DNA from: Bryobacteraceae bacterium
GTDB lineage: Bacteria; Acidobacteriota; Terriglobia; Bryobacterales; Bryobacteraceae
Assembly (NCBI GenBank): GCA_019748195.1
Contig: JAIEPW010000029.1
Span: 1-64,000, forward strand
Direction of reading: 5' to 3'
DNA length: 64,000 nt
The notes beneath the pieces are model-generated. The model had not been told where the DNA came from and did no database searches. It was given only the letters and a program-made list of their open reading frames with translations. A program made the translations under genes and the position numbers. Numbering within the stretch: the first letter of the stretch is position 1; the number at the start of each line of letters is the position of its first letter. Shown here one piece after another: positions 1 to 64,000 of this stretch.

Positions 1-71
1 GCCCGGCAGGACTCGAACCTGCTACCCCCGGCTTAGAAGGCCGGTGCTCTATCCAGATGAGCTACGAGCCC
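1..71 (-). tRNA. tRNA-Arg (anticodon TCT), 3' end cut by window edge
   Basis: Read on the minus strand this folds as a tRNA. The 5' acceptor strand GGGCTCG pairs with the visible CGGGC at the 3' side, the anticodon arm presents CTTCTAA with anticodon TCT, and the T arm is GCAGG-TTCGAGT-CCTGC. The last acceptor bases and the discriminator lie outside the window. It decodes AGA. Confidence 0.9.
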
Positions 72-95
72 ACAAATCTCATTCTAACGTAGCGA

Positions 96-767
96 CTACA
101 GCTTCTCGCGCCCGCGAAGGACCCACCCGATCCCCGCCAGGCCGGCCAGCATCGGCAGTTGCGACAACTCGAATAGAGAGTTAACCCGCAAGCCAACCAT
201 CCCCGTCACCGCGCACAACAGAAAGAGGATGCCCACCACCCGCACCCGCCGCTCCGTCGCCAGCAGGAACAGCGCCGATTGCAGCCCGATCGCCAGGAAA
301 GCACAAGTCCATTTCCAGATCGCCGCAGTATTCAGGCCCTCCGTCAAGGCCCCCGTCAGCATCTGAGGAGGCGTGTCCACGATCTCCAGAATGCGGAGAT
401 TCTCCACCACGTCCAGCATTCCGGTGGCGGCTGCCAGGACGGCGGCGGCGGCCCCCGCCCACAACCTCCAGCCTCCCCGCGTCACCAAAATCGCGGACAC
501 AGTGAGGAAGACCAGCGTGTAAGCCGCGATGAACACGAAGTCCAGGTGCGTTTTCACGACCATCGTCTCGCGATTCTCGCTGGGCAATCCCCCCAGGATT
601 TGGATCACTTCGCCCGGATCGCGCGCGAATTCCAGCGCCACCACGGGCGATCGCATTCCACGGACGTTCGCCGGCCCGCTGAATCGCGGCTCCCCGAACT
701 GCAGGTAGCACACCACCGCCAGCGCGATCAGGCTGAACGCCGAAGCAAGTGAGAACAGGATTCGCAT
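96..767 (-). CDS. hypothetical polytopic membrane protein, 223 aa
   Basis: I do not recognise a named family. The protein starts with a hydrophobic signal-anchor (residues about 1-23). A polar loop of about 45 residues follows, and then roughly five further hydrophobic segments (about 74-92, 100-116, 148-168, 173-192 and 200-217), so it is probably an inner-membrane protein. The ATG at 767 is the natural start because the membrane anchor begins there. It is divergent from the amidohydrolase gene, with a 34-base gap that must hold both promoters. No catalytic motif is visible, and no function is proposed. Confidence 0.7.
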   Translation of the reverse strand: MRILFSLASAFSLIALAVVCYLQFGEPRFSGPANVRGMRSPVVALEFARDPGEVIQILGGLPSENRETMVVKTHLDFVFIAAYTLVFLTVSAILVTRGGWRLWAGAAAAVLAAATGMLDVVENLRILEIVDTPPQMLTGALTEGLNTAAIWKWTCAFLAIGLQSALFLLATERRVRVVGILFLLCAVTGMVGLRVNSLFELSQLPMLAGLAGIGWVLRGREKL

Positions 768-789
768 ATACCCAGGAGCTTTACTCTAC

Positions 790-795
790 TAGAAT
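790..795 (+). promoter_or_regulatory. candidate -10 hexamer (TAGAAT) of a leaderless promoter
   Basis: TAGAAT ends exactly 6 nt before the ATG at 802. Transcription would therefore begin at or next to the start codon. No good -35 is visible 17 bp upstream. There is no Shine-Dalgarno sequence between the hexamer and the ATG. Confidence 0.4.
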
Positions 796-801
796 GTTCC
801 C

Positions 802-2214
802 ATGCGTTCTGTTGCCGTTTTACTTCTCGCCTTTTCCGTGTTCGCCGATGACCGCGCCGATGTCCTGAAGAGCATGGACACCCAGAGCGATCGATGGGGC
901 AAGATTTCCCGTCAGATTTGGGAGTTCGCCGAAGTCGGCTATAAAGAGGTGAGAAGCTCGAACCTCCTCAAGGCGGAACTCAAGGAAGCCGGGTTCCGCA
1001 TCCAGGACAACGTCGGCGCCATCCCCACCGCGTTCACCGCCACCTGGGGGGAAGGGAAGCCGGTGATCGGCATCATGGGCGAATACGACGCCCTGCCGGG
1101 CCTCTCGCAGAAGGACCAGCCGTCCAAGGAAGCGCTGAACCCCGGCGCCGCCGGGCACGGCTGCGGGCATAACCTGTTCGGCGCGGCATCCGCCTGGGCG
1201 GCGATTTCGGTCAAGGATTGGATGGCCGCCAACAAGATCAAAGGCACTATCCGGTTCTACGGAACTCCCGCGGAGGAGGGCGGTGGCGGCAAGATCTACA
1301 TGGCGCGCGCCGGAGCTTTCAGCGACGCCGATGTCGTGCTTGCCTGGCATCCCGGGTCCTCCAACGGCGCCAGCCTCGGCTCCTCGCTCGCCAACATCAA
1401 CGCCAAATTCCGTTTCCACGGGATCGCCGCGCATGCCGCCGGGAATCCGGACAAGGGCCGGTCCTCGCTCGATGCGCTGCTCCTGACGGCCCATTGCGTC
1501 GACATGATGCGCGAGCATGTGCCGCAGGAAACCCGCATCCACTACGTTTTCACCAAGGGTGGCGAGGCTCCCAACGTCGTGCCCGACTTCGCCGAAGGTT
1601 ACTTCTACGCGCGGTCCCCCTCCATGCCCGTGCTCGATCAGGTGTGGGAGCGGATCAACAAGTGCGCCCAGGCGGGCGCCCTCGGAACCGAAACCAGGCT
1701 CGAAAGCGAACTCGTCAACAGCGTCTATAACCTGCTTCCCAACGAACCCCTTACCCGGCTCCTCGATTCCAAGCTGCGCATTGTGGGCGGCTTGAAATAC
1801 AGCCCGGAAGAGCGGCAGTTCGCCGAAACTTTGGTCAAAACCTTCCCGCCCTCGACGCTGACCCTCGGAAGCGAGGAGCAGGTGCAGCCGGTCCGGGAGG
1901 AAACCGGAGGCGGCTCCACCGATGTCGCCGATGTCAGTTGGGTGGTGCCGACCGCGCAGTTCTCCACCGCGACATTCGTCCCCGGCACGCCCGGACACTC
2001 CTGGCAATCCACCGCCTGCGCCGGATCCTCGATCGGCCGGAAAGGCATGGTGAACGCCGCAAAGGTCCTGACCCTTGCCACCATGGACCTGTATCAGAAA
2101 CCGGATGTCATCACGGCGGCGAAGTCGGACTTCGACAAGCGACGTGCCGGCAACGCGTATAAGAGCCGGGTTCCCGCCGATCGCAAACCGCCGCTCACTT
2201 ATCGTGACAAATAG
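802..2214 (+). CDS. M20-family amidohydrolase, AbgB-like, secreted
   Basis: This 470-residue zinc amidohydrolase belongs to the peptidase M20 family and most resembles AbgB, the p-aminobenzoyl-glutamate utilization subunit. Visible family landmarks are GIMGEYDALPG (about residue 90), the metal-site stretch GHGCGHNLFG (about 118-127), GTPAEEGGGG (about 154) and a late histidine in PGHSWQ. An N-terminal signal peptide (residues 1-16, ending FADD) suggests export to the periplasm, which is unusual for AbgB itself. The likely reaction is hydrolysis of an N-acyl or aryl amide bond; the substrate cannot be told from sequence. It is transcribed alone, diverging from the membrane protein upstream. 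Confidence 0.8.
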   Translation: MRSVAVLLLAFSVFADDRADVLKSMDTQSDRWGKISRQIWEFAEVGYKEVRSSNLLKAELKEAGFRIQDNVGAIPTAFTATWGEGKPVIGIMGEYDALPGLSQKDQPSKEALNPGAAGHGCGHNLFGAASAWAAISVKDWMAANKIKGTIRFYGTPAEEGGGGKIYMARAGAFSDADVVLAWHPGSSNGASLGSSLANINAKFRFHGIAAHAAGNPDKGRSSLDALLLTAHCVDMMREHVPQETRIHYVFTKGGEAPNVVPDFAEGYFYARSPSMPVLDQVWERINKCAQAGALGTETRLESELVNSVYNLLPNEPLTRLLDSKLRIVGGLKYSPEERQFAETLVKTFPPSTLTLGSEEQVQPVREETGGGSTDVADVSWVVPTAQFSTATFVPGTPGHSWQSTACAGSSIGRKGMVNAAKVLTLATMDLYQKPDVITAAKSDFDKRRAGNAYKSRVPADRKPPLTYRDK

Positions 2215-2724
2215 TCAAAGCGGATCCACCATCCTCAAATCCACCGCGCCGCCCTGGCGGGCATGGGGGCAGGATCGCGCGATCTCGTCCGCCTGCTGCC
2301 TGCTGCGGGCGCGGATCACGAAGTAACCGCTCACCGCCTCCGGGTCGGCTTCCGGCTTCAATTTGACCCCGCTGACCAGCAGCCCCTGCGATCGCAGGTC
2401 GCCGGCCCAGCGGCGGTGCTCTTCCACCGAGCCGGCGGGCCCGGAGCCGTACAGGAACAACACGTAGCGATCGCCGGTTTCGGGCGCGCGTCCGCCCGCG
2501 GATCCCGCCCAGAACCCCGCCAGGAACGACGCAGCGAAAAATGCCGCTACCTTCAACCAACGCCAACCCGAGCGCGACGAGCGAATCAGGCCCGCCGAAC
2601 GCAGCTCCGCGATCGTTCGCGATTCCAATTCCGGGTTCGGTGTCTCCGCCTGTTTCATCCGGGCAAGTTCCGCCGCCAGTTCGGGAGGATCTAGCGGATC
2701 GTTGAGCTCGTCTGGCCGATCCAT
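2215..2724 (-). CDS. membrane-anchored YCII-domain protein, putative anti-sigma partner
   Basis: This 169-residue protein starts inside the end of the sigma-factor gene (34-base overlap), the usual position of an anti-sigma factor. Residues 1-50 are acidic and helical. A single membrane segment lies at about 57-76 (LKVAAFFAASFLAGFWAG). The C-terminal half (about 85-169) looks like a YCII/DGPF domain: it opens with RYVLFLYGSG and has the late strand SGYFVIRARS followed by a CPHARQGGAVDLR segment. YCII domains are known beside ECF42-type sigma genes, but as separate soluble proteins. Here the domain sits behind a membrane anchor. No zinc-binding anti-sigma motif (HxxxCxxC) is visible. The role as sigma regulator is inferred from gene position. 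Confidence 0.65.
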   Translation of the reverse strand: MDRPDELNDPLDPPELAAELARMKQAETPNPELESRTIAELRSAGLIRSSRSGWRWLKVAAFFAASFLAGFWAGSAGGRAPETGDRYVLFLYGSGPAGSVEEHRRWAGDLRSQGLLVSGVKLKPEADPEAVSGYFVIRARSRQQADEIARSCPHARQGGAVDLRMVDPL

Positions 2725-3221
2725 GACTTCAATTGCCTCCTTGCGCGGGATAGCTGGCTCTTCGAAGTGCCGGCCTCGATGCCCAGCATCTCCCCGATCT
2801 CGTTGTGCGTGTAGCCTTCCACGTCGTGCAGCACCAGCACCATGCGGAATCCCGGCGCCAGCCGCTCGATTGCCGAGCTCACATCCAGATTGCGATCGGC
2901 CCTGGGCGCCGGCGGGTCCTGCGTCAGTTCAGCCTCGCGCGCCGCATCCCGGTGCCTTTCGCGCGCGCATCGCACCAGAATTCCGGCCAGCCATGTCCGC
3001 AGCGCCGATTCCCAGCGGAACGCTCCAAGCGCACGGCAGGCTCGCAGCCAGGTCTCCTGCACCAAATCCTCGGCGGCGGAGCCGTCACCCCCGCTGAGCC
3101 TTCGCGCCATCCCCAGCAGCGCCGGAGTGTGACGCCGGTAAAGCGAACGGAACGCCGCTTCCGAGCGCGAGCTCAGGTACTCCGCCGCCAGCCGGCTGTC
3201 GTATTCGTTCTCGTCGCGCAT
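2691..3221 (-). CDS. ECF-family RNA polymerase sigma factor
   Basis: This 176-residue extracytoplasmic-function sigma factor has region 2 at about 18-88, including EDLVQETWLRACRAL and the helix FRWESALRTWLAGIL. Region 4 is at about 118-165, with YTHNEIGEMLGIEAGTSKSQ as its helix-turn-helix. I chose the ATG at 3221 (protein begins MRDENEYD). An upstream ATG would add an unrelated 60-residue extension running through the start of the divergent VOC gene. The downstream gene overlaps its 3' end by 34 bases, so the two are translationally coupled. No extra C-terminal domain of the ECF41 or ECF42 type is present. Confidence 0.88.
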   Translation of the reverse strand: MRDENEYDSRLAAEYLSSRSEAAFRSLYRRHTPALLGMARRLSGGDGSAAEDLVQETWLRACRALGAFRWESALRTWLAGILVRCARERHRDAAREAELTQDPPAPRADRNLDVSSAIERLAPGFRMVLVLHDVEGYTHNEIGEMLGIEAGTSKSQLSRARRQLKSWIGQTSSTIR

Positions 3222-3341
3222 CTCGGCCTGAACGTGAGTGTCGGGCGCCGGGCAAACGGTTGCATCAGGAAAAGCGCCCCGCCCCTGCAACCAACCACCC
3301 GCCGCGGCGCACTCAGCAATGACCTCCAAGGAGACTACACC

Positions 3342-3770
3342 ATGCGTTTCACGATTGCTTCCGTCGTCCTGCTCGCCTGCTCCGCCTCGCTGCCCGCGCA
3401 AGAACTGAAGTGGAAAAACACCTTGCTCATCCAGCTTCAGGTCTCCGACCTGGAGCGCTCGGTCCGCTTCTACACCGAGGTGCTTGGCTTCCGCGTGTCG
3501 GAACGTCGCGACGACTTAGGTTTCGTCCACATCGAAACCGGCATCTCCGGCCTGCAGCTCGGCTTGGCCACGGGCCGGCCGCCCGCGCCCGGATCGAGCA
3601 TTCTGAACTTCGGTGTCTCCGGCGATATCGAAAAAGCTCGCAAACTGCTCGAATCGAGAGGAGTCGCGTTCCTGGGGCCGACGCAGACCATCCCCGGCAA
3701 GGTAAGCCTCGCCTCCTTCCGCGATCCCGACGGCTACACCATCCGGCTCGCGGGCGACCCCGCGAAATGA
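3342..3770 (+). CDS. secreted VOC (glyoxalase/bleomycin-resistance) fold protein
   Basis: This 142-residue protein carries one vicinal-oxygen-chelate module. LLIQLQVSDLERSVRFYTEV gives the first beta-alpha-beta unit, and SLASFRDPDGYTIRLAG is the classic closing strand with its glutamate position replaced. A clear signal peptide (1-20, ending LPAQ) directs it to the periplasm, which is uncommon because most VOC proteins are cytosolic. The start at 3342 is preceded by AAGGAG. It diverges from the sigma-factor gene and may be one of its targets, but that is only inference. The substrate is unknown. Confidence 0.75.
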   Translation: MRFTIASVVLLACSASLPAQELKWKNTLLIQLQVSDLERSVRFYTEVLGFRVSERRDDLGFVHIETGISGLQLGLATGRPPAPGSSILNFGVSGDIEKARKLLESRGVAFLGPTQTIPGKVSLASFRDPDGYTIRLAGDPAK

Positions 3771-3774
3771 CGCC

Positions 3775-4989
3775 CTAAGCGATGCGGCGGAACGCGAGAA
3801 CCGCGTTGAGTCCCCCGAACGCAAACGAGTTCGACAACGCAAACTCAATGTCCAGCGTACGGCTGCGGTTCGGCACTACATCCAGATCGCATGCCGGGTC
3901 CGGCTCCGTGAAGTTCGCGGTGGGAGGCGCGGTCTGCGCGGCCACCGCCATCACCGTCGCCACTGCCTCCAGCGCGCCCGCCGCGCCCAGCGCATGTCCG
4001 TGCATCGACTTGGTCGAACTCACCGCCAGGCGGTCCGCGTGCCCCGCGAACAGCAGGCGAATCGCTTCCGTTTCGGTGGGATCGTTGGCGGCGGTGCCGG
4101 TGCCGTGGGCGTTGATGTATTGGAACGCCTCCGCGGCCGCTCCTGCATCGCGAATCGCTTCCGCCATCGCCCGGGCGCAGCCGGCCGCCGACGGCTGTGT
4201 GATGTGATGCGCGTCCGCGGACATGCCGAAGCCCACCAGTTCCGCGTAAATGCGTGCGCCGCGCGCCCGCGCCGCGTCCAACGGTTCCAGAATCAAGGCG
4301 CCGGCGCCTTCGCCTAAAATCATGCCCTTCCGGTCCCGGCAAAAAGGCCGGCAGGTGTCCGGGGACACCACGCGCAGCGCCTCCCACGCCTTCAACAACC
4401 CGGGGCTGAAGGGAGCCTCGCTTCCGCCGGCGATCGCCAGGTCCGTCTGCCCGTTCCGCACCATCCAGAAGGCCTGCCCGATGGCATGATTCGCCGAGGA
4501 GCACGCCGTGGACACCGTCCAGGCCGGACCGGTAATGCCGAACTCCATGGAAATGTAACTGGCGCCCGCGTTCGCCATCGTCTTGGGGATCGTCAGGGGA
4601 TGAAAGCGGCTTTGCCCCTGCGCATAGTAGTCCCGGAATCCCAGGTCCTCCGTGGTTTGTCCCCCGACGCAGGACCCGGTGACAATCGCCGTGCGCTGCC
4701 GCAGCGCCTCGTCAAACTCCAGGCCCGAGTCGCGCACCGCCTCTCGCGCCGTCACCAGCGCGAATTGCGTAAACCGGTCCAACATCGCCGCCAGCCGTTC
4801 CTCGAAATGCGCCAGGGGGTCGAAGCCGCGCACCTCCGCGGCGTTCGGGAACTTGACCACGCCCTCGCCCACCGCCGTCAACGGCCCAATGCCGCTCCGC
4901 CCCGCAAAAAGGCTCTCGCGAAACGCCTCGATGCCGTTCCCGATCGCCGAGACGATTCCCATCCCGGTAACCGCCACCCGGCGAGCCAT
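3775..4989 (-). CDS. beta-ketoacyl-ACP synthase II-like (FabF/KAS) enzyme
   Basis: This 404-residue condensing enzyme has the full KAS triad: Cys163 in VSTACSSANH, His295 in INAHGTGTA, and His330 in STKSMHGHALG. It would perform Claisen condensation of malonyl-ACP with an acyl thioester. It follows an acyl carrier protein gene by 2 nt on the same strand, and no other fatty-acid genes (fabD, fabG, fabH) are nearby. This isolated KAS-ACP pair suggests a specialised lipid or polyketide-like product rather than the main fatty-acid operon, although the primary FabF cannot be excluded. It converges on the VOC gene with a 4-base gap. Confidence 0.85.
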   Translation of the reverse strand: MARRVAVTGMGIVSAIGNGIEAFRESLFAGRSGIGPLTAVGEGVVKFPNAAEVRGFDPLAHFEERLAAMLDRFTQFALVTAREAVRDSGLEFDEALRQRTAIVTGSCVGGQTTEDLGFRDYYAQGQSRFHPLTIPKTMANAGASYISMEFGITGPAWTVSTACSSANHAIGQAFWMVRNGQTDLAIAGGSEAPFSPGLLKAWEALRVVSPDTCRPFCRDRKGMILGEGAGALILEPLDAARARGARIYAELVGFGMSADAHHITQPSAAGCARAMAEAIRDAGAAAEAFQYINAHGTGTAANDPTETEAIRLLFAGHADRLAVSSTKSMHGHALGAAGALEAVATVMAVAAQTAPPTANFTEPDPACDLDVVPNRSRTLDIEFALSNSFAFGGLNAVLAFRRIA

Positions 4990-4991
4990 GG

Positions 4992-5267
4992 TTATGCGCC
5001 GGACGGCGCCGGCGCCCCCGCGCTCTGCTTCACCGCCAGAAGGCTGGCGACACCTTCCACCATCCCGCGGATTCCCTTAATGCTGTGTACCGCCTCGTCT
5101 GGTATGTCGATATCGAACTCGCTCTCCAGGGCGAACAGAATTTCGATGCCCGCCAGGGAGTCGATCTTCAGCTCCTCGAATGTGCTTTCCAGGGAAATGT
5201 TCTCGGCCGGAATTCGCTGCGACGTGGCGATTACCCGGATAACGCGCTGAATCAGTTCTTCCGACAT
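4992..5267 (-). CDS. acyl carrier protein
   Basis: This 91-residue acidic helical protein has the phosphopantetheine attachment site at Ser37, within ELKIDSLAGIE. It has typical carrier-protein spacing and a short Ala/Pro-rich tail. The motif is DSLAG rather than the DSLD common in housekeeping AcpP, and the sequence is longer than the usual 77-80 residues, both in line with a dedicated carrier for the adjacent ketosynthase. A Shine-Dalgarno-like GGAG lies a few bases before the ATG (minus strand). The two genes almost certainly form one transcript. Confidence 0.85.
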   Translation of the reverse strand: MSEELIQRVIRVIATSQRIPAENISLESTFEELKIDSLAGIEILFALESEFDIDIPDEAVHSIKGIRGMVEGVASLLAVKQSAGAPAPSGA

Positions 5268-5382
5268 AGGAGAGTCGCCGATGGTCCCCGGCTACAGTCA
5301 TCATACAGAAATTGCGGCCGCGGGTAGGCGCAAGTTCCAGACTTCGTGCGATCGGGATCAAGCGGCGCGAGGCTCAGCGGAC

Positions 5383-5414
5383 AAAAAGGCCGGGCACTGG
5401 TCGGGCGCCCGGCC
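5383..5414 (-). terminator. intrinsic terminator after the MoeA-like gene
   Basis: On the minus strand the stem GGCCGGGC / GCCCGGCC has an 11-nt loop and is followed directly by TTTTTG. It lies about 60 bases downstream of the stop of the molybdopterin-binding gene and before the acyl-carrier gene on the same strand, so it separates two transcripts. Confidence 0.75.
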
Positions 5415-5471
5415 CAAAAGCACCCGTCGGCTGCTCGGAGGATACAGCCGGCGGCAGTGGAGGAACTTGTA

Positions 5472-6443
5472 CTACGCCAGGAGGCCGCCGTGACCCAGGC
5501 TGGCCACCTCCCACCCGGAGACGCGATATCGCGCCAGCATCGGAGGAAGCACCAAATCTACCACATTCAACTTAGCGGAGCGGAAACACCCCGGCGCGCT
5601 CACCACCGGCGTATCGTCCTTATAACCGAGTAGAAACAGATTGCCCGGTTCCACCGGCGCCAGAAACCGCTCCAGATGGCACCCCAGCCTCGCCATTGCC
5701 CTCCCGATCACGTCTTCCGGGCCGGCCGGCGCAGTTGTGGATGCCACCAGGATCACCGTGGGCTTCGAGCGCAACAGGTGCTCCAGGCTTCGCGCCACCT
5801 CGGCCTCCTCCTCGCGAACCGCCATCGACAAGGGGGCTCCCATCCCGAACCGTTCCAGGCGCTGGCGCATGATGGACTCGAACAACTGCCGGGCGCGATC
5901 GCCATTGGAGGGGTCCGTATACAGAACCCCCACCGTCGGATTTCGCATCGGCCGCGCCTGCAGGATGGGTCCCCGCTCCTTCAAAATCGACACGACGGCT
6001 TCTAATTGCGGCTGAGCCACGGCGAAAGGAGCGCTTTTTACCGTCGCGATCCTCTGCTCGGCTTTCGCAAAGCTGAAATTTACGCTGGTGGCGACGACGA
6101 TGCTCGAAATACAGTTGATTTGCTTGAGCAGCTCATCGTCCACCAGGACGCAGCAATCCTCGGTGGCGATCAGATTCGCGCGCCCGCCGGCCGCGAGCCG
6201 AATCTCGAGCGTTCCGCATCCCATCTCCGCCGCGACAACGCTCACCGCGTCGTCCTCGGCGACTTCGCCGTCCTCCAGCTCCGTCACCCATACCTGGTTC
6301 AAACCCTCGGTCACCAGCAGGCGGACGTCATCTTCATTCAGCACGTGACCCTTGGCCAGTAGCTTCTTGCCTCCCGGCCGAAAGATCGTGCAACTGAGGA
6401 TTCTACCGGTAGAAGCCTTTACATCGATAGTCTGAGCTCTCAC
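5472..6443 (-). CDS. molybdopterin-binding domain protein (MoeA-like)
   Basis: This protein of about 323 residues resembles the short MoeA-like proteins that join an N-terminal beta region to a MoaB/Mog-type molybdopterin-binding domain. The N-terminus (MRAQTIDVKASTGRILS and later KKLLAKGHVLNEDD) matches the MoeA-like opening. A central stretch (about 165-320, with NPTVGVLYTDP, AVREEEAEVARSLE and TVILVASTTAPAGPEDV) matches the Rossmann-like MPT fold. I prefer the GTG at 6443, which follows GGAGG, over the TTG at 6482. It may help insert molybdenum or act as a cofactor-sensing relative. A molybdoenzyme-type gene lies at 32.0-33.4 kb but is not linked to it. Confidence 0.7.
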   Translation of the reverse strand: MRAQTIDVKASTGRILSCTIFRPGGKKLLAKGHVLNEDDVRLLVTEGLNQVWVTELEDGEVAEDDAVSVVAAEMGCGTLEIRLAAGGRANLIATEDCCVLVDDELLKQINCISSIVVATSVNFSFAKAEQRIATVKSAPFAVAQPQLEAVVSILKERGPILQARPMRNPTVGVLYTDPSNGDRARQLFESIMRQRLERFGMGAPLSMAVREEEAEVARSLEHLLRSKPTVILVASTTAPAGPEDVIGRAMARLGCHLERFLAPVEPGNLFLLGYKDDTPVVSAPGCFRSAKLNVVDLVLPPMLARYRVSGWEVASLGHGGLLA

Positions 6444-6493
6444 CCGTCCTCCAGGAGCGAACGGCTGGAACGCGCCGTTCAAACAGATGGTAG

Positions 6494-6499
6494 ATTATA
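6494..6499 (-). promoter_or_regulatory. -10 hexamer TATAAT upstream of the MoeA-like gene
   Basis: A perfect TATAAT on the minus strand lies about 50 bases before the chosen GTG start. The -35 position 17 bp away reads TTATTT, a weak match. The region is AT-rich against a GC-rich background. Confidence 0.5.
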
Positions 6500-6562
6500 C
6501 ATGCAAAAGCTCTCAAAAATAAACGTAAATCTTTGTTAGCGAAGAAAAACAGGGTTAGTGCG

Positions 6563-7111
6563 TCAGGAAGCCGCCCGAATGGCCACCAGATCCGCCATCG
6601 CAGGCTTCAGGTTTGCCGATTTCAGGCGTTTCACTACCGCGATCTCGTCGCAGTTGTTGAATTTCGGACACCGCAGGCAGTCCTTCCAGACCTTCAGCGG
6701 CAGCTCTCCCCGCTCCACTTCGGAAAACCCGGCTTTCGCGAAAAAGCCGGTCACGTAGGTGAACGCGAAAATCGCCTCCAGATCGTATTCCCGAGCTTCC
6801 CGCTCCAGGGCGGCGACAATCTCCCGGCCCACGCCGGAGCCCTTTCTGGCCGGATCCACCGCCAGTGACCGCACCTCCGCGAAACCAGGCGTGTAAAAGT
6901 GCAGCGCGCCGCAACCCGCCAGTTCGCCGCCCGCTTCCGCCACCATGAAATCGCGGATATTCTCCGCCAGCTCGAATTCCGTGCGCGGCAGCATGACCCC
7001 GTCCGCCGCATATCCGTTGATCAAGTGCAGCAAGGCTGGGATGTCCTTCAGCGTAGCTTTTCGCACGACAGTCGCTTGAATGGTACGAGGCATTATCGAA
7101 GTACTAGGCAT
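6563..7111 (-). CDS. short GNAT-type N-acetylglutamate synthase
   Basis: A GNAT acetyltransferase of about 182 residues, of the short class that serves as N-acetylglutamate synthase in many bacteria. It catalyses the first step of arginine synthesis, acetyl-CoA + glutamate. The acetyl-CoA loop reads VDPARKGSGVGREIV, and the C-terminal signature LPLKVWKDCLRCPKFNNCDE is characteristic of this subgroup. Its ATG at 7111 overlaps the argB stop by 8 bases; an in-frame ATG at 7093 is an alternative start. It is the last gene of an argC-argB-NAGS operon, so the pathway context supports the call strongly. It lacks the kinase-like domain of classical ArgA. Confidence 0.82.
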   Translation of the reverse strand: MPSTSIMPRTIQATVVRKATLKDIPALLHLINGYAADGVMLPRTEFELAENIRDFMVAEAGGELAGCGALHFYTPGFAEVRSLAVDPARKGSGVGREIVAALEREAREYDLEAIFAFTYVTGFFAKAGFSEVERGELPLKVWKDCLRCPKFNNCDEIAVVKRLKSANLKPAMADLVAIRAAS

Positions 7112-7871
7112 TCGAGATGGTAGTCCCGAATGTCCTGGTTCCTTTCCAATCTTCTGAGTTCTGCACATGCGCGCCTGGCCCAATCCAGATTTCCGTCAAC
7201 CCGGCCGTCAGGCCCGCTAAACAGGCTTCCAGTTTTGCATGCATTCCGCCCTTCGCCACGCCGGTATCGATCAAACCTCGGCAATTAACGGCGTTAAGAT
7301 GGGAAACACGCCTTCCATCCCCGTCCAGAACGGCGTCGACATCGGTGAGAAACACCAGACGGCGGGCTCCGTAGCCTGCCGCCACGGATACCGCAAGTTG
7401 ATCGGCGTTGACGTTATAGATGTCCCCCCGGGCATTTGTCGCAACACAGGCCACCACCGGCAGAAAACCGGCGGAGGTCAAAGTCAGCAGCAGCCGCGGC
7501 CGGGTTGCTTCGGGCCTGCCCGTCTGGCCGAGTTCTTCGCTCCAGCGGCTGGCCTGAACCAGGCCTGCGTCCACACCGCTCAGTCCTACGGCTTCCGCCC
7601 CCGCGGCGTTCAAGTCCGCCACCAGCCGGCTGTTGACACTTCCGGCCACGACCTTGAGCACCGCGTCCGCCACCTCCGGCGTGGTCACGCGCAGCCCGCC
7701 GATAAAGGTGCTCGCGATTCCGCGCTCCTCCAGAAAGCGAGTCATCTGCTTGCCGCCGCCGTGAACCACCACCGTTTCCCGGGCGTCCTCGCGCGCCAGC
7801 ACCGCCGCCAGACGCAGCCGCGTGTCCTCGTGATCCAACAGCGTGCCCCCCAGCTTGATCACCTGCTTCAC
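7104..7871 (-). CDS. argB: acetylglutamate kinase
   Basis: This 255-residue amino-acid kinase phosphorylates N-acetylglutamate in arginine biosynthesis. VIKLGGTLL near the N-terminus and VVVHGGGKQMTRFLEERG (about 34-51) form the nucleotide and substrate loops. The region around residues 165-205 (GDIYNVNADQLAVSVAAGYG and LVFLTDVDAV) matches the ArgB ATP site. The length is close to the short E. coli-type enzyme (258 aa), lacking the N-terminal helix of arginine-inhibited forms, so feedback control probably acts elsewhere. It overlaps argC by 4 bases (ATGA) and the downstream synthase by 8, indicating one translationally coupled operon. Confidence 0.92.
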   Translation of the reverse strand: MKQVIKLGGTLLDHEDTRLRLAAVLAREDARETVVVHGGGKQMTRFLEERGIASTFIGGLRVTTPEVADAVLKVVAGSVNSRLVADLNAAGAEAVGLSGVDAGLVQASRWSEELGQTGRPEATRPRLLLTLTSAGFLPVVACVATNARGDIYNVNADQLAVSVAAGYGARRLVFLTDVDAVLDGDGRRVSHLNAVNCRGLIDTGVAKGGMHAKLEACLAGLTAGLTEIWIGPGAHVQNSEDWKGTRTFGTTISNA

Positions 7872-8884
7872 GCCGCCGTCTCCAATCCCATGTTCTCGGC
7901 GAACCCGAGCATCAGGTTCATGTTCTGAATCGCCTGGCCGGCCGCTCCCTTCACCAGGTTGTCGATTGCCGCCACCACCACCACGCGCCGCGTCGCGGCG
8001 TCAAATACAAAGCCGATATCGCAGCGGTTCGTGCGCACCGCCGATCGAACGTCTGGAACCTTGCCCGGCTCGTACAGGCCCACGAACGGCTCCCGCGAAT
8101 AACGCCGCCGGTACACGTCGAACAACTCCAGAGGCGACGCCACCCGTTCCGCCTGGAAGTAAATGGTCTCCAGGATTCCCCGGTCGATCGGAATCAACTG
8201 GGCGGTGAAGCTCAGCTTCCCCTCCGCGATGCCCGAATTCATCAGGATTTCCGGCACGTGCCGGTGCTCCAGAACCGAGTACGCCGAGAAATTTTCGGTG
8301 ACTTCCGAAAAATGCGTCCGGAGCGCCGGTTTGCGCCCCGCGCCGCTCACCCCGCTCTTGGCGTCTACCACCACCGTGGTGTTGGGCGTGATCACGCCCG
8401 TTTCCATCAGGGGCCGCAGCACCAGGTTCGCCGCCGTAGGGTAGCATCCCGGATTCGCCACCAGGCTGGCCTTCCGAATCCGCTCGCGGTAAAACTCCGG
8501 CAGCCCGTACGTCGCCTCCGCCATCAGGTGAATGGAGCGGTGTTGCTCGTCCTTGTACCAGCGGGCGAAGGTCTCCGGCGTCTCCAAACGGTAAGCGCCG
8601 CTCAGGTCCACCACCTTCACGCCCGCCTTCAGGAATGCCGGCGCCAGCTCCGAGGAAATCTCAGCCGGCGTCGCCAGAAACGCCAGCTTGATCCCTTCCG
8701 CCCGGATCGTATCGCCTTTCATGGCGATGACTCGGGGCGAACTGACCCCGATCGGGTGCGGACGCGCCTCCGAGTCCGTACGGTGCTCCAGCAGCACGGT
8801 TTCCACGCCGCTGTGGCGCGACAGCCAGTGCACCAGCTCGGCCCCGCTGTAACCCCGGAATCCCACGATGCCTACCCGAATCAT
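7868..8884 (-). CDS. argC: N-acetyl-gamma-glutamyl-phosphate reductase
   Basis: This 338-residue NADPH-dependent dehydrogenase reduces acetylglutamyl phosphate to the semialdehyde. It has the N-terminal nucleotide loop VGIVGFRGYSGAEL and the catalytic cysteine Cys147 in VANPGCYPTA. Length and domain order are those of type-1 ArgC. It is the first gene of the argC-argB-NAGS operon. A predicted ArgR operator lies immediately upstream of the ATG, overlapping the likely promoter. Confidence 0.93.
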   Translation of the reverse strand: MIRVGIVGFRGYSGAELVHWLSRHSGVETVLLEHRTDSEARPHPIGVSSPRVIAMKGDTIRAEGIKLAFLATPAEISSELAPAFLKAGVKVVDLSGAYRLETPETFARWYKDEQHRSIHLMAEATYGLPEFYRERIRKASLVANPGCYPTAANLVLRPLMETGVITPNTTVVVDAKSGVSGAGRKPALRTHFSEVTENFSAYSVLEHRHVPEILMNSGIAEGKLSFTAQLIPIDRGILETIYFQAERVASPLELFDVYRRRYSREPFVGLYEPGKVPDVRSAVRTNRCDIGFVFDAATRRVVVVAAIDNLVKGAAGQAIQNMNLMLGFAENMGLETAA

Positions 8885-8920
8885 TGGTTAATTATTCACC
8901 CCGATGAATATTTATTCTAC
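8885..8920 (-). promoter_or_regulatory. predicted tandem ArgR (ARG-box) operator upstream of argC
   Basis: The plus-strand core TGAATATTTATTCT (8905-8918) matches the E. coli ARG-box core TGAATwwwwATTCA at all but the last base. A second, weaker box on the minus strand reads TGAATAATTAACCA (8898-8885). The box centres are 20 bp apart, the spacing seen in known paired ARG boxes. The site ends 1 bp before the argC ATG. No ArgR gene is in the window. Confidence 0.6.
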
Positions 8921-8976
8921 CACACCCGCTCCAGCAGAACCAACAGCTTCCACGCGACTGTGACAGAATTGAGTGC

Positions 8977-10179
8977 TTGCGCGCTCACCTGAACCGCTGG
9001 ACTCCCGCGTTTTCCATGATGCTGGTGTCCACCATCAGCTACATTGACCGCAACACCTTGGCCCTGCTGGCTCCCACCATACTGAAGGAGACCGGGCTTA
9101 CCAACGAACAGTACGGCACCATCGTGTCCGCCTTTTCGATTGCCTACATGATCGGTAACCCGCTGTGGGGAAAGCTGTTAGATAGGATTGGCGTGCGCCG
9201 GGGGATGCTCGCCGCCGTCTCGCTTTGGACCCTCGCGAGCGTTTCCCATGCCTTCGCCCGCGGATTTGTCAGCTTCGCCGCCGCCCGTGCCGTGCTGGGT
9301 TTCGGCGAAGGCGCCACGTTTCCGGGGTCCCTCCGCACCGTGGTGCAAACGCTGACTCCGGCGGAACGCTCGCGCGGCATCGCGCTCGCCTACTCCGGGG
9401 GGTCGCTGGGGGCGATTCTGACGCCCATCATCGTCACCCCCGTGGCGGTGATTTGGGGATGGCGTGGAGCATTCTGGTTCACCGGGTTGGTCGGGATCGC
9501 CTGGTTATCCTACTGGTGGTTTCTCAGCCGCCGGAGGGACATCGCGGAAGGAATTCCGGTCCGGCACGAGGGCGCCGCCACCGGAACCCCCAGGTTCACC
9601 GATCGCCGCCTTTGGAGCTTTATCAGCGCTTATGCCCTGGGAGCGATGCCGCTGGGATTCGTCCTCTATAACTCGTCTTTGTTCCTCAGCCAGAGAATGG
9701 GCAAATCGCAGGTGGAAATCGGCGCGGTGCTTTGGATTCCACCCTTGGGGTGGGAGCTCGGCTACTTTTTCTGGGGTTGGGTGATGGACCGCTTCACGGC
9801 GCGGGGGCAGCGCCTGGAGTCGTTCCAGTTGCTGTTCGGTGTTTCCGCGATCCTCAGCCTGCCCCTGGCGTTCACGCCCTACCTGCCGTATTGGGCCGTG
9901 TTGATCGAGCTCTTTCTGGCGATGTTCGTCACCGCTGGATTTATCATCGGCGGCATCGCTTTCGCCACGCGGATATTTTCCACGCGGCACTCCGGTTTCC
10001 TGGCCGGACTGGGCGCCGGCTCCTGGTCGGCGACCGTGGCCCTGGTGATGCCCTACTTCGGACGCCTCTTCGACCAGGGCCGGCACGAGGTCGCGTTCTG
10101 GATCGCCTCGCTGTTTCCCGCCGCCGGATTCGTGCTGTGGCGGGTTCTGTACCGCGAGAACCGGTCCGGCTCCGGCTAA
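8977..10179 (+). CDS. MFS transporter (organic-acid/sugar-acid type)
   Basis: A 12-helix major facilitator transporter of about 400 residues. The loop between helices 2 and 3 reads GNPLWGKLLDRIGVRRG, and the second-helix region has the conserved SYIDRNTLALLAP stretch. It resembles the hexuronate/phthalate branch (ExuT-like) of anion:proton symporters, but the substrate is unknown. The start is TTG at 8977, and a CAGAAT -10-like hexamer sits 7 nt before it. Its stop overlaps the convergent M48 gene by 4 bases. A clear paralogue lies at 43.7-44.9 kb. Confidence 0.8.
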   Translation: MRAHLNRWTPAFSMMLVSTISYIDRNTLALLAPTILKETGLTNEQYGTIVSAFSIAYMIGNPLWGKLLDRIGVRRGMLAAVSLWTLASVSHAFARGFVSFAAARAVLGFGEGATFPGSLRTVVQTLTPAERSRGIALAYSGGSLGAILTPIIVTPVAVIWGWRGAFWFTGLVGIAWLSYWWFLSRRRDIAEGIPVRHEGAATGTPRFTDRRLWSFISAYALGAMPLGFVLYNSSLFLSQRMGKSQVEIGAVLWIPPLGWELGYFFWGWVMDRFTARGQRLESFQLLFGVSAILSLPLAFTPYLPYWAVLIELFLAMFVTAGFIIGGIAFATRIFSTRHSGFLAGLGAGSWSATVALVMPYFGRLFDQGRHEVAFWIASLFPAAGFVLWRVLYRENRSGSG

Positions 10180-11543
10180 CGCACGCGCAGCGTTCGCAGC
10201 ATCTCCTGGAACACGGGTTCGGCGTTGCGGTAATCGTTCTGCGGCGCGATAAACACCGCGTACACCAAACCCGCCCGCGTCTGCACCGTCACCAGAATGT
10301 CGATCTCCGTCTGGCCGTAGGGCGAACGGGACTGCAAGGTGGTGAGCAGCGCCGGCGCATTCTGTACGGTGATCTGCCTCTGCCCCCCGCTGACCCGCAT
10401 GCCGCTGTTCGATTTCACCAGGTTGTCGATCAACGCGCGCGTGTTGCCTTCCAGGTCGTCGTTTCGCGTCTGCTCATGACCCAGCACCGCGCCATAGCCG
10501 ATCTGCGGCGTTCCCGCCGGCGCCTGGAAAATCGCCCCGCGTGGAGCGAACGTCACATCCTCGCCTTCCTGGCTCGCGAACACCTCCCAGTTTTCCGGAT
10601 AGTGGATGGCGAACAGGCTACCCTGCCAGGGCCGCAGATTCCGCGACGGCCGCACCTGCTCTGGAGACTGGGGAGCTGAGCCGTCCTGCATCGCCGCGGC
10701 GCTGCGCTTGGGCGCGGGCGGAAGTCCCTGGGCGATGCTCTTGGCCCGGTTCAGCTCGCCGGGATCTCCGTTTTGATAGCCGCTACGGCGCGGCAGCGTC
10801 CGGATTTCCTTCTCAACCGCCGCCACTCGATTGCCCGGATTGGGATGGCTGGAGAAGAATTCCGTAACGCCCGATCGCTTGCCGCTCTCGGCTTCCAGCT
10901 TTTCGAAGAAGCGCGCCATCTCCACCGGGTTGTACCCTGCGTCGTTCATAAGCTGCGTCCCCAACAGGTCCGCATTGCGTTCCGCGTCGCGCGAATACTT
11001 GAGCATTACGCTCTGCAATCCCAGCCCCACTCCCATTTGGCCGAGCTGCCCCACCAGTCCGCCCTGACTGCCGAGAAAAACGCCCGCCGCGCCGCCGATG
11101 CCCTGCATTAATTGTGCTTTCGAAAGCTGGTTCGTCCCGTGCCGCAGCGCCACGTGCGCCATTTCATGCGCGAGCACGCCCGCCACCTGCGCCTCATTGT
11201 CCGCCGACAGAATCAGGCCGGTGTGGATAAACATGGGACCGCCCGGCAGCGCAAACGCGTTGATCGACCGGTCGTTCACGACGCGCCAGCTATACGGAAA
11301 CTGGCCGGCCGCCGGCGACTGCGCGAGCCGGCGTCCAATCCGCTCCACATAGGATTGCAGATCGCTGTTGCGCACAATCGGAAGTTGCTTTTCGTACTGC
11401 GCAGCCGCTTCCCGGCCGAGCTGAACATCCTGCTCCACCGAATAGAAGTTCATGCCAGGCTTCAACTTCTTCGATTGAGCACAAGCCTGACCCGCCGTCA
11501 CCATCGCGAGGGAGAGAACGATTGCCAGCCGCTTACCGAACAT
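10176..11543 (-). CDS. M48-family metalloprotease (BepA-like), secreted
   Basis: This 455-residue protein has a signal peptide (1-22), then an M48 zinc protease domain with the motif HEMAH at residues 126-130 and a downstream glutamate in SRDAERNAD. The C-terminal 170 residues form a separate domain of unknown fold with no TPR repeats, unlike BepA. I place the start at 11543, preceded by GGAGGTGCAAGG. A longer reading would run through the divergent ilvE gene and has no support. It is probably a periplasmic protease of outer-membrane quality control, by family analogy. The gene diverges from ilvE with a 111-base gap. Confidence 0.85.
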   Translation of the reverse strand: MFGKRLAIVLSLAMVTAGQACAQSKKLKPGMNFYSVEQDVQLGREAAAQYEKQLPIVRNSDLQSYVERIGRRLAQSPAAGQFPYSWRVVNDRSINAFALPGGPMFIHTGLILSADNEAQVAGVLAHEMAHVALRHGTNQLSKAQLMQGIGGAAGVFLGSQGGLVGQLGQMGVGLGLQSVMLKYSRDAERNADLLGTQLMNDAGYNPVEMARFFEKLEAESGKRSGVTEFFSSHPNPGNRVAAVEKEIRTLPRRSGYQNGDPGELNRAKSIAQGLPPAPKRSAAAMQDGSAPQSPEQVRPSRNLRPWQGSLFAIHYPENWEVFASQEGEDVTFAPRGAIFQAPAGTPQIGYGAVLGHEQTRNDDLEGNTRALIDNLVKSNSGMRVSGGQRQITVQNAPALLTTLQSRSPYGQTEIDILVTVQTRAGLVYAVFIAPQNDYRNAEPVFQEMLRTLRVR

Positions 11544-11642
11544 TCCTTGCACCTCCGCTGAGTTTGCGGGCCGGGCTTCAGCGAAGTCCCGATGGGTTCC
11601 GCCGCACCCGGCCGCGTTCACAGTGTTGGACGAAGCGGCGGC

Positions 11643-11648
11643 TATAAT
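11643..11648 (+). promoter_or_regulatory. -10 hexamer TATAAT directly before ilvE (leaderless candidate)
   Basis: A consensus TATAAT is followed by just 6 nt and then the ilvE ATG, so a normal start site would coincide with the initiation codon. No Shine-Dalgarno sequence lies between. The best -35-like hexamer (TTCACA at 11617) is at a 20-bp spacing, so the -35 is weak. Confidence 0.55.
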
Positions 11649-11654
11649 TGTTGC

Positions 11655-12599
11655 ATGCTCCAGTCCACCGAAAAGATCTGGCACAATGGCCGTTTCGTAG
11701 CTTGGAACGACGCCAGGATCCACGTTCTCAGCCACGTCGTCAGCTACGGAAGCGCTGTGTTTGAGGGCGTTCGCTGCTATAAGACCCAGCAGGGGCCGGC
11801 GATTTTCCGCAATCGCGAGCACATGCGCCGCCTGCTCGATTCGGCAAAGATATACCGGATCGACGTACCCTATACACTCGATCAGCTCTGCGACGCCATG
11901 GTGGAAACGGTCCGCGAGAATGGACTGCAGGAGTGCTACTTCCGCCCCATCATCCTGCGCGGTTACGGATCGCTCGGGGTACTGCCTACCAAGGACACGC
12001 CGACCGAGGTCTACATCGCAGCCTACCCGTGGGGCAAGTACCTGGGCGCCGACGCCCTCGCCAGTGGAGTGGATGTCTGCGTGTCGAGCTGGAACCGCAT
12101 GGCGCCCAACACGCTGCCGGCGATGGCGAAAGCGGCCGCGAACTACATGAACTCGCAGTTGATCCGCATGGAAGCCGCCGTGAACGGATACGCCGAAGGC
12201 ATCGCGCTCGATGAAGCCGGTTACGTCAGCGAAGGGTCGGGCGAGAATCTCTTCGTGATCCGCGACGGCAGGATGTTTACGCCGCCGCTGGGCGCATCCG
12301 TGCTCCCCGGCATTACCCGCGACACCATCATTACCATCGCCCGCGAAATGGGAATCCCGCTGGTGGAAGGTCTGGTGCCTCGCGAGGCTCTCTATATCGC
12401 CGACGAGTTGTTCTTCGTCGGCACCGCCGCCGAGGTGACGCCCATCCGCTCCGTCGACAAGATCCCGGTGGGCGCGGGAACGCGCGGTCCCGTGACGGAA
12501 GCGATTCAAAAGGAGTTTTTCGCGATCGTGGAGGGCACGAAACCCGACCGCCACGGGTGGCTTACGCCGGTGGGAGTTGGTGAGAAGGTCGGCGCTTAG
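11655..12599 (+). CDS. ilvE: branched-chain amino acid aminotransferase
   Basis: This 314-residue class IV aminotransferase transfers amino groups between glutamate and the leucine, isoleucine and valine keto acids. The N-terminal signature [20 protein letters not shown] is typical, the PLP lysine is Lys159 in [14 protein letters not shown], and the cofactor-phosphate segment [13 protein letters not shown] is intact. The length fits group I IlvE. The ATG at 11655 is chosen because the family signature begins right there; upstream codons have no match. It stands alone on the plus strand. Confidence 0.9.
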
Positions 12600-12846
12600 G
12601 ATCGCTCCTGGCGCATTCCAATCGATCCGCGGGAACCTCGGTTCGGCGGGCCACCTCCCCCGAGACTGACCGTTCTCGCCGGGACTCCCGCGGTGATCTG
12701 GAGTATTTTGTAACAGGAATCCGCCGCCCGGCTCCAGGAGAAAATCGGCTTTTCAACAGCTTTTTCGCCGTTGGCGGTCAGTAGTTTGAGGACTGGCACT
12801 GTGGGTATGTTGTGAATAAAACACATTCTTCGGAGCGTGTTTCGCG

Positions 12847-13986
12847 ATGCGGTTAACCGGATTGCTCGTGTCCCGGCGTCAGCCCGTCGAAGTGCGTTTC
12901 CACACATCGATTCAGGGTGTCGATGATCTGATCTCCGCCGAAAACTCCGACCTGTTCCTCGCGCCCGGCTTCATCGACCTTCAGGTGAACGGTTTCGCGG
13001 GCGTCGACTACAACCGCCCCGATGCGGCCATGGACCAGATCGCACGCTCCCTCGACGCCCAGTTCGCCTGTGGCGTCACGCGCCTGCTGCCCACGGTGAT
13101 CACCGGACCCCAGGAGAACATCACCGGATGCCTGCGCAACCTTGCGCGGGCGAAGGCGGAACTCGAGAACGGCGACGCGATCGAAGGCTTCCACGTGGAA
13201 GGGCCGCACATCTCGCCCGATGACGGCCCGCGCGGCGCCCATCCAAGGCAGTTCGTCCGCGAACCGTCCATCGAGGAGTACCAGCGCTGGCAGGATGCCG
13301 CCCGCGGACAGGTCAAGCTGATCACCGTGGCGCCCGAGTGGCCCGGCGCGCTTCCTTATATTGAGCACGTGACGCGAGACCTGGTCACCATCTCCATCGG
13401 CCACACCGCCGCTACCCCGCGCCAGATCCGCGACGCAATCGCCGCCGGCGCAACCATGTCCACCCACCTCGGCAACGGCTCCCATCCGGAACTGCCCCGA
13501 AAGGCGAACTACATCTGGGAACAGTTGGCTGCCGACGAACTGCTCGCCAGTTTCATCGCCGACAACATCCACCTGGATCGCGCCTTCTTGAAAGCGGCTC
13601 TGCGCGCCAAGGGCTCCGAACGCTCCGTCCTGGTCACTGACGCCGTGATGCCCGCCGGTTGTGAGCCCGGCGTCTACCGGCTCGGCTCCATCGAGGTCGA
13701 GCTGAAGCCGGAAGGCCGCGTGGTGCTGAACGGCGGCGACCGGCTCGCCGGATCCGCCCTCCACATGCACGACGCCGTCTCCAACATTTCGGACTTCGTC
13801 TCGTTGACCGAAGCGATCGCGATGGCCACCATCAACGCCGCGCGAGCGGGCCGGATCGGCTCCCGCCGCAAGGGCCTGTCCAACGGCGATGCCGCCGACT
13901 TCGTTCGCTTCCAACTGGTGAACGGGCGTATCCGCGTCGTGGATACGTGGCTCAACGGCCGCCAGGTTTTTGAGAGCAGGGCCTGA
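12847..13986 (+). CDS. nagA: N-acetylglucosamine-6-phosphate deacetylase
   Basis: This 379-residue amidohydrolase removes acetate from GlcNAc-6-phosphate, feeding amino-sugar catabolism or wall recycling. It has APGFIDLQVNGFAGVDYN at about residues 38-55, the metal glutamate segment EGFHVEGPHIS, ISIGHTAATPRQI with THLGNGSH for the metal histidines, and the catalytic aspartate in VLVTDAVMPAG. The usual partner nagB is not adjacent. It may be co-transcribed with the small genes that follow at 13991, which begin 4 nt after its stop. A CGGAG element precedes the ATG. Confidence 0.88.
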   Translation: MRLTGLLVSRRQPVEVRFHTSIQGVDDLISAENSDLFLAPGFIDLQVNGFAGVDYNRPDAAMDQIARSLDAQFACGVTRLLPTVITGPQENITGCLRNLARAKAELENGDAIEGFHVEGPHISPDDGPRGAHPRQFVREPSIEEYQRWQDAARGQVKLITVAPEWPGALPYIEHVTRDLVTISIGHTAATPRQIRDAIAAGATMSTHLGNGSHPELPRKANYIWEQLAADELLASFIADNIHLDRAFLKAALRAKGSERSVLVTDAVMPAGCEPGVYRLGSIEVELKPEGRVVLNGGDRLAGSALHMHDAVSNISDFVSLTEAIAMATINAARAGRIGSRRKGLSNGDAADFVRFQLVNGRIRVVDTWLNGRQVFESRA

Positions 13987-13990
13987 CCCA

Positions 13991-14410
13991 ATGGCCATCA
14001 CCGTTACCGAGGCGGCGGCTTTCCTCCATCTCCACCGCTACGCGGCTCTCAGCACCATCTCCGGCGCCGGACCCCAATCCGCGGTGGTGGGCATCGCCCT
14101 GACCGGGGATTTCGAGATCCTCTTCGACACGCTCACCTCCACCCGCAAGTATGCGAACCTGCGGGCCAACCCATCCGCCGCGCTCCTGGTCTGGACCGGG
14201 CAGGCGACTCTCCAACTGGAGGGCGACGCTCGCGAGATTGCCGGCGCTGAGTTGGAGCAGCGCCGCGAGGTGTACTTCGCCAAGTTCCCCGACGGCCGGG
14301 AACGCGCCGCGTGGCCCGGAATCGCGTACTTCGCGTTCCAGACTCGCTGGCTGCGCTTCAGCGACTTCTCGCTCGATCCGCCCCGCATCGAGGAGCTGCG
14401 CCTGCCATGA
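13991..14410 (+). CDS. pyridoxamine 5'-phosphate oxidase-fold (flavin-binding) protein
   Basis: This 139-residue split-barrel protein resembles the PNPOx-like/F420- or FMN-binding family. Features are HRYAALSTISGAGPQSAVVG at the N-terminus, FDTLTSTRKYANLRANPSAA in the middle and an aromatic end strand. It lacks the extra C-terminal region of true PdxH, so it is more likely a general flavin or F420 reductase, or a haem-utilisation relative. The gene begins 4 nt after nagA, and its stop overlaps the next ATG (ATGA). Confidence 0.65.
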   Translation: MAITVTEAAAFLHLHRYAALSTISGAGPQSAVVGIALTGDFEILFDTLTSTRKYANLRANPSAALLVWTGQATLQLEGDAREIAGAELEQRREVYFAKFPDGRERAAWPGIAYFAFQTRWLRFSDFSLDPPRIEELRLP

Positions 14411-15225
14411 CGCCCGCCGGACGCGTTGACGTCATCCCGCTTCTGCTGCCTCTGCATCGCGAGTTGCTGGCGCTGCTCCGTTCCTTGCGTGACCCAGATT
14501 GGCGGCGGCCCACGGCGTGCCCCGGCTGGACCGTCCACGATATCGCCGCGCATCTATTGGACGGCCAGTTGCGCCGGCTGTCGATGGGGCGCGACAACTG
14601 GTTCGGAGTTCAACCCGCGGGCGAGCTGGTCGATTTCCTCGACCGCCTCAACGCGGAATGGGTCACCGCCGCCCGCCGCGCCAGCCCGCGCGTCTTGATA
14701 TCGTTCCTCGAAGTCACCGGACCCGAGCTCGCAACGCACTTTGCCGCCCTGGACCCGGACGCTCCGGCCTTGTTCGCGGTCTCCTGGGCGGGCGAGGAAA
14801 CCTCAGCCAACTGGATGGACATCGGCCGCGAGTACACCGAGCACTGGCATCACCAGCAGCAGATCCGCGACGCCGTGGGCGCGCCCCCTCTGGTGTCGCG
14901 GCGCTGGCTGAGGCCGGTACTGGAGCTGTTCCTGCGCGCCGTGCCGCATGCGCTTCCCGGCGCATCGGATGGCTCCATCGCGATTCGCATCAGCGGCGAC
15001 GCCGGCGGCGACTGGGTGGTCCGGCGGGGCGGCCGCTGGCTCCTGTACGAGGGTGCTGACGATACCGCGGATGCCCGCGTGGAACTATCGGACGATACCG
15101 CCTGGCGGCTCTGGACCCGGCAGCCGGTACGCGACCGCGTTCGGCTCTCCGGTAACCTCGCGCTCGCCTCCGCCGTGGCCAATTCGCTCGCCGTCATGGC
15201 GCGTCCCCGCGCTGATGCAGAATGA
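14407..15225 (+). CDS. DinB/maleylpyruvate isomerase N-terminal-domain protein
   Basis: This protein of about 272 residues has a four-helix DinB-like (MDMPI_N) fold. The N-terminal helix LLPLHRELLALLRSL is followed by the hallmark WRRPTACPGWTVHDIAAHLL. Metal-binding histidines are expected at HDIAAH and in EYTEHWHHQQQI. The C-terminal part resembles the SCP2-like half of maleylpyruvate isomerase-type enzymes (RISGDAGGDWVVRRGGRWLL). Many such proteins use mycothiol or bacillithiol; the substrate here is unknown. Its start is fixed by the ATGA overlap with the upstream gene. Confidence 0.75.
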   Translation: MTPAGRVDVIPLLLPLHRELLALLRSLRDPDWRRPTACPGWTVHDIAAHLLDGQLRRLSMGRDNWFGVQPAGELVDFLDRLNAEWVTAARRASPRVLISFLEVTGPELATHFAALDPDAPALFAVSWAGEETSANWMDIGREYTEHWHHQQQIRDAVGAPPLVSRRWLRPVLELFLRAVPHALPGASDGSIAIRISGDAGGDWVVRRGGRWLLYEGADDTADARVELSDDTAWRLWTRQPVRDRVRLSGNLALASAVANSLAVMARPRADAE

Positions 15226-15231
15226 AGTGAC

Positions 15232-16182
15232 GTGCTCCCGCTTTTCGATAACCCGGAAGAAGGCTTCAAACATCGCCTCGCGGAGAAGTTGAAACCGCTC
15301 ACCGCGGAGGGCGTGTATCTCGGCGGCAGTTCCTGGAAGTACGAAGGCTGGCTGGACCAGATCTACACCCGCGATCGCTACGTGACGCGCGGCCGCTTCT
15401 CGCAGAAACGCTTCGAACAGGAATGTCTGGCTGAGTACGCCGAAGTGTTCCCGGCGGTGGGCGGCGATTTCAGCTTCTACCAGTTCCCCACCGAGACCTT
15501 CTGGCGCAAGCTCTTCCAGTCCGCGCCGCCGCACTTGCGATTCGGCCTGAAGGTGCCCGAGGAGATCACTGTCCGGTCGTGGCCCGGACACCCCCGCTAC
15601 GGACCGCGGGCGGGAACGCATAACGAGAACTTTCTGAGCTTCGAAATGTTGAAGGCAGCGTTCCTGATGCCGCTGCTGGAGTTCAAGGATCGCATCGGCG
15701 TGCTGATGTTCGAGTTCGGGGCGTCAGGTCCGCGCGGCTACGCCGAAGCGTCCGGCTTCCTGGAGGACCTTGCTCCGCTGCTCGAACGGCTTCCCGACGA
15801 CTTTCGCTACGCTGTCGAGATCCGGAGTCCGGAGTTTCTGACTCCCGGGTACCTGAATCTGCTGCGCCGCCGCAACATCGCCCACGTGTTCAACGCCTGG
15901 ACCCGGATGCCCATCCTCAGCGAGCAGATCGAGACGCCGGGCGCCTTCACCGCGGACTTCACCGTCGTGCGAGCCCTCCTCCGCCATGGCAGGAATTACG
16001 AGCAGGCGGTGGAGATGTTCTCGCCCTATACGGAAGTGAAGGATCCCAATCCGGAGGTCCGGTCCGCGTTGCGCAAGCTGATCCGCCATTCACGCGAGCA
16101 CCACCGGACAGCGTACATCTTCGTCAACAACCGGCTGGAGGGCAACGCGCCCCAGACCATCGAGGCGATAGTCGCCGAATGA
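15232..16182 (+). CDS. DUF72-family protein
   Basis: This 316-residue TIM-barrel-like protein carries the DUF72 landmarks: LGGSSWKYEGW near residue 30, a FSFYQFPTE segment, RFGLKVPEEITV, and RYAVEIRSPEF late in the barrel. The GTG start at 15232 follows the previous stop by 6 bases. DUF72 proteins have no established biochemical function. The stop overlaps the hrpB start by 4 bases, so the two are probably translated together. Confidence 0.85.
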   Translation: MLPLFDNPEEGFKHRLAEKLKPLTAEGVYLGGSSWKYEGWLDQIYTRDRYVTRGRFSQKRFEQECLAEYAEVFPAVGGDFSFYQFPTETFWRKLFQSAPPHLRFGLKVPEEITVRSWPGHPRYGPRAGTHNENFLSFEMLKAAFLMPLLEFKDRIGVLMFEFGASGPRGYAEASGFLEDLAPLLERLPDDFRYAVEIRSPEFLTPGYLNLLRRRNIAHVFNAWTRMPILSEQIETPGAFTADFTVVRALLRHGRNYEQAVEMFSPYTEVKDPNPEVRSALRKLIRHSREHHRTAYIFVNNRLEGNAPQTIEAIVAE

Positions 16183-18491
16183 CGGCGCCGCTGCCGGTGG
16201 ATGCGCTCCTCCCGGAAATCCTGTCCGCCCTGCGGCGCGGCAACTCGCTGGTGATCGAGGCGCCTCCCGGCGCGGGGAAGACCACGCGTGTTCCCCCCGC
16301 GCTACTCACCTTCGGCCCGGTGATCGTGCTCGAGCCCCGGCGGCTGGCCGCGCGCATGGCCGCCCGCCGGGTGGCCGCCGAACGGGGCGAGCAACCCGGC
16401 GAAACCGTGGGCTACCAGGTCCGCTTCGAGGAGGTCGCCGGACCCCGCACCCGCCTGCGCTTCCTCACCGAGGGCGTGCTCACGCGGCGGCTGCTGAGTG
16501 ACCAGGAGTTGCAGGGAATCGCCGTGGTCGTGCTCGATGAGTTCCATGAGCGCCACCTCGACACCGATGTCGCCCTCGCGCTGTTGCGCCGCCTCCAACA
16601 GACCGCGCGCCCGGACTTGAAGCTGGTGGTGATGTCGGCCACGCTCGAGGCGGGCCCCGTGGCTGCCTTTCTGAACGCCCCCGTGATTCGCAGCGAAGGA
16701 CGCCTCTTCGACTTGAGCATGGAATACACGCCGCACTCCGCCGCGCCTCTGGAGACACAGGTCGCGCAAGCCGTGCGGCGGCTCGGCAAGCTCGACGGCG
16801 ATGTCCTCGTGTTCCTTCCCGGCGCGGCGGAAATCCGCGCGTGCATGAGAACCGTGCAGGCCGGCGGCGCGATGCTCGTGCCCCTGCACGGCGATCTCTC
16901 GCCCGCCGAGCAGGACCAGGCCATCTCCGCCGCGGACCGGCCCAAGGTCATTCTGTCCACCAACATCGCCGAAAGCTCCGTGACCATCGAAGGCGTCACC
17001 TCCGTCATCGATTCGGGGCTGGCCCGCATGGTGAAAGATTCGCCCTGGACCGGCATCTCATCGTTGGAAGTCACTCGCATCAGCAAGGCCTCGGCAGCGC
17101 AGCGCGCGGGACGCGCCGGCCGCCTTCGCCCCGGACGCGTCATTCGGCTTTATTCCGCTGAAGACTTTCATCGCCGCCCCGCGCAGGACCCGCCCGAAAT
17201 CCTGCGGCGCGAGCTCTCACAAACCTTGCTCGACTTGTCCGTGATGGGTGTTCGCGAGCCCGAGTTTCTCGACAATCCGGACGCCGCGGCCTGGAACGCG
17301 GCCGGGCAGCTTCTTGGCCGGCTCGGCGCGCTCGATTCCTCCGGCGCGGTTACCGGCGTGGGCCGCCGCATGGCGCGACTCCCGCTCCATCCCCGCCTCG
17401 CCCGCATCGTCGTCGAAGCCGAGGCGCGGGGGGTGGCGCGCACCGGCGCGGCAATCGCCGCTGTCCTCTCCGCGGGCGAGCGGCTGCGCGACATTCCCAG
17501 GGAACACGCGCCCTCCGACCTCATGGTCCTAGCCGAGTCGGATTGGCAGCCCAATACCCGCCGCATCTACGACCAGCTCCTGCGTCTGATCTCCCCCCGG
17601 CAGACGGAGCGCCGGGACGAGCCGGTTCTGATCTCAATTCTCACCGGATTTCCCGACCGCGTCGCACGCCGCTCCCGCCAGAACGAGGTCCTCTTGTCCT
17701 CCGGCGGCTCGGCGCGGTTGGCGGCGGAGAGCGCGGTGGGCGCGCATGAGTTCCTGGTCGCCGTGGACGTCGAGGAGCGCCGCGATCGCGACCTCCCGCT
17801 GATCCGCGTCGCCAGCGCCGTCGAGCCCGGCTGGCTGCTCGACTTGTATCCCGAAAGAATCGAAGAGCGGGAGCGCGTGGAATGGAACCGCACCGCGGAG
17901 CGCGTGGAGGCTTCCAGCGCAATGCTCTACGACGGCCTGGCGATTGACGAGAGCCGCGGCCATCGCCCGGACCCGGCGCTGGCCGCGGAACTTCTGGCGA
18001 GAAAAGCGATGGAGGCCGGCATCGGGCGCTTCGTGGACTCCGCTGCGCTGGCCCAACTCCAGGCGCGCGCCGCCTTCGCCGGAATCGCGTTCCCGAACCT
18101 GGAAGCGCTGGTCCGTGAAGCCGCCGTCGCTTCGCTCGGCTTTCGCGATCTGGAGCAGGCCGGGTTGCTGGATCAGATCCGCGCCCGCCTTCCGAAGCTC
18201 GATGAGCTCGCGCCCGAACGCTACCGCCTGCCCGGCGGACGAAGCGCCAGGATACGATACGCCGAAGGGCAGACCCCGTGGATCGAATCGCGACTGCAGG
18301 ATTTCTTCGGCATGAAGGAAACGCCGAAAGTGAATGGAGTTCCGCTGGTGGTGCATCTGCTCGCGCCGAACCAGCGTCCCGTCCAGATGACCACGGACCT
18401 CGCCGGGTTCTGGCAACGGTTATACCCGCAAGTCCGCAAGGAACTGATGCGGCGCTATCCCCGGCACGCCTGGCCGGAGAAGCCGGCCTAG
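16179..18491 (+). CDS. hrpB: ATP-dependent helicase HrpB
   Basis: A 770-residue DEAH-type superfamily 2 helicase. The Walker A stretch is APPGAGKTTRVPPALL, motif II is DEFHERHLD (the DEFH variant typical of HrpB), motif III is SATLEAGPV, and motif VI is QRAGRAGRLRPG. The C-terminal HrpB-specific region ends in FWQRLYPQVRKELMRRYPRH, the usual family terminus. Its cellular role is not well defined. It is the last gene of the nagA-hrpB run and overlaps the convergent argD gene by 4 bases. Confidence 0.92.
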   Translation: MTAPLPVDALLPEILSALRRGNSLVIEAPPGAGKTTRVPPALLTFGPVIVLEPRRLAARMAARRVAAERGEQPGETVGYQVRFEEVAGPRTRLRFLTEGVLTRRLLSDQELQGIAVVVLDEFHERHLDTDVALALLRRLQQTARPDLKLVVMSATLEAGPVAAFLNAPVIRSEGRLFDLSMEYTPHSAAPLETQVAQAVRRLGKLDGDVLVFLPGAAEIRACMRTVQAGGAMLVPLHGDLSPAEQDQAISAADRPKVILSTNIAESSVTIEGVTSVIDSGLARMVKDSPWTGISSLEVTRISKASAAQRAGRAGRLRPGRVIRLYSAEDFHRRPAQDPPEILRRELSQTLLDLSVMGVREPEFLDNPDAAAWNAAGQLLGRLGALDSSGAVTGVGRRMARLPLHPRLARIVVEAEARGVARTGAAIAAVLSAGERLRDIPREHAPSDLMVLAESDWQPNTRRIYDQLLRLISPRQTERRDEPVLISILTGFPDRVARRSRQNEVLLSSGGSARLAAESAVGAHEFLVAVDVEERRDRDLPLIRVASAVEPGWLLDLYPERIEERERVEWNRTAERVEASSAMLYDGLAIDESRGHRPDPALAAELLARKAMEAGIGRFVDSAALAQLQARAAFAGIAFPNLEALVREAAVASLGFRDLEQAGLLDQIRARLPKLDELAPERYRLPGGRSARIRYAEGQTPWIESRLQDFFGMKETPKVNGVPLVVHLLAPNQRPVQMTTDLAGFWQRLYPQVRKELMRRYPRHAWPEKPA

Positions 18492-19711
18492 CCTTCGGCG
18501 CGTTTCGCTTCCTTGGCGAACACCCGATCCAGGCCCTCGATCGCGCGGTCGATGTCCTGCTCCGTGATGATGTAGGGAGGCAGCAGCCGCAGCACCGTGT
18601 TCTGCGTGCAGTTCACCAGCAGCCCCTCTTCCAGCGCATCCAGCACGATCTGCTTGCACGGCATCGTCATGTCGATGCCGATCATCAGCCCGTAGCCGCG
18701 GATCTCGCGGATGAAGCTGTAGCGCTTGGCGAGCTCAGTCAGGCGCGCCCGGAAATAGGCTCCGAGATCCGAAATCGTGGGCAGAATCTCATCCAGGATG
18801 TCCAGGAACTCCAGCGCGGTACGGCACGCCAGCGGCCCTCCGCCGAACGTCGATCCGTGCATCCCCGGCGCGATCGTCGACGCCGCGCGTTCGTTCGCGG
18901 CGATGGCGCCCAGCGGGATCCCCGCCGCCAGCGGCTTCGCCGTCACCATGATGTCCGGCAGCACCACCGGGTCCATTAACTGGTAGGCGAAGTACGTTCC
19001 CGTGCGGCCCAGCCCGCACTGGATCTCGTCAAAGCACAGCAGCGCGTCGTAGCGATCCGCCAGTTCCCGAGCCTTGCGCGCGAACTCGAACGGCACCGGG
19101 TTCACGCCGCCTTCGCCCTGCACCAGCTCGAAGATGATTCCGCACGTGTTTTCACTTACCGCCGCTTCCAGCGCCGCCAGATCTCCCGCCGGAACCCACT
19201 TCGCCCCCGGCATCACCGGCTCGAAATCCTTGCGGTACTTGGGCTGCCCCGTGATCGAGATGCTGCCGATCGTGCGCCCGTGGAACGAATGGTCCAGCGC
19301 GATTACCTCATGCTTGGCCGCGCTGATGCGATTCCCGTGGGAGTGCATCATCTTGATCGCCGCTTCCGTCACTTCCGTGCCGGAGTTGCCGAAGAACACC
19401 CGCTGCAGCCCGCTCATCTCGCACAGCCGCTTCGCCAGCGGGCCCTGATACTCGTGGTAGTACAGGTTCGACGTGTGCACCAGCATGCCCAGTTGGTCGC
19501 GCATGACTTTGACGATGCGCGGGTGCGCGTGACCCAGCGCGTTCACGCCGATTCCCGCGATCAGATCCAGATAGCGGCGGTTGTTCGTGTCATACACGTA
19601 GCATCCCTTGCCGCGATGCAGCGTCACCGGAAGCCGCGCGTAGTTCTGCAGCAGATAATCGCGTTCGAGATCAACGACACCGTGGGCCGGGGCAGCCGTG
19701 GGAGAAGTCAT
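18488..19711 (-). CDS. argD: acetylornithine aminotransferase (class III)
   Basis: This 407-residue PLP enzyme would convert N-acetylglutamate semialdehyde to N-acetylornithine. It has RRYLDLIAGIGVNALGH, a FGNSGTEVTEAAIKM segment, CFDEIQCGLGRTG and the Schiff-base lysine Lys259 in VTAKPLAAG. The class includes ornithine and 4-aminobutyrate aminotransferases, so substrate choice is inferred from argC, argB and the synthase 10 kb away. It is not in that operon. The genes for the acetyl-removal step (argJ or argE) and argF are not in the window. Confidence 0.75.
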   Translation of the reverse strand: MTSPTAAPAHGVVDLERDYLLQNYARLPVTLHRGKGCYVYDTNNRRYLDLIAGIGVNALGHAHPRIVKVMRDQLGMLVHTSNLYYHEYQGPLAKRLCEMSGLQRVFFGNSGTEVTEAAIKMMHSHGNRISAAKHEVIALDHSFHGRTIGSISITGQPKYRKDFEPVMPGAKWVPAGDLAALEAAVSENTCGIIFELVQGEGGVNPVPFEFARKARELADRYDALLCFDEIQCGLGRTGTYFAYQLMDPVVLPDIMVTAKPLAAGIPLGAIAANERAASTIAPGMHGSTFGGGPLACRTALEFLDILDEILPTISDLGAYFRARLTELAKRYSFIREIRGYGLMIGIDMTMPCKQIVLDALEEGLLVNCTQNTVLRLLPPYIITEQDIDRAIEGLDRVFAKEAKRAEG

Positions 19712-19733
19712 GCTTCATCATATAGCAGTTGTC

Positions 19734-21317
19734 TCAGGAGCCGGATTGCCGTTTGATGAATCTGCCCGGCGACGCGCCCGTCATCCGGCCGTCCTTCAAC
19801 ACCGGCGTGCCGTTGACGATAACGTGAACCATGCCTTCCGCCATGCGGTTCGGCTCGTCCCACGTCGACAGGTCGCGAATCGTCTTCTCATTGAAGACCG
19901 CGATGTCCGCCGCGAACCCCGCCGCGATCCGTCCCCGGTCCTTCAACCGCAGGTGATCCGCGGGCAGGGAAGTCATCTTGCGGACCGCTTCCTCCAGCTT
20001 CAGCACCTTCTGCTCTCGGACGTAATGCCCCAGCACGCGCGGGAACGTCCCCGCCGCGCGGGGATGCCCCTCCTTGCTCGCCGCGTCCACGTACCCGCCG
20101 TCGCTCGCGATCATGTTCCACGGCATCCGCAGCAGATCCCGAAGGTCCTTTTCCTTGATCGCGCCCAGCGTGATCCCAACCGCATGCTCGCTCGGCAGGT
20201 ACAGCTCCGCCACTAGGTCGAAGGGCTCCTGCTTCCGCTCCTTCGCCAGTTCCGAGAGGTACTTGCCCACCAGCGACGGATAGTCCTTGCTCGAAGTGAT
20301 CCGCATCGCCGAGTAGCCCGTCGCCTTCAGCCAGGCGAATCCGCCGTTCACCCCGTTCTCGCTCGTCTGCCGGATCTGCTTCCGCAACTCCGGGTCGCGC
20401 AGCGCTTTCTTCAAGTCGAAGCCCGGCTGCGACCGCAGCTCCGGCGCCACCACGAGAATCGCCTCCAGTGTCGCCGTCGCGGCCCCATCATACGGATACT
20501 GATCCGTCACTACCTCGCGCCCGGCCTTGCGAGCAGCCTCCACCATCGCGATCACGTCCCGGATCTTGCCCTCGTTCTCCAGCGCTACCGCCTTCTCATG
20601 CGCGATCTTTGCCGGAATCCCCGCGCGCTCGCCGATCTCCAGGCATTCGCGATCGCTTTCCAGAAACCGCTTCACCGGATCGCGCACGTGCGAATCGTAG
20701 GTTCCACCGAAGGGCTTCACGACCTGGGCCAGCTCCACCACCTCATCGGTATCGCTCCACATGCCGGGCTCATACATCAATCCCGTCGATAGTCCGACGC
20801 AGCCCAGCTCCATCCCCTCGCGCACCAGCGCCTTCATCCGGTCGAGCTCGGCCGCTGTCGCCCGGCGATGATCGCGCCCCACCACTTCGCGCCGGATAGC
20901 GTTGTGTCCGATATAGAAGGCGACATTCACTCCGATCCCGTTCTTCTCATAAGCGGCGAGTAATCGCCGGATTTGCGTCGGTGACGCCGACCCGTCCGGA
21001 CCGCCCACGATCGTGGTGACGCCCTGCCGCACATAACCCTCGTTCAGCTTGCGCTCCGGCGTGGCGATCGCTCCCTCCGAATGGTTGTGAACATCTACGA
21101 ACCCCGGCGAGACAATCAGACCCTTGGCGTCCAGCGTCTCCCGCGCCGTCAGCTTCGACCCGTCGCCTACGAACGCGATCTTCCCGTCGCGAATCGCCAC
21201 ATCCGCCCGCCGCCGGCTCGCGCCGGTGCCGTCGATCAGGATTCCGTTGCGAATCATCAGGTCGTAAGGTTGCTGCGCCATCGCAGCGCAGGCCAGCAGG
21301 AAGAAGGCGGTACGCAT
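19734..21317 (-). CDS. N-acyl-D-amino-acid deacylase (D-aminoacylase family)
   Basis: This 527-residue amidohydrolase has a signal peptide (1-14). The family opening is YDLMIRNGILIDGTGASRRRADV, and the metal-binding loop is GFVDVHNHSEGA. Further landmarks are GCVGLSTGLMYEPGMW and a late SDGGYVD that supplies the catalytic aspartate. Relatives hydrolyse N-acyl-D-amino acids or act as dihydroorotase-like enzymes. It is probably exported. A minus-strand TACGAT hexamer lies 7 nt before the ATG with TTCTTC 17 bp further away, so this may be another leaderless start. Confidence 0.8.
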   Translation of the reverse strand: MRTAFFLLACAAMAQQPYDLMIRNGILIDGTGASRRRADVAIRDGKIAFVGDGSKLTARETLDAKGLIVSPGFVDVHNHSEGAIATPERKLNEGYVRQGVTTIVGGPDGSASPTQIRRLLAAYEKNGIGVNVAFYIGHNAIRREVVGRDHRRATAAELDRMKALVREGMELGCVGLSTGLMYEPGMWSDTDEVVELAQVVKPFGGTYDSHVRDPVKRFLESDRECLEIGERAGIPAKIAHEKAVALENEGKIRDVIAMVEAARKAGREVVTDQYPYDGAATATLEAILVVAPELRSQPGFDLKKALRDPELRKQIRQTSENGVNGGFAWLKATGYSAMRITSSKDYPSLVGKYLSELAKERKQEPFDLVAELYLPSEHAVGITLGAIKEKDLRDLLRMPWNMIASDGGYVDAASKEGHPRAAGTFPRVLGHYVREQKVLKLEEAVRKMTSLPADHLRLKDRGRIAAGFAADIAVFNEKTIRDLSTWDEPNRMAEGMVHVIVNGTPVLKDGRMTGASPGRFIKRQSGS

Positions 21318-21399
21318 TTGTGGGATCGTATCACGGCTGCTTGCCAGGAAGAACTGAACGAGAGCTTCATGCGCGTGATACTTTGGTCAAACTGTAAAC

Positions 21400-21540
21400 A
21401 TGGACGCGCTGCCTCTGGCGCAGGCCCAAACAGAGGAGGAGGTCACCCCGGAAACCGCGGATCGCGCACGCGCTTCGCTGGCCAGGGGAGGAAAAGCCTG
21501 TCGCGAGGAAATCCTGCGCGAGTTCGGCCGGACCAGGTGA
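21400..21540 (+). CDS. possible 46-aa small protein
   Basis: This open frame starts at an ATG and encodes a charged, mostly helical peptide of 46 residues. Its C-terminal half (ADRARASLARGGKACREEIL) recalls short antitoxin or addiction-module tails, but the similarity is weak. No Shine-Dalgarno sequence is visible. The rest of the gene-poor stretch 21318-21764 shows no other convincing coding signal; minus-strand frames there are Arg/Ser-biased and look like shadows. Treat this as a candidate only. Confidence 0.3.
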   Translation: MDALPLAQAQTEEEVTPETADRARASLARGGKACREEILREFGRTR

Positions 21541-21764
21541 GTCCTCCGGAACGGGCAAGGACGCCGTACCGGAACGGCTCGGCGTCATAGTAATCGCCGG
21601 AAGCACGAAACGATCTCCGAGGTCTGTATCGAGGGCGCGGACATCCGCCGCGTCTCTGGATTTCGTCCCGTCCCCCCGCATTCCCATTGTCGAAACTGCG
21701 CCGGCGGCCCCCTCGGCTCCCGGTGCGACGCTAATTTCTGGAATCGCCGCCGCGTCGACACTGG

Positions 21765-21983
21765 GTGGCCCTTTCCGACGACAGCTCCGATGACTCCTCG
21801 TATTCAGCCGGCGACTCGCAATACGAGGATGACCCGGACACCGATGACGAGCAGGCGGCGCTGTATCCTCCCGGCCAGCATGGCGGGCAGCTATTGAAGG
21901 AACTGGCCCAGGCAGTGCTCGCCGAGGCGAACCAGATCAGCGATCACGTACCCATGATCCTGGACGTGGAACTGCTGCCCTGA
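21765..21983 (+). CDS. small acidic protein, unknown (possible fragment)
   Basis: A 72-residue frame starting with GTG. Residues 4-30 are a run of Asp, Ser and Glu (DDSSDDSSYSAGDSQYEDDP), followed by a helical segment and a hydrophobic end. An in-frame stop lies 33 bases upstream, so a longer protein is excluded unless frameshifted. It converges on the following minus-strand gene, with stops separated by 1 base. The biased composition argues for a disordered linker, and it could be the tail of a decayed larger gene. No function is proposed. Confidence 0.4.
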   Translation: MALSDDSSDDSSYSAGDSQYEDDPDTDDEQAALYPPGQHGGQLLKELAQAVLAEANQISDHVPMILDVELLP

Positions 21984-21984
21984 A

Positions 21985-22266
21985 TCAGCCCTGCACCGTC
22001 TCCCAGGCTTCCTGATCCAGATCCTCGAAGCTCACCTTGCAGGATCCGGGCGTGGAGATATGCTCGATTCTCGCCGTGCCGTTCTCGTCCAGAAAGCCCT
22101 TCACGACTTTGCCGTCCGGCAATTCCACCCGGTATTCCTCCCAGGGGAGGGGTTTACCGTCCTCGCCGATTAGCTGGATCTCGATCCAGTGGGGTTTCGG
22201 CTGGTCCGGTCGCGGGCATCGCAGGAATGCCGATCCCACATCACGGCTGCTGAACGCGTTAGGCAA
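21985..22266 (-). CDS. small beta-sandwich protein, contractile-injection-satellite type
   Basis: This 93-residue protein contains WIEIQLIGEDGKPLPWEEYR and, after a LPDGKVVKGFLDENGTARI stretch, ends with CKVSFEDLDQEAWE. The pattern is that of a small carboxypeptidase-regulatory-like beta domain found next to VgrG/PAAR or other contractile-injection effectors in several phyla, by my recollection of the family. The gene overlaps the upstream gene by 8 bases. No VgrG, sheath or baseplate gene is in the window, so this would be a remnant or an orphan module. Confidence 0.5.
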   Translation of the reverse strand: MPNAFSSRDVGSAFLRCPRPDQPKPHWIEIQLIGEDGKPLPWEEYRVELPDGKVVKGFLDENGTARIEHISTPGSCKVSFEDLDQEAWETVQG

Positions 22267-22606
22267 CGCTTTCCGCCTTTCGTTCGCGGCTCCAGGCGTG
22301 CAGCCGTTCCAGCTTCACCTCCGGCGGAACGCCGTGAGCCAACAGAACGTTCAGAGCCGGCTTAGGCAGGTCGGAAGGCGACGGCTTCCCCTGGATCTGG
22401 TAAAGGAGTTCGCAGTAGCGGGCGACGTCGCGCTCACTGGTGATGTCGAATCCGTTCGCCGAGTCGATCGCGCCGGGCACCTCCGCCTCCAGCCGCGCCC
22501 GCGAAACTCCGGCAGTTTCTTCCAGATGCCGGCAAAGCCTTCGTTCAAAATCTTCCCTCGCCGCGCGGGACAACGCTTCCACCTGCTCATTTTTGATCAG
22601 CAACAT
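22259..22606 (-). CDS. small helical protein, contractile-injection-satellite type
   Basis: This 115-residue all-helical protein opens with MLLIKNEQVEALSRAARED and has the recognisable block GFDITSERDVARYCELLYQ around residues 52-70. Proteins with a similar block (GITxERDVARF) occur beside VgrG-type effector genes and are thought to be adaptors or chaperones; this link is from memory, not search. It forms a two-gene unit with the beta-sandwich protein that follows. No membrane segment or signal peptide is seen. Confidence 0.5.
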   Translation of the reverse strand: MLLIKNEQVEALSRAAREDFERRLCRHLEETAGVSRARLEAEVPGAIDSANGFDITSERDVARYCELLYQIQGKPSPSDLPKPALNVLLAHGVPPEVKLERLHAWSRERKAESVA

Positions 22607-22714
22607 CTTTCGATCGCACGATCATAACAGCGAATGCGCGCCGAGGGACATCTTGGGGAGTTGGAAACGAAGCGGACGTCCGGTCGCTGACTGTAACTCA
22701 ATAGCAACAGGACT

Positions 22715-22843
22715 TCAGTGTGAGTGATTCGGTGGCGTGGGCGTGTCGGATCGACTCTCCGCCAGCGTGCTCGGGGCCGAGGCGATCGTCTGCAGAAACA
22801 GTGAGAAGATCAACAACATAGCGATGATTCCGGCGATCAGCAT
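22715..22843 (-). CDS. 42-aa single-pass membrane protein
   Basis: The minus strand has a good Shine-Dalgarno (AGGAG, 7 nt before ATG) and a 42-codon frame. It begins MLIAGIIAMLLIFSLFLQTI, a membrane helix of about 20 residues, and continues with a Pro/Ser/Thr-rich polar tail ending in NHSH. Strong ribosome binding plus a clean hydrophobic segment favour a real small protein. It lies divergent to the cytochrome cluster, with about 250 bases between the two starts. The rest of 22607-23098 is the promoter and leader of the cytochrome genes. Confidence 0.55.
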   Translation of the reverse strand: MLIAGIIAMLLIFSLFLQTIASAPSTLAESRSDTPTPPNHSH

Positions 22844-22953
22844 CGGTCAGCTCCTGGTGTCTCCATCAAACCGGGTGCACGTTTTATTCCAAATGGCCCG
22901 CGCTCCCTACACTTCTACACGCGCCAACCGGTCACAATCTGGCTCAAAAAGAC

Positions 22954-22983
22954 TTGTAACAGCTTGAAGAGTCATGGTAGGCT
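22954..22983 (+). promoter_or_regulatory. candidate promoter of the cytochrome cluster
   Basis: TTGTAA (22954-22959), an 18-bp spacer and TAGGCT (22978-22983) form a plausible sigma-70-type promoter. It would give a 5' leader of about 110 nt ahead of the first cytochrome gene. The match to consensus is moderate. Confidence 0.4.
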
Positions 22984-23027
22984 GACCCCAGAGCGTTTTT
23001 GGCGAGGCTAGCGCCGTAGTAAGTAAC

Positions 23028-23088
23028 GGACCGAGAAGGTCCTTATTTGATCCACGCGTTTTGCGAATCGGGATCCGTCCGGATTCGC
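23028..23088 (+). promoter_or_regulatory. two hairpins in the leader of the cytochrome cluster
   Basis: Hairpin 1 is GGACC-gagaa-GGTCC (23028-23042) followed by TTATTT, like a weak attenuator. Hairpin 2 pairs GCGAATC (23063-23069) with GATTCGC (23082-23088), and its 3' arm abuts the GAGGG ribosome-binding site of the gene at 23099, so it could limit translation. I looked for a c-di-GMP (GEMM) riboswitch core and did not find one. Confidence 0.4.
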
Positions 23089-23098
23089 GAGGGATGGA

Positions 23099-24511
23099 AT
23101 GGCGAAAGACTCTCGATCGACACTTGTCTCACTGGCTGTCAACCCTGTTACACTGCTCGGAGTCGTGCTCACGACGACCGGGGGAGTCCTGTGGCTGATC
23201 CTCACAGCTCTCGAGATTTTCGACACCGTTAACAATCCCTACGTGGGCATCCTGCTGTTCGGATTGCTCCCGGCGATCTTTTTCGCGGGTCTCGCCCTGA
23301 TCCCGATCGGCATCTGGTGGCGCCGCAGGCAGATGGCGGCCGCCGGACGCAGGGTTGAGCCGCTGGCCATCAACTGGCAGAACCCAGCGTGGCGGAAGCT
23401 GGTGATCGTCTTCACCGTGGCCACTGTGGCCAACCTGATCATCGGCTCCAGTTTTCTGCTGGCGGGCGTGCATTACATGGAGTCCAACAACTTTTGCGGT
23501 GCGGCATGCCATGTGATGTACCCGGAAAACGCTCAATACCGGATTTCCCCGCACTCCAACGTGGACTGCGTCGCGTGTCACGTGGATGAAGGGCTCGGCG
23601 GTTTCATTCAGGCCAAGACCAACGGGACGCTGCAGTTGATCCACACGGTATTCAACTCTTATCCGAAGCCCGTCCCTACTCCGGTTCACAATCTGCCCCC
23701 GGTGGAGCACATGTGCCTGAAGTGCCATTCGGTGAACCAGAACTACGGGTCACAGGTGATCGTGCGCAAGGGCTTCGCGGAAGATGACGGCGCCGCCACC
23801 GCCACCGTGCTCAACATGCACGTAGGAGGCGGCGCAAATAACAAGGGCGCGCATGGAGCGCACCTGAACGCAGTGACCATGGAGTATGCTTCCGACGAAA
23901 AGCGCGAGAAGATCGCCTGGGTCCGCATGCGCCGCGCCGACGGCTCGGTCCGCGAGTACGCCACTCCGGACTGGAACGCAGGCAAGCGTACCGGACTTGA
24001 GACGCGCACGATGAGCTGCGTTGACTGCCATAACCGCGCGGCGCACTCGTTTGAATCGCCGGAGCGCGCATTGAACCAGGCGATGGTCCTGGGCCGCATC
24101 GACCACACCCTGCCGGGTATCCGGAAGCGGGGGATCGAGCTCCTTAAGGCGACCTATGCCAGCCATGAGGTCGCCAGGCAGCAGATTTCCACCCACCTGG
24201 CCGACTACTACGTGAAGAACCACCCGGCGGTGGCCAAGGACCGCGCCAAGCAGATGGACCAGGCTGCCGCCGCCCTGTACGACATTTACTCTCGCAACGT
24301 CTGGCCGCAGTACAACCTGACCTGGGGTTCCCGTGTGAACCACCTGGGCCATAACGATTCGCCCGGCTGCTTCCGATGTCACGGTGGGGATCTGACCTCG
24401 GCGGACGGGCTGCAGATCACGCAGGATTGCTCCGTCTGCCACGAAGCCGTGTCGATGGATGAAAAGAATCCGGAGATTTTGAAGACGCTGGGGTTGGCCC
24501 AGCAGAAATGA
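23099..24511 (+). CDS. inner-membrane NapC/NirT-type multihaem cytochrome c, ImcH-like
   Basis: A 470-residue quinol-oxidising cytochrome candidate. Three membrane helices lie at about residues 17-41, 49-75 and 101-128. The remaining residues (about 134-470) face the periplasm and carry six haem sites: FCGAACHVM (spacing CX3CH, first haem), CVACH, CLKCH, CVDCH, CFRCH and CSVCH. The three-helix layout recalls Geobacter ImcH rather than CymA or NapC, which have one helix. In such proteins electrons pass from menaquinol to periplasmic cytochromes. A GAGGG sequence precedes the ATG. It heads the cluster containing the MtrC-, MtrA- and MtrB-like genes, so it is the likely electron entry point. Confidence 0.85.
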   Translation: MAKDSRSTLVSLAVNPVTLLGVVLTTTGGVLWLILTALEIFDTVNNPYVGILLFGLLPAIFFAGLALIPIGIWWRRRQMAAAGRRVEPLAINWQNPAWRKLVIVFTVATVANLIIGSSFLLAGVHYMESNNFCGAACHVMYPENAQYRISPHSNVDCVACHVDEGLGGFIQAKTNGTLQLIHTVFNSYPKPVPTPVHNLPPVEHMCLKCHSVNQNYGSQVIVRKGFAEDDGAATATVLNMHVGGGANNKGAHGAHLNAVTMEYASDEKREKIAWVRMRRADGSVREYATPDWNAGKRTGLETRTMSCVDCHNRAAHSFESPERALNQAMVLGRIDHTLPGIRKRGIELLKATYASHEVARQQISTHLADYYVKNHPAVAKDRAKQMDQAAAALYDIYSRNVWPQYNLTWGSRVNHLGHNDSPGCFRCHGGDLTSADGLQITQDCSVCHEAVSMDEKNPEILKTLGLAQQK

Positions 24512-24620
24512 GTTTATGATACGATTTTTGCTTTATCAAGAAGCCTGAGCTGCCCGGAAGATCCGCTGGGCCCGGATCGAACCGGCAGCATGGGTGTTTT
24601 TGGAGGGTTGGTTGCACACT

Positions 24621-26750
24621 ATGAATCCAAAAATGTTCAAACTTCTGCGATGGACGGCCGCCGGTGCTGTTCTCGGCACCGCGGGCCTGGTGATGGTGGC
24701 CGCGGACGACGACGTCAAGTCACCGTTCCAGGCCTTTGACAAGGCCTATTACCTGAGCGAGAAGGACGCTCAGTTCATTCGTCCCGGCCTGCGCTTCGAG
24801 TTGTCCAACCCGGTTGCGGCGACCGACGGAACCGTGTCGGTGGACGTGAAGATCACGGACCCGCGAGGCGCGGGACTGGACCGGCTGGGCATTGATACGC
24901 CCGGTACAATCGGCGCCACTTTCGTGATCGCCCGCATTCCCCGTGGCGAGACCAAGTACGTCTCCTACATTACCCGGATCGACGGGCCGAGCCCGACCTC
25001 CGGACGCCGCGAGACGCAGGCGACCGGGGAGAATAACGGGACCTGGACGCCCAAGGGCAACGGCAATTACACCTATACTTTCCGAAACCGGCTTCCCACC
25101 GGGTATGACCGGACGGTAACCCACACGATTCACCTGTACGGCAACCGCAACCTGACGGAGTTCGATCTGGGTACCGATACCGCCGACACGGTGATCAATT
25201 TCGTTCCGGACGGCAGTCCGGTGACGGTGGTTCGGGACATCGTGCCGCAGGAAGCCTGCAACCGATGCCACGGCCAGTTGACGGCGCACGGCACAACGGG
25301 CCGCCGCTCGGTGGCGGGTTGCATCACGTGCCACACGCCGCAAACCGTGGACGCGGGCACCGGCAACTCCGCCGACATGGCCATCATGATCCACAAGATC
25401 CACATGGGCCGTGACCTGCCGAGCGTGAAGGCGGGCACTCCCTACAAGTGGGAAGCCAACCAGAATCGGATCGTGGACTTCTCGCACATCGGGTATCCTC
25501 CGGGGCCCTCTCCGAACGTCGGGACTCGCGCCTGCGAGACCTGCCACTACAACTCTTCCCAGACGCCGCCGGCGGGCCTGGAGCAGCGGCGGAATCACCT
25601 TAACAAGCCCACCCGCGCCGATTGCGGATCCTGTCATGACAATGTCAACTTCGCCACCGGCGCCAACCACGCCGGGATCATCCAGTTGAACGATAACAGT
25701 TGCTCGCGCTGCCACATCGCGGAAGGCGAACTGGAACTCGATGTGTCGGTCAAGGGCGCCCATACGATCATGCGGGCCAACGGCGGTCCGGGCGGCTGGT
25801 TCACGCAACAACTCGACGGCCTGCGGTTCACCATCGACCGGGTGACCAACTCGCAGCCCGGCCAGCGGCCGACGGTGCAGTTCACGGCCAAGAACTTCCG
25901 CGGTCTGTCCATTCCGATGGCGCAGATCGACCGCCTGGCGCTGAACCTGATCGAGCGGCGGGGCGCGGACAACGCCCGCTTCTGGTCGGAAGATCCGCGG
26001 GCCACCGCGCAGTGCGCGCAGGACGGCACGTGCTTATACACCTTCACGCAGGCGATCCCGGCGGATGCCCGGGGCACGTGGTCGGTGGAGATCGAAGGTT
26101 ACCGCAACAAGGTCATCTTTCCCGGCACCGAGAAGCAGGTGACGGTGGGTGACGCCGGACTCGCCGTGGTGCGCGAGTTCGGAGTGACGGATGCTACTCC
26201 TGTGCCGCGTCGCGTTGCCGCGGAGTACGCCAAGTGCAACAACTGCCACCTGCAGATGTCGTTCCACGGCGACAATCGCAACCTGCTGGATTCGTGCACC
26301 TCGTGCCACAATCCGACGCAGACCGACATTGCCCGCCGTACCGCGGCGCAGCAGCCGGCAGAGTCCATCAACATGAAGGAGATGATTCACCGCATCCACC
26401 TCGGCGCCGGCAATCAGCGGGAGTATACGCTGTACGGCCGCGGCGGACCGGTGAACTTCAATCAGGTGGTGATGCCGATGGGTCAGCAGCAGCTTGCACA
26501 GTGCGAAACCTGCCACCGGCCGGGTGAATTCAACCTGCCCACGGAGCAGGGTTTGCTGCCGACTAACGATCCTCGCAATCCGTTCTTCACCACCGTGCCG
26601 CCGGGTACCGGCGCGTGCCTGTCGTGCCACCAATCGCAGTTCGCGGCTGCCCACGCCAAGCTGAATACCGATCCTCAGCTCGGCGAAAGCTGCCTGGTTT
26701 GCCATGGACCGAATTCGACGTATTCGCCGGCTCGAGTCCATGCCCGTTAA
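24621..26750 (+). CDS. OmcA/MtrC-family decahaem cytochrome c
   Basis: A protein of about 709 residues with ten CXXCH sites in two blocks of five: haems 1-5 (CNRCH, CITCH, CETCH, CGSCH, CSRCH) at residues 213-365 and haems 6-10 (CNNCH, CTSCH, CETCH, CLSCH, CLVCH) at about 539-695. Each block is preceded by a beta-rich domain, which is the four-domain layout of MtrC and OmcA. These act as terminal reductases on the cell surface. The N-terminus is a signal sequence without a lipobox cysteine, unlike the lipoprotein MtrC, so anchoring must differ. I chose the ATG at 24621; a TTG at 24612 nearer GGAGGG is an alternative. It overlaps the next gene by 11 bases. Confidence 0.88.
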   Translation: MNPKMFKLLRWTAAGAVLGTAGLVMVAADDDVKSPFQAFDKAYYLSEKDAQFIRPGLRFELSNPVAATDGTVSVDVKITDPRGAGLDRLGIDTPGTIGATFVIARIPRGETKYVSYITRIDGPSPTSGRRETQATGENNGTWTPKGNGNYTYTFRNRLPTGYDRTVTHTIHLYGNRNLTEFDLGTDTADTVINFVPDGSPVTVVRDIVPQEACNRCHGQLTAHGTTGRRSVAGCITCHTPQTVDAGTGNSADMAIMIHKIHMGRDLPSVKAGTPYKWEANQNRIVDFSHIGYPPGPSPNVGTRACETCHYNSSQTPPAGLEQRRNHLNKPTRADCGSCHDNVNFATGANHAGIIQLNDNSCSRCHIAEGELELDVSVKGAHTIMRANGGPGGWFTQQLDGLRFTIDRVTNSQPGQRPTVQFTAKNFRGLSIPMAQIDRLALNLIERRGADNARFWSEDPRATAQCAQDGTCLYTFTQAIPADARGTWSVEIEGYRNKVIFPGTEKQVTVGDAGLAVVREFGVTDATPVPRRVAAEYAKCNNCHLQMSFHGDNRNLLDSCTSCHNPTQTDIARRTAAQQPAESINMKEMIHRIHLGAGNQREYTLYGRGGPVNFNQVVMPMGQQQLAQCETCHRPGEFNLPTEQGLLPTNDPRNPFFTTVPPGTGACLSCHQSQFAAAHAKLNTDPQLGESCLVCHGPNSTYSPARVHAR

Positions 26751-27624
26751 GTACATCCTTGCCGCCATGGCGCTCCTTACCGGGAGCGCCATGGCGCAAA
26801 ATCTTCCGCCGGGGTACGCCGGAAGCGATACCTGCGCGGGTTGTCACGAAGAGGTTTCCAAGGCTTTCAAAGCCAACGCGCACGTGCGCGTGGACCAGAA
26901 GAGCCGCTTCAAGATGGAGAACCTCGCCTGTGAAAGCTGCCACGGGCCGGGGCAGGAGCACGTCGAATCGGGCGGCGACAAAACCAAGATCCGGCTGCTG
27001 AAGGAGGCCGGACGCATCGAGGTGAATGAAAACTGCCTGAAGTGCCACGCCACCAGCCCCAGCATGCGGGGTCATCAGATCGGCCAGCACTACCGGGCAT
27101 CGCTGTCCTGCACGGATTGCCACTCGGTTCACTCCGCCAAGGGACGCAAGCTGATCAACGCGGCCAACTCGACAGACCAGTGTTCCAGTTGCCACACAGC
27201 CGCCAGAGCACAGTTCAACCGGCCGTTCCGGCACCGGCTGCAGGAGGGCTCCATCGGTTGCGTGGATTGTCATCAGCCGCATGGCGAGCGCCCGCCGGTG
27301 CATCTGCAGCGGCTGGCCGCCAATAACGAACCGGGATGCTTCCGCTGCCACAGCGACAAGCGCGGACCGTTCCCGTTCGAACACGCGCCCGTTCGTCTCG
27401 AACCCTGCTCCTCGTGTCATGAACCGCACGGCAGCGCCAATCCCAGGATGCTGAACCGGCACACGGTCCAGCAACAATGTCTGGAGTGCCACGCAGGCAC
27501 CCTGAACACGATGGGGGGTGCTCCGCCCGCGTTCCACGACCTGCGCAGCGCGCGGTTCCAGAATTGCACCACCTGCCATCAAAAGATCCACGGCTCGTAC
27601 GTGAGCAAGGGGCTGCTGCGATGA
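26740..27624 (+). CDS. MtrA/DmsE-type periplasmic decahaem cytochrome c
   Basis: A 294-residue protein with a signal peptide (1-20, ending AMAQ) and ten CXXCH motifs from residue 32 (CAGCH) to 276 (CTTCH), spaced about every 25 residues. Length, haem number and even spacing match MtrA and DmsE, which plug the outer-membrane barrel and relay electrons across it. The start at 26740 is chosen because the signal peptide begins there. The gene overlaps the upstream decahaem gene by 11 bases and shares an ATGA overlap with the barrel gene, so the three proteins are made together. Confidence 0.9.
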   Translation: MPVKYILAAMALLTGSAMAQNLPPGYAGSDTCAGCHEEVSKAFKANAHVRVDQKSRFKMENLACESCHGPGQEHVESGGDKTKIRLLKEAGRIEVNENCLKCHATSPSMRGHQIGQHYRASLSCTDCHSVHSAKGRKLINAANSTDQCSSCHTAARAQFNRPFRHRLQEGSIGCVDCHQPHGERPPVHLQRLAANNEPGCFRCHSDKRGPFPFEHAPVRLEPCSSCHEPHGSANPRMLNRHTVQQQCLECHAGTLNTMGGAPPAFHDLRSARFQNCTTCHQKIHGSYVSKGLLR

Positions 27625-29612
27625 GATTCTCCCTTGCGGTGTGGGTTCTCGCCGCATCCGCGATCGCCCAGGAACCACCGAAGCCGGCTGACGCCAACCC
27701 TCCGCGGACGAAGCCGCAAGCGGCGAAGCCCGACGCAGCCAAGCCCGCCGCGGGAGCCGACTACACCATCGACGGCGAGTTCGACGTTCGCTTCCGCTGG
27801 CTCAGCGATCTGAAGGGAAATGAGAACGTCTATCGCAGCGTAGTCAACCTCGGCGAGGGCGTCCGCCTGTTCAACGGGGCCGTTCGCTACTCCGCGCCGG
27901 ACAGCAAGGTGCTGGACCAGTTAAACATCTTCGCCAACGGCTGGGGCGGTGACCCGTGGACCAACACCCGCGTGGACGGCCGCCGCAACGGCGTTTACGA
28001 GTTCAATATCGACTACCGCAACGTTGCCTATTTCAACAATCTGCCCATCTTCGCCAACCCGCTTCTGGGCAACGGCGTCCTGTTCAGCCAGCGCGCCTTC
28101 GACACCCGGCTGCGCCAGGTGGACGCGGAGTTGCGCCTGTTTCCGAGCGCCCGCATTTCCCCGTTCGTCAGCTTCAGCCGCGGCATGCAGCAGGGAACCG
28201 GCATCGTGCCGTTTGTCGGCGAAGGCAACGAGTATCCGGTGGGTACCGAGTACGATAACGCGCAGAACCTGGTCCGCGGCGGCGTCCGCATTCAAGGCGC
28301 GAAGTACAACGCGACGTTGGAAGGCGGCTGGAGCGACTTCTACGACGACCAAAGCGTGGGCTACTTCGGACCGAACAATGGCAACCGCCTGACCCCGTTC
28401 TTTGGACGCAACCTGCGGCTGTTCAGCGTCCAGCAGCGCTATAACGTCGAGGGCGACGGCCCGTTCCTGCGGGCGCTTCTGCAATACCGGCCATCCAACT
28501 GGTTGAGCGTCAACGGGCAGTTCACGTGGGTACAGCCGTCGATCCGGGCCACCTCGCAGTCCGACGCCGCCGGAAGCTTTTTTTCCCGAGAGCTTGGACT
28601 GCCATTCAACACGTTCATCGAGAATACCACCGGACGCGCGCTGCGCCCGTTCCCGTCCGGGCTGATCAGCGCGGAGTTCAGTCCGGTGCGTCGTGTGCGC
28701 GTAATTCAGACGTTTTCCACGGACCGCTTCAATATTTCTCAATTCGCGAATGTCCGCCAGCAGGAATCGGGCGCGACCCCGGCGGCCGCCGTCGACAACG
28801 CGATCTACAACCAGCGCCTGTTCCTGAACTGGAATCGCTTCGAGATCCTGGGTATTTGGGAGGCCACCAGCATCCTGAGCCTGCGCGGCGGATTCCGCTA
28901 CACCTGGGGCGATGCCGAGGCGCCGGCGGCTGTCACGCCGGTCGCTTCGACGAACCGCGGAGAGATCCGGCTTCCCGCCGTCCTGGCGGGCGCGACGTTG
29001 CGCTTCGGCTCGAAATGGAGCGGAGCATTCGACTTTGAAGGCTCGCAGGGCGATCGCCAGAACTTCTTCCGCACCAGTTTGCTCGAATATAACAAGGGCC
29101 GCGCGCAGGTGCGCTATCGCTTCAGCCAGGCTCTGAACATCAACGTGCTCTACAGCATCCTGGATAACCGCAATCCCAACCCGGCCATCCGGCTGGATAC
29201 GCGGATCCAGAACGCGTCGGCGGGCTTGAACTGGACGCCCGGCGACGGGCAGAGGGTGAACTTCACGGGTGAGTACACCTACTCGTCCTGGCGCAACAAT
29301 ATCGATACCATCACGCTGCCGCTCTTCGGCCGCCAGACGGTGCTCTATCGCGATTTCGGCCACCATGCCAACGCCTTCGTGGACCTCCGGGTCGTGCGGC
29401 AGGCAAGGCTGAATCTGGGGGGTTCGTTCTCCATCAACAACGGATCGCTACCAACGCGGCTGTATCAACCGGTGGTCGGTCTTTCGGTACCGTTCTACAA
29501 AAAAATCGGCTTCATCGGTGACTGGAGATTCTTCCAGTACACCACCAATCAGTTCCGCTTCCAGGACTTTCAGCGGCACGCGATTTCGGCCGGCTTGCGC
29601 ATCGGCTTCTAG
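27621..29612 (+). CDS. MtrB-like outer-membrane beta-barrel (porin-cytochrome conduit)
   Basis: A 663-residue protein with a signal peptide (1-16) and a Pro/Lys/Ala-rich linker (about 17-45). A long run of alternating aromatic and polar strands follows and ends in IGF, the terminal aromatic residue recognised by the BAM machinery. Size (MtrB is about 700 residues) and position immediately after an MtrA-type gene point to the barrel sleeve of a porin-cytochrome conduit. The CXXC motif near the N-terminus of Shewanella MtrB is not seen. Sequence similarity between such barrels is usually low, so the call rests on fold pattern and context. Start and upstream stop overlap as ATGA. Confidence 0.8.
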   Translation: MRFSLAVWVLAASAIAQEPPKPADANPPRTKPQAAKPDAAKPAAGADYTIDGEFDVRFRWLSDLKGNENVYRSVVNLGEGVRLFNGAVRYSAPDSKVLDQLNIFANGWGGDPWTNTRVDGRRNGVYEFNIDYRNVAYFNNLPIFANPLLGNGVLFSQRAFDTRLRQVDAELRLFPSARISPFVSFSRGMQQGTGIVPFVGEGNEYPVGTEYDNAQNLVRGGVRIQGAKYNATLEGGWSDFYDDQSVGYFGPNNGNRLTPFFGRNLRLFSVQQRYNVEGDGPFLRALLQYRPSNWLSVNGQFTWVQPSIRATSQSDAAGSFFSRELGLPFNTFIENTTGRALRPFPSGLISAEFSPVRRVRVIQTFSTDRFNISQFANVRQQESGATPAAAVDNAIYNQRLFLNWNRFEILGIWEATSILSLRGGFRYTWGDAEAPAAVTPVASTNRGEIRLPAVLAGATLRFGSKWSGAFDFEGSQGDRQNFFRTSLLEYNKGRAQVRYRFSQALNINVLYSILDNRNPNPAIRLDTRIQNASAGLNWTPGDGQRVNFTGEYTYSSWRNNIDTITLPLFGRQTVLYRDFGHHANAFVDLRVVRQARLNLGGSFSINNGSLPTRLYQPVVGLSVPFYKKIGFIGDWRFFQYTTNQFRFQDFQRHAISAGLRIGF

Positions 29613-29647
29613 GCACGGGCGGAGCCTCGGAGGTTTCGGCCCCACGA

Positions 29648-29653
29648 TATAAT
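29648..29653 (+). promoter_or_regulatory. -10 hexamer TATAAT before the acylase gene
   Basis: A perfect TATAAT ends 9 nt before the ATG at 29663, in a GC-rich setting. No TTGACA-like element lies at 16-18 bp. The transcript would have almost no leader. Confidence 0.45.
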
Positions 29654-29662
29654 CGCAGGATT

Positions 29663-32005
29663 ATGAGAAGCTCTGTCCTGCTCCTGCTGGCGATCTTCAC
29701 TGCCTCGGAAACCGCCGCCCAGAAGTACGAAGCCCGTATCCGCCGCACCAGTTACGGCATCCCGCATATCCAAGCCAAGAATCTCCCCAGCCTCGGCTTC
29801 GGCGATGGTTACGCACAGGCTGAGGATCACCTCTGTTCCCTGGCCGACCAGGTGATCCGGGTCCGGGGTGAGCGTTCCAAGTACTTCGGCGCCGGGCGCA
29901 ACGACGACAACCTCCACAGTGACTTCACGATGAAGGCGCTGAACCTCATCGCCGACGCCGAGCGCGACCTTTCCCGCCAACCCAAGGAGACACGCGACTG
30001 GTATCAGGGCTACGTGGACGGCTACAACCACTACCTGGCGCAGACCGGCCGGGAGAAGGTCTCCGGCTGGTGCCAGGGCGCGATGTGGGTAGCGCCCATC
30101 ACTGTCGCCGAGCTCGCCGGTTACCATCGTCTCATTGCGCTGACCATTCCGAACCTGAGCGGGCAGATCGCCACCGCGGCGCCGCCCACTGCCGGCGCCC
30201 CGTCCGGACAGCAGGCGCCCGAGCCCGACCTCGACCTCGGGGCCAGCAACGGCTGGGCGATCGGCAAGGATCGCAGCGCTACAGGCCGCGGCATGCTGAT
30301 CGCCAATCCGCATTATCCCTGGGTGGGGTCCAACCGGTTCTGGGAGAAGCACCTGACCATCCCCGGCAAGCTGAACGTCTACGGAGCGGGCCTGATTGGC
30401 ATGCCGGGCGTCGCCATTGGCTTCAATAACGCCGTCGCGTGGACGCACACGGTGTCCGCCGGCAAGCGCATCACGTTCTACACGCTCGATCTGGTTCCCG
30501 GCAAGCCGACCGTGTATCGCTACGGAACGGGCGAGCGGGCCATGACCTCGAAGGCGGTTTCCATCGAAGTCCGCCAGAACGACGGCTCGGTTAAGCCGGT
30601 GGAGCGGACCGTTTGGTTCAGCCACTATGGGCCGGTATTGAATTGGCCGGGAGCGGGCTGGACGGCGGCTCGCGTGCTGACCGTTCGCGACGCCAATTGG
30701 GAAAACCAGGGCCGCACCCGGCAATACCTGCCCATGGGCGCCGCTCGCAATCTCAAGGAGTTCCAGGCAGCTCACGAAAAGTGGCAGGCCCTGAGCTGGG
30801 TGAACACCATTGCCGCCACGGCGGACGGCACGGCCTGGTACGCGGATACCGCTCCCACTCCCAACCTGTCGCAGCCCGCGATCGAGGAATGGGTGAAGCG
30901 GCGGGAAGCGGACGATCTCACGCGGCGCATGTTTGAGCAGGGCGGCAATGTTCTTCTGAACGGCTCCGATCCGGGGAACGAGTGGCAGCCGGACGCGGGC
31001 TCCGCCACGCCCGGCGTCGTCGGCTACCGGCGCACTCCGAGGATGGAGCGTTCCGACTACGTGTTCAACGCCAATGACAGCTTCTGGATCGCCAACTCGA
31101 AAGCGCCGATCGAGGGATCGTATTCACGGCTGCATGGCGAACAACGCACCGCGAGGTCCCTACGCACCCGCAACAACGATCTGACGCTCGCCGGAAAGTC
31201 CCCCGACGATCCCGATGGAGCGGATGACAAGTTTACGCTGGACGAGATGGCGAATGCGCTGCTCTCGAATCGCAGCCTGGCAGCGGAGATGATCAAGGAT
31301 GAACTGGTGTCGCGCTGCCGCAAACAGCCCTCCATGGATGGCGTCGACCTGACCAGGGCGTGCGCCACTCTGTCCGCCTGGAACGGGCGCAACGATATCG
31401 AAGCGCGCGGCGCCGTGCTGTTCAAGGAGTTCATGGGACAGTATGAGCCGCGCGAACTCGCCCGCAAGGGCACGCTGTGGGCCGTGGACTTCGATCCGTC
31501 GAATCCCACCATGACGCCGCACACGCTCGCGCCAGGCGACCTGGCGCTGCGGAATCTCGCCCGCGCCGTGCGCATTCTGGAGTCGCGGGGACTGGCGGTC
31601 GACGTGCCCCTGGGCGACGTTCAATACGCCGACAAAGCCGGACGCCGCATCCCGATTTCGGGTGGGGACGGCGCTTACGACGGTCTCAAGAACATGCAGC
31701 GCAACTCGCGCAACACCACTACGCTCGAGCCCATGGACAACCCCGCGCCGGTAAAGGGATCCCGCTTCCTTACGGAGAAGGGATATCCGGTGGTGCATGG
31801 CTCCAGCTTCCTGATGGCGCTGGAGTACACAGACAACGGCCCCCGGGCGAAAGCGTTTCTCACCTATGGCGAGTCCGGCGATCCGAAATCACCGCACTTC
31901 ACCGATCAGACAGAGCTGTTCTCGAAGAAGCAATGGCGCCCGATTCTCTTTGACGAGGCTGAGATCGCCAAGGACGTAAAGCGGGATTACAAGGTAAGCA
32001 AGTAA
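29663..32005 (+). CDS. penicillin/AHL acylase-family Ntn hydrolase
   Basis: A 780-residue precursor of the penicillin amidase family, made as one chain and cut into alpha and beta subunits. The signal peptide is 1-19. The beta subunit should begin at Ser195 in DLGASNGWAIGKDRS, the usual N-terminal nucleophile context. IANPHYPW and the RTPRMERSDYVFNAND region match the beta chain. Members hydrolyse acyl-homoserine lactones, penicillins or acyl-peptides. Against the PvdQ/QuiP branch, the substrate cannot be decided. It lies just after the conduit genes but has its own promoter candidate. It converges with the next gene, with 1 base between stops. Confidence 0.85.
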   Translation: MRSSVLLLLAIFTASETAAQKYEARIRRTSYGIPHIQAKNLPSLGFGDGYAQAEDHLCSLADQVIRVRGERSKYFGAGRNDDNLHSDFTMKALNLIADAERDLSRQPKETRDWYQGYVDGYNHYLAQTGREKVSGWCQGAMWVAPITVAELAGYHRLIALTIPNLSGQIATAAPPTAGAPSGQQAPEPDLDLGASNGWAIGKDRSATGRGMLIANPHYPWVGSNRFWEKHLTIPGKLNVYGAGLIGMPGVAIGFNNAVAWTHTVSAGKRITFYTLDLVPGKPTVYRYGTGERAMTSKAVSIEVRQNDGSVKPVERTVWFSHYGPVLNWPGAGWTAARVLTVRDANWENQGRTRQYLPMGAARNLKEFQAAHEKWQALSWVNTIAATADGTAWYADTAPTPNLSQPAIEEWVKRREADDLTRRMFEQGGNVLLNGSDPGNEWQPDAGSATPGVVGYRRTPRMERSDYVFNANDSFWIANSKAPIEGSYSRLHGEQRTARSLRTRNNDLTLAGKSPDDPDGADDKFTLDEMANALLSNRSLAAEMIKDELVSRCRKQPSMDGVDLTRACATLSAWNGRNDIEARGAVLFKEFMGQYEPRELARKGTLWAVDFDPSNPTMTPHTLAPGDLALRNLARAVRILESRGLAVDVPLGDVQYADKAGRRIPISGGDGAYDGLKNMQRNSRNTTTLEPMDNPAPVKGSRFLTEKGYPVVHGSSFLMALEYTDNGPRAKAFLTYGESGDPKSPHFTDQTELFSKKQWRPILFDEAEIAKDVKRDYKVSK

Positions 32006-32006
32006 C

Positions 32007-33374
32007 TCACCGGGCCGGAAAGCGCCGCGCGAGGTATTCGAGGATGCCTTCGCGGTGCTCCGGCTTCACATTCGCGCCCCAGCGGACCATCTTGTCTACC
32101 TCGCGCTCCCACTGGGCGCGCGTCAGACGCTGTTGCGACATCATCAGCTCGTCGTGGCACGTAAGGCATGCGCCGCGATAGCCGTCCGGTAACGCGGGCG
32201 CGCCCGGCTGCGGGGCGGCCTCCCGCGTCAGCATTTCGGGTGCGGCGGCCACTCGGGCATCCACCTGGTGGACGACGTTCCAGTAGTAGCCGGACGGATT
32301 CCATTCCTGCGCGAACGGTTGCGCGTCGCCATTTGCCGCATAGGCGCGAGCCGATATCTTGGCGCCGCCGGTCTGGCGCGGGGTCCATGCCAGGCTCCAG
32401 GGGATGAAGCCAAAGCGACTCCCGGGGGAGAGCTTAGCCGGGATCCAACTCCCGCCACCATCCACCGAGACTTCCACGCGATCCACTTTCGCCAGATCGC
32501 CCGCCCATGCCGCACCTCGAATCAGGGTGGGCTTGCCTGCCACCAGCACCGGACCCCCGGTGCGCGGCGCGGCGACGACGCTTTTCACCTTGAGACTCGT
32601 CACCGGCGACATCTGCGCCGGATCCACCGCAGTCCCGGGCGGAACTGCTTTACCTGGATGGCGGTACGCCGTTTTCATAAAGAAACCGTCGAACTCGGCT
32701 GTCCGAACTTCAACGTGGCGAAGCCACTTCATCCAACAATCGCCCGCCCAACCTGCCGCAACCACGCGCAGCGGATAACCGTGCGAGGCGGGCAGCGGCT
32801 TGCCGTTCATCTCGTAGGCCAGCAGCGTGTTCGGGTCCATCGCCTTGGCCAGCGGCACTCCGCGCTGGAACTTGGGCATCGATCCTACCGGTTCGTCGCA
32901 ACCGTCGAACAGGACTTCGATGGCCCCCTCTCGCACACCTGCGAGCTTCAAAACGTCCGCCAGCCTCACCCCGGTCCACTGGGCATTCCCCACGCCGCCG
33001 TACTTCCACTGCAATCCGGGCATCGACGGCTCATACAATCCGCGGCCGTTACCGGCGCATTCCAGCACGGCGGCCAAGTCCACTCTCGGCAGTCTCCGGA
33101 TTTCGCCGAAAGTGAGTTTCAACGGCTTGGCCACGGCGCCGCCGATCTCCAGCCGCCATTCCTTCAGGTCCACGCGAGGCGTGTAGTGGTGGGAGCGGAC
33201 AAAGAAGCGGTCGATGGGCGTGATTTCGTCGAGAAACCCTTCGAGGGGCATCTCGTAGTCTTCGGGACGCCGCGAAAGCACGATCATGTCGCCGCGCTTG
33301 GCCTGACCGGCGGCAAAGGAGGAGACGAGGGGCGCCGCGGCCAAACCCATCAGGGCCCGGCGGGAAAGCTTCAT
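32007..33374 (-). CDS. sulfite-oxidase-family molybdoenzyme fused to a monohaem cytochrome c
   Basis: A 455-residue protein with a Tat-type signal (SRRALMG at residues 4-10), a sulfite oxidase molybdopterin domain and a C-terminal haem domain. The Mo-coordinating cysteine is Cys106 in AVLECAGNGRG. The dimerisation domain follows to about residue 390. Residues 403-455 hold CLTCH and a short helical segment (AQWEREVDKMVRWGA) like the separate SorB subunit of bacterial sulfite dehydrogenase. The start at 33374 is set by a 4-base ATGA overlap with the kinase gene. Electrons from the Mo site would exit through the covalently joined haem. Sulfite as the substrate is inferred, and periplasmic location follows from the signal. 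Confidence 0.82.
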   Translation of the reverse strand: MKLSRRALMGLAAAPLVSSFAAGQAKRGDMIVLSRRPEDYEMPLEGFLDEITPIDRFFVRSHHYTPRVDLKEWRLEIGGAVAKPLKLTFGEIRRLPRVDLAAVLECAGNGRGLYEPSMPGLQWKYGGVGNAQWTGVRLADVLKLAGVREGAIEVLFDGCDEPVGSMPKFQRGVPLAKAMDPNTLLAYEMNGKPLPASHGYPLRVVAAGWAGDCWMKWLRHVEVRTAEFDGFFMKTAYRHPGKAVPPGTAVDPAQMSPVTSLKVKSVVAAPRTGGPVLVAGKPTLIRGAAWAGDLAKVDRVEVSVDGGGSWIPAKLSPGSRFGFIPWSLAWTPRQTGGAKISARAYAANGDAQPFAQEWNPSGYYWNVVHQVDARVAAAPEMLTREAAPQPGAPALPDGYRGACLTCHDELMMSQQRLTRAQWEREVDKMVRWGANVKPEHREGILEYLARRFPAR

Positions 33375-35203
33375 TGATTCCATTCTATGTTCTGGCTGCG
33401 CAATTCGCCGTCGCCGAGTTGCACGGTGAATTGCTGGCGCTGCGCTCCGAGCGTTACGACGATCGTGTGCGAACCCACGGGCAAAGTCAGCGTCGTGGGT
33501 GTTTTCTCGGAATGTTCCTTGCCGTCGATGAGGATTGTGCTGCCCGGCGGATTGGTGGTGAGACGCAGGCGTCCCACCATGCGAATCAGGTCGACCGTAA
33601 GCGACTTGTCGGCGGGTGCGTCGATGATCCGCTGGGCGTCCCGATGGCCCTCCAGCTTGAAGAGCGCGGCGTGGCGGCCCTTGGTCAGCGGGAGCGCGCA
33701 GGGGGTTACACAGCTCAGTTCGGCGTTGCCGTCCACTGTGACCGTTGCTCCGGGAGGCGACGAGACCAGGGCGAACTCAGCCGGACCGCCCGGTTGGGCC
33801 GCGTCGGGTACGACCGGCGTGACTGAGCCGGGCTTCGACGGATCCGGTTTCGGCCTGTCCACCTGAGCCGTACCGCCCGGTTTGGGCCGGCCTGGTTTCA
33901 CCGGTTCCGGCTTGGCGGGCTCCGTCTTAACGGGATCCGACGTCGGCTCCACCACCGGCGGAGGAGCCGTCATTTTTTGATAGCCGATATAGCCGCCCAC
34001 GAGCAACACCAGCACGCCGGCCGCCAGCATCGCATTGCGGACCGTGTTGCTTTCATGCTCCTCGATGCGCTGCCGCGCCGGCGCGGCGGGCGGTGCGGGC
34101 TCCCTCGCGGCGGATTCCGCCGGGCGTAATTCCGCCATGGCCTCGCGGGGAGCGATGCGGGTTTCGTCCTGCGGATTTGGAGCGGGCTTGGCGGGCGCTT
34201 TCGGTACCGCCACCTCCTCCTGCGTAGTGCCGGTGTCGGGGAGTTTGGGCGCCGGTACAACCGCCAGGGTCTCGTCATTCTCCGAAAGCTTGGAAGCCGC
34301 CGAGTCCGACATCTGCTCGCCCGCGGTAGGAAGGTTCGCGCTGATCCCCCGCGGCAGCGGCTGCCAGTCCTTGTTCAAGTTCAGCGCCGTGGCCAGAGCC
34401 TCGATGAAATCCGTGCAGGTCTGGTAGCGATCCTTGGTTTCCTTCGCCAGCGCCTTGCGCAAAACGCCGTCCACTTGAGCGTGCAGCGTCGGGTTCAGGC
34501 GCTGCGGCGAGCCAGGATCTTCCTTGACGATCTTGAAAAGGAGCGTCGGCAGATACTCGGCCGAAAACGGCTTCTCGCCCGTTAGAACCTCATAAGCGAT
34601 CACCGCCAGCGCCCACTGATCCGCGCGGCCGTCCACGATGCCGCCATAGATCTGCTCCGGCGACATGTAGGTGGGCGTGCCCATCATCATGCCGGTCTGG
34701 GTCATCTGCTGGGACACGATCTTGGCGACTCCAAAGTCGGTGACCTTGGCGGAGCCGTCCTCGTGAATCATGATGTTCGCCGGCTTGATGTCGCGGTGAA
34801 CAATGCCTTTTTTGTGCGCGTAGTCCAGCGCCGCGGCCACCTGCCGGAAGATGCTGAGCAGCGTCTCCTTGCTGGGTGTCTGCTCCGCCTCCAAGACCTT
34901 TTCGAGCGGCGGACCGTTGACGAACTCCATGAAGATGTACGCCAGGCCTTCGTGCTCGGCGATGTCATAGATCGTTACGATCCCGGGATGGGACAGAATT
35001 CCAGCGGATTGCGCTTCCCGGAACAGACGCTCCCGCAGCCGGTCTCTTTCGGCTGTTTCGGTAAGGTCCGCCAGGCGGATGCTCTTGATGGCGATCTGCC
35101 GCCCGATATGCGGATCCTGGGCTAGATACACCACACCCATGGCACCGCGACCGAGTTCCCGGCTGATCTTGTACCGCCCGATCTGTTCCACGCTTGGAGT
35201 CAT
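33371..35203 (-). CDS. transmembrane Ser/Thr protein kinase with two C-terminal PEGA domains
   Basis: A 610-residue Hanks-type kinase. The catalytic domain (about 11-285) has the glycine loop GRGAMGVV, Lys40 in IAIKSI, Asp138 in IVHRDIKPANI and DFG at 156-158. A Pro/Ala-rich linker follows, then a membrane helix at about 405-425 (MLAAGVLVLLVGGYIGYQ). After a Lys/Pro-rich stretch there are two PEGA-like beta domains (FALVSSPPGATVTVDG and LRLTTNPPGSTILIDG). I chose the ATG at 35203; an upstream one adds unrelated residues. It may sense an envelope signal. Its last bases overlap the Mo-enzyme gene, so the two are co-transcribed and perhaps functionally linked. Confidence 0.88.
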   Translation of the reverse strand: MTPSVEQIGRYKISRELGRGAMGVVYLAQDPHIGRQIAIKSIRLADLTETAERDRLRERLFREAQSAGILSHPGIVTIYDIAEHEGLAYIFMEFVNGPPLEKVLEAEQTPSKETLLSIFRQVAAALDYAHKKGIVHRDIKPANIMIHEDGSAKVTDFGVAKIVSQQMTQTGMMMGTPTYMSPEQIYGGIVDGRADQWALAVIAYEVLTGEKPFSAEYLPTLLFKIVKEDPGSPQRLNPTLHAQVDGVLRKALAKETKDRYQTCTDFIEALATALNLNKDWQPLPRGISANLPTAGEQMSDSAASKLSENDETLAVVPAPKLPDTGTTQEEVAVPKAPAKPAPNPQDETRIAPREAMAELRPAESAAREPAPPAAPARQRIEEHESNTVRNAMLAAGVLVLLVGGYIGYQKMTAPPPVVEPTSDPVKTEPAKPEPVKPGRPKPGGTAQVDRPKPDPSKPGSVTPVVPDAAQPGGPAEFALVSSPPGATVTVDGNAELSCVTPCALPLTKGRHAALFKLEGHRDAQRIIDAPADKSLTVDLIRMVGRLRLTTNPPGSTILIDGKEHSEKTPTTLTLPVGSHTIVVTLGAQRQQFTVQLGDGELRSQNIEWNQ

Positions 35204-35299
35204 TCTATCTGATCCGAAACATTCCTCGCCGCTCTTGCTATCGGCAATAAAGCGCCAACCCGACAGTCGAGGGAGGCTCCGAGGGGTCAAGGCCGCCGG

Positions 35300-37024
35300 T
35301 CAGGCCCGCGATGCCGCTCCGGCCGATTGACGTAAGTCCTTCACCACCGCGCGCACGGGAGAATATCCCTTGGCCGCTGATTCCGGATCTTCCTCGATGC
35401 ACAGCACGGCATCAATGATCCCGGCGCCCGTTCCGCTCCAATGCTCCACGCCGTTCCAAGCCAACGCTTTCCAGCCTCGGAAGAGGAACTTCAGATGCTT
35501 ATCCTTCATCACTTCCGGCGGTGCAGCCAGCGTCAGCCCCCGCACGGCGAGGAGCGGATTCGGATTTCCCGCCCCGAACGGCGCCAGCCGCAAAAGCTCC
35601 CGCAGGCTGGCCGGGGTGATCTCCGATGCCGGGATCAGCGCGTCCGCCTCAATCGACGCCACGAAGTCCTCCGGACCCAGGCGCGCCAGGGCATACTCGT
35701 TCCAGCGGCGCTCGAATTCGGCAAGGCGGTCCGCGGGCAGGGTCAAACCCGCCGCCTGGCGATGCCCGCCGAACTTCACGAACAGATCGGACATGGCCTC
35801 CAGTGATTCGAGCAGATGGAATTCGCTGATGCTGCGGCCCGAGCCTTGCGCTAGTCCGTTCTCAATTCCCAGCACGAATACCGGACGTCCGAACTTCTCC
35901 ACCATCCGGCTGGCGACAATTCCCACCACGCCGCGATGCCAGCCTTCGCCGGCGAACACCAGGGCCGCGCGGGAATCATCCACTTGCGCCGCCTCGCATT
36001 GCTTTTCGATGCTAACCCGGATCGAATCCTCGGTGGCGCGGCGGGCGACGTTCAACTCATCTAATCGCGAAGCGATCTCCCGGGCGCGATCGGAGCTGGA
36101 GGTTGAGAAAAGCTCGATGACGTCTCGCGCGCTGGCCATCCGTCCCGCCGCGTTGATCCGCGGAGCCACCTGAAACGCCACCTGGCGTGCCGTGGGGGAC
36201 ACGCCCGGCTCTACGCGCGCGGTGTCCAGCAGCGCGCGCAGCCCGAGGTTCTTCACCTCGCGCAGGCCGTCCAAGCCCAGGCGCACCATGACGCGATTCT
36301 CGCCGGTCAGCGGCACGACGTCGGCCACGGTGGCGATCGCCACCAGTTTCAGCAGCGATTCCAGTATGCGAATGCGGCGCGGCGGCGGCCAGTCCATGCG
36401 CCCGATCAGCGCCTGCGCGAGCTTGAATACGACGCCCGCACCGCAGAGCTCCTTGCAGGGGTAAGTGCAAGCCGGCTGGTTGGGATTTAACACCGCGACG
36501 GCCGGCGGCAGATCGGCCTCCGGCAGATGGTGATCGGTGACGATGACGTCGATATCGAGGTCGCGTGCGTGCCGCACCACATCCGAGGCGCGAATTCCCG
36601 TGTCCACGCTAATGATCAACCGGACGCCGCCCTCGGCCGCGCTATCCACCACCTCGGGCCGCATGCCGTAGCCGTCGCGAAGGCGGTGCGGTAAGTGGAA
36701 GTCGGGGCGAGCCCCGCCGCAAAGCTCGATGGCGGTCCGCAGAATCACCACCGAGCAGGTGCCGTCGACATCGTAGTCGCCGTAGATCAGAATCTTCTCG
36801 CGCAGGGCGATCGCCCGCAGCAAGCGCTCCACCGCTTCCCGCATGCCGTGCATCGCGTACGGATCGAGCAGTTGGGAGAAGGAGGGGTTCAGAAACTTCT
36901 CGGCGGCTTCCAGGTCGCGATAGCCGCGGGACCATAGGACTCGCGCGGCGGGAGCCTGCAGCGACAAGGCGGCCCCCATCCGTCCGATCGCTTCCTCGTT
37001 TACTTCCGGCCAGTGCCAGCGCAT
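35300..37024 (-). CDS. recJ: single-stranded-DNA-specific exonuclease RecJ
   Basis: This 574-residue DHH/DHHA1 exonuclease carries ILIYGDYDVDGTCSV, the DHH motif itself in IVTDHHLPEADL, and RINAAGRMASARDVIELF. A C-terminal GGHRQAAGLTLP segment belongs to the DHHA1 domain. It degrades ssDNA 5'-3' in recombination and mismatch repair. The ATG at 37024 overlaps the stop of the upstream gene by one base (TGATG), so the preceding small gene is translationally coupled to it. Longer readings have no support. Confidence 0.92.
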   Translation of the reverse strand: MRWHWPEVNEEAIGRMGAALSLQAPAARVLWSRGYRDLEAAEKFLNPSFSQLLDPYAMHGMREAVERLLRAIALREKILIYGDYDVDGTCSVVILRTAIELCGGARPDFHLPHRLRDGYGMRPEVVDSAAEGGVRLIISVDTGIRASDVVRHARDLDIDVIVTDHHLPEADLPPAVAVLNPNQPACTYPCKELCGAGVVFKLAQALIGRMDWPPPRRIRILESLLKLVAIATVADVVPLTGENRVMVRLGLDGLREVKNLGLRALLDTARVEPGVSPTARQVAFQVAPRINAAGRMASARDVIELFSTSSSDRAREIASRLDELNVARRATEDSIRVSIEKQCEAAQVDDSRAALVFAGEGWHRGVVGIVASRMVEKFGRPVFVLGIENGLAQGSGRSISEFHLLESLEAMSDLFVKFGGHRQAAGLTLPADRLAEFERRWNEYALARLGPEDFVASIEADALIPASEITPASLRELLRLAPFGAGNPNPLLAVRGLTLAAPPEVMKDKHLKFLFRGWKALAWNGVEHWSGTGAGIIDAVLCIEEDPESAAKGYSPVRAVVKDLRQSAGAASRA

Positions 37025-37515
37025 CAGTTGCGGGAAAAATAGCCGCCCATGGAATCGTCTTCCTCGCCGTTCAACGAGGGGAAGTACATCTCCAGCGCCT
37101 CCTCGATATCCAGGAAATCGGAGAACCAATCGGTTCGAATCTCGAAGACGTAGACGCGCGAGTCGACCGTGAAAGAGAGCTCGATGGCGCCGGTGGAGCC
37201 GACATGCTTGCGCGCGTCCTTCAGCTTGGATTCCAGCTCGCGCCGTTCGTCGCGCTCGATGGTCAGGGCTTCCAGCTCCTCGGCGGTCTCGTCGACGGTC
37301 TCCGGAGTGAGTTCGGTGGCATGGAAGACCACGATGCGAGCGCCGGCCTTCTCGGCCGCCTTCAAGAAGCGCCGGTAATCGGGATCCACCTCGACGTTCC
37401 AGGCGACCACGCCCGTGCCGTCCAGGTTCGGCGGGATACCCAGAAAGACACCGAGGTTCGTCCCTTCCAGGTACTCCAAAATCTCGTCTCTCAACCGGTC
37501 GAAGTTCTGGGTCAT
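37024..37515 (-). CDS. hypothetical acidic protein coupled to recJ, 163 aa
   Basis: I do not recognise a family. The chosen start at 37515 gives an acidic, mostly helical protein. Residues 8-50 mix helix and strand (LEYLEGTNLGVFLGIPPNLD). A coiled-coil-like block of Glu/Arg residues lies near 75-105 (TAEELEALTIERDERRELES). The final third (VYVFEIRTDWFSDFLDIEEA) looks like alpha/beta structure. It has no signal peptide. Coupling with recJ by a one-base stop/start overlap hints at a role in DNA metabolism, which is speculation. Upstream in-frame starts add a poorly conserved-looking basic leader. Confidence 0.65.
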   Translation of the reverse strand: MTQNFDRLRDEILEYLEGTNLGVFLGIPPNLDGTGVVAWNVEVDPDYRRFLKAAEKAGARIVVFHATELTPETVDETAEELEALTIERDERRELESKLKDARKHVGSTGAIELSFTVDSRVYVFEIRTDWFSDFLDIEEALEMYFPSLNGEEDDSMGGYFSRN

Positions 37516-37597
37516 TTGGGCAGCGGCCGCCTTCGGATTTCCCAGCCTAACATGGCTGCCGCGGACGCGCCTCCGCGGGGCAGGGCGGGCGCTCGGC

Positions 37598-37626
37598 TTG
37601 CGAACCGGCGGCACGGACCTTACAAT
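37598..37626 (+). promoter_or_regulatory. promoter with TTGCGA-17-TACAAT, leaderless candidate
   Basis: TTGCGA (37598-37603) and TACAAT (37621-37626) are separated by an exact 17-bp spacer, and the ATG at 37633 follows 6 nt after the -10. Transcription should therefore start at or next to the initiation codon. There is no Shine-Dalgarno sequence. Confidence 0.6.
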
Positions 37627-37632
37627 CGCCAC

Positions 37633-39570
37633 ATGCGATGGTTTGCCTGTCTTGCACTGTTCAGCGCGATCGGCGGCGCGCAGGAGCAGATCTTCCCGGC
37701 GATTCGTGCGGGCGATTCCACCCGGTTGAAGGCGGCCCTGGCTACCCCCGGAGCGGTGAACCGCGGCGACCCGCTGGGAATCACGCCCCTGATGTATGCG
37801 TCGGCGTTCGGGAATGTGGAGTCGCTCAGAATCCTTCTGGACTTCGGCGCGGAGGTGAATGCGCGGAGCGAAGGCGGCATCACTGCCCTGCTATGGGCGG
37901 CTTCCGATCCCGCCAAGGCGAGCCTGCTCGTCGAACGCGGCGCGAATGTGAACGCCGCCAGCCGCGACAATCGAACTCCGCTGATGGTGGCGGCGATGGC
38001 CGGCCAGGAGTCCGTGGTGCGCCTGCTTCTGGACAAGGGCGCCGATATCCAGGCGCAGGACGCCGCGGGGAATACGCCGTTGATCTGCGCCGCGCTTTCG
38101 GGCTCCCCTGTTCTGGTTCGTCTGATGCTGGACAAGGGCGCTGTCCTCGAAGTCAAGGACCGCCTCGGCAGTAGCGCGCTGGACTTAGCCGCTGACGCGA
38201 AGAACCGCGAGGCGATCCCATACCTGCTGGCGAAGGGCGCCGATCCGCGGAGTGCATCCAGCGCGGCCGGACGGGTGCGGCACGGGGAAGTGCAATTGAA
38301 GAAGATCACCGCGCTGATGGCCGCCGCGCCGTATCTGGACCGCGAAACGGTGCGAGCCTTGATCAAGGCCGGCGCGGATGTGAACGCCCGCGACATCCGC
38401 GGGATGACGCCGCTGATGCTGGCGGTGGGAACCGAGACGCAGGACGCGGGAGTGGTGGAGGAACTGCTTCTTGCGGGAGCCGATGTCCAGGCGAAAAGCG
38501 AAGTGGGTGAAACGGTGCTCGATTGGGCGCGCAAGTACCGGAATCCTGCGGTGATGAAGCTTCTGGTCCGCGCCGGCGCGAAGGGATCGGAGTCCATGCC
38601 CACGCCGCCGAGGCGGCAGAGCAAGCCCTGGCGGGCGCCCGAAGCCGCGGCGAAAGCGCTCTCGCTGCTGCAGAAGTCCAACGCGCAATTCTTCCGCGAA
38701 AGCGGCTGCGTGTCTTGTCACCATCAGCTCATGATCTCGCGGGCGGAAGCTGCGGCGCGGGATGCGGGGATGAATCTGGACCAGGCATTGCATCAATCCA
38801 CGCGCACCGCCACGAACGCGGTGTTGCGCGGCCTGCGGAACCCGATGCTGGCGCTCCTGCCGCCCCCCGGGGATCAGGACAGCGTCAGCGCCTTCCTGGA
38901 AACGCTCTTGGCGAACGGCGATCGCGGTCCGCTGGCCGAATCCATGGCCCACTTCCTGGCGATGCGCCAGCAACCCGACGGCTCCTGGAAACGTGGAGGG
39001 GTGTCCCGACCGCCGTCGGAGGAGACCGATGTGTTGCTGACCGCCGCGGCGGTGCGGCTGCTGAAGCAAGCCGCCTGGCCCGCGCGGCAGGCCGAGTTCG
39101 AGCAGCGGATCGCGCGAGCCCGCGCCTGGCTGCTCGAAGTGAAGCCCAAGAGCAACACGGATCGCGCTGACCGGCTGGAGGGCTTGGCGGCGGCAGGCGC
39201 CGCTCCAGACGACTTGCGGAAGGCTGCGCTGGATTTGTCAGGCCGGCAGCGCCGCGACGGCGGCTGGAACTCCAGCCCGTATCTCGACAGCGACGCCTAT
39301 GGAACCGCCCGCGTGCTGTATGCCCTGACGCATGCCGGCGGCATTAGAACCCAGGACTCCGTGTACCAGCGCGGCGCGGCTTACCTGCTGCGGACGCAGC
39401 TCGACGACGGGTCGTGGTACGTGCGCAGCCGCGCCCCCAAGTTCCAGCCCTATTTTCAGAGCGGGTTTCCGCATGAGCACGATCAATGGATCTCGGTGGC
39501 GGCGACAGCGTGGTCCGTGATGGCGCTGGCCCCCGTCGCCGGCGCGCCGCGGTCCGCCGCGGTACGCTGA
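37633..39570 (+). CDS. ankyrin-repeat protein fused to a CXXCH motif and an alpha/alpha-toroid domain
   Basis: A 645-residue secreted protein (signal 1-16). Residues about 17-330 hold eight or so ankyrin repeats, for example TPLMYASAFGNVESLRILLD and TPLMVAAMAGQESVVRLLLD. A haem-type motif CVSCHHQ follows at residue 359. The last 250 residues resemble a squalene-cyclase/prenyltransferase-like toroid, with repeated QxxDGSW elements (QQPDGSWKRG, QRRDGGWNSS, QLDDGSWYVRS). Each part is familiar, but this order is unusual. It may act as a periplasmic binding scaffold. The CXXCH could be a haem site or merely a metal or redox pair; a distal axial ligand cannot be assigned. Confidence 0.75.
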   Translation: MRWFACLALFSAIGGAQEQIFPAIRAGDSTRLKAALATPGAVNRGDPLGITPLMYASAFGNVESLRILLDFGAEVNARSEGGITALLWAASDPAKASLLVERGANVNAASRDNRTPLMVAAMAGQESVVRLLLDKGADIQAQDAAGNTPLICAALSGSPVLVRLMLDKGAVLEVKDRLGSSALDLAADAKNREAIPYLLAKGADPRSASSAAGRVRHGEVQLKKITALMAAAPYLDRETVRALIKAGADVNARDIRGMTPLMLAVGTETQDAGVVEELLLAGADVQAKSEVGETVLDWARKYRNPAVMKLLVRAGAKGSESMPTPPRRQSKPWRAPEAAAKALSLLQKSNAQFFRESGCVSCHHQLMISRAEAAARDAGMNLDQALHQSTRTATNAVLRGLRNPMLALLPPPGDQDSVSAFLETLLANGDRGPLAESMAHFLAMRQQPDGSWKRGGVSRPPSEETDVLLTAAAVRLLKQAAWPARQAEFEQRIARARAWLLEVKPKSNTDRADRLEGLAAAGAAPDDLRKAALDLSGRQRRDGGWNSSPYLDSDAYGTARVLYALTHAGGIRTQDSVYQRGAAYLLRTQLDDGSWYVRSRAPKFQPYFQSGFPHEHDQWISVAATAWSVMALAPVAGAPRSAAVR

Positions 39571-39575
39571 GTCCT

Positions 39576-40736
39576 ATGGATGAGCTGCTTCGCTGGCGAG
39601 CCGAATTCCCGATTCTGGAACGTACGGTCCACCTGATCAACCACTCCCTGGGAGCGATGCCCAGGCGCACGCGCGACCGCCTGAACGAATTCGCCGACGT
39701 CTGGCAAACCCGCGGCATCCGCGCCTGGGAGGAAGGCTGGTGGGACATGCCCGTCCGTGTCGGCGACCTCATCGGCCGCATCATCGGCGCGGGACCAGGC
39801 GAAACCGTGATGCACCAGAACGTATCGGTGGCCAACGCGCTGGTGCTCTCCTGCTTTGACTGGAGCGCAAAACGCAACAAGCTGGTGACGGATTCGCTGA
39901 ACTTTCCCTCCAACCTGTACCAGTTTCATGAGCACGCGGGGCAGGGAATGCGCGTGGCGCGGGTGCCGAGTCCGGATGGCATTCGCGTACCGCTGGATCG
40001 GCTCCTGGATGAGATCGACGGCCAGACCGCGCTGGTCTCGATATCGCACGTGATCTTCCGCAGCGCCTTCGTGCAGGATATCGCGGCGATCGTGGAGAAG
40101 GCCCACTCCGCCGGAGCGATGGTCTGCGCCGATGTTTATCAGTCCGCCGGGGTGATGCCGGTGGATGTGCGCGCGTGGGATGTCGACTTCGCCACCGGCG
40201 GGTCCGTCAAATGGCTGTGCGGCGGTCCGGGCGCGGGCTTCCTGTACGTGCGCCGCGATCTGTGGCCGTCGCTCCGTCCCAAGGCGACGGGATGGATGGC
40301 GCATCGCGAGCCCTTCGCCTTCTCGGGCGAGCCGATCGAGTACGCCGAGGATGCTTTTCGCTTCTTGAACGGCACTCCAGGCATCCCCGCGTTGTACTCG
40401 GCGATGTCCGGTTACGAGATCATCCTGGAAGCCGGCGTGGAGCGAATTCGCGCCAAGAGCGTGACGCAAACCGGGCTGTTGATCGAGATGGCCGAAGAAG
40501 CGGGTTTTCGCGTGGTATCGCCGAAGGCGCCGGCTGAGCGCGGCGGCAGCATTATCCTGGACGTCCCGCACGGCTACGAGGTGACCAAGGAACTCGCGCG
40601 GCGGAACTTCCTGGTGGACTTCCGGCCGGGAGCGGGGATTCGCGTCGGGCCGCACTTCTACAACACCAACGAGGAGTTGCAACTGCTGTGGCGGGAGATT
40701 CGGACCGTGCTGGAGTCAGTGGTGGCGGCGGTTTGA
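39576..40736 (+). CDS. class V aminotransferase / kynureninase-family PLP enzyme
   Basis: A 386-residue fold-type I PLP enzyme. The Schiff-base lysine lies in the segment TGGSVKWLCGGPGAGFLYVR. The region VSISHVIFRSAFVQDIAAI and an upstream stretch ending FPSNLYQ match the kynureninase/isopenicillin epimerase-like group. Kynureninase itself is possible, but no tryptophan-degradation genes are nearby. The gene starts 5 bases after the ankyrin gene's stop and may be co-transcribed with it. Confidence 0.75.
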   Translation: MDELLRWRAEFPILERTVHLINHSLGAMPRRTRDRLNEFADVWQTRGIRAWEEGWWDMPVRVGDLIGRIIGAGPGETVMHQNVSVANALVLSCFDWSAKRNKLVTDSLNFPSNLYQFHEHAGQGMRVARVPSPDGIRVPLDRLLDEIDGQTALVSISHVIFRSAFVQDIAAIVEKAHSAGAMVCADVYQSAGVMPVDVRAWDVDFATGGSVKWLCGGPGAGFLYVRRDLWPSLRPKATGWMAHREPFAFSGEPIEYAEDAFRFLNGTPGIPALYSAMSGYEIILEAGVERIRAKSVTQTGLLIEMAEEAGFRVVSPKAPAERGGSIILDVPHGYEVTKELARRNFLVDFRPGAGIRVGPHFYNTNEELQLLWREIRTVLESVVAAV

Positions 40737-41333
40737 GCGCGTGAAAGCCAGGGTCTTTCAACTGATGCCCATCGGACCATTCGGCCGCTGGAGTGAGGGG
40801 CGGGGCACGCGGACTTTTTCGTCGCGGGGGAAGGATTTGACCCTCGACCTTTGGGTTATGAGCCGATTGGCGCGGTGGAGTGCTACACACCGTCAGTGGT
40901 TTCTAGCAAATGGCGTACGAGACAGCGAGTCGGGCCGAAAGCGCCTAGTTCCCAGCCACGGGCACAGAGTCTGGCCCAATCAAAATCTCTCATTTTGGTT
41001 TTATGGACAGCTCCGATCCATGCACTCGCAAGTTCAAGGGCGCTGAGTTCGAACCAAGCGGTAGGATGCGTCTTCTTTCAGCCATTGTCGTCCGCTCCCG
41101 AACCAGGGTGGGAGCACCGCGGCCGAAACAGTTCGCGCCCCGGCGGGTCCCACCCGCCAACAATACCGGTTGCGGCATGGGTTACTTGTGGGACGCTGCT
41201 CGACTAGTCGTTTCCTACCCTCTCGCGTGGACGGCAATGTGAGGAAGAGTCCCTGGTTCGTTGTTCGTGAATGTGTGCGTCCATGTTGGGGCTCGACCCA
41301 GAAGTTGGGCTTGGTTCACCCTGACTCCCCGCA
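40737..41333 (+). other. 597-bp gene-free stretch
   Basis: Apart from the tRNA fragment at 40824-40864 I see nothing convincing. Frames in both strands are short and biased, with no ribosome-binding site and no recognisable domain. The region lies between the aminotransferase and the end of the beta-lactamase-fold gene. It would be the distal end of the putative inserted segment, and lacks an integrase. Confidence 0.6.
40824..40864 (-). pseudogene. 3'-half remnant of initiator tRNA (attachment-site-like repeat)
   Basis: Forty-one bases match the anticodon-to-acceptor half of the tRNA-fMet at 43522 (same strand), with one deletion and about two substitutions. The shared part covers the anticodon CAT and T arm through the acceptor GCGGGGG. 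The 5' half is absent. Copies in the same orientation bracket 2.7 kb. This is how tRNA-integrating elements mark their distal end. Confidence 0.8.
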
Positions 41334-43280
41334 TTAGCGTAGCGTTAATGTCACGCCGTCAGGGCTCCGCGTGGTCCCCACTTGCAGGACCACCGGCAAA
41401 TCTCTCTGCCCAGCCAGGTCCTCGGGTACCGAGATGTTCACCTGCATTACGCCTGCCGTTAGTCCAGGCGCTGCGCCCGCGTATAAGATTGGCACCTCCC
41501 GCCCGGCCAGCAGCACTTTCACCGGCAAGCGTGGCGCAGGTAGAACTTGGCCCACGGCCAACTCTCCATCCTGCGGGAGTGGATCGACTAGACCCTCTCC
41601 CGTTGCGTATAGCACCACCACCCGCGCTTCCGGATACATCTGCGCGGCGACAGGCCCGCTTCCCGACGAGTTCGCCGTGAAGAGCGCCGGTGCCGCCTCC
41701 GCTACACTCAGCGCCACTGCTTCGCTCCGCACGCCGCGACTTTCCACTTCCATCTGAACAGTACTCTTCCCGCTGACGCTGTAAGGGACAATCGCGCTTA
41801 CTTGCCCGCCCGACGCGTACACCAGCGGCGCCGCGACTCCGTCGAATAGTACGCGCGTACCCGCCAACTCCGTCGCCAGCTTGCCGCTCACTAGCCGTGC
41901 CGTCGTCAACGCCGTATCGCCCAATCGCTCGCCGAAGATCGTGATCACCTCACCCGGCGCGACCGCCCCGCCCTTGAAGCTGGCCGCATTCAAGGTCCCG
42001 GCGGCGCTCGCGCGCGGACGGTCACCCGGGAAATACAACCCGGAAAAATCATGGGAAGGCCAGGGCCGCCCGGAACGGCTGTAGTTGTTCACCGCTGTTG
42101 TCAGTAACGGGAACAGCTCGTTAATTACGATGGTGTCGTTGTCGCCTGTCCCCCGCTGGTTGAAGATTGCGATCACTGTCAGATCCAGCGGGTAATAACG
42201 AAGCATCTGCGCATTCGTCCCCGGCAAACTGCCCGCGTGCGTCAGCCGGTAGCTGCCGCCTCCCAGATCTAACACCTGTGTCCCAACGCCATACCAGTTA
42301 TTGACGTTCTGCGACACCGGCGGGGCCGGGCGTCGGATCATTTCCTGAAACGCCGCCGCGCTAATCACCGTGTCTCCCCGCAACGGATTCAATCGGCCGA
42401 CTAGTCGCGCCATGTCCACGGCTGTCGTCGTCCATCCTCCCGAAGCATCCTGCACCGGAACACTGAACACGTAAGGCAAGTCCTCTAGCCCAACGCCCGG
42501 AAAAATGCTCTGCACTCGCGCCGTTCCCACCGGCATGTGATATCGCACCTCGCCCGGGAAAGCATCCTGGCGCTGCGACCGGCCCACGCGGGTTCGCACA
42601 ATCCCCATCGGCGTAAGGATGTCGTCCACGATGAAACGCTCATACGGTTTCCCCGCGGCCTTGGCGATCACTCGCCCACTGGCGATGACGCCTCCGTTCG
42701 AGTACTCGTAGGTCTGGCCCGGCACATTCGGCAGCGGCTGTCCCAACTGCCAGCGAATAATCTGATCGGCCGTCAACAAAGACCGGTCAACTCCAACCGC
42801 TCGGGCAGCTTGCGTCTGCGCGGTACCACCGTTCAAATCTCCCGCCAGAAACGGAAAACCCGACGTATGGGTTAGCAACTGCCGGACAGTGATCTGGTTG
42901 TAAACCGACAGCTTGGTGGCCGGCGCCGGCGGCGCCAGGTCAGAGAGCACACTCGCAAACGCCAGGTCGTCTAGCCGCAACCTCCCCTGGTCCACTAGCT
43001 TCATCGCGGCAATGCCATTTATCACCTTGGAAAGCGACGCGACACGAAATATCGAGTCCGGCTGCACCCGTTCGGCGCGGTCCCGGTCCACCAGGCCAAA
43101 GCCCCTCGCGTACACCAGCCGCCCTTCGTAAACAATCGCCATAGAAGCGCCCGGGATCTGATGTCTGGTCATCACGGTGTTCACCGCGTCGCCAAAAGCT
43201 GCAAGTTCCGGAACGTCCACGCCCGTCTGCGCCCATACTGCCACTGGCGCCAGGGCTAACCAAGTCGCGAGTCTTCGCAT
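41334..43280 (-). CDS. beta-lactamase-fold serine hydrolase with TIGR03437 C-terminal domain
   Basis: A 648-residue secreted protein. After a signal peptide (1-17), residues about 25-400 form a class C/serine-hydrolase fold. SxxK is S82-L-S-K85, YSN is seen in TYEYSNGG, and a HAG triad (LTHAGSLPG) replaces KTG. Residues about 430-648 are the TIGR03437 domain (GTLNAASFKGGAVAPGEVIT, FGERLGD, QVSAIVPYSV). I chose the ATG at 43280 because GGAGG lies 4 nt before it. Likely an esterase or D-aminopeptidase-type enzyme, not a proven beta-lactamase. It is the only gene between the two tRNA-fMet copies and may have arrived with that insertion. Confidence 0.85.
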   Translation of the reverse strand: MRRLATWLALAPVAVWAQTGVDVPELAAFGDAVNTVMTRHQIPGASMAIVYEGRLVYARGFGLVDRDRAERVQPDSIFRVASLSKVINGIAAMKLVDQGRLRLDDLAFASVLSDLAPPAPATKLSVYNQITVRQLLTHTSGFPFLAGDLNGGTAQTQAARAVGVDRSLLTADQIIRWQLGQPLPNVPGQTYEYSNGGVIASGRVIAKAAGKPYERFIVDDILTPMGIVRTRVGRSQRQDAFPGEVRYHMPVGTARVQSIFPGVGLEDLPYVFSVPVQDASGGWTTTAVDMARLVGRLNPLRGDTVISAAAFQEMIRRPAPPVSQNVNNWYGVGTQVLDLGGGSYRLTHAGSLPGTNAQMLRYYPLDLTVIAIFNQRGTGDNDTIVINELFPLLTTAVNNYSRSGRPWPSHDFSGLYFPGDRPRASAAGTLNAASFKGGAVAPGEVITIFGERLGDTALTTARLVSGKLATELAGTRVLFDGVAAPLVYASGGQVSAIVPYSVSGKSTVQMEVESRGVRSEAVALSVAEAAPALFTANSSGSGPVAAQMYPEARVVVLYATGEGLVDPLPQDGELAVGQVLPAPRLPVKVLLAGREVPILYAGAAPGLTAGVMQVNISVPEDLAGQRDLPVVLQVGTTRSPDGVTLTLR

Positions 43281-43346
43281 CAACCCTCCGTAGTCCATCT
43301 TCAAACCCGCCGGCGGTTAAGCGGGAAGCCAGCCTTGACCAGAGCG

Positions 43347-43352
43347 ATTATA
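43347..43352 (-). promoter_or_regulatory. -10 hexamer TATAAT before the beta-lactamase-fold gene
   Basis: A perfect TATAAT on the minus strand lies about 66 bases before the chosen ATG. The -35 position 17 bp away is not consensus. It sits between the gene and the tRNA-fMet, inside the putative insertion. Confidence 0.45.
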
Positions 43353-43521
43353 CATCTGTGACTTCGTGTTTCGTCGGTCGGCCACGAAGTACGAACGCAG
43401 GACTGGTGAACTGTTTAACCATCTGGGCCTGGGGGAATTGCAACTACGCGTGCGCGAAATCCGGCAGGTGCTGGAATCGATTGCGGCTACCGCTTCACCA
43501 CGGGGCGGACAGCGGATCGTT

Positions 43522-43598
<77 letters not shown>

Positions 43599-43660
43599 CA
43601 ACCAATGTAGCGAAGCGATGAAGCCATCGTCAACTTTTCCGTTACAATTGCTGATCTGGA

Positions 43661-44854
43661 ATGCACAAATGGCTTCCCGCGGCCGCGCTGATGCTGGTTT
43701 CCATCATCAGCTACGTGGATCGCAACACCCTGGCGCTGCTCGCTCCTTCGATCCTGAAGGAGACCGGCCTCAGCATCGCGGACTACGGCTGGGCGGTCTC
43801 GGCGTACTCAGTCGCATTCATGGTCGGAAACCCGGTGTGGGGTCGGCTTCTGGATCGCATCGGGCTGCCAATAGGGATGACGGCGGCGGTGCTGTTGTGG
43901 ACCGCGGCCTCCGTGGGGCATGCGTTCGCCGCCGGGTTCGTGGGATTCGCGGCGGCGCGGGCGGTGCTGGGTTTCGGCGAAGGAGCGGCCGCTCCGGGAG
44001 GGCTGAGAACGGTCATGCAAACGCTGCCGCCGCGGAACCGCTCCCGCGGCATCGCCATGACATACTCGGGGGGCTCGGCGGGCGCCATCGCGACTCCGCT
44101 GCTGATCACGCCCGTGGCGGCGCTGTTCGGCTGGCGCGGCGCGTTCTGGTTCACCGGCGTGCTGGGTCTTGCGTGGGTCGGGGCTTGGATTGTCCTCAGC
44201 CGGCGTAAAGACATCCGCGCCGCGACCGTGGTTGAGCCCGGCATCGCCCCGGCGCCGCGGCCGCGCTGGTCCGACCGGAGGCTGTGGGCGTTCTTGCTGT
44301 GCTACTCATTGGGCGCGCTCCCGCTCGGATTTGTCGTGTATTCCTCTGCCATTTACTTGAGCCGCGTTTTTGGGCTGACCCAGTTGACCATCGGAGCGCT
44401 GGCTTGGATTCCGCCGCTGGGAAGCGAAGTGGGTATCTTTTTTTGGGGGTGGCTTGCCGATCGCTCCGCCAGCAAGCTGACTGCCGTGTCGCGCTTGCTG
44501 CCCATCGCCGCGGGCCTCAGCGTTCCGCTGGCATTTCTGCCCTGGGGACAATCGGTAACGCTGGCCCTGGCGCAGTTCTTTCTGGCGATGTTCGTGGCCA
44601 GCGCGTTCCAACTGCTGGCCATTACCTACGGGTCCGAAACGTTCGCCAAGACGCATGCGGGCCTGGTGGGCGGCATTGGTTCCGGTGCGTATGGGGCCGT
44701 GCTGGCGATCGCCATGCCGCGTTTCGGGTGGTTGTTCGATCACCAATTGTATAACCAGGCTTTTTCGATCGCGGCGCTTTGTCCGGTTGCCGGATACGCT
44801 CTGTGGCGCGGATTACACTCGAGCGGCAAACCGTTTTCACAAACCCAGGACTAA
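43661..44854 (+). CDS. MFS transporter, paralogue of the gene at 8977
   Basis: A 397-residue, 12-helix transporter. It aligns almost end to end with the other MFS protein; for example, SYVDRNTLALLAPSILKETG and VLGFGEGAAAPGGLRTVM match the earlier SYIDRNTLALLAPTILKETG and VLGFGEGATFPGSLRTVV. It is probably of the same substrate class (organic or sugar acids, by family). A TACAAT hexamer lies 12 nt before the ATG. It is divergent from the tRNA-fMet and stands outside the inserted segment. Confidence 0.8.
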   Translation: MHKWLPAAALMLVSIISYVDRNTLALLAPSILKETGLSIADYGWAVSAYSVAFMVGNPVWGRLLDRIGLPIGMTAAVLLWTAASVGHAFAAGFVGFAAARAVLGFGEGAAAPGGLRTVMQTLPPRNRSRGIAMTYSGGSAGAIATPLLITPVAALFGWRGAFWFTGVLGLAWVGAWIVLSRRKDIRAATVVEPGIAPAPRPRWSDRRLWAFLLCYSLGALPLGFVVYSSAIYLSRVFGLTQLTIGALAWIPPLGSEVGIFFWGWLADRSASKLTAVSRLLPIAAGLSVPLAFLPWGQSVTLALAQFFLAMFVASAFQLLAITYGSETFAKTHAGLVGGIGSGAYGAVLAIAMPRFGWLFDHQLYNQAFSIAALCPVAGYALWRGLHSSGKPFSQTQD

Positions 44855-45005
44855 GCTTCGGTTGAGTACTACAGTTGCTCCCGGCACAATTCATTGGCAG
44901 CCCGCCACTTTTTCCTTTCTTGCTGGAATAATGTCGTCTATACTGCGAAATATAGCCCGATTTCATCAAAGTAAGTGAACTCGGCGAGCTTCAATCGGAA
45001 ACACC

Positions 45006-45452
45006 ATGGGCGGACCATTGCCATTGGGAATTCTGGAATTCCGGGTCGCGAAGGAGCGGCTCGCCACCGGTTACGGCTGGTTGGCGCGAAGTCCTTCTTC
45101 CGCGATTCTCGCCACGCTTCGCAAGGATCTCAAACCCCTCGGATTCCCTTTGTCGCGCCCGCATTGCGGCAGTTCCGGGGACCTCCAAGTCCGCTGTATG
45201 GCGGGCGGTGCGTTCATCGAGATCGCGTTGCGTCTCGAGTCTGCCAGCGGCGAATTGCTGGTTCGGCTGGAGGCGTCCGGATACCCCGGGCTGCTCGGCC
45301 CAAGCTGGCATCAGGATCTGCAGGTTGCTTGGGCGGCTCTCTCGCAAGCGGTTACTGTCGCCGTGCAGCGGCGATTCTCCCCACCCTCCGTCCGCAGGTT
45401 GCCGGCGCGCGTCATGATGAAATCGGCCGCCGTCCCCGATTTCGCAGGCTGA
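45006..45452 (+). CDS. hypothetical protein, 148 aa
   Basis: This uncharacterised protein starts at an ATG with no strong ribosome-binding site. It has a mixed alpha/beta pattern and no signal peptide or membrane helix. Cysteine and histidine residues (RPHCGSSGD) occur near residue 53. It lies in the gap between the MFS gene and the large metalloprotease. A minus-strand frame across the same region is longer but less natural. Assignment is tentative. Confidence 0.4.
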   Translation: MGGPLPLGILEFRVAKERLATGYGWLARSPSSAILATLRKDLKPLGFPLSRPHCGSSGDLQVRCMAGGAFIEIALRLESASGELLVRLEASGYPGLLGPSWHQDLQVAWAALSQAVTVAVQRRFSPPSVRRLPARVMMKSAAVPDFAG

Positions 45453-45499
45453 GGCGCGTGCATTCCCCATTCCTCATCCCGTAAACTGTCTCCACCGTG

Positions 45500-48400
45500 A
45501 TGCGCAATTGGATACTCGCCTTGCTCGCTCTGGGCACTGCTCAGGCGCAGCTTCGACCCGTCAACCCCGCCGGGGAACCGCCGGCGGCGCTGGCGGACCG
45601 GCAGGGAAGCAGCGCGCCCTCTCGCAAGGCGCGCCTCCTCAGCCTGCGTCAAACGCCGGACGCTCGTGTCCACTTCTACCCGGACGGGTCGCCTCGATCC
45701 GCGTACGGGATCCGCTCCGAGCCTTACGAAGGAAGCCCGCAGTCGGCTGCAATTCGATTCGCGAACGAGAATCTGCTCACCACTGCCACCGCGCTCCGCG
45801 TCGTCTCATTTCGCGAAGACGCCGGCGTGACCACGGTGCGGGTCGAGCAGATCGTGGACAACATCCCCGTCCGGGGCGGGGAAGCCGTACTGGTTGCCGA
45901 CGCCGAAGGCCGGATCACGGAGTTTTCGTCCGCCTTCAAGAACTTCTCCCGGCGTAGCAGCGAATGGGCGCTGGATGAGTCCGCCGCGCTGGCCAAGGCT
46001 CGGCAGGCGCGCCAGGTCCGGAAGCACGCGAAGTTCAAGGCAACCCGCTTCTACCAGGTGATTGGCGGCGAGGCAGTTCCGGTCTGGGTGGTGGAGATTC
46101 TCTCTGAGCAGCCTCGCGCCGACTGGCAATTCGTGGTTCACGCGGGTACCGGCGCGATTCTGGAAGTCCGGGATCTGCGGCAGGGTCAGCGCGGCAACGT
46201 GTTCCGGGGGAACCCGGTCACGTCCCGTCTGGAGGAGGTGACGCTTCCGGGTCTGGGGTCGAGCGCCGTGCTGACCGGCCCGAACGCGCGAATCTTCTCG
46301 CTGGCCGCTCAAGTCTTGGGGCTGCTCGATCTGTCCGATCCCATTCCTCAGACCGCGCAGCGGACCAATGGGAACTTCCTGTTCGACATTTCCGATCCGC
46401 GTTTTTCCGAAGTTCAGATGTATTTCTCGATTCACACCGTGGCGGAACGCTTCCGCGCCATCGGCTTTCGAGGACTGGGACGGCCCCTGGATGCAGTGGT
46501 ATGGTTCCACGATTTCAGCCCGGAAACTGGTTTCACCGGAGAGGATAACGCCTTCTTTTCGCCGCTCGCTTTCGACGGCGACGGCGGCCTGTTTTTCTAT
46601 CTCACCGCCACCGGCGGTGACACGGCCTGGGACACCGATGTCGCCTTCCACGAGTACGGGCACGCGGTTGTGAACGCGTTTGTTCCCGGGCAGCGACAGG
46701 GGCCGACGTTCCGCGCCATGAACGAGGGCATGGCCGATTATTTCTCCGCGAGCTTCCTGCGCGACCCGAACATCGGCGAATGGTTCGTCGCCATCTCACA
46801 ATCTGAGTCCCGGTTGCCGTTCCTGCGCACCACCGAGAATCCCAACGTCTTTCCCCGGAATATCACCGGTTTGATTCACTCCGACGGGAACATGTTGAGC
46901 GGCGCGCTGTGGGAGGTCCGGACCGCGTTAGGCGCGGAGAATGGAGATCGCGTTGCCCTGGGTATGCTCGCAAGGCTGACCGGCGAGGCCGAATTCTTCG
47001 ACGCGGCGGTAGCCGCCGAAGCCGCCGCCGGCAGCCTGTTTGGCGCTACCGCGGCCGCCACCGTGCGTGAGATCATGACCCGGCGCGGTTTGCGCGGCGC
47101 CGCGGCGGAGATCGCCGGCGAGGCCCAGACGTTGCCCTCCGGCGTGATCGGCAGCGGCGCGATCACCGCGGCAGCCGCCGGCAGCACGCTGATCGCGTTC
47201 GAACAGTTCCGGATCGACGTGCCGAACGGCGCCGACGCTCTACGCCTGGAGGTGGCGGCCACCGGGAACGTACGCGCGTTTCTTCGCTTCCGGTCTCCCG
47301 TGCTGGTGGAGAACGGACAGGTGAACGCGGAACAAACCACGAATCCCGGCACGGAGCTCACTGGTCTCATCTCGCTGGACTCCACTCCGGAGCTGCAAGC
47401 AGGTGTCTATTATCTCGCCATCGGCAACACCACCACCGCACAGGTCCGGTATCAGGTGCGGTTGACCACCGTGGGCGGATCGCCCGACGGGTTGCCGCGG
47501 TTGACGCGAGTTCTGAACAACACAACCGCGCCCGGGTCCCTCCCCACCGGTCCGTTTCTCGGTTCCCGCCAGTTTCTGGTGGACGTTCCCGCGGGCGCGC
47601 AGAGCCTGACAGTGAATCTCGACGGCACCACCGACGTCGACCTGTATGTGAATCACAACCGCCCCGTCATCATTAATTCGCAAGGGTTTCCCGAGGCCGA
47701 CGCGCTCAGCGATTCCGCCCTCAGCCGGGAGTCGATCACGCTCAACTCGCGCAGCATTCCCCCGCTGCGCGCGGGCGTCTACGCCATCGGAGTGCTGAAC
47801 TTCGACGATCGCGGCATCGCCCGCTTCAACGTCTCGGCGTCAATCGGGAATACGCCGCTGCCGCCGGCTCAAATCAGCGCTTTGGCGGCCGGAACATCCG
47901 CGAATGTCGCCCTGGAGCGCGCGGCCGGCACGCCCGTGCTTGCGCAGCGCCAGGTGACCCTCACCATCCCGGCCAATGCGCAGAGCCTGCGCGTGCAGGT
48001 GGATTCGGCGCAGCGCATCGCGGTACTCCTGCGGTGGGGTAGCGCGGTGGAGACGAGAAACGGGCAGCTACTCTACGACCAGGCGTTCCTGCCGGCGCCG
48101 GGGGCCGGCAATGCGATCACGCTGGTTCGCCCCGATCTCCGCTCCGGCACTTACTTCTGCGCGTTCGCCAATCTGAGTTCGACGGCCGGCAGCGCCACGG
48201 TCCGCTATTCGATTACGGCAAGCAGTTCCGCTCCCCCTGCCGTGAGCGCCGGCGGCGTCGCTGATGGATTCACCTTCCAGGCGGGTGTTACGCCCGGCGC
48301 GTGGATCGGCATCTTCGGGGCGAATCTCGCCACCAGCACCCGAACCTGGGACGGAGCGATTCAAGGCAATCGCCTGCCCACTTCGCTCGACGGCGTCAGC

Positions 48401-48967
48401 GTCCGCATCAACGGCCGCCCGGCGGTCGTGTATTCCGTCAGCCCGGTACAGGTAAACGTCCTCGCGCCGCTGGACGATTCGCCGGAAGGCGAAGTGGACG
48501 TCGTGTTGTCCAACGCGAACGGCGCCAGCCCGCCCGTCCGCGTGCGAAAGCAGAATTTCCTGCCCGCCTTCTACGCGCCGTTCGGCCAGGGGCAGGATCT
48601 GTTTGTCACCGCGGTGGCGCTGGATGGAACCATCGTCGGCAGGCCCGGCACGGACCCCCGCGTTCGACGAGCAGCGCGGCCCGGCGAGATCATTCAGGTG
48701 TACGGCACCGGATTTGGCCGCACGAACCCGCAGGTCCCGGCGGACACGGTGTTCAGCGGGGCTCCCACGGTAGTGAACCGTCCGGTGATCCGGATCGGCA
48801 ACACGGTGGCCACGTTTGCGGGGAACGGGAACCTGGTTGCGCCGGGGCTGTATCAGTTCAACATCACGGTCCCGAATCTTCCCGATGGCGACTACGCGAT
48901 TGTCGCTGAGGTGGGTGGGATCCGTAGCGGCACGCGGATCCCGGTACTGCTTAGCATACGCAGGTGA
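45500..48967 (+). CDS. secreted zinc metalloprotease with PPC-type repeats and TIGR03437 domain
   Basis: An 1155-residue extracellular protease precursor. It has a signal peptide (1-18), then a fungalysin/thermolysin-type propeptide (FTP/PepSY-like, about 40-230). The catalytic domain has HEYGH (His384, Glu385, His388) and a third ligand Glu409 in RAMNEGMADYFSA, the M4/M36 pattern. Residues about 530-910 hold three beta-sandwich domains like pre-peptidase C-terminal (PPC) modules. The final 230 residues are a TIGR03437 domain (PGAWIGIFGANLATST, VQVNVLAPLDDS). GTG at 45497 is directly adjacent, so either start is possible. It likely digests external protein. Confidence 0.85.
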   Translation: MRNWILALLALGTAQAQLRPVNPAGEPPAALADRQGSSAPSRKARLLSLRQTPDARVHFYPDGSPRSAYGIRSEPYEGSPQSAAIRFANENLLTTATALRVVSFREDAGVTTVRVEQIVDNIPVRGGEAVLVADAEGRITEFSSAFKNFSRRSSEWALDESAALAKARQARQVRKHAKFKATRFYQVIGGEAVPVWVVEILSEQPRADWQFVVHAGTGAILEVRDLRQGQRGNVFRGNPVTSRLEEVTLPGLGSSAVLTGPNARIFSLAAQVLGLLDLSDPIPQTAQRTNGNFLFDISDPRFSEVQMYFSIHTVAERFRAIGFRGLGRPLDAVVWFHDFSPETGFTGEDNAFFSPLAFDGDGGLFFYLTATGGDTAWDTDVAFHEYGHAVVNAFVPGQRQGPTFRAMNEGMADYFSASFLRDPNIGEWFVAISQSESRLPFLRTTENPNVFPRNITGLIHSDGNMLSGALWEVRTALGAENGDRVALGMLARLTGEAEFFDAAVAAEAAAGSLFGATAAATVREIMTRRGLRGAAAEIAGEAQTLPSGVIGSGAITAAAAGSTLIAFEQFRIDVPNGADALRLEVAATGNVRAFLRFRSPVLVENGQVNAEQTTNPGTELTGLISLDSTPELQAGVYYLAIGNTTTAQVRYQVRLTTVGGSPDGLPRLTRVLNNTTAPGSLPTGPFLGSRQFLVDVPAGAQSLTVNLDGTTDVDLYVNHNRPVIINSQGFPEADALSDSALSRESITLNSRSIPPLRAGVYAIGVLNFDDRGIARFNVSASIGNTPLPPAQISALAAGTSANVALERAAGTPVLAQRQVTLTIPANAQSLRVQVDSAQRIAVLLRWGSAVETRNGQLLYDQAFLPAPGAGNAITLVRPDLRSGTYFCAFANLSSTAGSATVRYSITASSSAPPAVSAGGVADGFTFQAGVTPGAWIGIFGANLATSTRTWDGAIQGNRLPTSLDGVSVRINGRPAVVYSVSPVQVNVLAPLDDSPEGEVDVVLSNANGASPPVRVRKQNFLPAFYAPFGQGQDLFVTAVALDGTIVGRPGTDPRVRRAARPGEIIQVYGTGFGRTNPQVPADTVFSGAPTVVNRPVIRIGNTVATFAGNGNLVAPGLYQFNITVPNLPDGDYAIVAEVGGIRSGTRIPVLLSIRR

Positions 48968-48990
48968 TGATCCGGATCTCCAGAGCCGCG

Positions 48991-49332
48991 TTACAGGACC
49001 CTCAACGCGGCTTCCGCCGCCGCCAGATACACGGGATCCGGATTCAGCCGGTGCTCGGCCGGCATCACGTCGGTGAACTTGATGCCGTGATCCTCGCCGC
49101 CCCGGATTGCGTCGTGCGTAAGCCGAGTAAATACCCGCGGCCTTTTGCCACGCGTATGGAAATGCCGCCAGGACAGTTCCACCGTAAGAAGTTGGATGGC
49201 ATCTTGACCGAAGCGGCGCGGAGCGCGCGGCGGCCGTGATACACGGACACTTCGTGTGCAGCCGCCGCACGTTGCCTCGCGCAAGCACGGGCCGCGGCTC
49301 CTGGATCTAAATCCGAAAATGGTGTCGGTCAT
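48991..49332 (-). pseudogene. probable decayed gene remnant after the hydrolase
   Basis: A frame begins by an ATGA overlap with the end of the alpha/beta hydrolase, so translation could enter it. The first about 70 residues are Arg-rich and resemble frameshifted sequence. The last 40 (AIRGGEDHGIKFTDVMPAEH and the following stretch to VLAAAEAALRVL-like residues) read as a plausible enzyme C-terminus, though I cannot name a family. The gap 48968-49328 holds nothing else I can support. Confidence 0.35.
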
Positions 49333-49994
49333 CGCGAGGCCAGGAACCGGAGAATCTCCTCCATCACCCTTTCCGCGTGTGCGGTGTCAAAGAGATACTG
49401 GGCGTGTGCCGAGCCGTCCAGGATCAGCAGGCGCTTCGGCTGCGTCATCCTGTCGAATTGCGCCTGGATGCGAGGGAGTCGTGGACCCGCGCCACTCGTG
49501 TCCTCGCGAGCGACGATGAGCAGCTTGCGTCCGGAGATCTTTTCAGGCGGCTCGGACCCTGAGCCTGCTCCGAGAATGATCAAGGCGTCGATCTCGCCGG
49601 GACGCCCCAGAGCGGCTGCGTCCGCAGCCGCGGTCCCTCCCATGCTCCCACCCAACAGGGACACACGCTGGACGCCCGCTTCGCGCAGATACCGGACCGC
49701 CGCCAGCACGTCCACGTGGAGCGGCGCGCTGAGAGGATCCGCCTGACCCGGACCCCGCGACTGCCCATAGCCCCGAAAGTTGATCGCCAGCACGCGATAG
49801 CCTGCCGCCGCCAGTTCCCGGGCCTGCTTCGCCCAGCTTTCCTTTTTGAAGCGGCCTCCGTGCGCGAGCACGACCGCTCGATCGCCACTGCCGTAAAGAT
49901 CCGCGTGGATGAGTCCGCCGTCGCTGGTGGGAAAGGTGACGGGAGTTTGGCCCAACGCCAGACAGGTCACCAGGAGCCCGGCAGCGAATCGCAT
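49329..49994 (-). CDS. alpha/beta hydrolase, secreted
   Basis: This 221-residue protein has a signal peptide (1-15) and an alpha/beta hydrolase core. The oxyanion strand is AVVLAHGGRFKKES, the nucleophile is Ser117 in LLGGSMGGTAAAD, and the catalytic histidine is probably in LDGSAHAQYLF. The short size and missing lid suggest a small esterase or dienelactone-hydrolase-like enzyme. I chose the ATG at 49994 rather than an earlier one because the signal peptide starts there. Confidence 0.8.
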   Translation of the reverse strand: MRFAAGLLVTCLALGQTPVTFPTSDGGLIHADLYGSGDRAVVLAHGGRFKKESWAKQARELAAAGYRVLAINFRGYGQSRGPGQADPLSAPLHVDVLAAVRYLREAGVQRVSLLGGSMGGTAAADAAALGRPGEIDALIILGAGSGSEPPEKISGRKLLIVAREDTSGAGPRLPRIQAQFDRMTQPKRLLILDGSAHAQYLFDTAHAERVMEEILRFLASR

Positions 49995-50176
49995 GCTTAT
50001 GAGGATCGCACGTGTCGAGGAATGAAACTCGGAGCGTGGATTGGGCGTATCCTCCTTGTGGGGCAAAGCCGGCCGGGCGAGGCTTACAGTTCTTTACAAT
50101 ATGCCCCGCTCCACTTTTCACAAAACACCGTTAAGATAAAGATGGCAGTTCACCGATCTCTGGGAGAGACCGAAAA

Positions 50177-51424
50177 ATGAAGTTGATGCTCGCAACCGGT
50201 GCGTTCGCACTCGTTTCCACAGCCGCCTTCGCGGCCAATACCTCCAGTCCCGCGAATCCGACGTTTTCCAAGGATGTCGCCCCGATTTTGAACAAGCGTT
50301 GCGTGGAGTGTCATCGTCCGGGCGAAGCCGGGCCGATGTCGCTTCGTACCTACAAGGATGTTCGTCCCTGGGCCAAGTCGATCAAGCAACAGGTAGCCAC
50401 GCGCACGATGCCGCCCTGGCACGCGGACCCGTCGGTGAACAAGTTCGCCAATGATCGCCGCCTGACGGACGCCGAGGTCGCAACGGTGGTGAAGTGGGTG
50501 GATTCGGGAGCGCCGGAAGGCAATCCCAAGGACCTTCCCCCGGCTCCGGCCTTCGTGGACGGATGGGTGATCGGCAAGCCGGACGTCATTTTCGACATGG
50601 GCGCTGACTTCAAGATCAAGGCCGAGGGCGAGATCCCGTACCAATACTTCACCGTGGATCCGGGCTTCAAGGAAGACACCTGGATTCAGGCCGCCGAGGT
50701 TCGCCCCTCGCAGCGCTCGCAGGTGCATCACATCCTGGTGTTCGTCCAGGAAGGCAAGACGCGGGCGACCCGCGGCGGGGAGCAGTTCTCCGACATGCTG
50801 ATCGGCTATGCGCCCGGTGTTCCCACTATCGAGTGGGATCAGGACACGGCGTTCCTGGTGAAGGCCGGGTCGAAGTTGCTGTTCCAGGTTCACTACACCG
50901 CCAATGGCAAGGAAGCCGTGGATCGCTCTTCGCTGGGCCTGAAGGTTCGCAAGGATGCTCCGAAGTACCGGGCGTTCTCGGGATCGGCCACCCAGTTCCG
51001 CCTGTCCATCCCGCCCCATGAGCCCAACTATGAAGCCAAGGCCACCCACGTGTTCCGCGAGGATGTCACCATCGTGGACATGACGCCGCACATGCACCTC
51101 CGCGGCAAAGCCTTCAAGTACGTTCTCGAATACCCGGACGGCAAGACTGAGGAGTTGCTGAACGTGCCCAAGTACGACTTCAACTGGCAGCTCAGCTACA
51201 TCCTCGCCGAGCCGCGCAAGGTTCCGGCCGGATCGAAGATGCACGCCACTGCCTGGTACGACAACTCCGCCAATAACAAGTACAATCCGGATCCGACCAA
51301 AACCGTCAAGTGGGGCGATCAGACTTTCGAGGAAATGATGATCGGCTTCTTCAACTACAAGGTCCCGGTGGACCAGCAGCCGCCCGCTCCGGCGCAGCGG
51401 CCGCAGCGTCCGGGCGCCGACTAA
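50177..51424 (+). CDS. c-type cytochrome fused to a PHM-like di-copper monooxygenase
   Basis: A 415-residue secreted protein (signal 1-19). The N-terminal c-type haem motif is CVECH at residue 42, followed by MSLRTYKDVRPWAKSIK. The rest matches the copper type II, ascorbate-dependent monooxygenase fold of peptidylglycine hydroxylating monooxygenase. The CuH-site pair is His184-His185 in QVHHILVF with a third at His239 in QVHYT. The CuM site has His305 and His307 in PHMHLRG and Met387 in EEMMIG. All expected copper ligands are present. The haem would deliver electrons directly to copper in place of ascorbate. Substrate unknown. A strong paralogue lies on the minus strand at 59.0-60.4 kb. GGGAG precedes the ATG. 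Confidence 0.8.
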   Translation: MKLMLATGAFALVSTAAFAANTSSPANPTFSKDVAPILNKRCVECHRPGEAGPMSLRTYKDVRPWAKSIKQQVATRTMPPWHADPSVNKFANDRRLTDAEVATVVKWVDSGAPEGNPKDLPPAPAFVDGWVIGKPDVIFDMGADFKIKAEGEIPYQYFTVDPGFKEDTWIQAAEVRPSQRSQVHHILVFVQEGKTRATRGGEQFSDMLIGYAPGVPTIEWDQDTAFLVKAGSKLLFQVHYTANGKEAVDRSSLGLKVRKDAPKYRAFSGSATQFRLSIPPHEPNYEAKATHVFREDVTIVDMTPHMHLRGKAFKYVLEYPDGKTEELLNVPKYDFNWQLSYILAEPRKVPAGSKMHATAWYDNSANNKYNPDPTKTVKWGDQTFEEMMIGFFNYKVPVDQQPPAPAQRPQRPGAD

Positions 51425-51450
51425 CCCTTACCCCGGATTCGCCAAACCAC

Positions 51451-51477
51451 GAGCCTGCTCCGGCAGGCTCTTTTTTT
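51451..51477 (+). terminator. intrinsic terminator after the cytochrome-monooxygenase
   Basis: A GAGCCTGC / GCAGGCTC stem with a 4-base TCCG loop is followed by seven T residues. It lies 27 bases after the stop and separates this gene from the marR promoter. Confidence 0.9.
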
Positions 51478-51493
51478 GCCCCGACAAAAGTAC

Positions 51494-51522
51494 TTGACAG
51501 ATCAACTATTGTCTGCTAATCT
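51494..51522 (+). promoter_or_regulatory. consensus promoter of marR overlapped by its predicted operator
   Basis: TTGACA (51494-51499), a 17-bp spacer and TAATCT (51517-51522) form a near-ideal promoter. The GTG start of marR is 6 nt after the -10, so a leaderless transcript is predicted. The operator-like TGACAGATCAACTATTG (51495-51511) overlaps the -35 and matches 13 of 17 bases with a site at 52012. Confidence 0.8.
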
Positions 51523-51528
51523 ATCTTC

Positions 51529-51990
51529 GTGGCCGGCAAGCTCCAGTCCGAGTTGAAGCAGACCAAGCCCTTCGGCTCCAAGGGCCAGGAGGCCATCCTG
51601 GGACTGTGGCGCACCGCCGATCGACTTCGGAGGGTTGCCGCGCGAAAGCTGGAGCCCCACGGCGTCACGCTGCAGCAATACAACATACTCCGCATTCTCC
51701 GGGGGGCGGGGAAGGACGGGATCGCTACACTGGCCATCGGCGAACGCCTGATCGAGGAAACGCCCGGAATCACCCGCCTGCTGGATCGCTTGGAAGCCAA
51801 GCAATGGGTCCTGCGGGAACGCTGTCCGCGGGATCGCCGGCAGGTCCTGTGCTACCTGACGCCGAAGGGACGTGACCTGCTTGCCGGGCTCGATTCCTCG
51901 ATGAGCCGGCTGGACCAGCAGACGCTCTCCATGCTCACCGATGCCGAACTCGATTCGCTGATCGCGATTCTGGACAAGATTCGCGGATAG
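51529..51990 (+). CDS. MarR-family transcriptional regulator
   Basis: This 153-residue winged-helix repressor has the MarR core: helix LWRTADRLRRVAARKLEPHG, then the recognition region GIATLAIGERLIEETPGITR and LLDRLEAKQWVLRERCPRDR, with a beta-wing. It likely binds the shared site near its own promoter and at 52012. The GTG start is fixed by the promoter geometry and the family N-terminus. The effector is unknown. Confidence 0.88.
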   Translation: MAGKLQSELKQTKPFGSKGQEAILGLWRTADRLRRVAARKLEPHGVTLQQYNILRILRGAGKDGIATLAIGERLIEETPGITRLLDRLEAKQWVLRERCPRDRRQVLCYLTPKGRDLLAGLDSSMSRLDQQTLSMLTDAELDSLIAILDKIRG

Positions 51991-52011
51991 CGCTATTTCG
52001 GCTTCAACAAC

Positions 52012-52028
52012 TGATATATCAACCACTG
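52012..52028 (+). promoter_or_regulatory. second predicted MarR operator, before the SnoaL-like gene
   Basis: TGATATATCAACCACTG matches the marR-promoter site (51495-51511) at 13 of 17 positions, keeping TGA, ATCAAC and the final TG. The core TGATATATCA is a perfect palindrome. It lies 21 bases before the next ATG. Confidence 0.55.
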
Positions 52029-52049
52029 ACCAATAAAGGAACACGAAAC

Positions 52050-52400
52050 ATGACCGCCACTCTGGACAAGCAACTGAACGATCTGATCCTTTCCGGCAAG
52101 GCGATGGAAGCCTTCGACGGCTTCTACGCGGACGATGTCGTGATGCAGGAGAACGCCGCCGCGCCGATGACCGGCAAGGCGCCTAACCGTGCTCGTGAGG
52201 AGCAGTTCTTCGCATCAATCGAGGAGTTTTACGCCAACCGGCTGCTTTCGAGCGCGGTCGACGGCGACGTTTCCTTCTCCGAGTGGGAATGGGAATTGAA
52301 GTTTCGCGGCGGCCCGCGCGTGACCATGAACCAGGTAGCCGTGCGGCGGTGGAACGGCGGCAAAGTCACTCACGAGCGCTTCTACTACAACAAGGGTTGA
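52050..52400 (+). CDS. SnoaL-like / nuclear-transport-factor-2-fold protein
   Basis: This 116-residue alpha+beta-barrel protein matches the SnoaL-like family: a helical start (LDKQLNDLILSGKAMEAF) and FYADDVVMQENAAAPMTGKA, then FRGGPRVTMNQVAVRRWNGG near the end. Such proteins are small isomerases, hydrolases or unknown. It starts with a ribosome-binding AAAGGA. The adjacent operator suggests control by the upstream MarR protein. Confidence 0.7.
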   Translation: MTATLDKQLNDLILSGKAMEAFDGFYADDVVMQENAAAPMTGKAPNRAREEQFFASIEEFYANRLLSSAVDGDVSFSEWEWELKFRGGPRVTMNQVAVRRWNGGKVTHERFYYNKG

Positions 52401-52419
52401 TTCCGGGGAAGCGCCGGCC

Positions 52420-53688
52420 TCAAGGCGAGGGGCCGGCGCGCTCCACGCGCAGTCGCATCCCGTCCACGCCAGTCACACGCACTTGCGTTCCCGCCGGTAG
52501 GGGCAAGGCTGCCTCGGCATCCCAATACTCGCCGCGGATAAACACCTTGCCCGCCGGGTTCAAGTCGGAATACGCCTCTCCGATCTGATTCACCATGCCG
52601 GCCTCCGCGGTGATGGACTTGTTGCGCCGCGCCTTCATCACCAGCGACAGCAAGAACATCGTGATCAGGGAGAAGGGAACCGCCACCGCCAGGGCGGTCT
52701 TCCACTGAATCCGGAGTTCCGGAGGACCCTCGATCAACAGCACCGCGCCCAGCACCATGGCCACCGCGCCGCCCGCTCCCAGGATGCCGTGCGAGGCGTA
52801 TTTCGCCTCCAGCACAAACAGAGCCACGGACAGCACCAGCAGCGCGACGCCCAGCGCATTGATGGGCAACACGCTGAGCGCCGACAGGCCAAGCAGCAGC
52901 GCGATGGCGCCCACAACCCCAGGCAGCACCAACCCCGGCGACGTGAACTCGGCATATAGGCCGAGAATCCCCAGCACCAGGAGCACGAATCCCGCGTTCG
53001 GGTCGGCGACGCGCGAAACGATCTTCTCCCTCATGCTGAGCTCGAAGCGGACTACCTCCGGCTTCTGCAGGCGGAAGCGCCCGGTGCTTCCATCCCAGCG
53101 GCGGACCGGCGTGCCGTTCAGGGTCCGAAGCAGTTCGGCCTCGCTGGAGGCGATCCACTCGATCAGATTCTGCTCCTTGGCTTCCTTCTCCGTGAATGCC
53201 ACCGCTTCCCGCACGGTCTTCTCGGCGACTTCGGCATTTCGACCGCGCTTGGAAACCAGGCTCCGCAGGAACGCGGCGGTATCGTTCTCCACCTTCCGGC
53301 GCAGAACCGGATCCATCTGCTGGCCCATGAGCACGGGTGACGCCGAGCCGGTATTGGTGCCCGGCGCCATCGCCGCGACATCCGCCGCCTGCAGGAGGAA
53401 AAACCCAGCCGACGACGCCCGTGCGCCTCCGGGTCCCACCCAGGCGATTACCGGAACCGGGGACGCGATCAGCTTTTCGCAGATGGCGCGGGTGGCGTCT
53501 GACAGGCCGCCCGGCGTGTTCAGGCGCAGCAGCAACGCCTCGGCGTTTTCCTGCCTGGCCGATTCAATAGCCCGGCTCAGGATTTCCACGGTGATGGGAT
53601 GGATGACGCCGTCAACATCCACCGCGAGCACGCGCTCGCCGGTCACCTGCGCCGCGGCGAGAACCCCCAGGAGAAGAAGGCGACTCAT
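52420..53688 (-). CDS. NfeD-type membrane-bound ClpP-class serine protease
   Basis: This 422-residue protein has a signal peptide, a ClpP/SppA-like protease domain (about 20-210) with the serine in GGARASSAGFFLL, then several membrane helices (about 245-360). A C-terminal OB-fold NfeD domain (VNQIGEAYSDLNPAGKVFIR) ends it. This is the long NfeD architecture, normally paired with a stomatin/flotillin-type gene that is not present here. It is thought to act in membrane quality control. Confidence 0.87.
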   Translation of the reverse strand: MSRLLLLGVLAAAQVTGERVLAVDVDGVIHPITVEILSRAIESARQENAEALLLRLNTPGGLSDATRAICEKLIASPVPVIAWVGPGGARASSAGFFLLQAADVAAMAPGTNTGSASPVLMGQQMDPVLRRKVENDTAAFLRSLVSKRGRNAEVAEKTVREAVAFTEKEAKEQNLIEWIASSEAELLRTLNGTPVRRWDGSTGRFRLQKPEVVRFELSMREKIVSRVADPNAGFVLLVLGILGLYAEFTSPGLVLPGVVGAIALLLGLSALSVLPINALGVALLVLSVALFVLEAKYASHGILGAGGAVAMVLGAVLLIEGPPELRIQWKTALAVAVPFSLITMFLLSLVMKARRNKSITAEAGMVNQIGEAYSDLNPAGKVFIRGEYWDAEAALPLPAGTQVRVTGVDGMRLRVERAGPSP

Positions 53689-53726
53689 GCGACCTCCTCC
53701 TCCCAGGGTAGCGGGTCATGCGGCAG

Positions 53727-54737
53727 TCAAGAGGTGCGGCGGTGGGAAGTGAACAGGGCAACCACCGCCAGCCCGGCCCCGACGGCGATCGCCGCCGTGC
53801 TCACCGGCATCCGCGCGGCGGCACTGTACCAACTGCGCTCGAATACATGACCCTCATAGGCGCCACGCTCCCGCAAGTCCTCGGACGGCTGGTAAAGGCT
53901 GTCCTCTCGCTCCTGCGCGAAGCTTTCCTTCTTTTGCTGGTTGAACAGCGACCGCTCCATGTAATGGTCCGTCAAACGCGGGGACAGTTTTTCCATGGTG
54001 GAAATCAGCTTCGCCGAGCCTCCCACCGTCAGGTCCCGCACCGGATTCTCCGCCGCGTGCAGGATCGCGTCGGCAACCAACTGCGGGGTGTATACGGGCG
54101 CTGGCAGATTCGGCTCCTGATCCATGTAATTTCGCGCATGCTGCGGGAACGGCGTATCGATGGACGCGGGCTGCACCAGCGTTACCGACACGGGCGCGCC
54201 CTCCTGTTCCAGCTCCATCCGCAGCGTGTCGGTGTAGGCCTTCACGGCGGCCTTGGAGGCCGAGTACGCCCCTTGAAGCGGAAAAGCGCGATCCGACACG
54301 ACGCTGCCCACATTGATCAGGGCTCCGCCGCGCTCCCGCAGATGCTCCAGCGCGACCCGCGATCCCTGCACGACGCCCCAGAAGTTGGTCTCGAACAGCC
54401 GCCGCTGATCCTCCACCGGGACATCCAGCGACCGCCCGTAGATGGAAACCCCCGCGTTGTTAACCCAGGTATCGAAGCCGCCGAAGCGCCACCGCGCAAC
54501 CTCCGCGACCTTGCGAACTTCGCCCTCGCGCCCGACGTCGGCGACCACGCACTCCACCTGGGAGCCGGCCGCGTGAAGCTCCTGCTCGATTTGCCGTAGC
54601 GCGTTCTCACTTCGGCCAGCCAGCACCACCTTCGCTCCCGCCCGCGCCGCTGCCCGCGCGGTCGCCAGGCCGATACCGCTGGTGGCGCCCGTAATGACCA
54701 GCACCTGATCCCCTATATGCTTGAGAACAATATTCAT
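53727..54737 (-). CDS. SDR-family oxidoreductase with C-terminal membrane anchor
   Basis: This 336-residue short-chain dehydrogenase has the Rossmann glycine loop VITGATSGIG, a catalytic serine in INVGSVVSD and YSASKAAVKAY for Tyr/Lys. After the 250-residue SDR core, a charged tail and a final hydrophobic segment (TAAIAVGAGLAVVALF) likely anchor it in the membrane. The start at 54737 is preceded by GGAGG. The function is unknown; relatives reduce sugars, steroids or fatty acyl compounds. The gene diverges from the YihY-type gene. Confidence 0.85.
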   Translation of the reverse strand: MNIVLKHIGDQVLVITGATSGIGLATARAAARAGAKVVLAGRSENALRQIEQELHAAGSQVECVVADVGREGEVRKVAEVARWRFGGFDTWVNNAGVSIYGRSLDVPVEDQRRLFETNFWGVVQGSRVALEHLRERGGALINVGSVVSDRAFPLQGAYSASKAAVKAYTDTLRMELEQEGAPVSVTLVQPASIDTPFPQHARNYMDQEPNLPAPVYTPQLVADAILHAAENPVRDLTVGGSAKLISTMEKLSPRLTDHYMERSLFNQQKKESFAQEREDSLYQPSEDLRERGAYEGHVFERSWYSAAARMPVSTAAIAVGAGLAVVALFTSHRRTS

Positions 54738-54852
54738 AATTGCGATACCTCCTAAGGTGCGAATACTCTGGATGGACATTGGCTTACCGATGGGCGTTTC
54801 ATCCACGGATCGATTTCCGCGCGGCAACCCGATTGCAGCATTAGATCAGATC

Positions 54853-55731
54853 ATGTTTCGGGAACTCTATTCGATGTTGAAAGCCGCTATCGCCGACTGG
54901 TCAGACGACGAATCGCCCCGTTTGGGTGCGGCGCTGGCCTACTACACGCTGTTCTCACTGGCCCCGCTGCTGGTGATCATCATCGGTATCGCCAGTTGGG
55001 TGCTGGGTAGCGAAGAAGCAAAACGAAGCGTAATCACCGAGGTTTCCAACCTGGCAGGGCCGCAGGTGGGGGAGACCGTACGGGATATCGTGGAACATGC
55101 CAACAAGCAGCGTGCCGGCCTGATCGGCGCAGCCGTGGGCTTTGTCACACTCCTGATCGGCGCGTCCGGCGCTTTCGTGGAACTGCAGACCGCGCTGAAT
55201 CGCATCTGGGAGGCGCCCGACCCGCCGAAACAGGGGTGGCTCGCTACCGTCAAGCAGCGCGGATTCGCGTTCCTCCTGGTGCTCGCGGCCGGATTTCTGC
55301 TGCTGCTTTCAGTGGCTCTCACCACGGCGCTCGCCGCCGCGGGGAAGTTCGTGGAGCCGATTCTTCCTGCCCCTGAGTTTTTGTTGCACGCCCTCAATGT
55401 TGTGGTCTCCGTTGCCGTGCTGACCCTGGTGTTCGCGCTGATCTACCGCTATATTCCAGATGTCGAGATCGCGTGGGGCGACGTCTGGCTCGGCGCGGCC
55501 TTCACGGCGGCGCTGTTTACCGTCGGCAAGACCCTCATCTCCATGTACCTGGGCATGAGCGGAATGACCTCGGCTTTCGGAGCGGCGGGAAGCGTGATCG
55601 CGCTGCTGGTGTGGATCTACTACTCCACGTTGATCTTCTTCTTTGGCGCCGAATTCACGCAGGTGTATGCCTGCGAGAAAGGCTCGAAGAGTCTGAGCTG
55701 CGGCAAAGCACCCACGGAACAGCCGGCCTGA
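54853..55731 (+). CDS. YihY/virulence-factor BrkB-family membrane protein
   Basis: This 292-residue protein has about six membrane helices and the family opening SPRLGAALAYYTLFSLAPLL. LIGASGAFVELQTALNRIWE and YIPDVEIAWGDVWLGAAFTA follow, also typical. Such proteins were once called RNase BN in error; the actual role is unknown, possibly as an envelope or transport protein. The ATG at 54853 is chosen because the family match begins a few residues after it. Upstream codons belong to the divergent promoter region. Confidence 0.85.
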   Translation: MFRELYSMLKAAIADWSDDESPRLGAALAYYTLFSLAPLLVIIIGIASWVLGSEEAKRSVITEVSNLAGPQVGETVRDIVEHANKQRAGLIGAAVGFVTLLIGASGAFVELQTALNRIWEAPDPPKQGWLATVKQRGFAFLLVLAAGFLLLLSVALTTALAAAGKFVEPILPAPEFLLHALNVVVSVAVLTLVFALIYRYIPDVEIAWGDVWLGAAFTAALFTVGKTLISMYLGMSGMTSAFGAAGSVIALLVWIYYSTLIFFFGAEFTQVYACEKGSKSLSCGKAPTEQPA

Positions 55732-55781
55732 GGCGCCGTTTCCGCCGAAACCGATCGCTGGCCGCAATCATCTGACCAGAC

Positions 55782-56261
55782 ATGCAATTCTTGACGGCGG
55801 TGATCTCGGCGGTACTGACGTTGGCTCCCGAAGGCCTTTCCACGCCCGAGTTGAGGTTGGACCTGCTGGGAGCGCCCCTCGCCAAGCTCAGCGCCGCCGA
55901 CAGGCGCGTGCTCGATGAAGCCGTCGGGCTCATCCGGAAGGGCGATCATACCTTGGCGCTCGCCCGGCTCTCGGCGCTCAAGAACGGCAATCCGAACAAT
56001 GGCGCGCTCCGCGTGGTCGCTTCCTATGCGTTGCTGCAGGCCGGCAATCTGCTCGGCGCCTTCGATGAGGCCCGGAAAGCCGACAGCCGCGAAAATACCA
56101 GCGGCTATATTTGCCTGTTCCTGGGCAAGGTGGCGCTGCTCACGGGGAACACCGCCGCCTGCGATCGCGAACTGAAGCATCTGGCCAATTCCAGCGAACT
56201 GGCTCGTGAGGTTTCCGAACTGCGGCGGGAGCGGCAGACGGTGTCACCCGTCCGGAAGTAA
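55782..56261 (+). CDS. TPR-like helical protein, possibly secreted, 159 aa
   Basis: This small protein is predicted to be all-helical. The N-terminal segment (MQFLTAVISAVLTLAPEG) could be a signal or anchor. Residues about 47-125 show TPR-like spacing (GLIRKGDHTLALARLSALKN and GALRVVASYALLQAGNLLGA). No catalytic motif is visible. It may mediate protein interactions. It lies 50 bases after the YihY-type gene on the same strand. Confidence 0.55.
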   Translation: MQFLTAVISAVLTLAPEGLSTPELRLDLLGAPLAKLSAADRRVLDEAVGLIRKGDHTLALARLSALKNGNPNNGALRVVASYALLQAGNLLGAFDEARKADSRENTSGYICLFLGKVALLTGNTAACDRELKHLANSSELAREVSELRRERQTVSPVRK

Positions 56262-56292
56262 AAAAGGCAGGCTCTCTTGTGGAAAGCCTGCC
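56260..56292 (-). terminator. intrinsic terminator of the TIGR03437 repeat gene
   Basis: On the minus strand GGCAGGCT / AGCCTGCC forms a stem with an 11-base loop, followed by six T residues. It lies just after the stop at 56320. Confidence 0.85.
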
Positions 56293-56319
56293 GTAGGTGA
56301 GCACTCGACCGGAGAAAAC

Positions 56320-58818
56320 TCAGTTCTGAAGCGGCAGGATGCCGGGATTCGAGAATTTTCCGTTTACCCGCACGATGATGGGCGCGATGGTCCCCGTGGG
56401 AATCGTAGCGGGCAGGCGGAACAGGATGGTCTGGGTTCCCACCAGCCCCTCGGCAGCTCCGGCAAACACCGGTTCCACCACCGCATCCGCCACCAGGACC
56501 TCCACCTTGTCGGCCAGAGTGTACTGTTGCGCGTCCGTGATCTGGAAACCATCCACTGCCCGCCGGGTGTAAGGTCCAAGTCCGTTGGCGTAGATGCGGA
56601 TCAACTCGCCGCGCCGCGCCGGGCGCTGCGGTGTCACTTGAGATCCGTCCTCCCGCAAGGCGAGCAGGATCTGCCGGCCGTCCGGCATTTGACTCGAGTA
56701 CAGCCCCGGAGCGTTGCGCGCAACCTTGAATTCGCCTGTCACGTCCGCTAGTCCCTGCCGTTGAATGCGGAGCCTGTAATCGCCGTCGGCGAGGTCGGAG
56801 CTCAGTTGCGCGTTGATCTGCTCCTGCGAAACGTAGAGCAAGGGCAGCCACCGGCCTTCGACTTCCACCGCGGTACCGGCGATCGACTGCTGCAGCGGGT
56901 TCGACCTTCCCGGCTCCAGGCGCGGAGCGAGATCCTCGCCGAAAATGGAGATGATGGAACCCGGAGCAACCGCTTTCTCCGGAGTCTCACCCACCGCGTT
57001 GCGGGTCACGGCCGGCGGAATGAAGGGTACCTTGTCCATGCCCGCGACCACCACCCGGGCAAGCGACATCCGTACCACGCCGCTGGGCGAGGTGCCTTGC
57101 AAATCCCCCGTGAAGCGGCGGAATTTCCAACCCTGGCGCGCTTCCGCCGTTACCGTGACTTCCTGATTCAGCGGGTAGAAGCGGTCCGGGCTGGGAGGAT
57201 CCAGCTTGAAGGTGACGCCTTCCTCCGGGTCTCCGATCGTGATCAGCCGGAACGCGGTGCGGTACGTGGCGACAAACTCCGCCACGCCGTCGCTGAACCG
57301 GTAGTTCTGCGTGGCCGTGCTGCTGTCGGACCAGGACACGAACTCGTTACGCTGATCCTCGGAAACCGATTGCCGCATGGGCGCCAGGAAGCTGACTTCA
57401 GTCCCCGCCCGGCGGTCGATCACGCACGGCGCCGTGCAATCGGCGCCGTCCACCACCAGGCGCAGTCCCGGCGGATTAGTCTTCACCGTTACCTGACCCA
57501 GCAGCTCAAAACGTGCCGCGAGGTCAAACACTGCGTCGGGCGTGTTCGGAATCGTAATCTCCTGTGTCCGGGATCCCCCGTTCGACCAGCTCACGAACGC
57601 CCACCGGCGCCCCCGGGAGTCCACGGCGATTTCCGGGGCGGCCACCATCTGTTTGGAATTGGGCGCCCAAACGAAATTGTGGCCCGGCCAGTTATCCTTG
57701 CCATTGATGGTCAGCTTCAAGCCCGCCGGCTCAGTCCGGATCGTGGAGCGGATACCCCGAACAAACTTCGCGGTGATGATGGTCGGGTTCGAGATGTCCC
57801 AATCCGCTACCAGCGTGCCGTTCTGCCCCAGCCCATTGCTGAACCCATCGAATACCCAATCGGCCCGCCCGTTGCGGTCCACCTGCGGCGACGGAGCTCC
57901 CACCAGGTGGGAAGAGCCGGGAATGAAGTCGAACTCGCCGTAACACAGCGGCGCGAGTCCCGGAGGAGCGTTCACCGGAAGCCGCCGGTAGTCGGGTTCG
58001 CACGCGTCGGCGCCCGGCTGAGGTCCCGTAGGGTTGTCGATGGTCCGGTCCACGGAACTCGTGGGCGTCTCGGTCCGGTCGATAGTCACCTTCAATCCTG
58101 GAGGATCGGTGAGGAACTTGACCCGCTTGCCGCGCTCAAAGTGCGCCGCCAGCGTGATCGGGCTGTCAATGCGAAGACTTAGGAGGTAAGGAACCGGCGG
58201 CCGCCCCGAATACGACCACCCGGTGAACACGAAGCCGGGGAAAGGGAAGGCATTCAGCCGGTACTCGTTTTCGGTCAACCAGATCCGCTGGTTTCCGTTT
58301 ACGTAGCAGTTGGGCTCGATCCAGGCGATGCCGGCCAGAAACTGCGGTCCCGGCTCACCCGGCGCGCTACCCCCACCCGTTAATGCGCCGCAAAGGACCG
58401 GAGTCAGTTCCGTGTTCAACTGCGGGTTGCCGAGAATCTGAAAGTTGATTCGAAAATGACGTTCCGTCATCGCGGTCAGCGAGGTCAGGTTCGGGTTGGC
58501 CGTGATCACCTGCACGTTATCGCACGTCGGGATCAGCAGACTGCGGCTGTCCTGCCAGCCGCCAAAGAAGTAGCGATAGTTCAGGTCTACGCTCCCCTGG
58601 TAGCCGTTGCACCCCGTCCCCTCCGTTAGCGGGAACTCCAGCACGTGCCGCGAGCCGACGGGCCAGGAGAACGTCGTCGCATTCATATACAACTGCCCGT
58701 CGACGTAAAATCGAGCCCCCTCGGGACTTGTCGAAATCCGGGTGCTTACGATCGTTTGCTGCGCCGAAAGGGACCCGGCAGCTATCGCCGCCATCAGTGC
58801 CAGTCCAAGTCGTTTCAT
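56320..58818 (-). CDS. secreted beta-repeat protein with TIGR03437 C-terminal domain
   Basis: An 832-residue secreted protein (signal 1-18). Residues about 20-600 are made of repeated beta-sandwich modules with PEGA-like stretches (STSPEGARFYVDG, LTDPPGLKVTIDR, RTEPAGLKLTINGK, KTNPPGLRLVVDGA) separated by tryptophan-rich FxGWS segments. This suggests an extracellular adhesin or wall-associated role. The final 210 residues are the TIGR03437 domain (PGSIISIFGEDLAPRLEPG and ISQEQINAQL-like signature near residue 660). I chose the ATG at 58818 because the signal peptide starts there. Function unknown. Confidence 0.75.
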   Translation of the reverse strand: MKRLGLALMAAIAAGSLSAQQTIVSTRISTSPEGARFYVDGQLYMNATTFSWPVGSRHVLEFPLTEGTGCNGYQGSVDLNYRYFFGGWQDSRSLLIPTCDNVQVITANPNLTSLTAMTERHFRINFQILGNPQLNTELTPVLCGALTGGGSAPGEPGPQFLAGIAWIEPNCYVNGNQRIWLTENEYRLNAFPFPGFVFTGWSYSGRPPVPYLLSLRIDSPITLAAHFERGKRVKFLTDPPGLKVTIDRTETPTSSVDRTIDNPTGPQPGADACEPDYRRLPVNAPPGLAPLCYGEFDFIPGSSHLVGAPSPQVDRNGRADWVFDGFSNGLGQNGTLVADWDISNPTIITAKFVRGIRSTIRTEPAGLKLTINGKDNWPGHNFVWAPNSKQMVAAPEIAVDSRGRRWAFVSWSNGGSRTQEITIPNTPDAVFDLAARFELLGQVTVKTNPPGLRLVVDGADCTAPCVIDRRAGTEVSFLAPMRQSVSEDQRNEFVSWSDSSTATQNYRFSDGVAEFVATYRTAFRLITIGDPEEGVTFKLDPPSPDRFYPLNQEVTVTAEARQGWKFRRFTGDLQGTSPSGVVRMSLARVVVAGMDKVPFIPPAVTRNAVGETPEKAVAPGSIISIFGEDLAPRLEPGRSNPLQQSIAGTAVEVEGRWLPLLYVSQEQINAQLSSDLADGDYRLRIQRQGLADVTGEFKVARNAPGLYSSQMPDGRQILLALREDGSQVTPQRPARRGELIRIYANGLGPYTRRAVDGFQITDAQQYTLADKVEVLVADAVVEPVFAGAAEGLVGTQTILFRLPATIPTGTIAPIIVRVNGKFSNPGILPLQN

Positions 58819-58924
58819 ATGATGCCGATACCCCAGGTGTAGAACTTCAGGAACTCCAGTCCTAGCGTTAGATCGGCAGGGGAGCGTGCGACCTTTAGCC
58901 GGGCCTCGGGTCGCATCCGGACGC

Positions 58925-58963
58925 AAAAAAACCCGGCGGCAACCCCTTTCGGATCGCCGCCGG
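58925..58963 (-). terminator. intrinsic terminator of the second cytochrome-monooxygenase
   Basis: On the minus strand CCGGCGGC / GCCGCCGG forms a strong stem with a 15-base loop, followed by a G and a run of T residues. It lies about 33 bases after the stop at 58996. Confidence 0.85.
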
Positions 58964-58995
58964 CGTATTTCTGCGAAGAACTGGCTTAGGGCTTT

Positions 58996-60357
<1,362 letters not shown>

Positions 60358-60549
60358 ATCGCACCTCCTCATCCGCCCGTTGGCCCAACCCGGCGGACAC
60401 TGCTGCCTAAATCATACATCCGCCGCATCGCGCTGAGGTTAAAGGATTGTCAAGGTGTTGACCCTAAAATTCGCATCGAGAAACTGCGATTTGTGTGCTA
60501 TCCTGCTCACACTGTTGGGCTTGAATCTCACGTTAAGGGAACAATCACA

Positions 60550-62574
60550 TTGAAGCGCTTCTTGGTCGCGGCCTTTGCCGCGCTGACCGCAATGGGCCAG
60601 ACCGAATATCATTTCTCCGACGGCGGTAGGACAACCACCTACCAGCTTTCCGCCGACGAAGTGTTCACAACGAAGGGCGCGAGCGTGGGCAACGTGCTTC
60701 GCCAGGCCGCCTGGGGAGACGGCGTCGTGAGCGTGATGCGCTCCGTAGCCGCCATGAACAGCATTCGCGAATCGAAAGCTGACGGCCGAAAAGGCATGGC
60801 GCCGGTGTTTTACAACCGCGGCGAGCTGCCGCCGCCCGAGGTGCTCGCCGCCATGCCGGAATCGCAGCGGCTGCGGCGAATGGAAGTCGCGCGCCGCACC
60901 ATGACCGCCAAGCTGCTGGTGAAAGCGGGAGAGGCACGCTACGGCGAACTTGCGTCCACCCAGCCGTCCGGGATGGAGCGGAGCGCCTTGAACGGCTGGA
61001 CCCTGGTGAGCTATGCCGACCCCTTCGCGGCTCTGGATGCGGCCGATTGGATGATCGCGCAAGGCGGCTGGGAGTTCACGCCCGTGTTTGCGCGCGTGCT
61101 CAAAGTCCGGCAGGCGTTGCAGCGGCCGGTGAACGATCCCCTCTATCCCAACCAATGGCACCTGGACGGAGCGGCGCCGCGCAACCTGAACATGAAGGCC
61201 ACCTGGGACGCGGTCACCGGCAAGGGAATCAACATCGCCGTCGTGGACGACGGGCTCGAGGTTGCCCACGAGGATCTGACGGCCAGCGTTTACCCGATCT
61301 CGTCGGGATACCACCGGAACTTCAAGTCCGACGGCGAGCGGAACGATCCCTCGCCGCTGGTGGCGAAAGACAATCACGGCACGAACTGCGCCGGCCTGAT
61401 CGGCGCCACCGGCTTCAACAGCATCGGCCTGACGGGCGTGGCGCCGGAGTCGATGATGATGGGCTTGCGGCTGATCGGCGGGGCAACGGCGGAGGACGCC
61501 GAGTCCACCGCGATGGGCTGGCAGCCGGACGGCTTGATCGTGCACATCTCCAGCAACAGTTGGGGCGCGGCCGACGACGCCAAGGCGGACGGTCGCGACA
61601 GCGCCCTGAAGAAAGCCGCGATGGAGAAGGCGGCAACGCAGAACCGCGACGGGCTGGGCACCGTGATCGTCGTTTCGGCCGGCAACGGGCGTTCGGACGG
61701 CGATGATTCCAGCTACGACGAGTTTTCGAGCTCGCCCTTCGCCATGGCGGTCGGCGCGGTGGGCAACGACGGGACGCAGAGCTCCTATTCCGAGAGCGGC
61801 CTGAACCTGGCGATTTCGGCCTTTGGCGGCGAGTTCCAGCCGCCCAACGTCATGTGGACCACGAACAATACCGGCGAGGAAGCGTTCGGGTTGAAGAACA
61901 CCAATTTCCCCAGCACGATGGCGCCTGTAAACTATACCGACGCGTTCAATGGAACCTCGTCGGCGGCCCCGCAGGTGTCCGGCGCGATCGCGCTGCTGCT
62001 CCAGGCGAATCCCAAGCTGGGCTATCGCGACGTGAAGGAGATCCTGCTGAAGACCGCCGGCAGGGAAGGGCTGAAGCCCGGCAACGAAGCCGAGACGTTC
62101 GCCACCAACGGCGGCGGCTTCACCTTCAGCCGTGCCTTCGGCGCGGGCATCCTCAATGTCGCCGACGCCGTGACGGCGGCCAGGGACTGGGTGAACCTCG
62201 GGCCCCTGGTGACGGCCGAAGCTTCAGCCGAAGGCGGCGCGATCGCCGACGACGGCACGCCTTCCACCGTGAACCTCGACCTGCAATCCGCGAAGATCCG
62301 CGTGGAGCACGTGGAGATTACCGTCACCGTGAAGCACGCCAATCGGGGGGATCTCGGGTTTGCGATCGTTTCGCCCGGCGGGATGACCACGTTTGCCAAC
62401 AACCGGCCTCCGGACGATGCGGCGGATTTCACGGACTACACGTTCACTTCGCCGCACTTCTGGGGCGAATCGGCGTCCGGTATCTGGAAGGTGTCGGCGA
62501 TCGATGCGCGGGCGAACGAGGTCACCGGGAACCTGGTGAGCGTGAAGATCAAGGTGTACGGGACAGCGCAGTAG
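60550..62574 (+). CDS. subtilisin-like (S8/kexin-type) secreted protease with P domain
   Basis: A 674-residue protease precursor. The signal peptide starts at the TTG at 60550 (MKRFLVAAFAALTAMGQ), preceded by AAGGGA. A propeptide of about 190 residues follows. The catalytic triad is Asp233 (VVDDGLEVAHE), His276 (KDNHGTNCAG) and Ser470 (NGTSSAAPQVSG), with the oxyanion Asn in SAGNGRS. The C-terminal 120 residues match the proprotein-convertase P domain (VTVKHANRGDLGFAIVSPGG). It probably works outside the cell. The gene may be linked to the secreted proteins that follow. Confidence 0.88.
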   Translation: MKRFLVAAFAALTAMGQTEYHFSDGGRTTTYQLSADEVFTTKGASVGNVLRQAAWGDGVVSVMRSVAAMNSIRESKADGRKGMAPVFYNRGELPPPEVLAAMPESQRLRRMEVARRTMTAKLLVKAGEARYGELASTQPSGMERSALNGWTLVSYADPFAALDAADWMIAQGGWEFTPVFARVLKVRQALQRPVNDPLYPNQWHLDGAAPRNLNMKATWDAVTGKGINIAVVDDGLEVAHEDLTASVYPISSGYHRNFKSDGERNDPSPLVAKDNHGTNCAGLIGATGFNSIGLTGVAPESMMMGLRLIGGATAEDAESTAMGWQPDGLIVHISSNSWGAADDAKADGRDSALKKAAMEKAATQNRDGLGTVIVVSAGNGRSDGDDSSYDEFSSSPFAMAVGAVGNDGTQSSYSESGLNLAISAFGGEFQPPNVMWTTNNTGEEAFGLKNTNFPSTMAPVNYTDAFNGTSSAAPQVSGAIALLLQANPKLGYRDVKEILLKTAGREGLKPGNEAETFATNGGGFTFSRAFGAGILNVADAVTAARDWVNLGPLVTAEASAEGGAIADDGTPSTVNLDLQSAKIRVEHVEITVTVKHANRGDLGFAIVSPGGMTTFANNRPPDDAADFTDYTFTSPHFWGESASGIWKVSAIDARANEVTGNLVSVKIKVYGTAQ

Positions 62575-62677
62575 TAGGTGCGCGTCGGTCAGGGTTCGAC
62601 GCGGATTGCCAAGTTCCCTCGCAAAACCAGACGGCTGGGCGGAGACTCTAAGGTCGCCGCCCGCCGCGATCTGCATT

Positions 62678-63583
62678 TTATAGACGGTTTCGGAAGGTCA
62701 TAAACCACTGCGCATGGCGCGCCACGGAACCTGCCCCGTCTCTCGTTAGCAGCATTTGCAAGTGACGTGCCTGGGCGCGCACGGCCGCGTCCTGGCTGGA
62801 TGCAGCGCGGGCGAGAACTCCTCGCACGGCATTGTCACCCTGACCGGCGGCGCCGCCGAGCTCCCGGAACAGCGCGGCGATCTTTGCGTCAGCGGCCGAG
62901 TAGTATTCCCGAATGCGGTCTCGCGATGCGCCCACTGAGCTTCCATCTTCAAATTCGGCATACAGAACAACGGCCTTGGCTGCGACCGGCGCTTCTTTTC
63001 CACTTAATGTGAGCTGCCACTCGCGCTCACGGAGCAAACCCGGAACAGTTGCCCCCTCCGGAAACGCCCAGCCATCCTCCCGGACTGCAAATCGAATCGC
63101 CCCCGATCGAAATTGAAACTCCCAGCCCCAAACAACCCGTGTCAATGCCGCCGTGCCCTTGTTTCTAATCCGGAGGCGCAGCATGTCTTCGTAGGTGGCG
63201 CTTTCCACCGAAATGGGAGCATAAGAGTGAACATGCAGTGGTACGGCCCTGCCGCCCGCCAGCCGGAATTCGATCGTGGATACGGTTTGGCCCGGAGTTT
63301 CGAACACGAAATCCTCGCCGCCCGGTCCGTTGGAACAACTGCTTCCGCTGCACTTCAAAGTCACGCAGCTTCGTCCGAGCGAGCCTTGTGTCCTGCAGCA
63401 CGAGCCACAATTGTGGCAGCTTCCGTCATCACAATTACAGTCTGTTGTGGCTCCGCCAATCGTACAACTGCAGCTCAGCGTTATGCCCTCGCCGCACCCA
63501 CTACAATTCGCCGACGCCGTACAGGCCAGGAGCTGACCCGCGGAACAGGCCAACATCAAGGTCGCCCAAATCCAACTTCTCAT
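62678..63583 (-). CDS. secreted cysteine-rich protein, unknown, 301 aa
   Basis: A signal peptide (1-20) is followed by a 57-residue cysteine-rich module (about 27-83) with 13 cysteines, many as CxC or CC (for example CSGCGEGITLSCSC). After this comes an all-beta middle (about 90-200) and an alpha-helical end (about 225-301). The knot of cysteines suggests disulfide stabilisation or metal binding. I recognise no family. The start is supported by GAGGAGG upstream. It converges on the protease gene. Confidence 0.75.
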   Translation of the reverse strand: MRSWIWATLMLACSAGQLLACTASANCSGCGEGITLSCSCTIGGATTDCNCDDGSCHNCGSCCRTQGSLGRSCVTLKCSGSSCSNGPGGEDFVFETPGQTVSTIEFRLAGGRAVPLHVHSYAPISVESATYEDMLRLRIRNKGTAALTRVVWGWEFQFRSGAIRFAVREDGWAFPEGATVPGLLREREWQLTLSGKEAPVAAKAVVLYAEFEDGSSVGASRDRIREYYSAADAKIAALFRELGGAAGQGDNAVRGVLARAASSQDAAVRAQARHLQMLLTRDGAGSVARHAQWFMTFRNRL

Positions 63584-63885
63584 GAATGTGTACCTCCTCA
63601 GAAGTCACGTTGAACGGGCGAAACCCGACACCGCTTGCAAAGGATAATAGGGGCAAGACCTACCAGGGGCAAGCACTTTCACCACACAATTTGTGAGGCC
63701 GGTAGCGGTAAAGCAGACTGATGGGCGTTCCATGTAGTGAGTAAGCGTCACACAAGACAGAAGTTAGGAAAATAAAAGAGTAGGAAGAAAGCACAAACTA
63801 CCTGCCATTCAGCGAAGGTCATTAAGAGCGATTCGTTATACGTCCGCGAATATGTCGGGTTCCCTGCGAGTTCGCTCTAGTGCTC
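63584..63885 (+). other. 302-bp AT-richer gap with promoter elements
   Basis: This intergenic region between the cysteine-rich gene and the permease fragment has no coding frame I can support. It contains the promoter below and a nearby 9-base direct repeat AGGGGCAAG (63649-63657 and 63665-63673). The portion 63740-63850 is notably AT-rich. Confidence 0.6.
63644..63672 (-). promoter_or_regulatory. promoter of the cysteine-rich gene
   Basis: On the minus strand TTGCCC (63672-63667), a 17-bp spacer and TATTAT (63649-63644) form a plausible promoter. The repeated AGGGGCAAG flanks or overlaps both elements and could be an operator. Confidence 0.5.
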
Positions 63886-64000
63886 TTAGTCCCACCGCAA
63901 ACTGACCGCGGGATCCACCCGCAGCGCCCGCCGCGCGGGCCACAAAGCCGCCGCCACGGCAGTTGCGAAGAACACCGCCAGACCAGCCGCGTGCGAGGGC
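63886..64000 (-). CDS. C-terminal end of an ADOP/FtsX-MacB-like permease (partial)
   Basis: The last about 38 codons of a minus-strand gene that runs out of the window. The predicted C-terminus ends ARRALRVDPAVSLRWD, which matches the conserved tail of MacB/FtsX-like permeases, notably the ADOP proteins abundant in acidobacteria. A hydrophobic helix precedes it. The rest lies beyond the window edge. Confidence 0.75.
   Translation of the reverse strand, partial: PSHAAGLAVFFATAVAAALWPARRALRVDPAVSLRWD

Follow-up and report, generated by a model that had tools for sequence, protein, structure and literature searches.

Does the YCII domain serve as the outer sensor of a membrane-bound anti-sigma factor? 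The question is raised by a locus in a soil-type Bryobacteraceae bacterium (contig JAIEPW010000029.1; the window, that is, the whole stretch of DNA analysed, is its first 64,000 nucleotides), in which the gene of an ECF sigma factor runs into the gene of a YCII protein with a predicted membrane anchor. YCII is otherwise known mainly in soluble form, and the YCII neighbour of ECF42 sigma factors is likewise soluble. The ECF42 literature describes YCII proteins as gene neighbours with only a suggested regulatory role and mentions YCII fused to other ECFs (PMC8999054). Among the titles and abstract openings listed from the open-access literature, which misses many relevant papers, none described a membrane-bound YCII anti-sigma factor. 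ECF42 with its YCII neighbours is thus known already, and what we propose as new is a membrane-bound YCII in the anti-sigma position.

An ECF sigma factor gene overlaps the gene of a membrane-anchored YCII protein

The sigma factor carries Pfam regions 2 (PF04542, 60 bits) and 4 (PF08281, 50.6 bits) and ends just past region 4 (Table 1). An earlier note on this DNA had remarked that the ECF lacks the C-terminal extension of ECF42, and the 176-residue protein indeed has nothing after region 4, unlike ECF42, in which about 200 residues follow. Among the 25 NCBIfam matches listed, the general superfamily model TIGR02937 alone was above cut-off.

Table 1. Features of the locus, in window coordinates.
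Feature	Position	Strand	Details
Membrane-anchored YCII protein, proposed anti-sigma factor	2215..2724	-	169 aa; ATG at 2724, stop ending at 2215
YCII domain, predicted extracytoplasmic, residues 84-169	2218..2475	-	PF03795; fold match
Predicted transmembrane helix, N-terminus inside, residues 53-75	2500..2568	-	AlphaFold2 helix; hydropathy; K/R count
Two-helix cytoplasmic segment, proposed sigma-binding part, residues 13-43	2596..2688	-	AlphaFold2 helices 13-26, 31-43; conserved motif; profile match to zinc-finger anti-sigma domains
ECF sigma factor gene	2691..3221	-	176 aa; ATG at 3221, stop ending at 2691
Proposed ECF promoter GCAACC-N17-CACTCA	3235..3263	-	exact match, 13 nt before ECF start codon
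Second promoter copy, opposite direction	3287..3315	+	exact match, 26 nt before VOC gene
VOC (glyoxalase-fold) protein, proposed target	3342..3770	+	142 aa; PF00903, 58.2 bits; signal-like N-terminus by eye

The ECF and YCII genes share 34 nt, and the YCII protein matches PF03795 at residues 100-159 with 28 bits against a curated cut-off of 24 (E 3e-6); together with the predicted helix, these results bear out the earlier description of a YCII domain fused behind a transmembrane helix in an overlapping gene. In the AlphaFold2 model (mean pLDDT 82), the two helices of the N-terminal segment and the long helix at residues 53-75 precede a YCII-type fold at about residues 84-169. The closest solved folds are PA1349 (1s7i; Z 11.6, 88 residues aligned, rmsd 2.7) and HI0828 (1mwq; Z 10.0, 85 residues, rmsd 2.9). 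No anti-sigma structure was among the 50 fold matches listed, which cover residues 78-169 and barely include the cytoplasmic part. On the other side of the locus, an M20 amidohydrolase gene (802-2214, plus strand) abuts the stop of the YCII gene tail-to-tail with zero spacing.

The most hydrophobic 19 residues before the YCII domain lie at 59-77 and have a modest mean hydropathy of 1.48; the same measure is 1.52-2.31 in 13 homologues, six of which have a second hydrophobic stretch further on (1.19-1.55). Lysine and arginine number four before the helix and two after it, and an excess on the N-terminal side is found in 13 of 14 proteins, with a tie in L019. From this charge bias and the hydropathy, a simple calculation, we predict that the N-terminus lies inside and the YCII domain outside the cytoplasm. 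The anchor in the position of an anti-sigma factor, as the earlier note had it, stands; the part that would hold the sigma factor is a short N-terminal segment rather than YCII, since the predicted topology places YCII outside.

The cytoplasmic part has the conserved motif L..L....PP..LE.RVV.ALR..GLI. It lacks cysteine in all 14 proteins, and thus the Hx3Cx2C motif of class I anti-sigma factors; instead of the class I three-helix bundle and helix 4, the model of the window protein has two helices in about 50 residues. Four YCII residues (Pro153, His154, Trp106 and Glu102) are the same in all 14 proteins, which suggests that the domain has kept a function. The window YCII is short and is without a loop found in most relatives.

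The pair is patchily conserved across Acidobacteriota

At E 0.001, no full-length match to the YCII protein turned up in the 60 nearest other genomes. They gave two YCII-only matches, both to soluble YCII genes next to long, ECF42-like ECF genes. Profile searches reached further. Across 250 genomes of the order, clear full-length matches occurred in at least two, the window's own and G565, and the remaining matches listed start at profile position 36 or beyond. Across 396 genomes of the phylum, at least 13 (the window's included) had a near-full-profile match at E 8.2e-51 or better, and 14 further rows listed start at position 26 or beyond. Both counts are lower bounds, as up to 13 (order) and 8 (phylum) candidates were scored per genome.

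In total, we found 14 membrane-YCII proteins, 13 in the phylum search and one more in the order search. An ECF gene lies directly upstream in every case (14/14), in L082 as a fragment ending at the contig start. The two genes overlap in 12 pairs and are separated by gaps of 2 and about 55 nt in the other two, with start codons partly chosen by hand, and PF03795 matched all 13 members scanned. The same pair, which the earlier note had suggested seeking in other genomes, is thus conserved, though patchily. In a contig collection, the window protein alone found no match, and a plasmid collection searched with the L012 homologue gave none either; a profile scan of the contig collection found five loci, namely four Acidobacteriota records and one Gemmatimonadota contig (L135). 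The latter (L135:966-1423) has the same ECF, with an anti-sigma start and a YCII in different frames and no visible transmembrane stretch.

Partner ECFs form one clade in which the outer domain is exchanged

Our sigma factor tree has 43 ECFs, of which 15 are partners (13 pairs, the fragment L082 and the Gemmatimonadota L135), 22 come from the window's genome and 6 are others. All 15 partners fell into a single clade, with support 100/100, against the 28 other ECFs. The window's genome has 62 ECF-profile matches in all; 30 loci were fetched, including the window ECF itself (L158), and seven were left out of the tree because they had no or a weak profile match or were too short.

A partner-ECF profile run over the 396 phylum genomes returned 15 matches at 228-270 bits, after which the score dropped to 178. 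Thirteen of these, all paired with a membrane YCII, had themselves gone into the profile. In the other two (L179 and L180), the downstream gene keeps the cytoplasmic and transmembrane part and carries an outer part that is not YCII. Their cytoplasmic-profile matches (E 3.3e-11 and 2.6e-8) were surpassed among 2060 ORFs solely by a second copy of the G280 pair. The L179 protein also matched the NCBI anti-sigma model NF052375 at E 1.8e-6; the L180 protein did not match it at E 0.1. A different outer domain on the same cytoplasmic and transmembrane part fits an anti-sigma factor that swaps its sensors. The tree that included L179 and L180 kept 2 of 16 outgroup rows after the motif filter. An expected kinship of their outer domain with that of zinc-finger anti-sigma factors found no support in HHalign (probability 1.2%).

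Among the next-scoring ECF loci (L181-L195), 11 of 15 partners have, by eye, an Hx3C-type zinc motif and a transmembrane stretch; two lack the zinc motif and two were left without a call. Three of the four outgroup partners scanned were above the zf-HC2 cut-off.

The cytoplasmic segment resembles the end of zinc-finger anti-sigma domains

When compared with the anti-sigma domains of 12 outgroup-ECF partners, the cytoplasmic profile aligns to their final stretch with a score of 25.9; the best of 100 column shuffles scored 15.6. Against zinc-finger anti-sigma domains, HHalign gave the cytoplasmic part a probability of 36% by itself and of 93% with the transmembrane helix and two more rows, a value that the helix may inflate. 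The window protein matches NF052375 at E 0.0019 with 18 bits, below the cut-off of 100; six of 13 members match this model, at best at E 1.1e-5 and below the curated cut-off, and the other seven have no match to it among those listed at E up to 10. As far as sequence goes, the earlier idea of a new anti-sigma variant, drawn from gene position, thereby gains support from a conserved clade pair, a weak similarity to anti-sigma domains and the exchange of the outer domain.

Like the membrane-bound class I zinc-finger anti-sigma factors beside L181, L182 and L194, the YCII protein is encoded directly behind the ECF and has a predicted cytoplasmic N-terminus, one transmembrane helix and an outer C-terminal domain, and the end of their anti-sigma domain can be aligned with its cytoplasmic part. 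It differs from them in lacking Hx3Cx2C, in having about 50 rather than about 100 cytoplasmic residues and in carrying YCII where theirs is a helical-looking outer domain. Its short cytoplasmic part with two predicted helices resembles that of the class II factor CnrY; the sensor of CnrY, however, is a separate protein, whereas here it would be fused. According to a published account, helix 1 of class I anti-sigma domains contacts sigma4 and helix 4 contacts sigma2, and the two helices of CnrY bind sigma4 and sigma2 (PMC7406223). By analogy, the two predicted helices would fit a minimal clamp with contacts of the class I or CnrY kind.

A second type of putative anti-sigma factor also carries a YCII domain

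In G077 and G091, the gene behind another ECF, one outside the clade, encodes a protein that combines a class I-type anti-sigma domain, a transmembrane stretch (by eye) and a YCII (L105:740-2142 and L106:1489-2894). These two proteins match NF052375 at E 3.4e-11 and 8.1e-13 (44 and 49 bits, where the cut-off is 100) and the outer-part profile at E 6.6e-15 and 1.3e-13; the Pfam YCII match is below cut-off in one, and there is none among those listed at E 0.1 in the other. They too would be transmembrane anti-sigma factors with an outer YCII, but their ECF falls outside the clade and their class I-type domain is longer. Among the neighbouring genes are one for a DoxX-like protein just under the Pfam cut-off in L105 and one for a NIPSNAP protein with a signal-like start in L106.

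In a tree of YCII domains, a branch with support 98/97 parted 14 of 15 fused YCIIs, both second-type YCIIs and the signal-bearing YCII of G280 from the soluble ones. The exception is the fused L013, which sits on a long branch among soluble YCIIs. The second type and this tree support a repeated use of YCII as an outer sensor. The window's genome also has two more ECF and YCII pairs with a long, ECF42-looking ECF (G000:C125:6622-7456 and G000:C153:114783-115660).

A promoter-like element faces both the ECF and the VOC gene

We spotted the element GCAACC-N17-CACTCA by eye in the upstream sequences of partner loci and then searched for it, so the argument rests on the genome-wide counts and the controls. 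The window's 5.83-Mb genome has three exact sites, two of them within the 120-bp ECF/VOC intergenic region, one facing each gene. We therefore rejected a chance origin for these two, and took as chance the third exact site (G000:C145, in L216 near an ssb-like gene) and a coding-region site in G086:C15. When 3222-3341 was shuffled to first order, two of 2000 sequences had one site at up to one mismatch, and in a second set none of 2000 had two. At up to two mismatches, the window-wide count of 3 against 5.3 expected is uninformative, and only exact sites count.

Over 17 genomes, exact sites numbered 21 against 11 for the reversed control, and nine of the 21 lie at the ECF locus; a 15-position pattern allowed up to one mismatch gave 12 sites against 3, ten of the 12 at the ECF locus. 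Among partner ECF loci, 11 of 17 have a site at up to one mismatch and three (L068, L070 and L076) only at two; L072 has none, and L082 and L135 end near the ECF at contig ends. None of 21 outgroup ECF loci has a site at up to one mismatch, and among the 30 ECF loci of the window's genome the window locus is the only one that does. Textbook ECF promoter motifs, sought as regular expressions, gave no match. From these sequence patterns, we propose GCAACC-N17-CACTCA as the probable promoter of this ECF clade.

Candidate targets are small, mostly secreted proteins

The genes next to the partner ECFs encode small proteins, most of which, judged by eye, begin with a signal-like segment (L013 has no evident one). 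In 8 of 14 pairs the neighbour encodes a beta-barrel protein that is similar in fold to nitrobindin and the spirocyclase OssO (Z about 15) and has no Pfam match above cut-off; the flanks of L009 and L082 end at contig ends. The barrel family (L016:2596-3129 and homologues) is ten-stranded and has HYC, Q and HM residues that do not vary; its structural neighbours include the anti-sigma factor RsfG (7qh3; Z 11.6, rmsd 2.9, 117 residues). We had considered L013 as a VOC domain fused to a barrel protein, which Pfam did not confirm. Eight barrel genes on other contigs (G000:C140 of the window's genome and seven more) have no nearby site at up to two mismatches, which means that this promoter does not serve the whole barrel family.

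A second small-protein family is found at the ECF in G126, G297 and the Gemmatimonadota contig. Members of this family include L219:835-1521, L010:180-935 and L135:1-423; the L219 protein has no Pfam or NCBIfam match. The gene next to the ECF of G280 encodes a YCII protein of its own with a signal-like start, in keeping with a YCII outside the cytoplasm, and in the window the neighbour is the VOC gene. In G091, the sole 15-position-pattern site precedes a homologue of the second family at a distance of about 11 kb from the ECF, which supports a regulon that extends beyond the operon.

Discussion

Our computations establish the gene pairing, the domain make-up, a predicted topology, a single ECF clade, the exchange of the outer domain and a shared promoter-like element. 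In our reading, the YCII protein is very probably an anti-sigma factor: a signal from outside, acting on YCII, would set the sigma factor free to switch on its own operon and a secreted protein. From the computed features we infer sigma binding and inhibition, a signal, a release step (proteolytic or conformational) and the use of the element for transcription. The cytoplasmic N-terminal segment of about 50 residues, with two predicted helices at residues 13-43 and no zinc motif, would hold the sigma factor at the membrane; one helix would span the membrane, and YCII would face the outside of the cytoplasm as the sensor. The signal, in the simplest case a small molecule that YCII binds or modifies, would release the sigma factor, and this would then transcribe its own operon and the divergent secreted VOC gene from the GCAACC-N17-CACTCA promoters. 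In relatives, the targets would be other small, mostly secreted proteins.

Other roles for the YCII protein are conceivable. It could be a membrane-anchored effector, an enzyme or binding protein that belongs to the sigma factor's operon and inhibits nothing: the neighbours of the YCII fold include the enzymes TftG and ClcF, and the other genes here encode small, mostly secreted proteins, to which it could add one more output. We consider this improbable, because the cytoplasmic segment is conserved, even in proteins with another outer domain, although a mere anchor could do without it, and because we saw by eye no other anti-sigma candidate beside the ECF in the ORF lists of twelve pairs. Still less credible, to the point of being very improbable, is a derivation from ECF42 and its YCII, with YCII acting directly on the sigma factor and later tethered to the membrane. 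The kinship would have a basis in the ECF42 neighbourhoods described in PMC8999054 and in the two ECF42-looking pairs of the same genome, and here, as there, an ECF gene lies next to a YCII gene. But the partner ECF has no C-terminal extension, zinc-finger anti-sigma factors accompany most of the ECFs that follow in profile score, the window YCII sits behind a predicted transmembrane helix and, by predicted topology, outside the cytoplasm, and a well-supported branch (98/97) separates 14 of 15 fused YCIIs from the soluble ones.

A further alternative concerns the outer domain alone: the protein could be an anti-sigma factor that works without sensing through YCII, the domain being a structural remnant. 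The short window YCII, without the loop of most relatives and with no ligand known, would agree with this, but the four residues invariant in 14 of 14 proteins suggest a kept function, and we hold the remnant unlikely.

A broader conjecture, which we offer tentatively and with somewhat less than even confidence, is that YCII is an exchangeable outer sensor of transmembrane anti-sigma factors in at least two unrelated ECF/anti-sigma types of Acidobacteriota, set in a self-amplifying circuit whose outputs, secreted ligand-binding folds (VOC, a nitrobindin-like barrel and a secreted YCII), may act on the same kind of molecule that YCII detects. Because it comes with its own sigma factor and a short promoter, a membrane-spanning YCII placed as a sensor would open the question of YCII sensing to a simple reporter. 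The promoter element would offer a means to list the regulon in uncultured bacteria, and the exchange of the outer domain may illustrate how a single anti-sigma module can take on different sensors.

Follow-up and report, generated by a model that had tools for sequence, protein, structure and literature searches.

Four consecutive plus-strand genes in a Bryobacteraceae genome very probably encode a complete wire running from the inner membrane to the cell surface, and we consider it likely that they form an outward extracellular electron-transfer (EET) pathway. An imcH-like gene lies directly upstream of mtrC, mtrA and mtrB in the window, by which we mean the whole 64,000-nt stretch of DNA analysed (GCA_019748195.1 JAIEPW010000029.1:1-64000). 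The features discussed here, in window positions, are:

23099-24511, plus strand: imcH-like inner-membrane hexahaem quinol cytochrome, 470 aa, five CX2CH motifs and one CX3CH (CGAACH)
24512-24620, plus strand: imcH-mtrC gap, 109 nt from imcH stop to mtrC start
24621-26750, plus strand: mtrC/omcA-type decahaem surface cytochrome, 709 aa, ten CX2CH motifs, no lipobox
26740-27624, plus strand: mtrA/dmsE-type decahaem cytochrome, 294 aa, ten CX2CH motifs
27621-29612, plus strand: mtrB-type outer-membrane barrel by fold, 663 aa, zero haem motifs and zero cysteines
32007-33383, minus strand: sulphite-oxidase-type molybdenum enzyme (Oxidored_molyb) with a C-terminal CLTCH haem motif

All four genes lie where a first-pass annotation of this DNA had placed them; its total of 26 c-type haem motifs was reproduced on recounting (6 + 10 + 10), and its proposal of an acidobacterial source agrees with the named relatives, which belong to Bryobacteraceae/Bryobacterales. 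Both gene overlaps that it described are present: mtrA begins 11 nt within mtrC, whose start is the ATG at 24621 (an alternative GTG lies at 24594), and mtrA and mtrB share the 4 nt ATGA. By these overlaps and their conserved order, mtrC, mtrA and mtrB are adjacent genes forming one unit. In the 109-nt gap between imcH and mtrC, a scan of the plus strand picked up nothing resembling a promoter or a terminator, which is compatible with a single transcript but no proof of one. Upstream of imcH, two small overlapping genes of 115 and 93 aa occupy window positions 21985-22606 on the minus strand; a Pfam scan of both returned no match.

The two decahaem proteins are assigned by family models. The OmcA/MtrC model of NCBIfam (TIGR03507) scores 437.7 bits on the second protein against a cut-off of 209.3, and its relatives in the PDB are MtrF, OmcA and MtrC. 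The third protein scores 239.2 bits (cut-off 192.2) with TIGR03508, a model named DmsE that covers MtrA too. From residue 27 to residue 291 this protein aligns end to end with 6r2q_A, which is MtrA in the solved structure of the Mtr complex (E 4e-39); that chain is labelled cystathionine beta-synthase, a name at odds with its ten haem motifs, and we read the label as an error for MtrA. The TIGR03507 and TIGR03508 scores, together with the same gene order in dozens of related genomes, place the locus far beyond chance. Apart from those of the CX2CH motifs, MtrC (61 sequences) and MtrA (72 sequences) each have exactly ten invariant histidines, amounting to one distal ligand per haem, as in wires rather than enzymes; all haems of both proteins are thus predicted to be able to be bis-histidine ligated. 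The first cysteine of the window MtrC occurs no earlier than residue 213, and none of the family MtrCs compared has a convincing lipobox following its hydrophobic N-terminal segment, as judged by eye with a simple pattern.

The barrel is the least familiar component by sequence. The first-pass annotation had named the absence of a family match for this gene as grounds for abandoning its reading, and at the sequence level that absence is literally what was found: Pfam MtrB_PioB (PF11854) stays at 13.4 bits, below its cut-off of 23, an NCBIfam scan gave no match, and PDB sequences searched with a 39-row barrel profile gave none either. The objection is overturned by structure. An AlphaFold model built from the same 39-row alignment (pLDDT 84, about 28 strand segments) has MtrB of the Mtr complex, 6r2q_B, as its best fold match among 350,542 PDB chains (E 8.6e-14, TM 0.69/0.70), the next-best matches being TonB-dependent receptors with TM of about 0.4. 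The barrel is therefore of MtrB type by predicted fold only. Of the four families that the annotation had put forward for HMM searches, NapC/NirT, OmcA_MtrC and DmsE exceed their cut-offs and MtrB_PioB does not; its Mtr-type outer part accordingly stands on family models for MtrC and MtrA, and for the barrel on fold but not on sequence.

The published description of ImcH comprises three N-terminal transmembrane (TM) helices, an adjacent CX3CH, 5-9 CX2CH motifs and a NapC/NirT-like core (PMC6295460). The product of the first gene agrees with every one of these sequence criteria and is predicted to be an ImcH, so that the earlier label of ImcH-like was well chosen. Hydropathy gives three TM segments, the predicted model places helices at residues 16-40, 47-82 and 96-127, the CX3CH (CGAACH) at residue 133 adjoins the third TM helix, and five CX2CH motifs follow the published range. 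Pfam NapC/NirT (PF03264) scores 33.9 bits against a cut-off of 24.1; NrfH is the best PDB match by sequence (E 2e-5) and, weakly, also by fold (probability 0.99, E 0.07, TM 0.48 of NrfH). Three TM helices and six haem motifs rule out CymA as the identity of this protein. All family homologues compared carry exactly five CX2CH and one CX3CH, and share the invariant residues M140, H152, H252, H255, H316, H418 and K173; M140 and the five histidines are six candidate ligands for what would be six haems, each possibly pairing with one. A CHxM-for-CHxxM signature in ImcH that seemed tied to mtr adjacency was dropped, since three changes in the tree and too few independent pairs underlie it.

The combination of an ImcH-like entry protein with Mtr-type outer parts had been called unusual. 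Against the literature this is correct, as no imcH in the 2018 survey had mtrAB/mtoAB as a neighbour (PMC6295460) and Group 5 mtrCAB was reported to lack any inner-membrane quinone oxidoreductase nearby (Baker et al. 2022, PMC8805035); yet within Bryobacteraceae the arrangement recurs. We surveyed the neighbourhoods of 80 named loci with flanks of up to 10 kb. Several contigs are short, so the counts are lower bounds: imcH occurs within the flanks of mtrCAB in at least 20 of the 80 loci, and a tetrahaem gene follows mtrB in at least 56. In 12 genomes of at least 5 genera, imcH, mtrC, mtrA and mtrB form a tight unit, in this order, that lacks the tetrahaem gene: the window's genome and 11 others (genus g5: G004, G077, G527, G533, G536, G537; g14: G013, G082; g55: G517, G518; g71: G544). 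In G014, G033 and G083, imcH directly follows mtrB instead. In the ImcH tree, linkage to mtrCAB (18 of 77 rows) appears in several parts and requires 10 changes, at least 5 of them on starred branches, compared with 16.4 when shuffled; either gains or losses could account for them. The imcH-first arrangement takes 3 changes on the MtrCAB tree, of which at least 2 are forced. An AU test does not reject one origin shared by the window operon, itself a long branch, and the ten members of the tight clade (p 0.19).

The best indication that ImcH passes electrons on towards MtrA via c7-type haems comes from another genome of the family (G063:C1, locus L056 11320-13980), where an 887-aa open frame between mtrC and mtrA fuses ImcH to four trihaem c7 domains. 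This fusion carries 18 haem motifs (17 CX2CH and one CX3CH), 12 of the haems making up its wire part. No second ImcH-c7 fusion was seen among the sampled genomes; matching trihaem domains occur in 23 genomes besides G063. At six loci a CbcL-like protein with nine haem motifs and a b561-type membrane part (family scan of L034) adjoins imcH near mtrCAB (L034, L050, L086, L091, L092, L119).

To count the outer half of the wire across the family, 170 Bryobacteraceae genomes of at least 90% completeness were searched for the barrel at a threshold of E 1e-40. It was detected in 124 of these near-complete genomes and in 57 of 64 genera, that is, in about three quarters of Bryobacteraceae. A sample of 101 genomes contained mtrC in 80 and imcH in 82, and the C-A-B gene order is conserved across the family. 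Across the phylum the barrel is sparser: about a dozen further families gave strong matches, and the class's other family yielded weak ones only. One genome, putatively Paludibaculum fermentans P105T (G571), carries mtrC-mtrA-mtrB and the tetrahaem gene; this strain is a described dissimilatory Fe(III) reducer (PMC8407742). A Bryobacteraceae-type mtrA-mtrB pair of 33% identity also appeared on a contig labelled Candidatus Sumerlaeaceae (L123), a placement that is probably a binning error or a transfer.

Separately, the window's own genome holds a second porin-cytochrome pair, without MtrC (G000:C86, locus L149 2-9783):

L149 6848-7801: decahaem MtrA-like cytochrome
L149 7690-9783: barrel

This pair lies directly behind Tad/T2SS-type pilus genes, namely a T2SSE ATPase and two T2SSF genes, and also ahead of it are a 1003-aa beta-propeller protein and a small outer-membrane barrel. 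The same order of gene sizes and the same ATPase P-loop, GGTGAGKT, recur in G063 (L059), G099 (L060), G055 (L061) and G092 (L063); the arrangement was not seen in L062 or L064. Together, L149 and its relatives suggest a pilus-linked MtrAB operon.

From these assignments we propose the following route. By its family, ImcH would oxidise menaquinol in the inner membrane and feed its six haems, from which electrons would reach MtrA at its periplasmic end, whether the two proteins touch directly or a carrier whose gene lies elsewhere shuttles between them. Homology and fold suggest that the ten bis-histidine haems of MtrA cross the outer membrane inside the MtrB barrel and hand electrons to the ten-haem surface protein MtrC. 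The acceptor that MtrC reduces outside the cell could be Fe(III)/Mn(IV) oxides, humic substances or something else. MtrC, MtrA and MtrB are proposed to form a complex that would transfer electrons across the outer membrane, and menaquinol is the presumed quinol. Outward flow to iron or manganese oxides or humics is most likely the direction and destination. Points against this pathway are the barrel's want of an MtrB sequence match, an MtrC that has no lipid anchor, and the failure to find a dedicated periplasmic carrier: searches of the window's genome returned no tetrahaem Group 5 cytochrome at E 0.001, no c7 multidomain protein and no convincing CbcL-like gene, the sole match to the last being the window's own mtrA. 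A self-contained, hard-wired route made up of ImcH and MtrCAB, with ImcH contacting MtrA itself and no freely diffusing carrier between them, is unlikely though conceivable; the G063 fusion could be its extreme form, a single molecule bridging the periplasm. Because aerobes are numerous among described acidobacteria, the conduit need not serve respiration. The window's genome also encodes a cytochrome c552 (NrfA-type) with an NrfH-like neighbour and a pentahaem protein that by eye resembles the ActA subunit of alternative complex III, and EET is thus probably not the organism's only respiration.

The same haem chain might instead serve fermentative electron disposal or surface redox chemistry with humics, metals or reactive oxygen, uncoupled from growth; we regard this as possible but doubtful. 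P. fermentans couples Fe(III) reduction to sugar fermentation (PMC8407742), and 33 of 61 MtrC sequences, the window's included, possess a cysteine pair in domain III (CX5C in 32; the remaining 28 have neither cysteine), where the CX8C pair of Shewanella MtrC is an oxygen switch (PMC9973256). Against this reading, the position of imcH beside mtrCAB implicates the quinol pool, and with it respiration. Inward electron flow, with Fe(II), minerals or a partner cell as the donor, is a good deal less probable. The MtrA/MtrB homologues PioAB and MtoAB run inward (PMC8805035, PMC6831781, PMC12016527), and the conduit proteins are in principle redox-reversible; however, those systems are described as two-part, whereas the window encodes an MtrC/OmcA-type surface cytochrome, its inner-membrane partner is ImcH-type, a protein whose role in metal oxidisers the 2018 survey left open (PMC6295460), and the cultured relative with the same outer cluster, if G571 is rightly assigned, reduces Fe(III) (PMC8407742). 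Finally, a DMSO-type extracellular respiration, in which DmsEF would serve a terminal reductase at the surface, is highly improbable: the match to a model named DmsE and the molybdopterin enzyme about 2.4 kb downstream would favour it, but that model name covers MtrA too, the third component is MtrC, the downstream enzyme has a sulphite-oxidase fold rather than that of a DmsA-type reductase and lies on the opposite strand behind a penicillin-amidase gene, and the DmsE reading was rejected because a DmsA-type gene is absent beside the cluster.

Outward electron transfer through ImcH and MtrCAB remains our preferred reading. MtrCAB of Bryobacterales is already known as Group 5. Previous genome studies either concluded that the acidobacteria they covered lack a complete mtr/omc operon (Eichorst 2018, PMC5900883) or reported only five acidobacterial MtrCAB hits (Baker 2022, PMC8805035). 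What is new is imcH directly beside mtrCAB, a pairing that two surveys had reported absent (PMC6295460, PMC8805035), together with its recurrence, the fusion of ImcH to a haem wire and the family-wide count. The pairing suggests, for this clade, how electrons enter the Group 5 conduit. Bryobacteraceae are common soil and wetland acidobacteria; if the barrel count reflects working conduits, most of them can exchange electrons with minerals or humics. P. fermentans offers a cultured strain in which part of the proposed pathway is testable.

Among known systems, Group 5 MtrCAB (Acidobacteriia/Bryobacterales) is closest, with the same bacterial family and the same three outer genes. In its five hits a tetrahaem cytochrome always lies downstream of mtrB (PMC8805035); the window instead has imcH directly upstream, the tetrahaem gene was not found in its genome, and by gene content it is a variant of Group 5 rather than a typical member. 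That survey also reported no mtrC duplicates (PMC8805035), a statement contradicted by tandem mtrC copies beside mtrAB in 2 of the 80 Bryobacteraceae loci, L093 and L049 (the latter the same contig region as L101). The imcH homologues of the 2018 survey lacked adjacent mtrAB/mtoAB (PMC6295460), compared with 109 nt between imcH and mtrC here. Like ImcH of G. sulfurreducens and its homologues, the window protein combines three N-terminal TM helices, a neighbouring CX3CH and a NapC/NirT-like core, with five CX2CH motifs where the G. sulfurreducens protein has six (homologues, 5-9). With Shewanella MtrCAB (6r2q) the window shares the end-to-end MtrA alignment, the MtrB barrel fold and two pentahaem domains in MtrC, but its barrel is cysteine-free and only 12% identical to MtrB in the fold alignment, its MtrC has no lipobox where that of Shewanella is lipid-anchored, CX5C stands in place of CX8C, and its entry protein is ImcH, with three TM helices and six haem motifs, rather than CymA, with one helix and four haems. 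PioAB and MtoAB have the decahaem cytochrome and barrel in common with the window and, unlike it, are described without MtrC.
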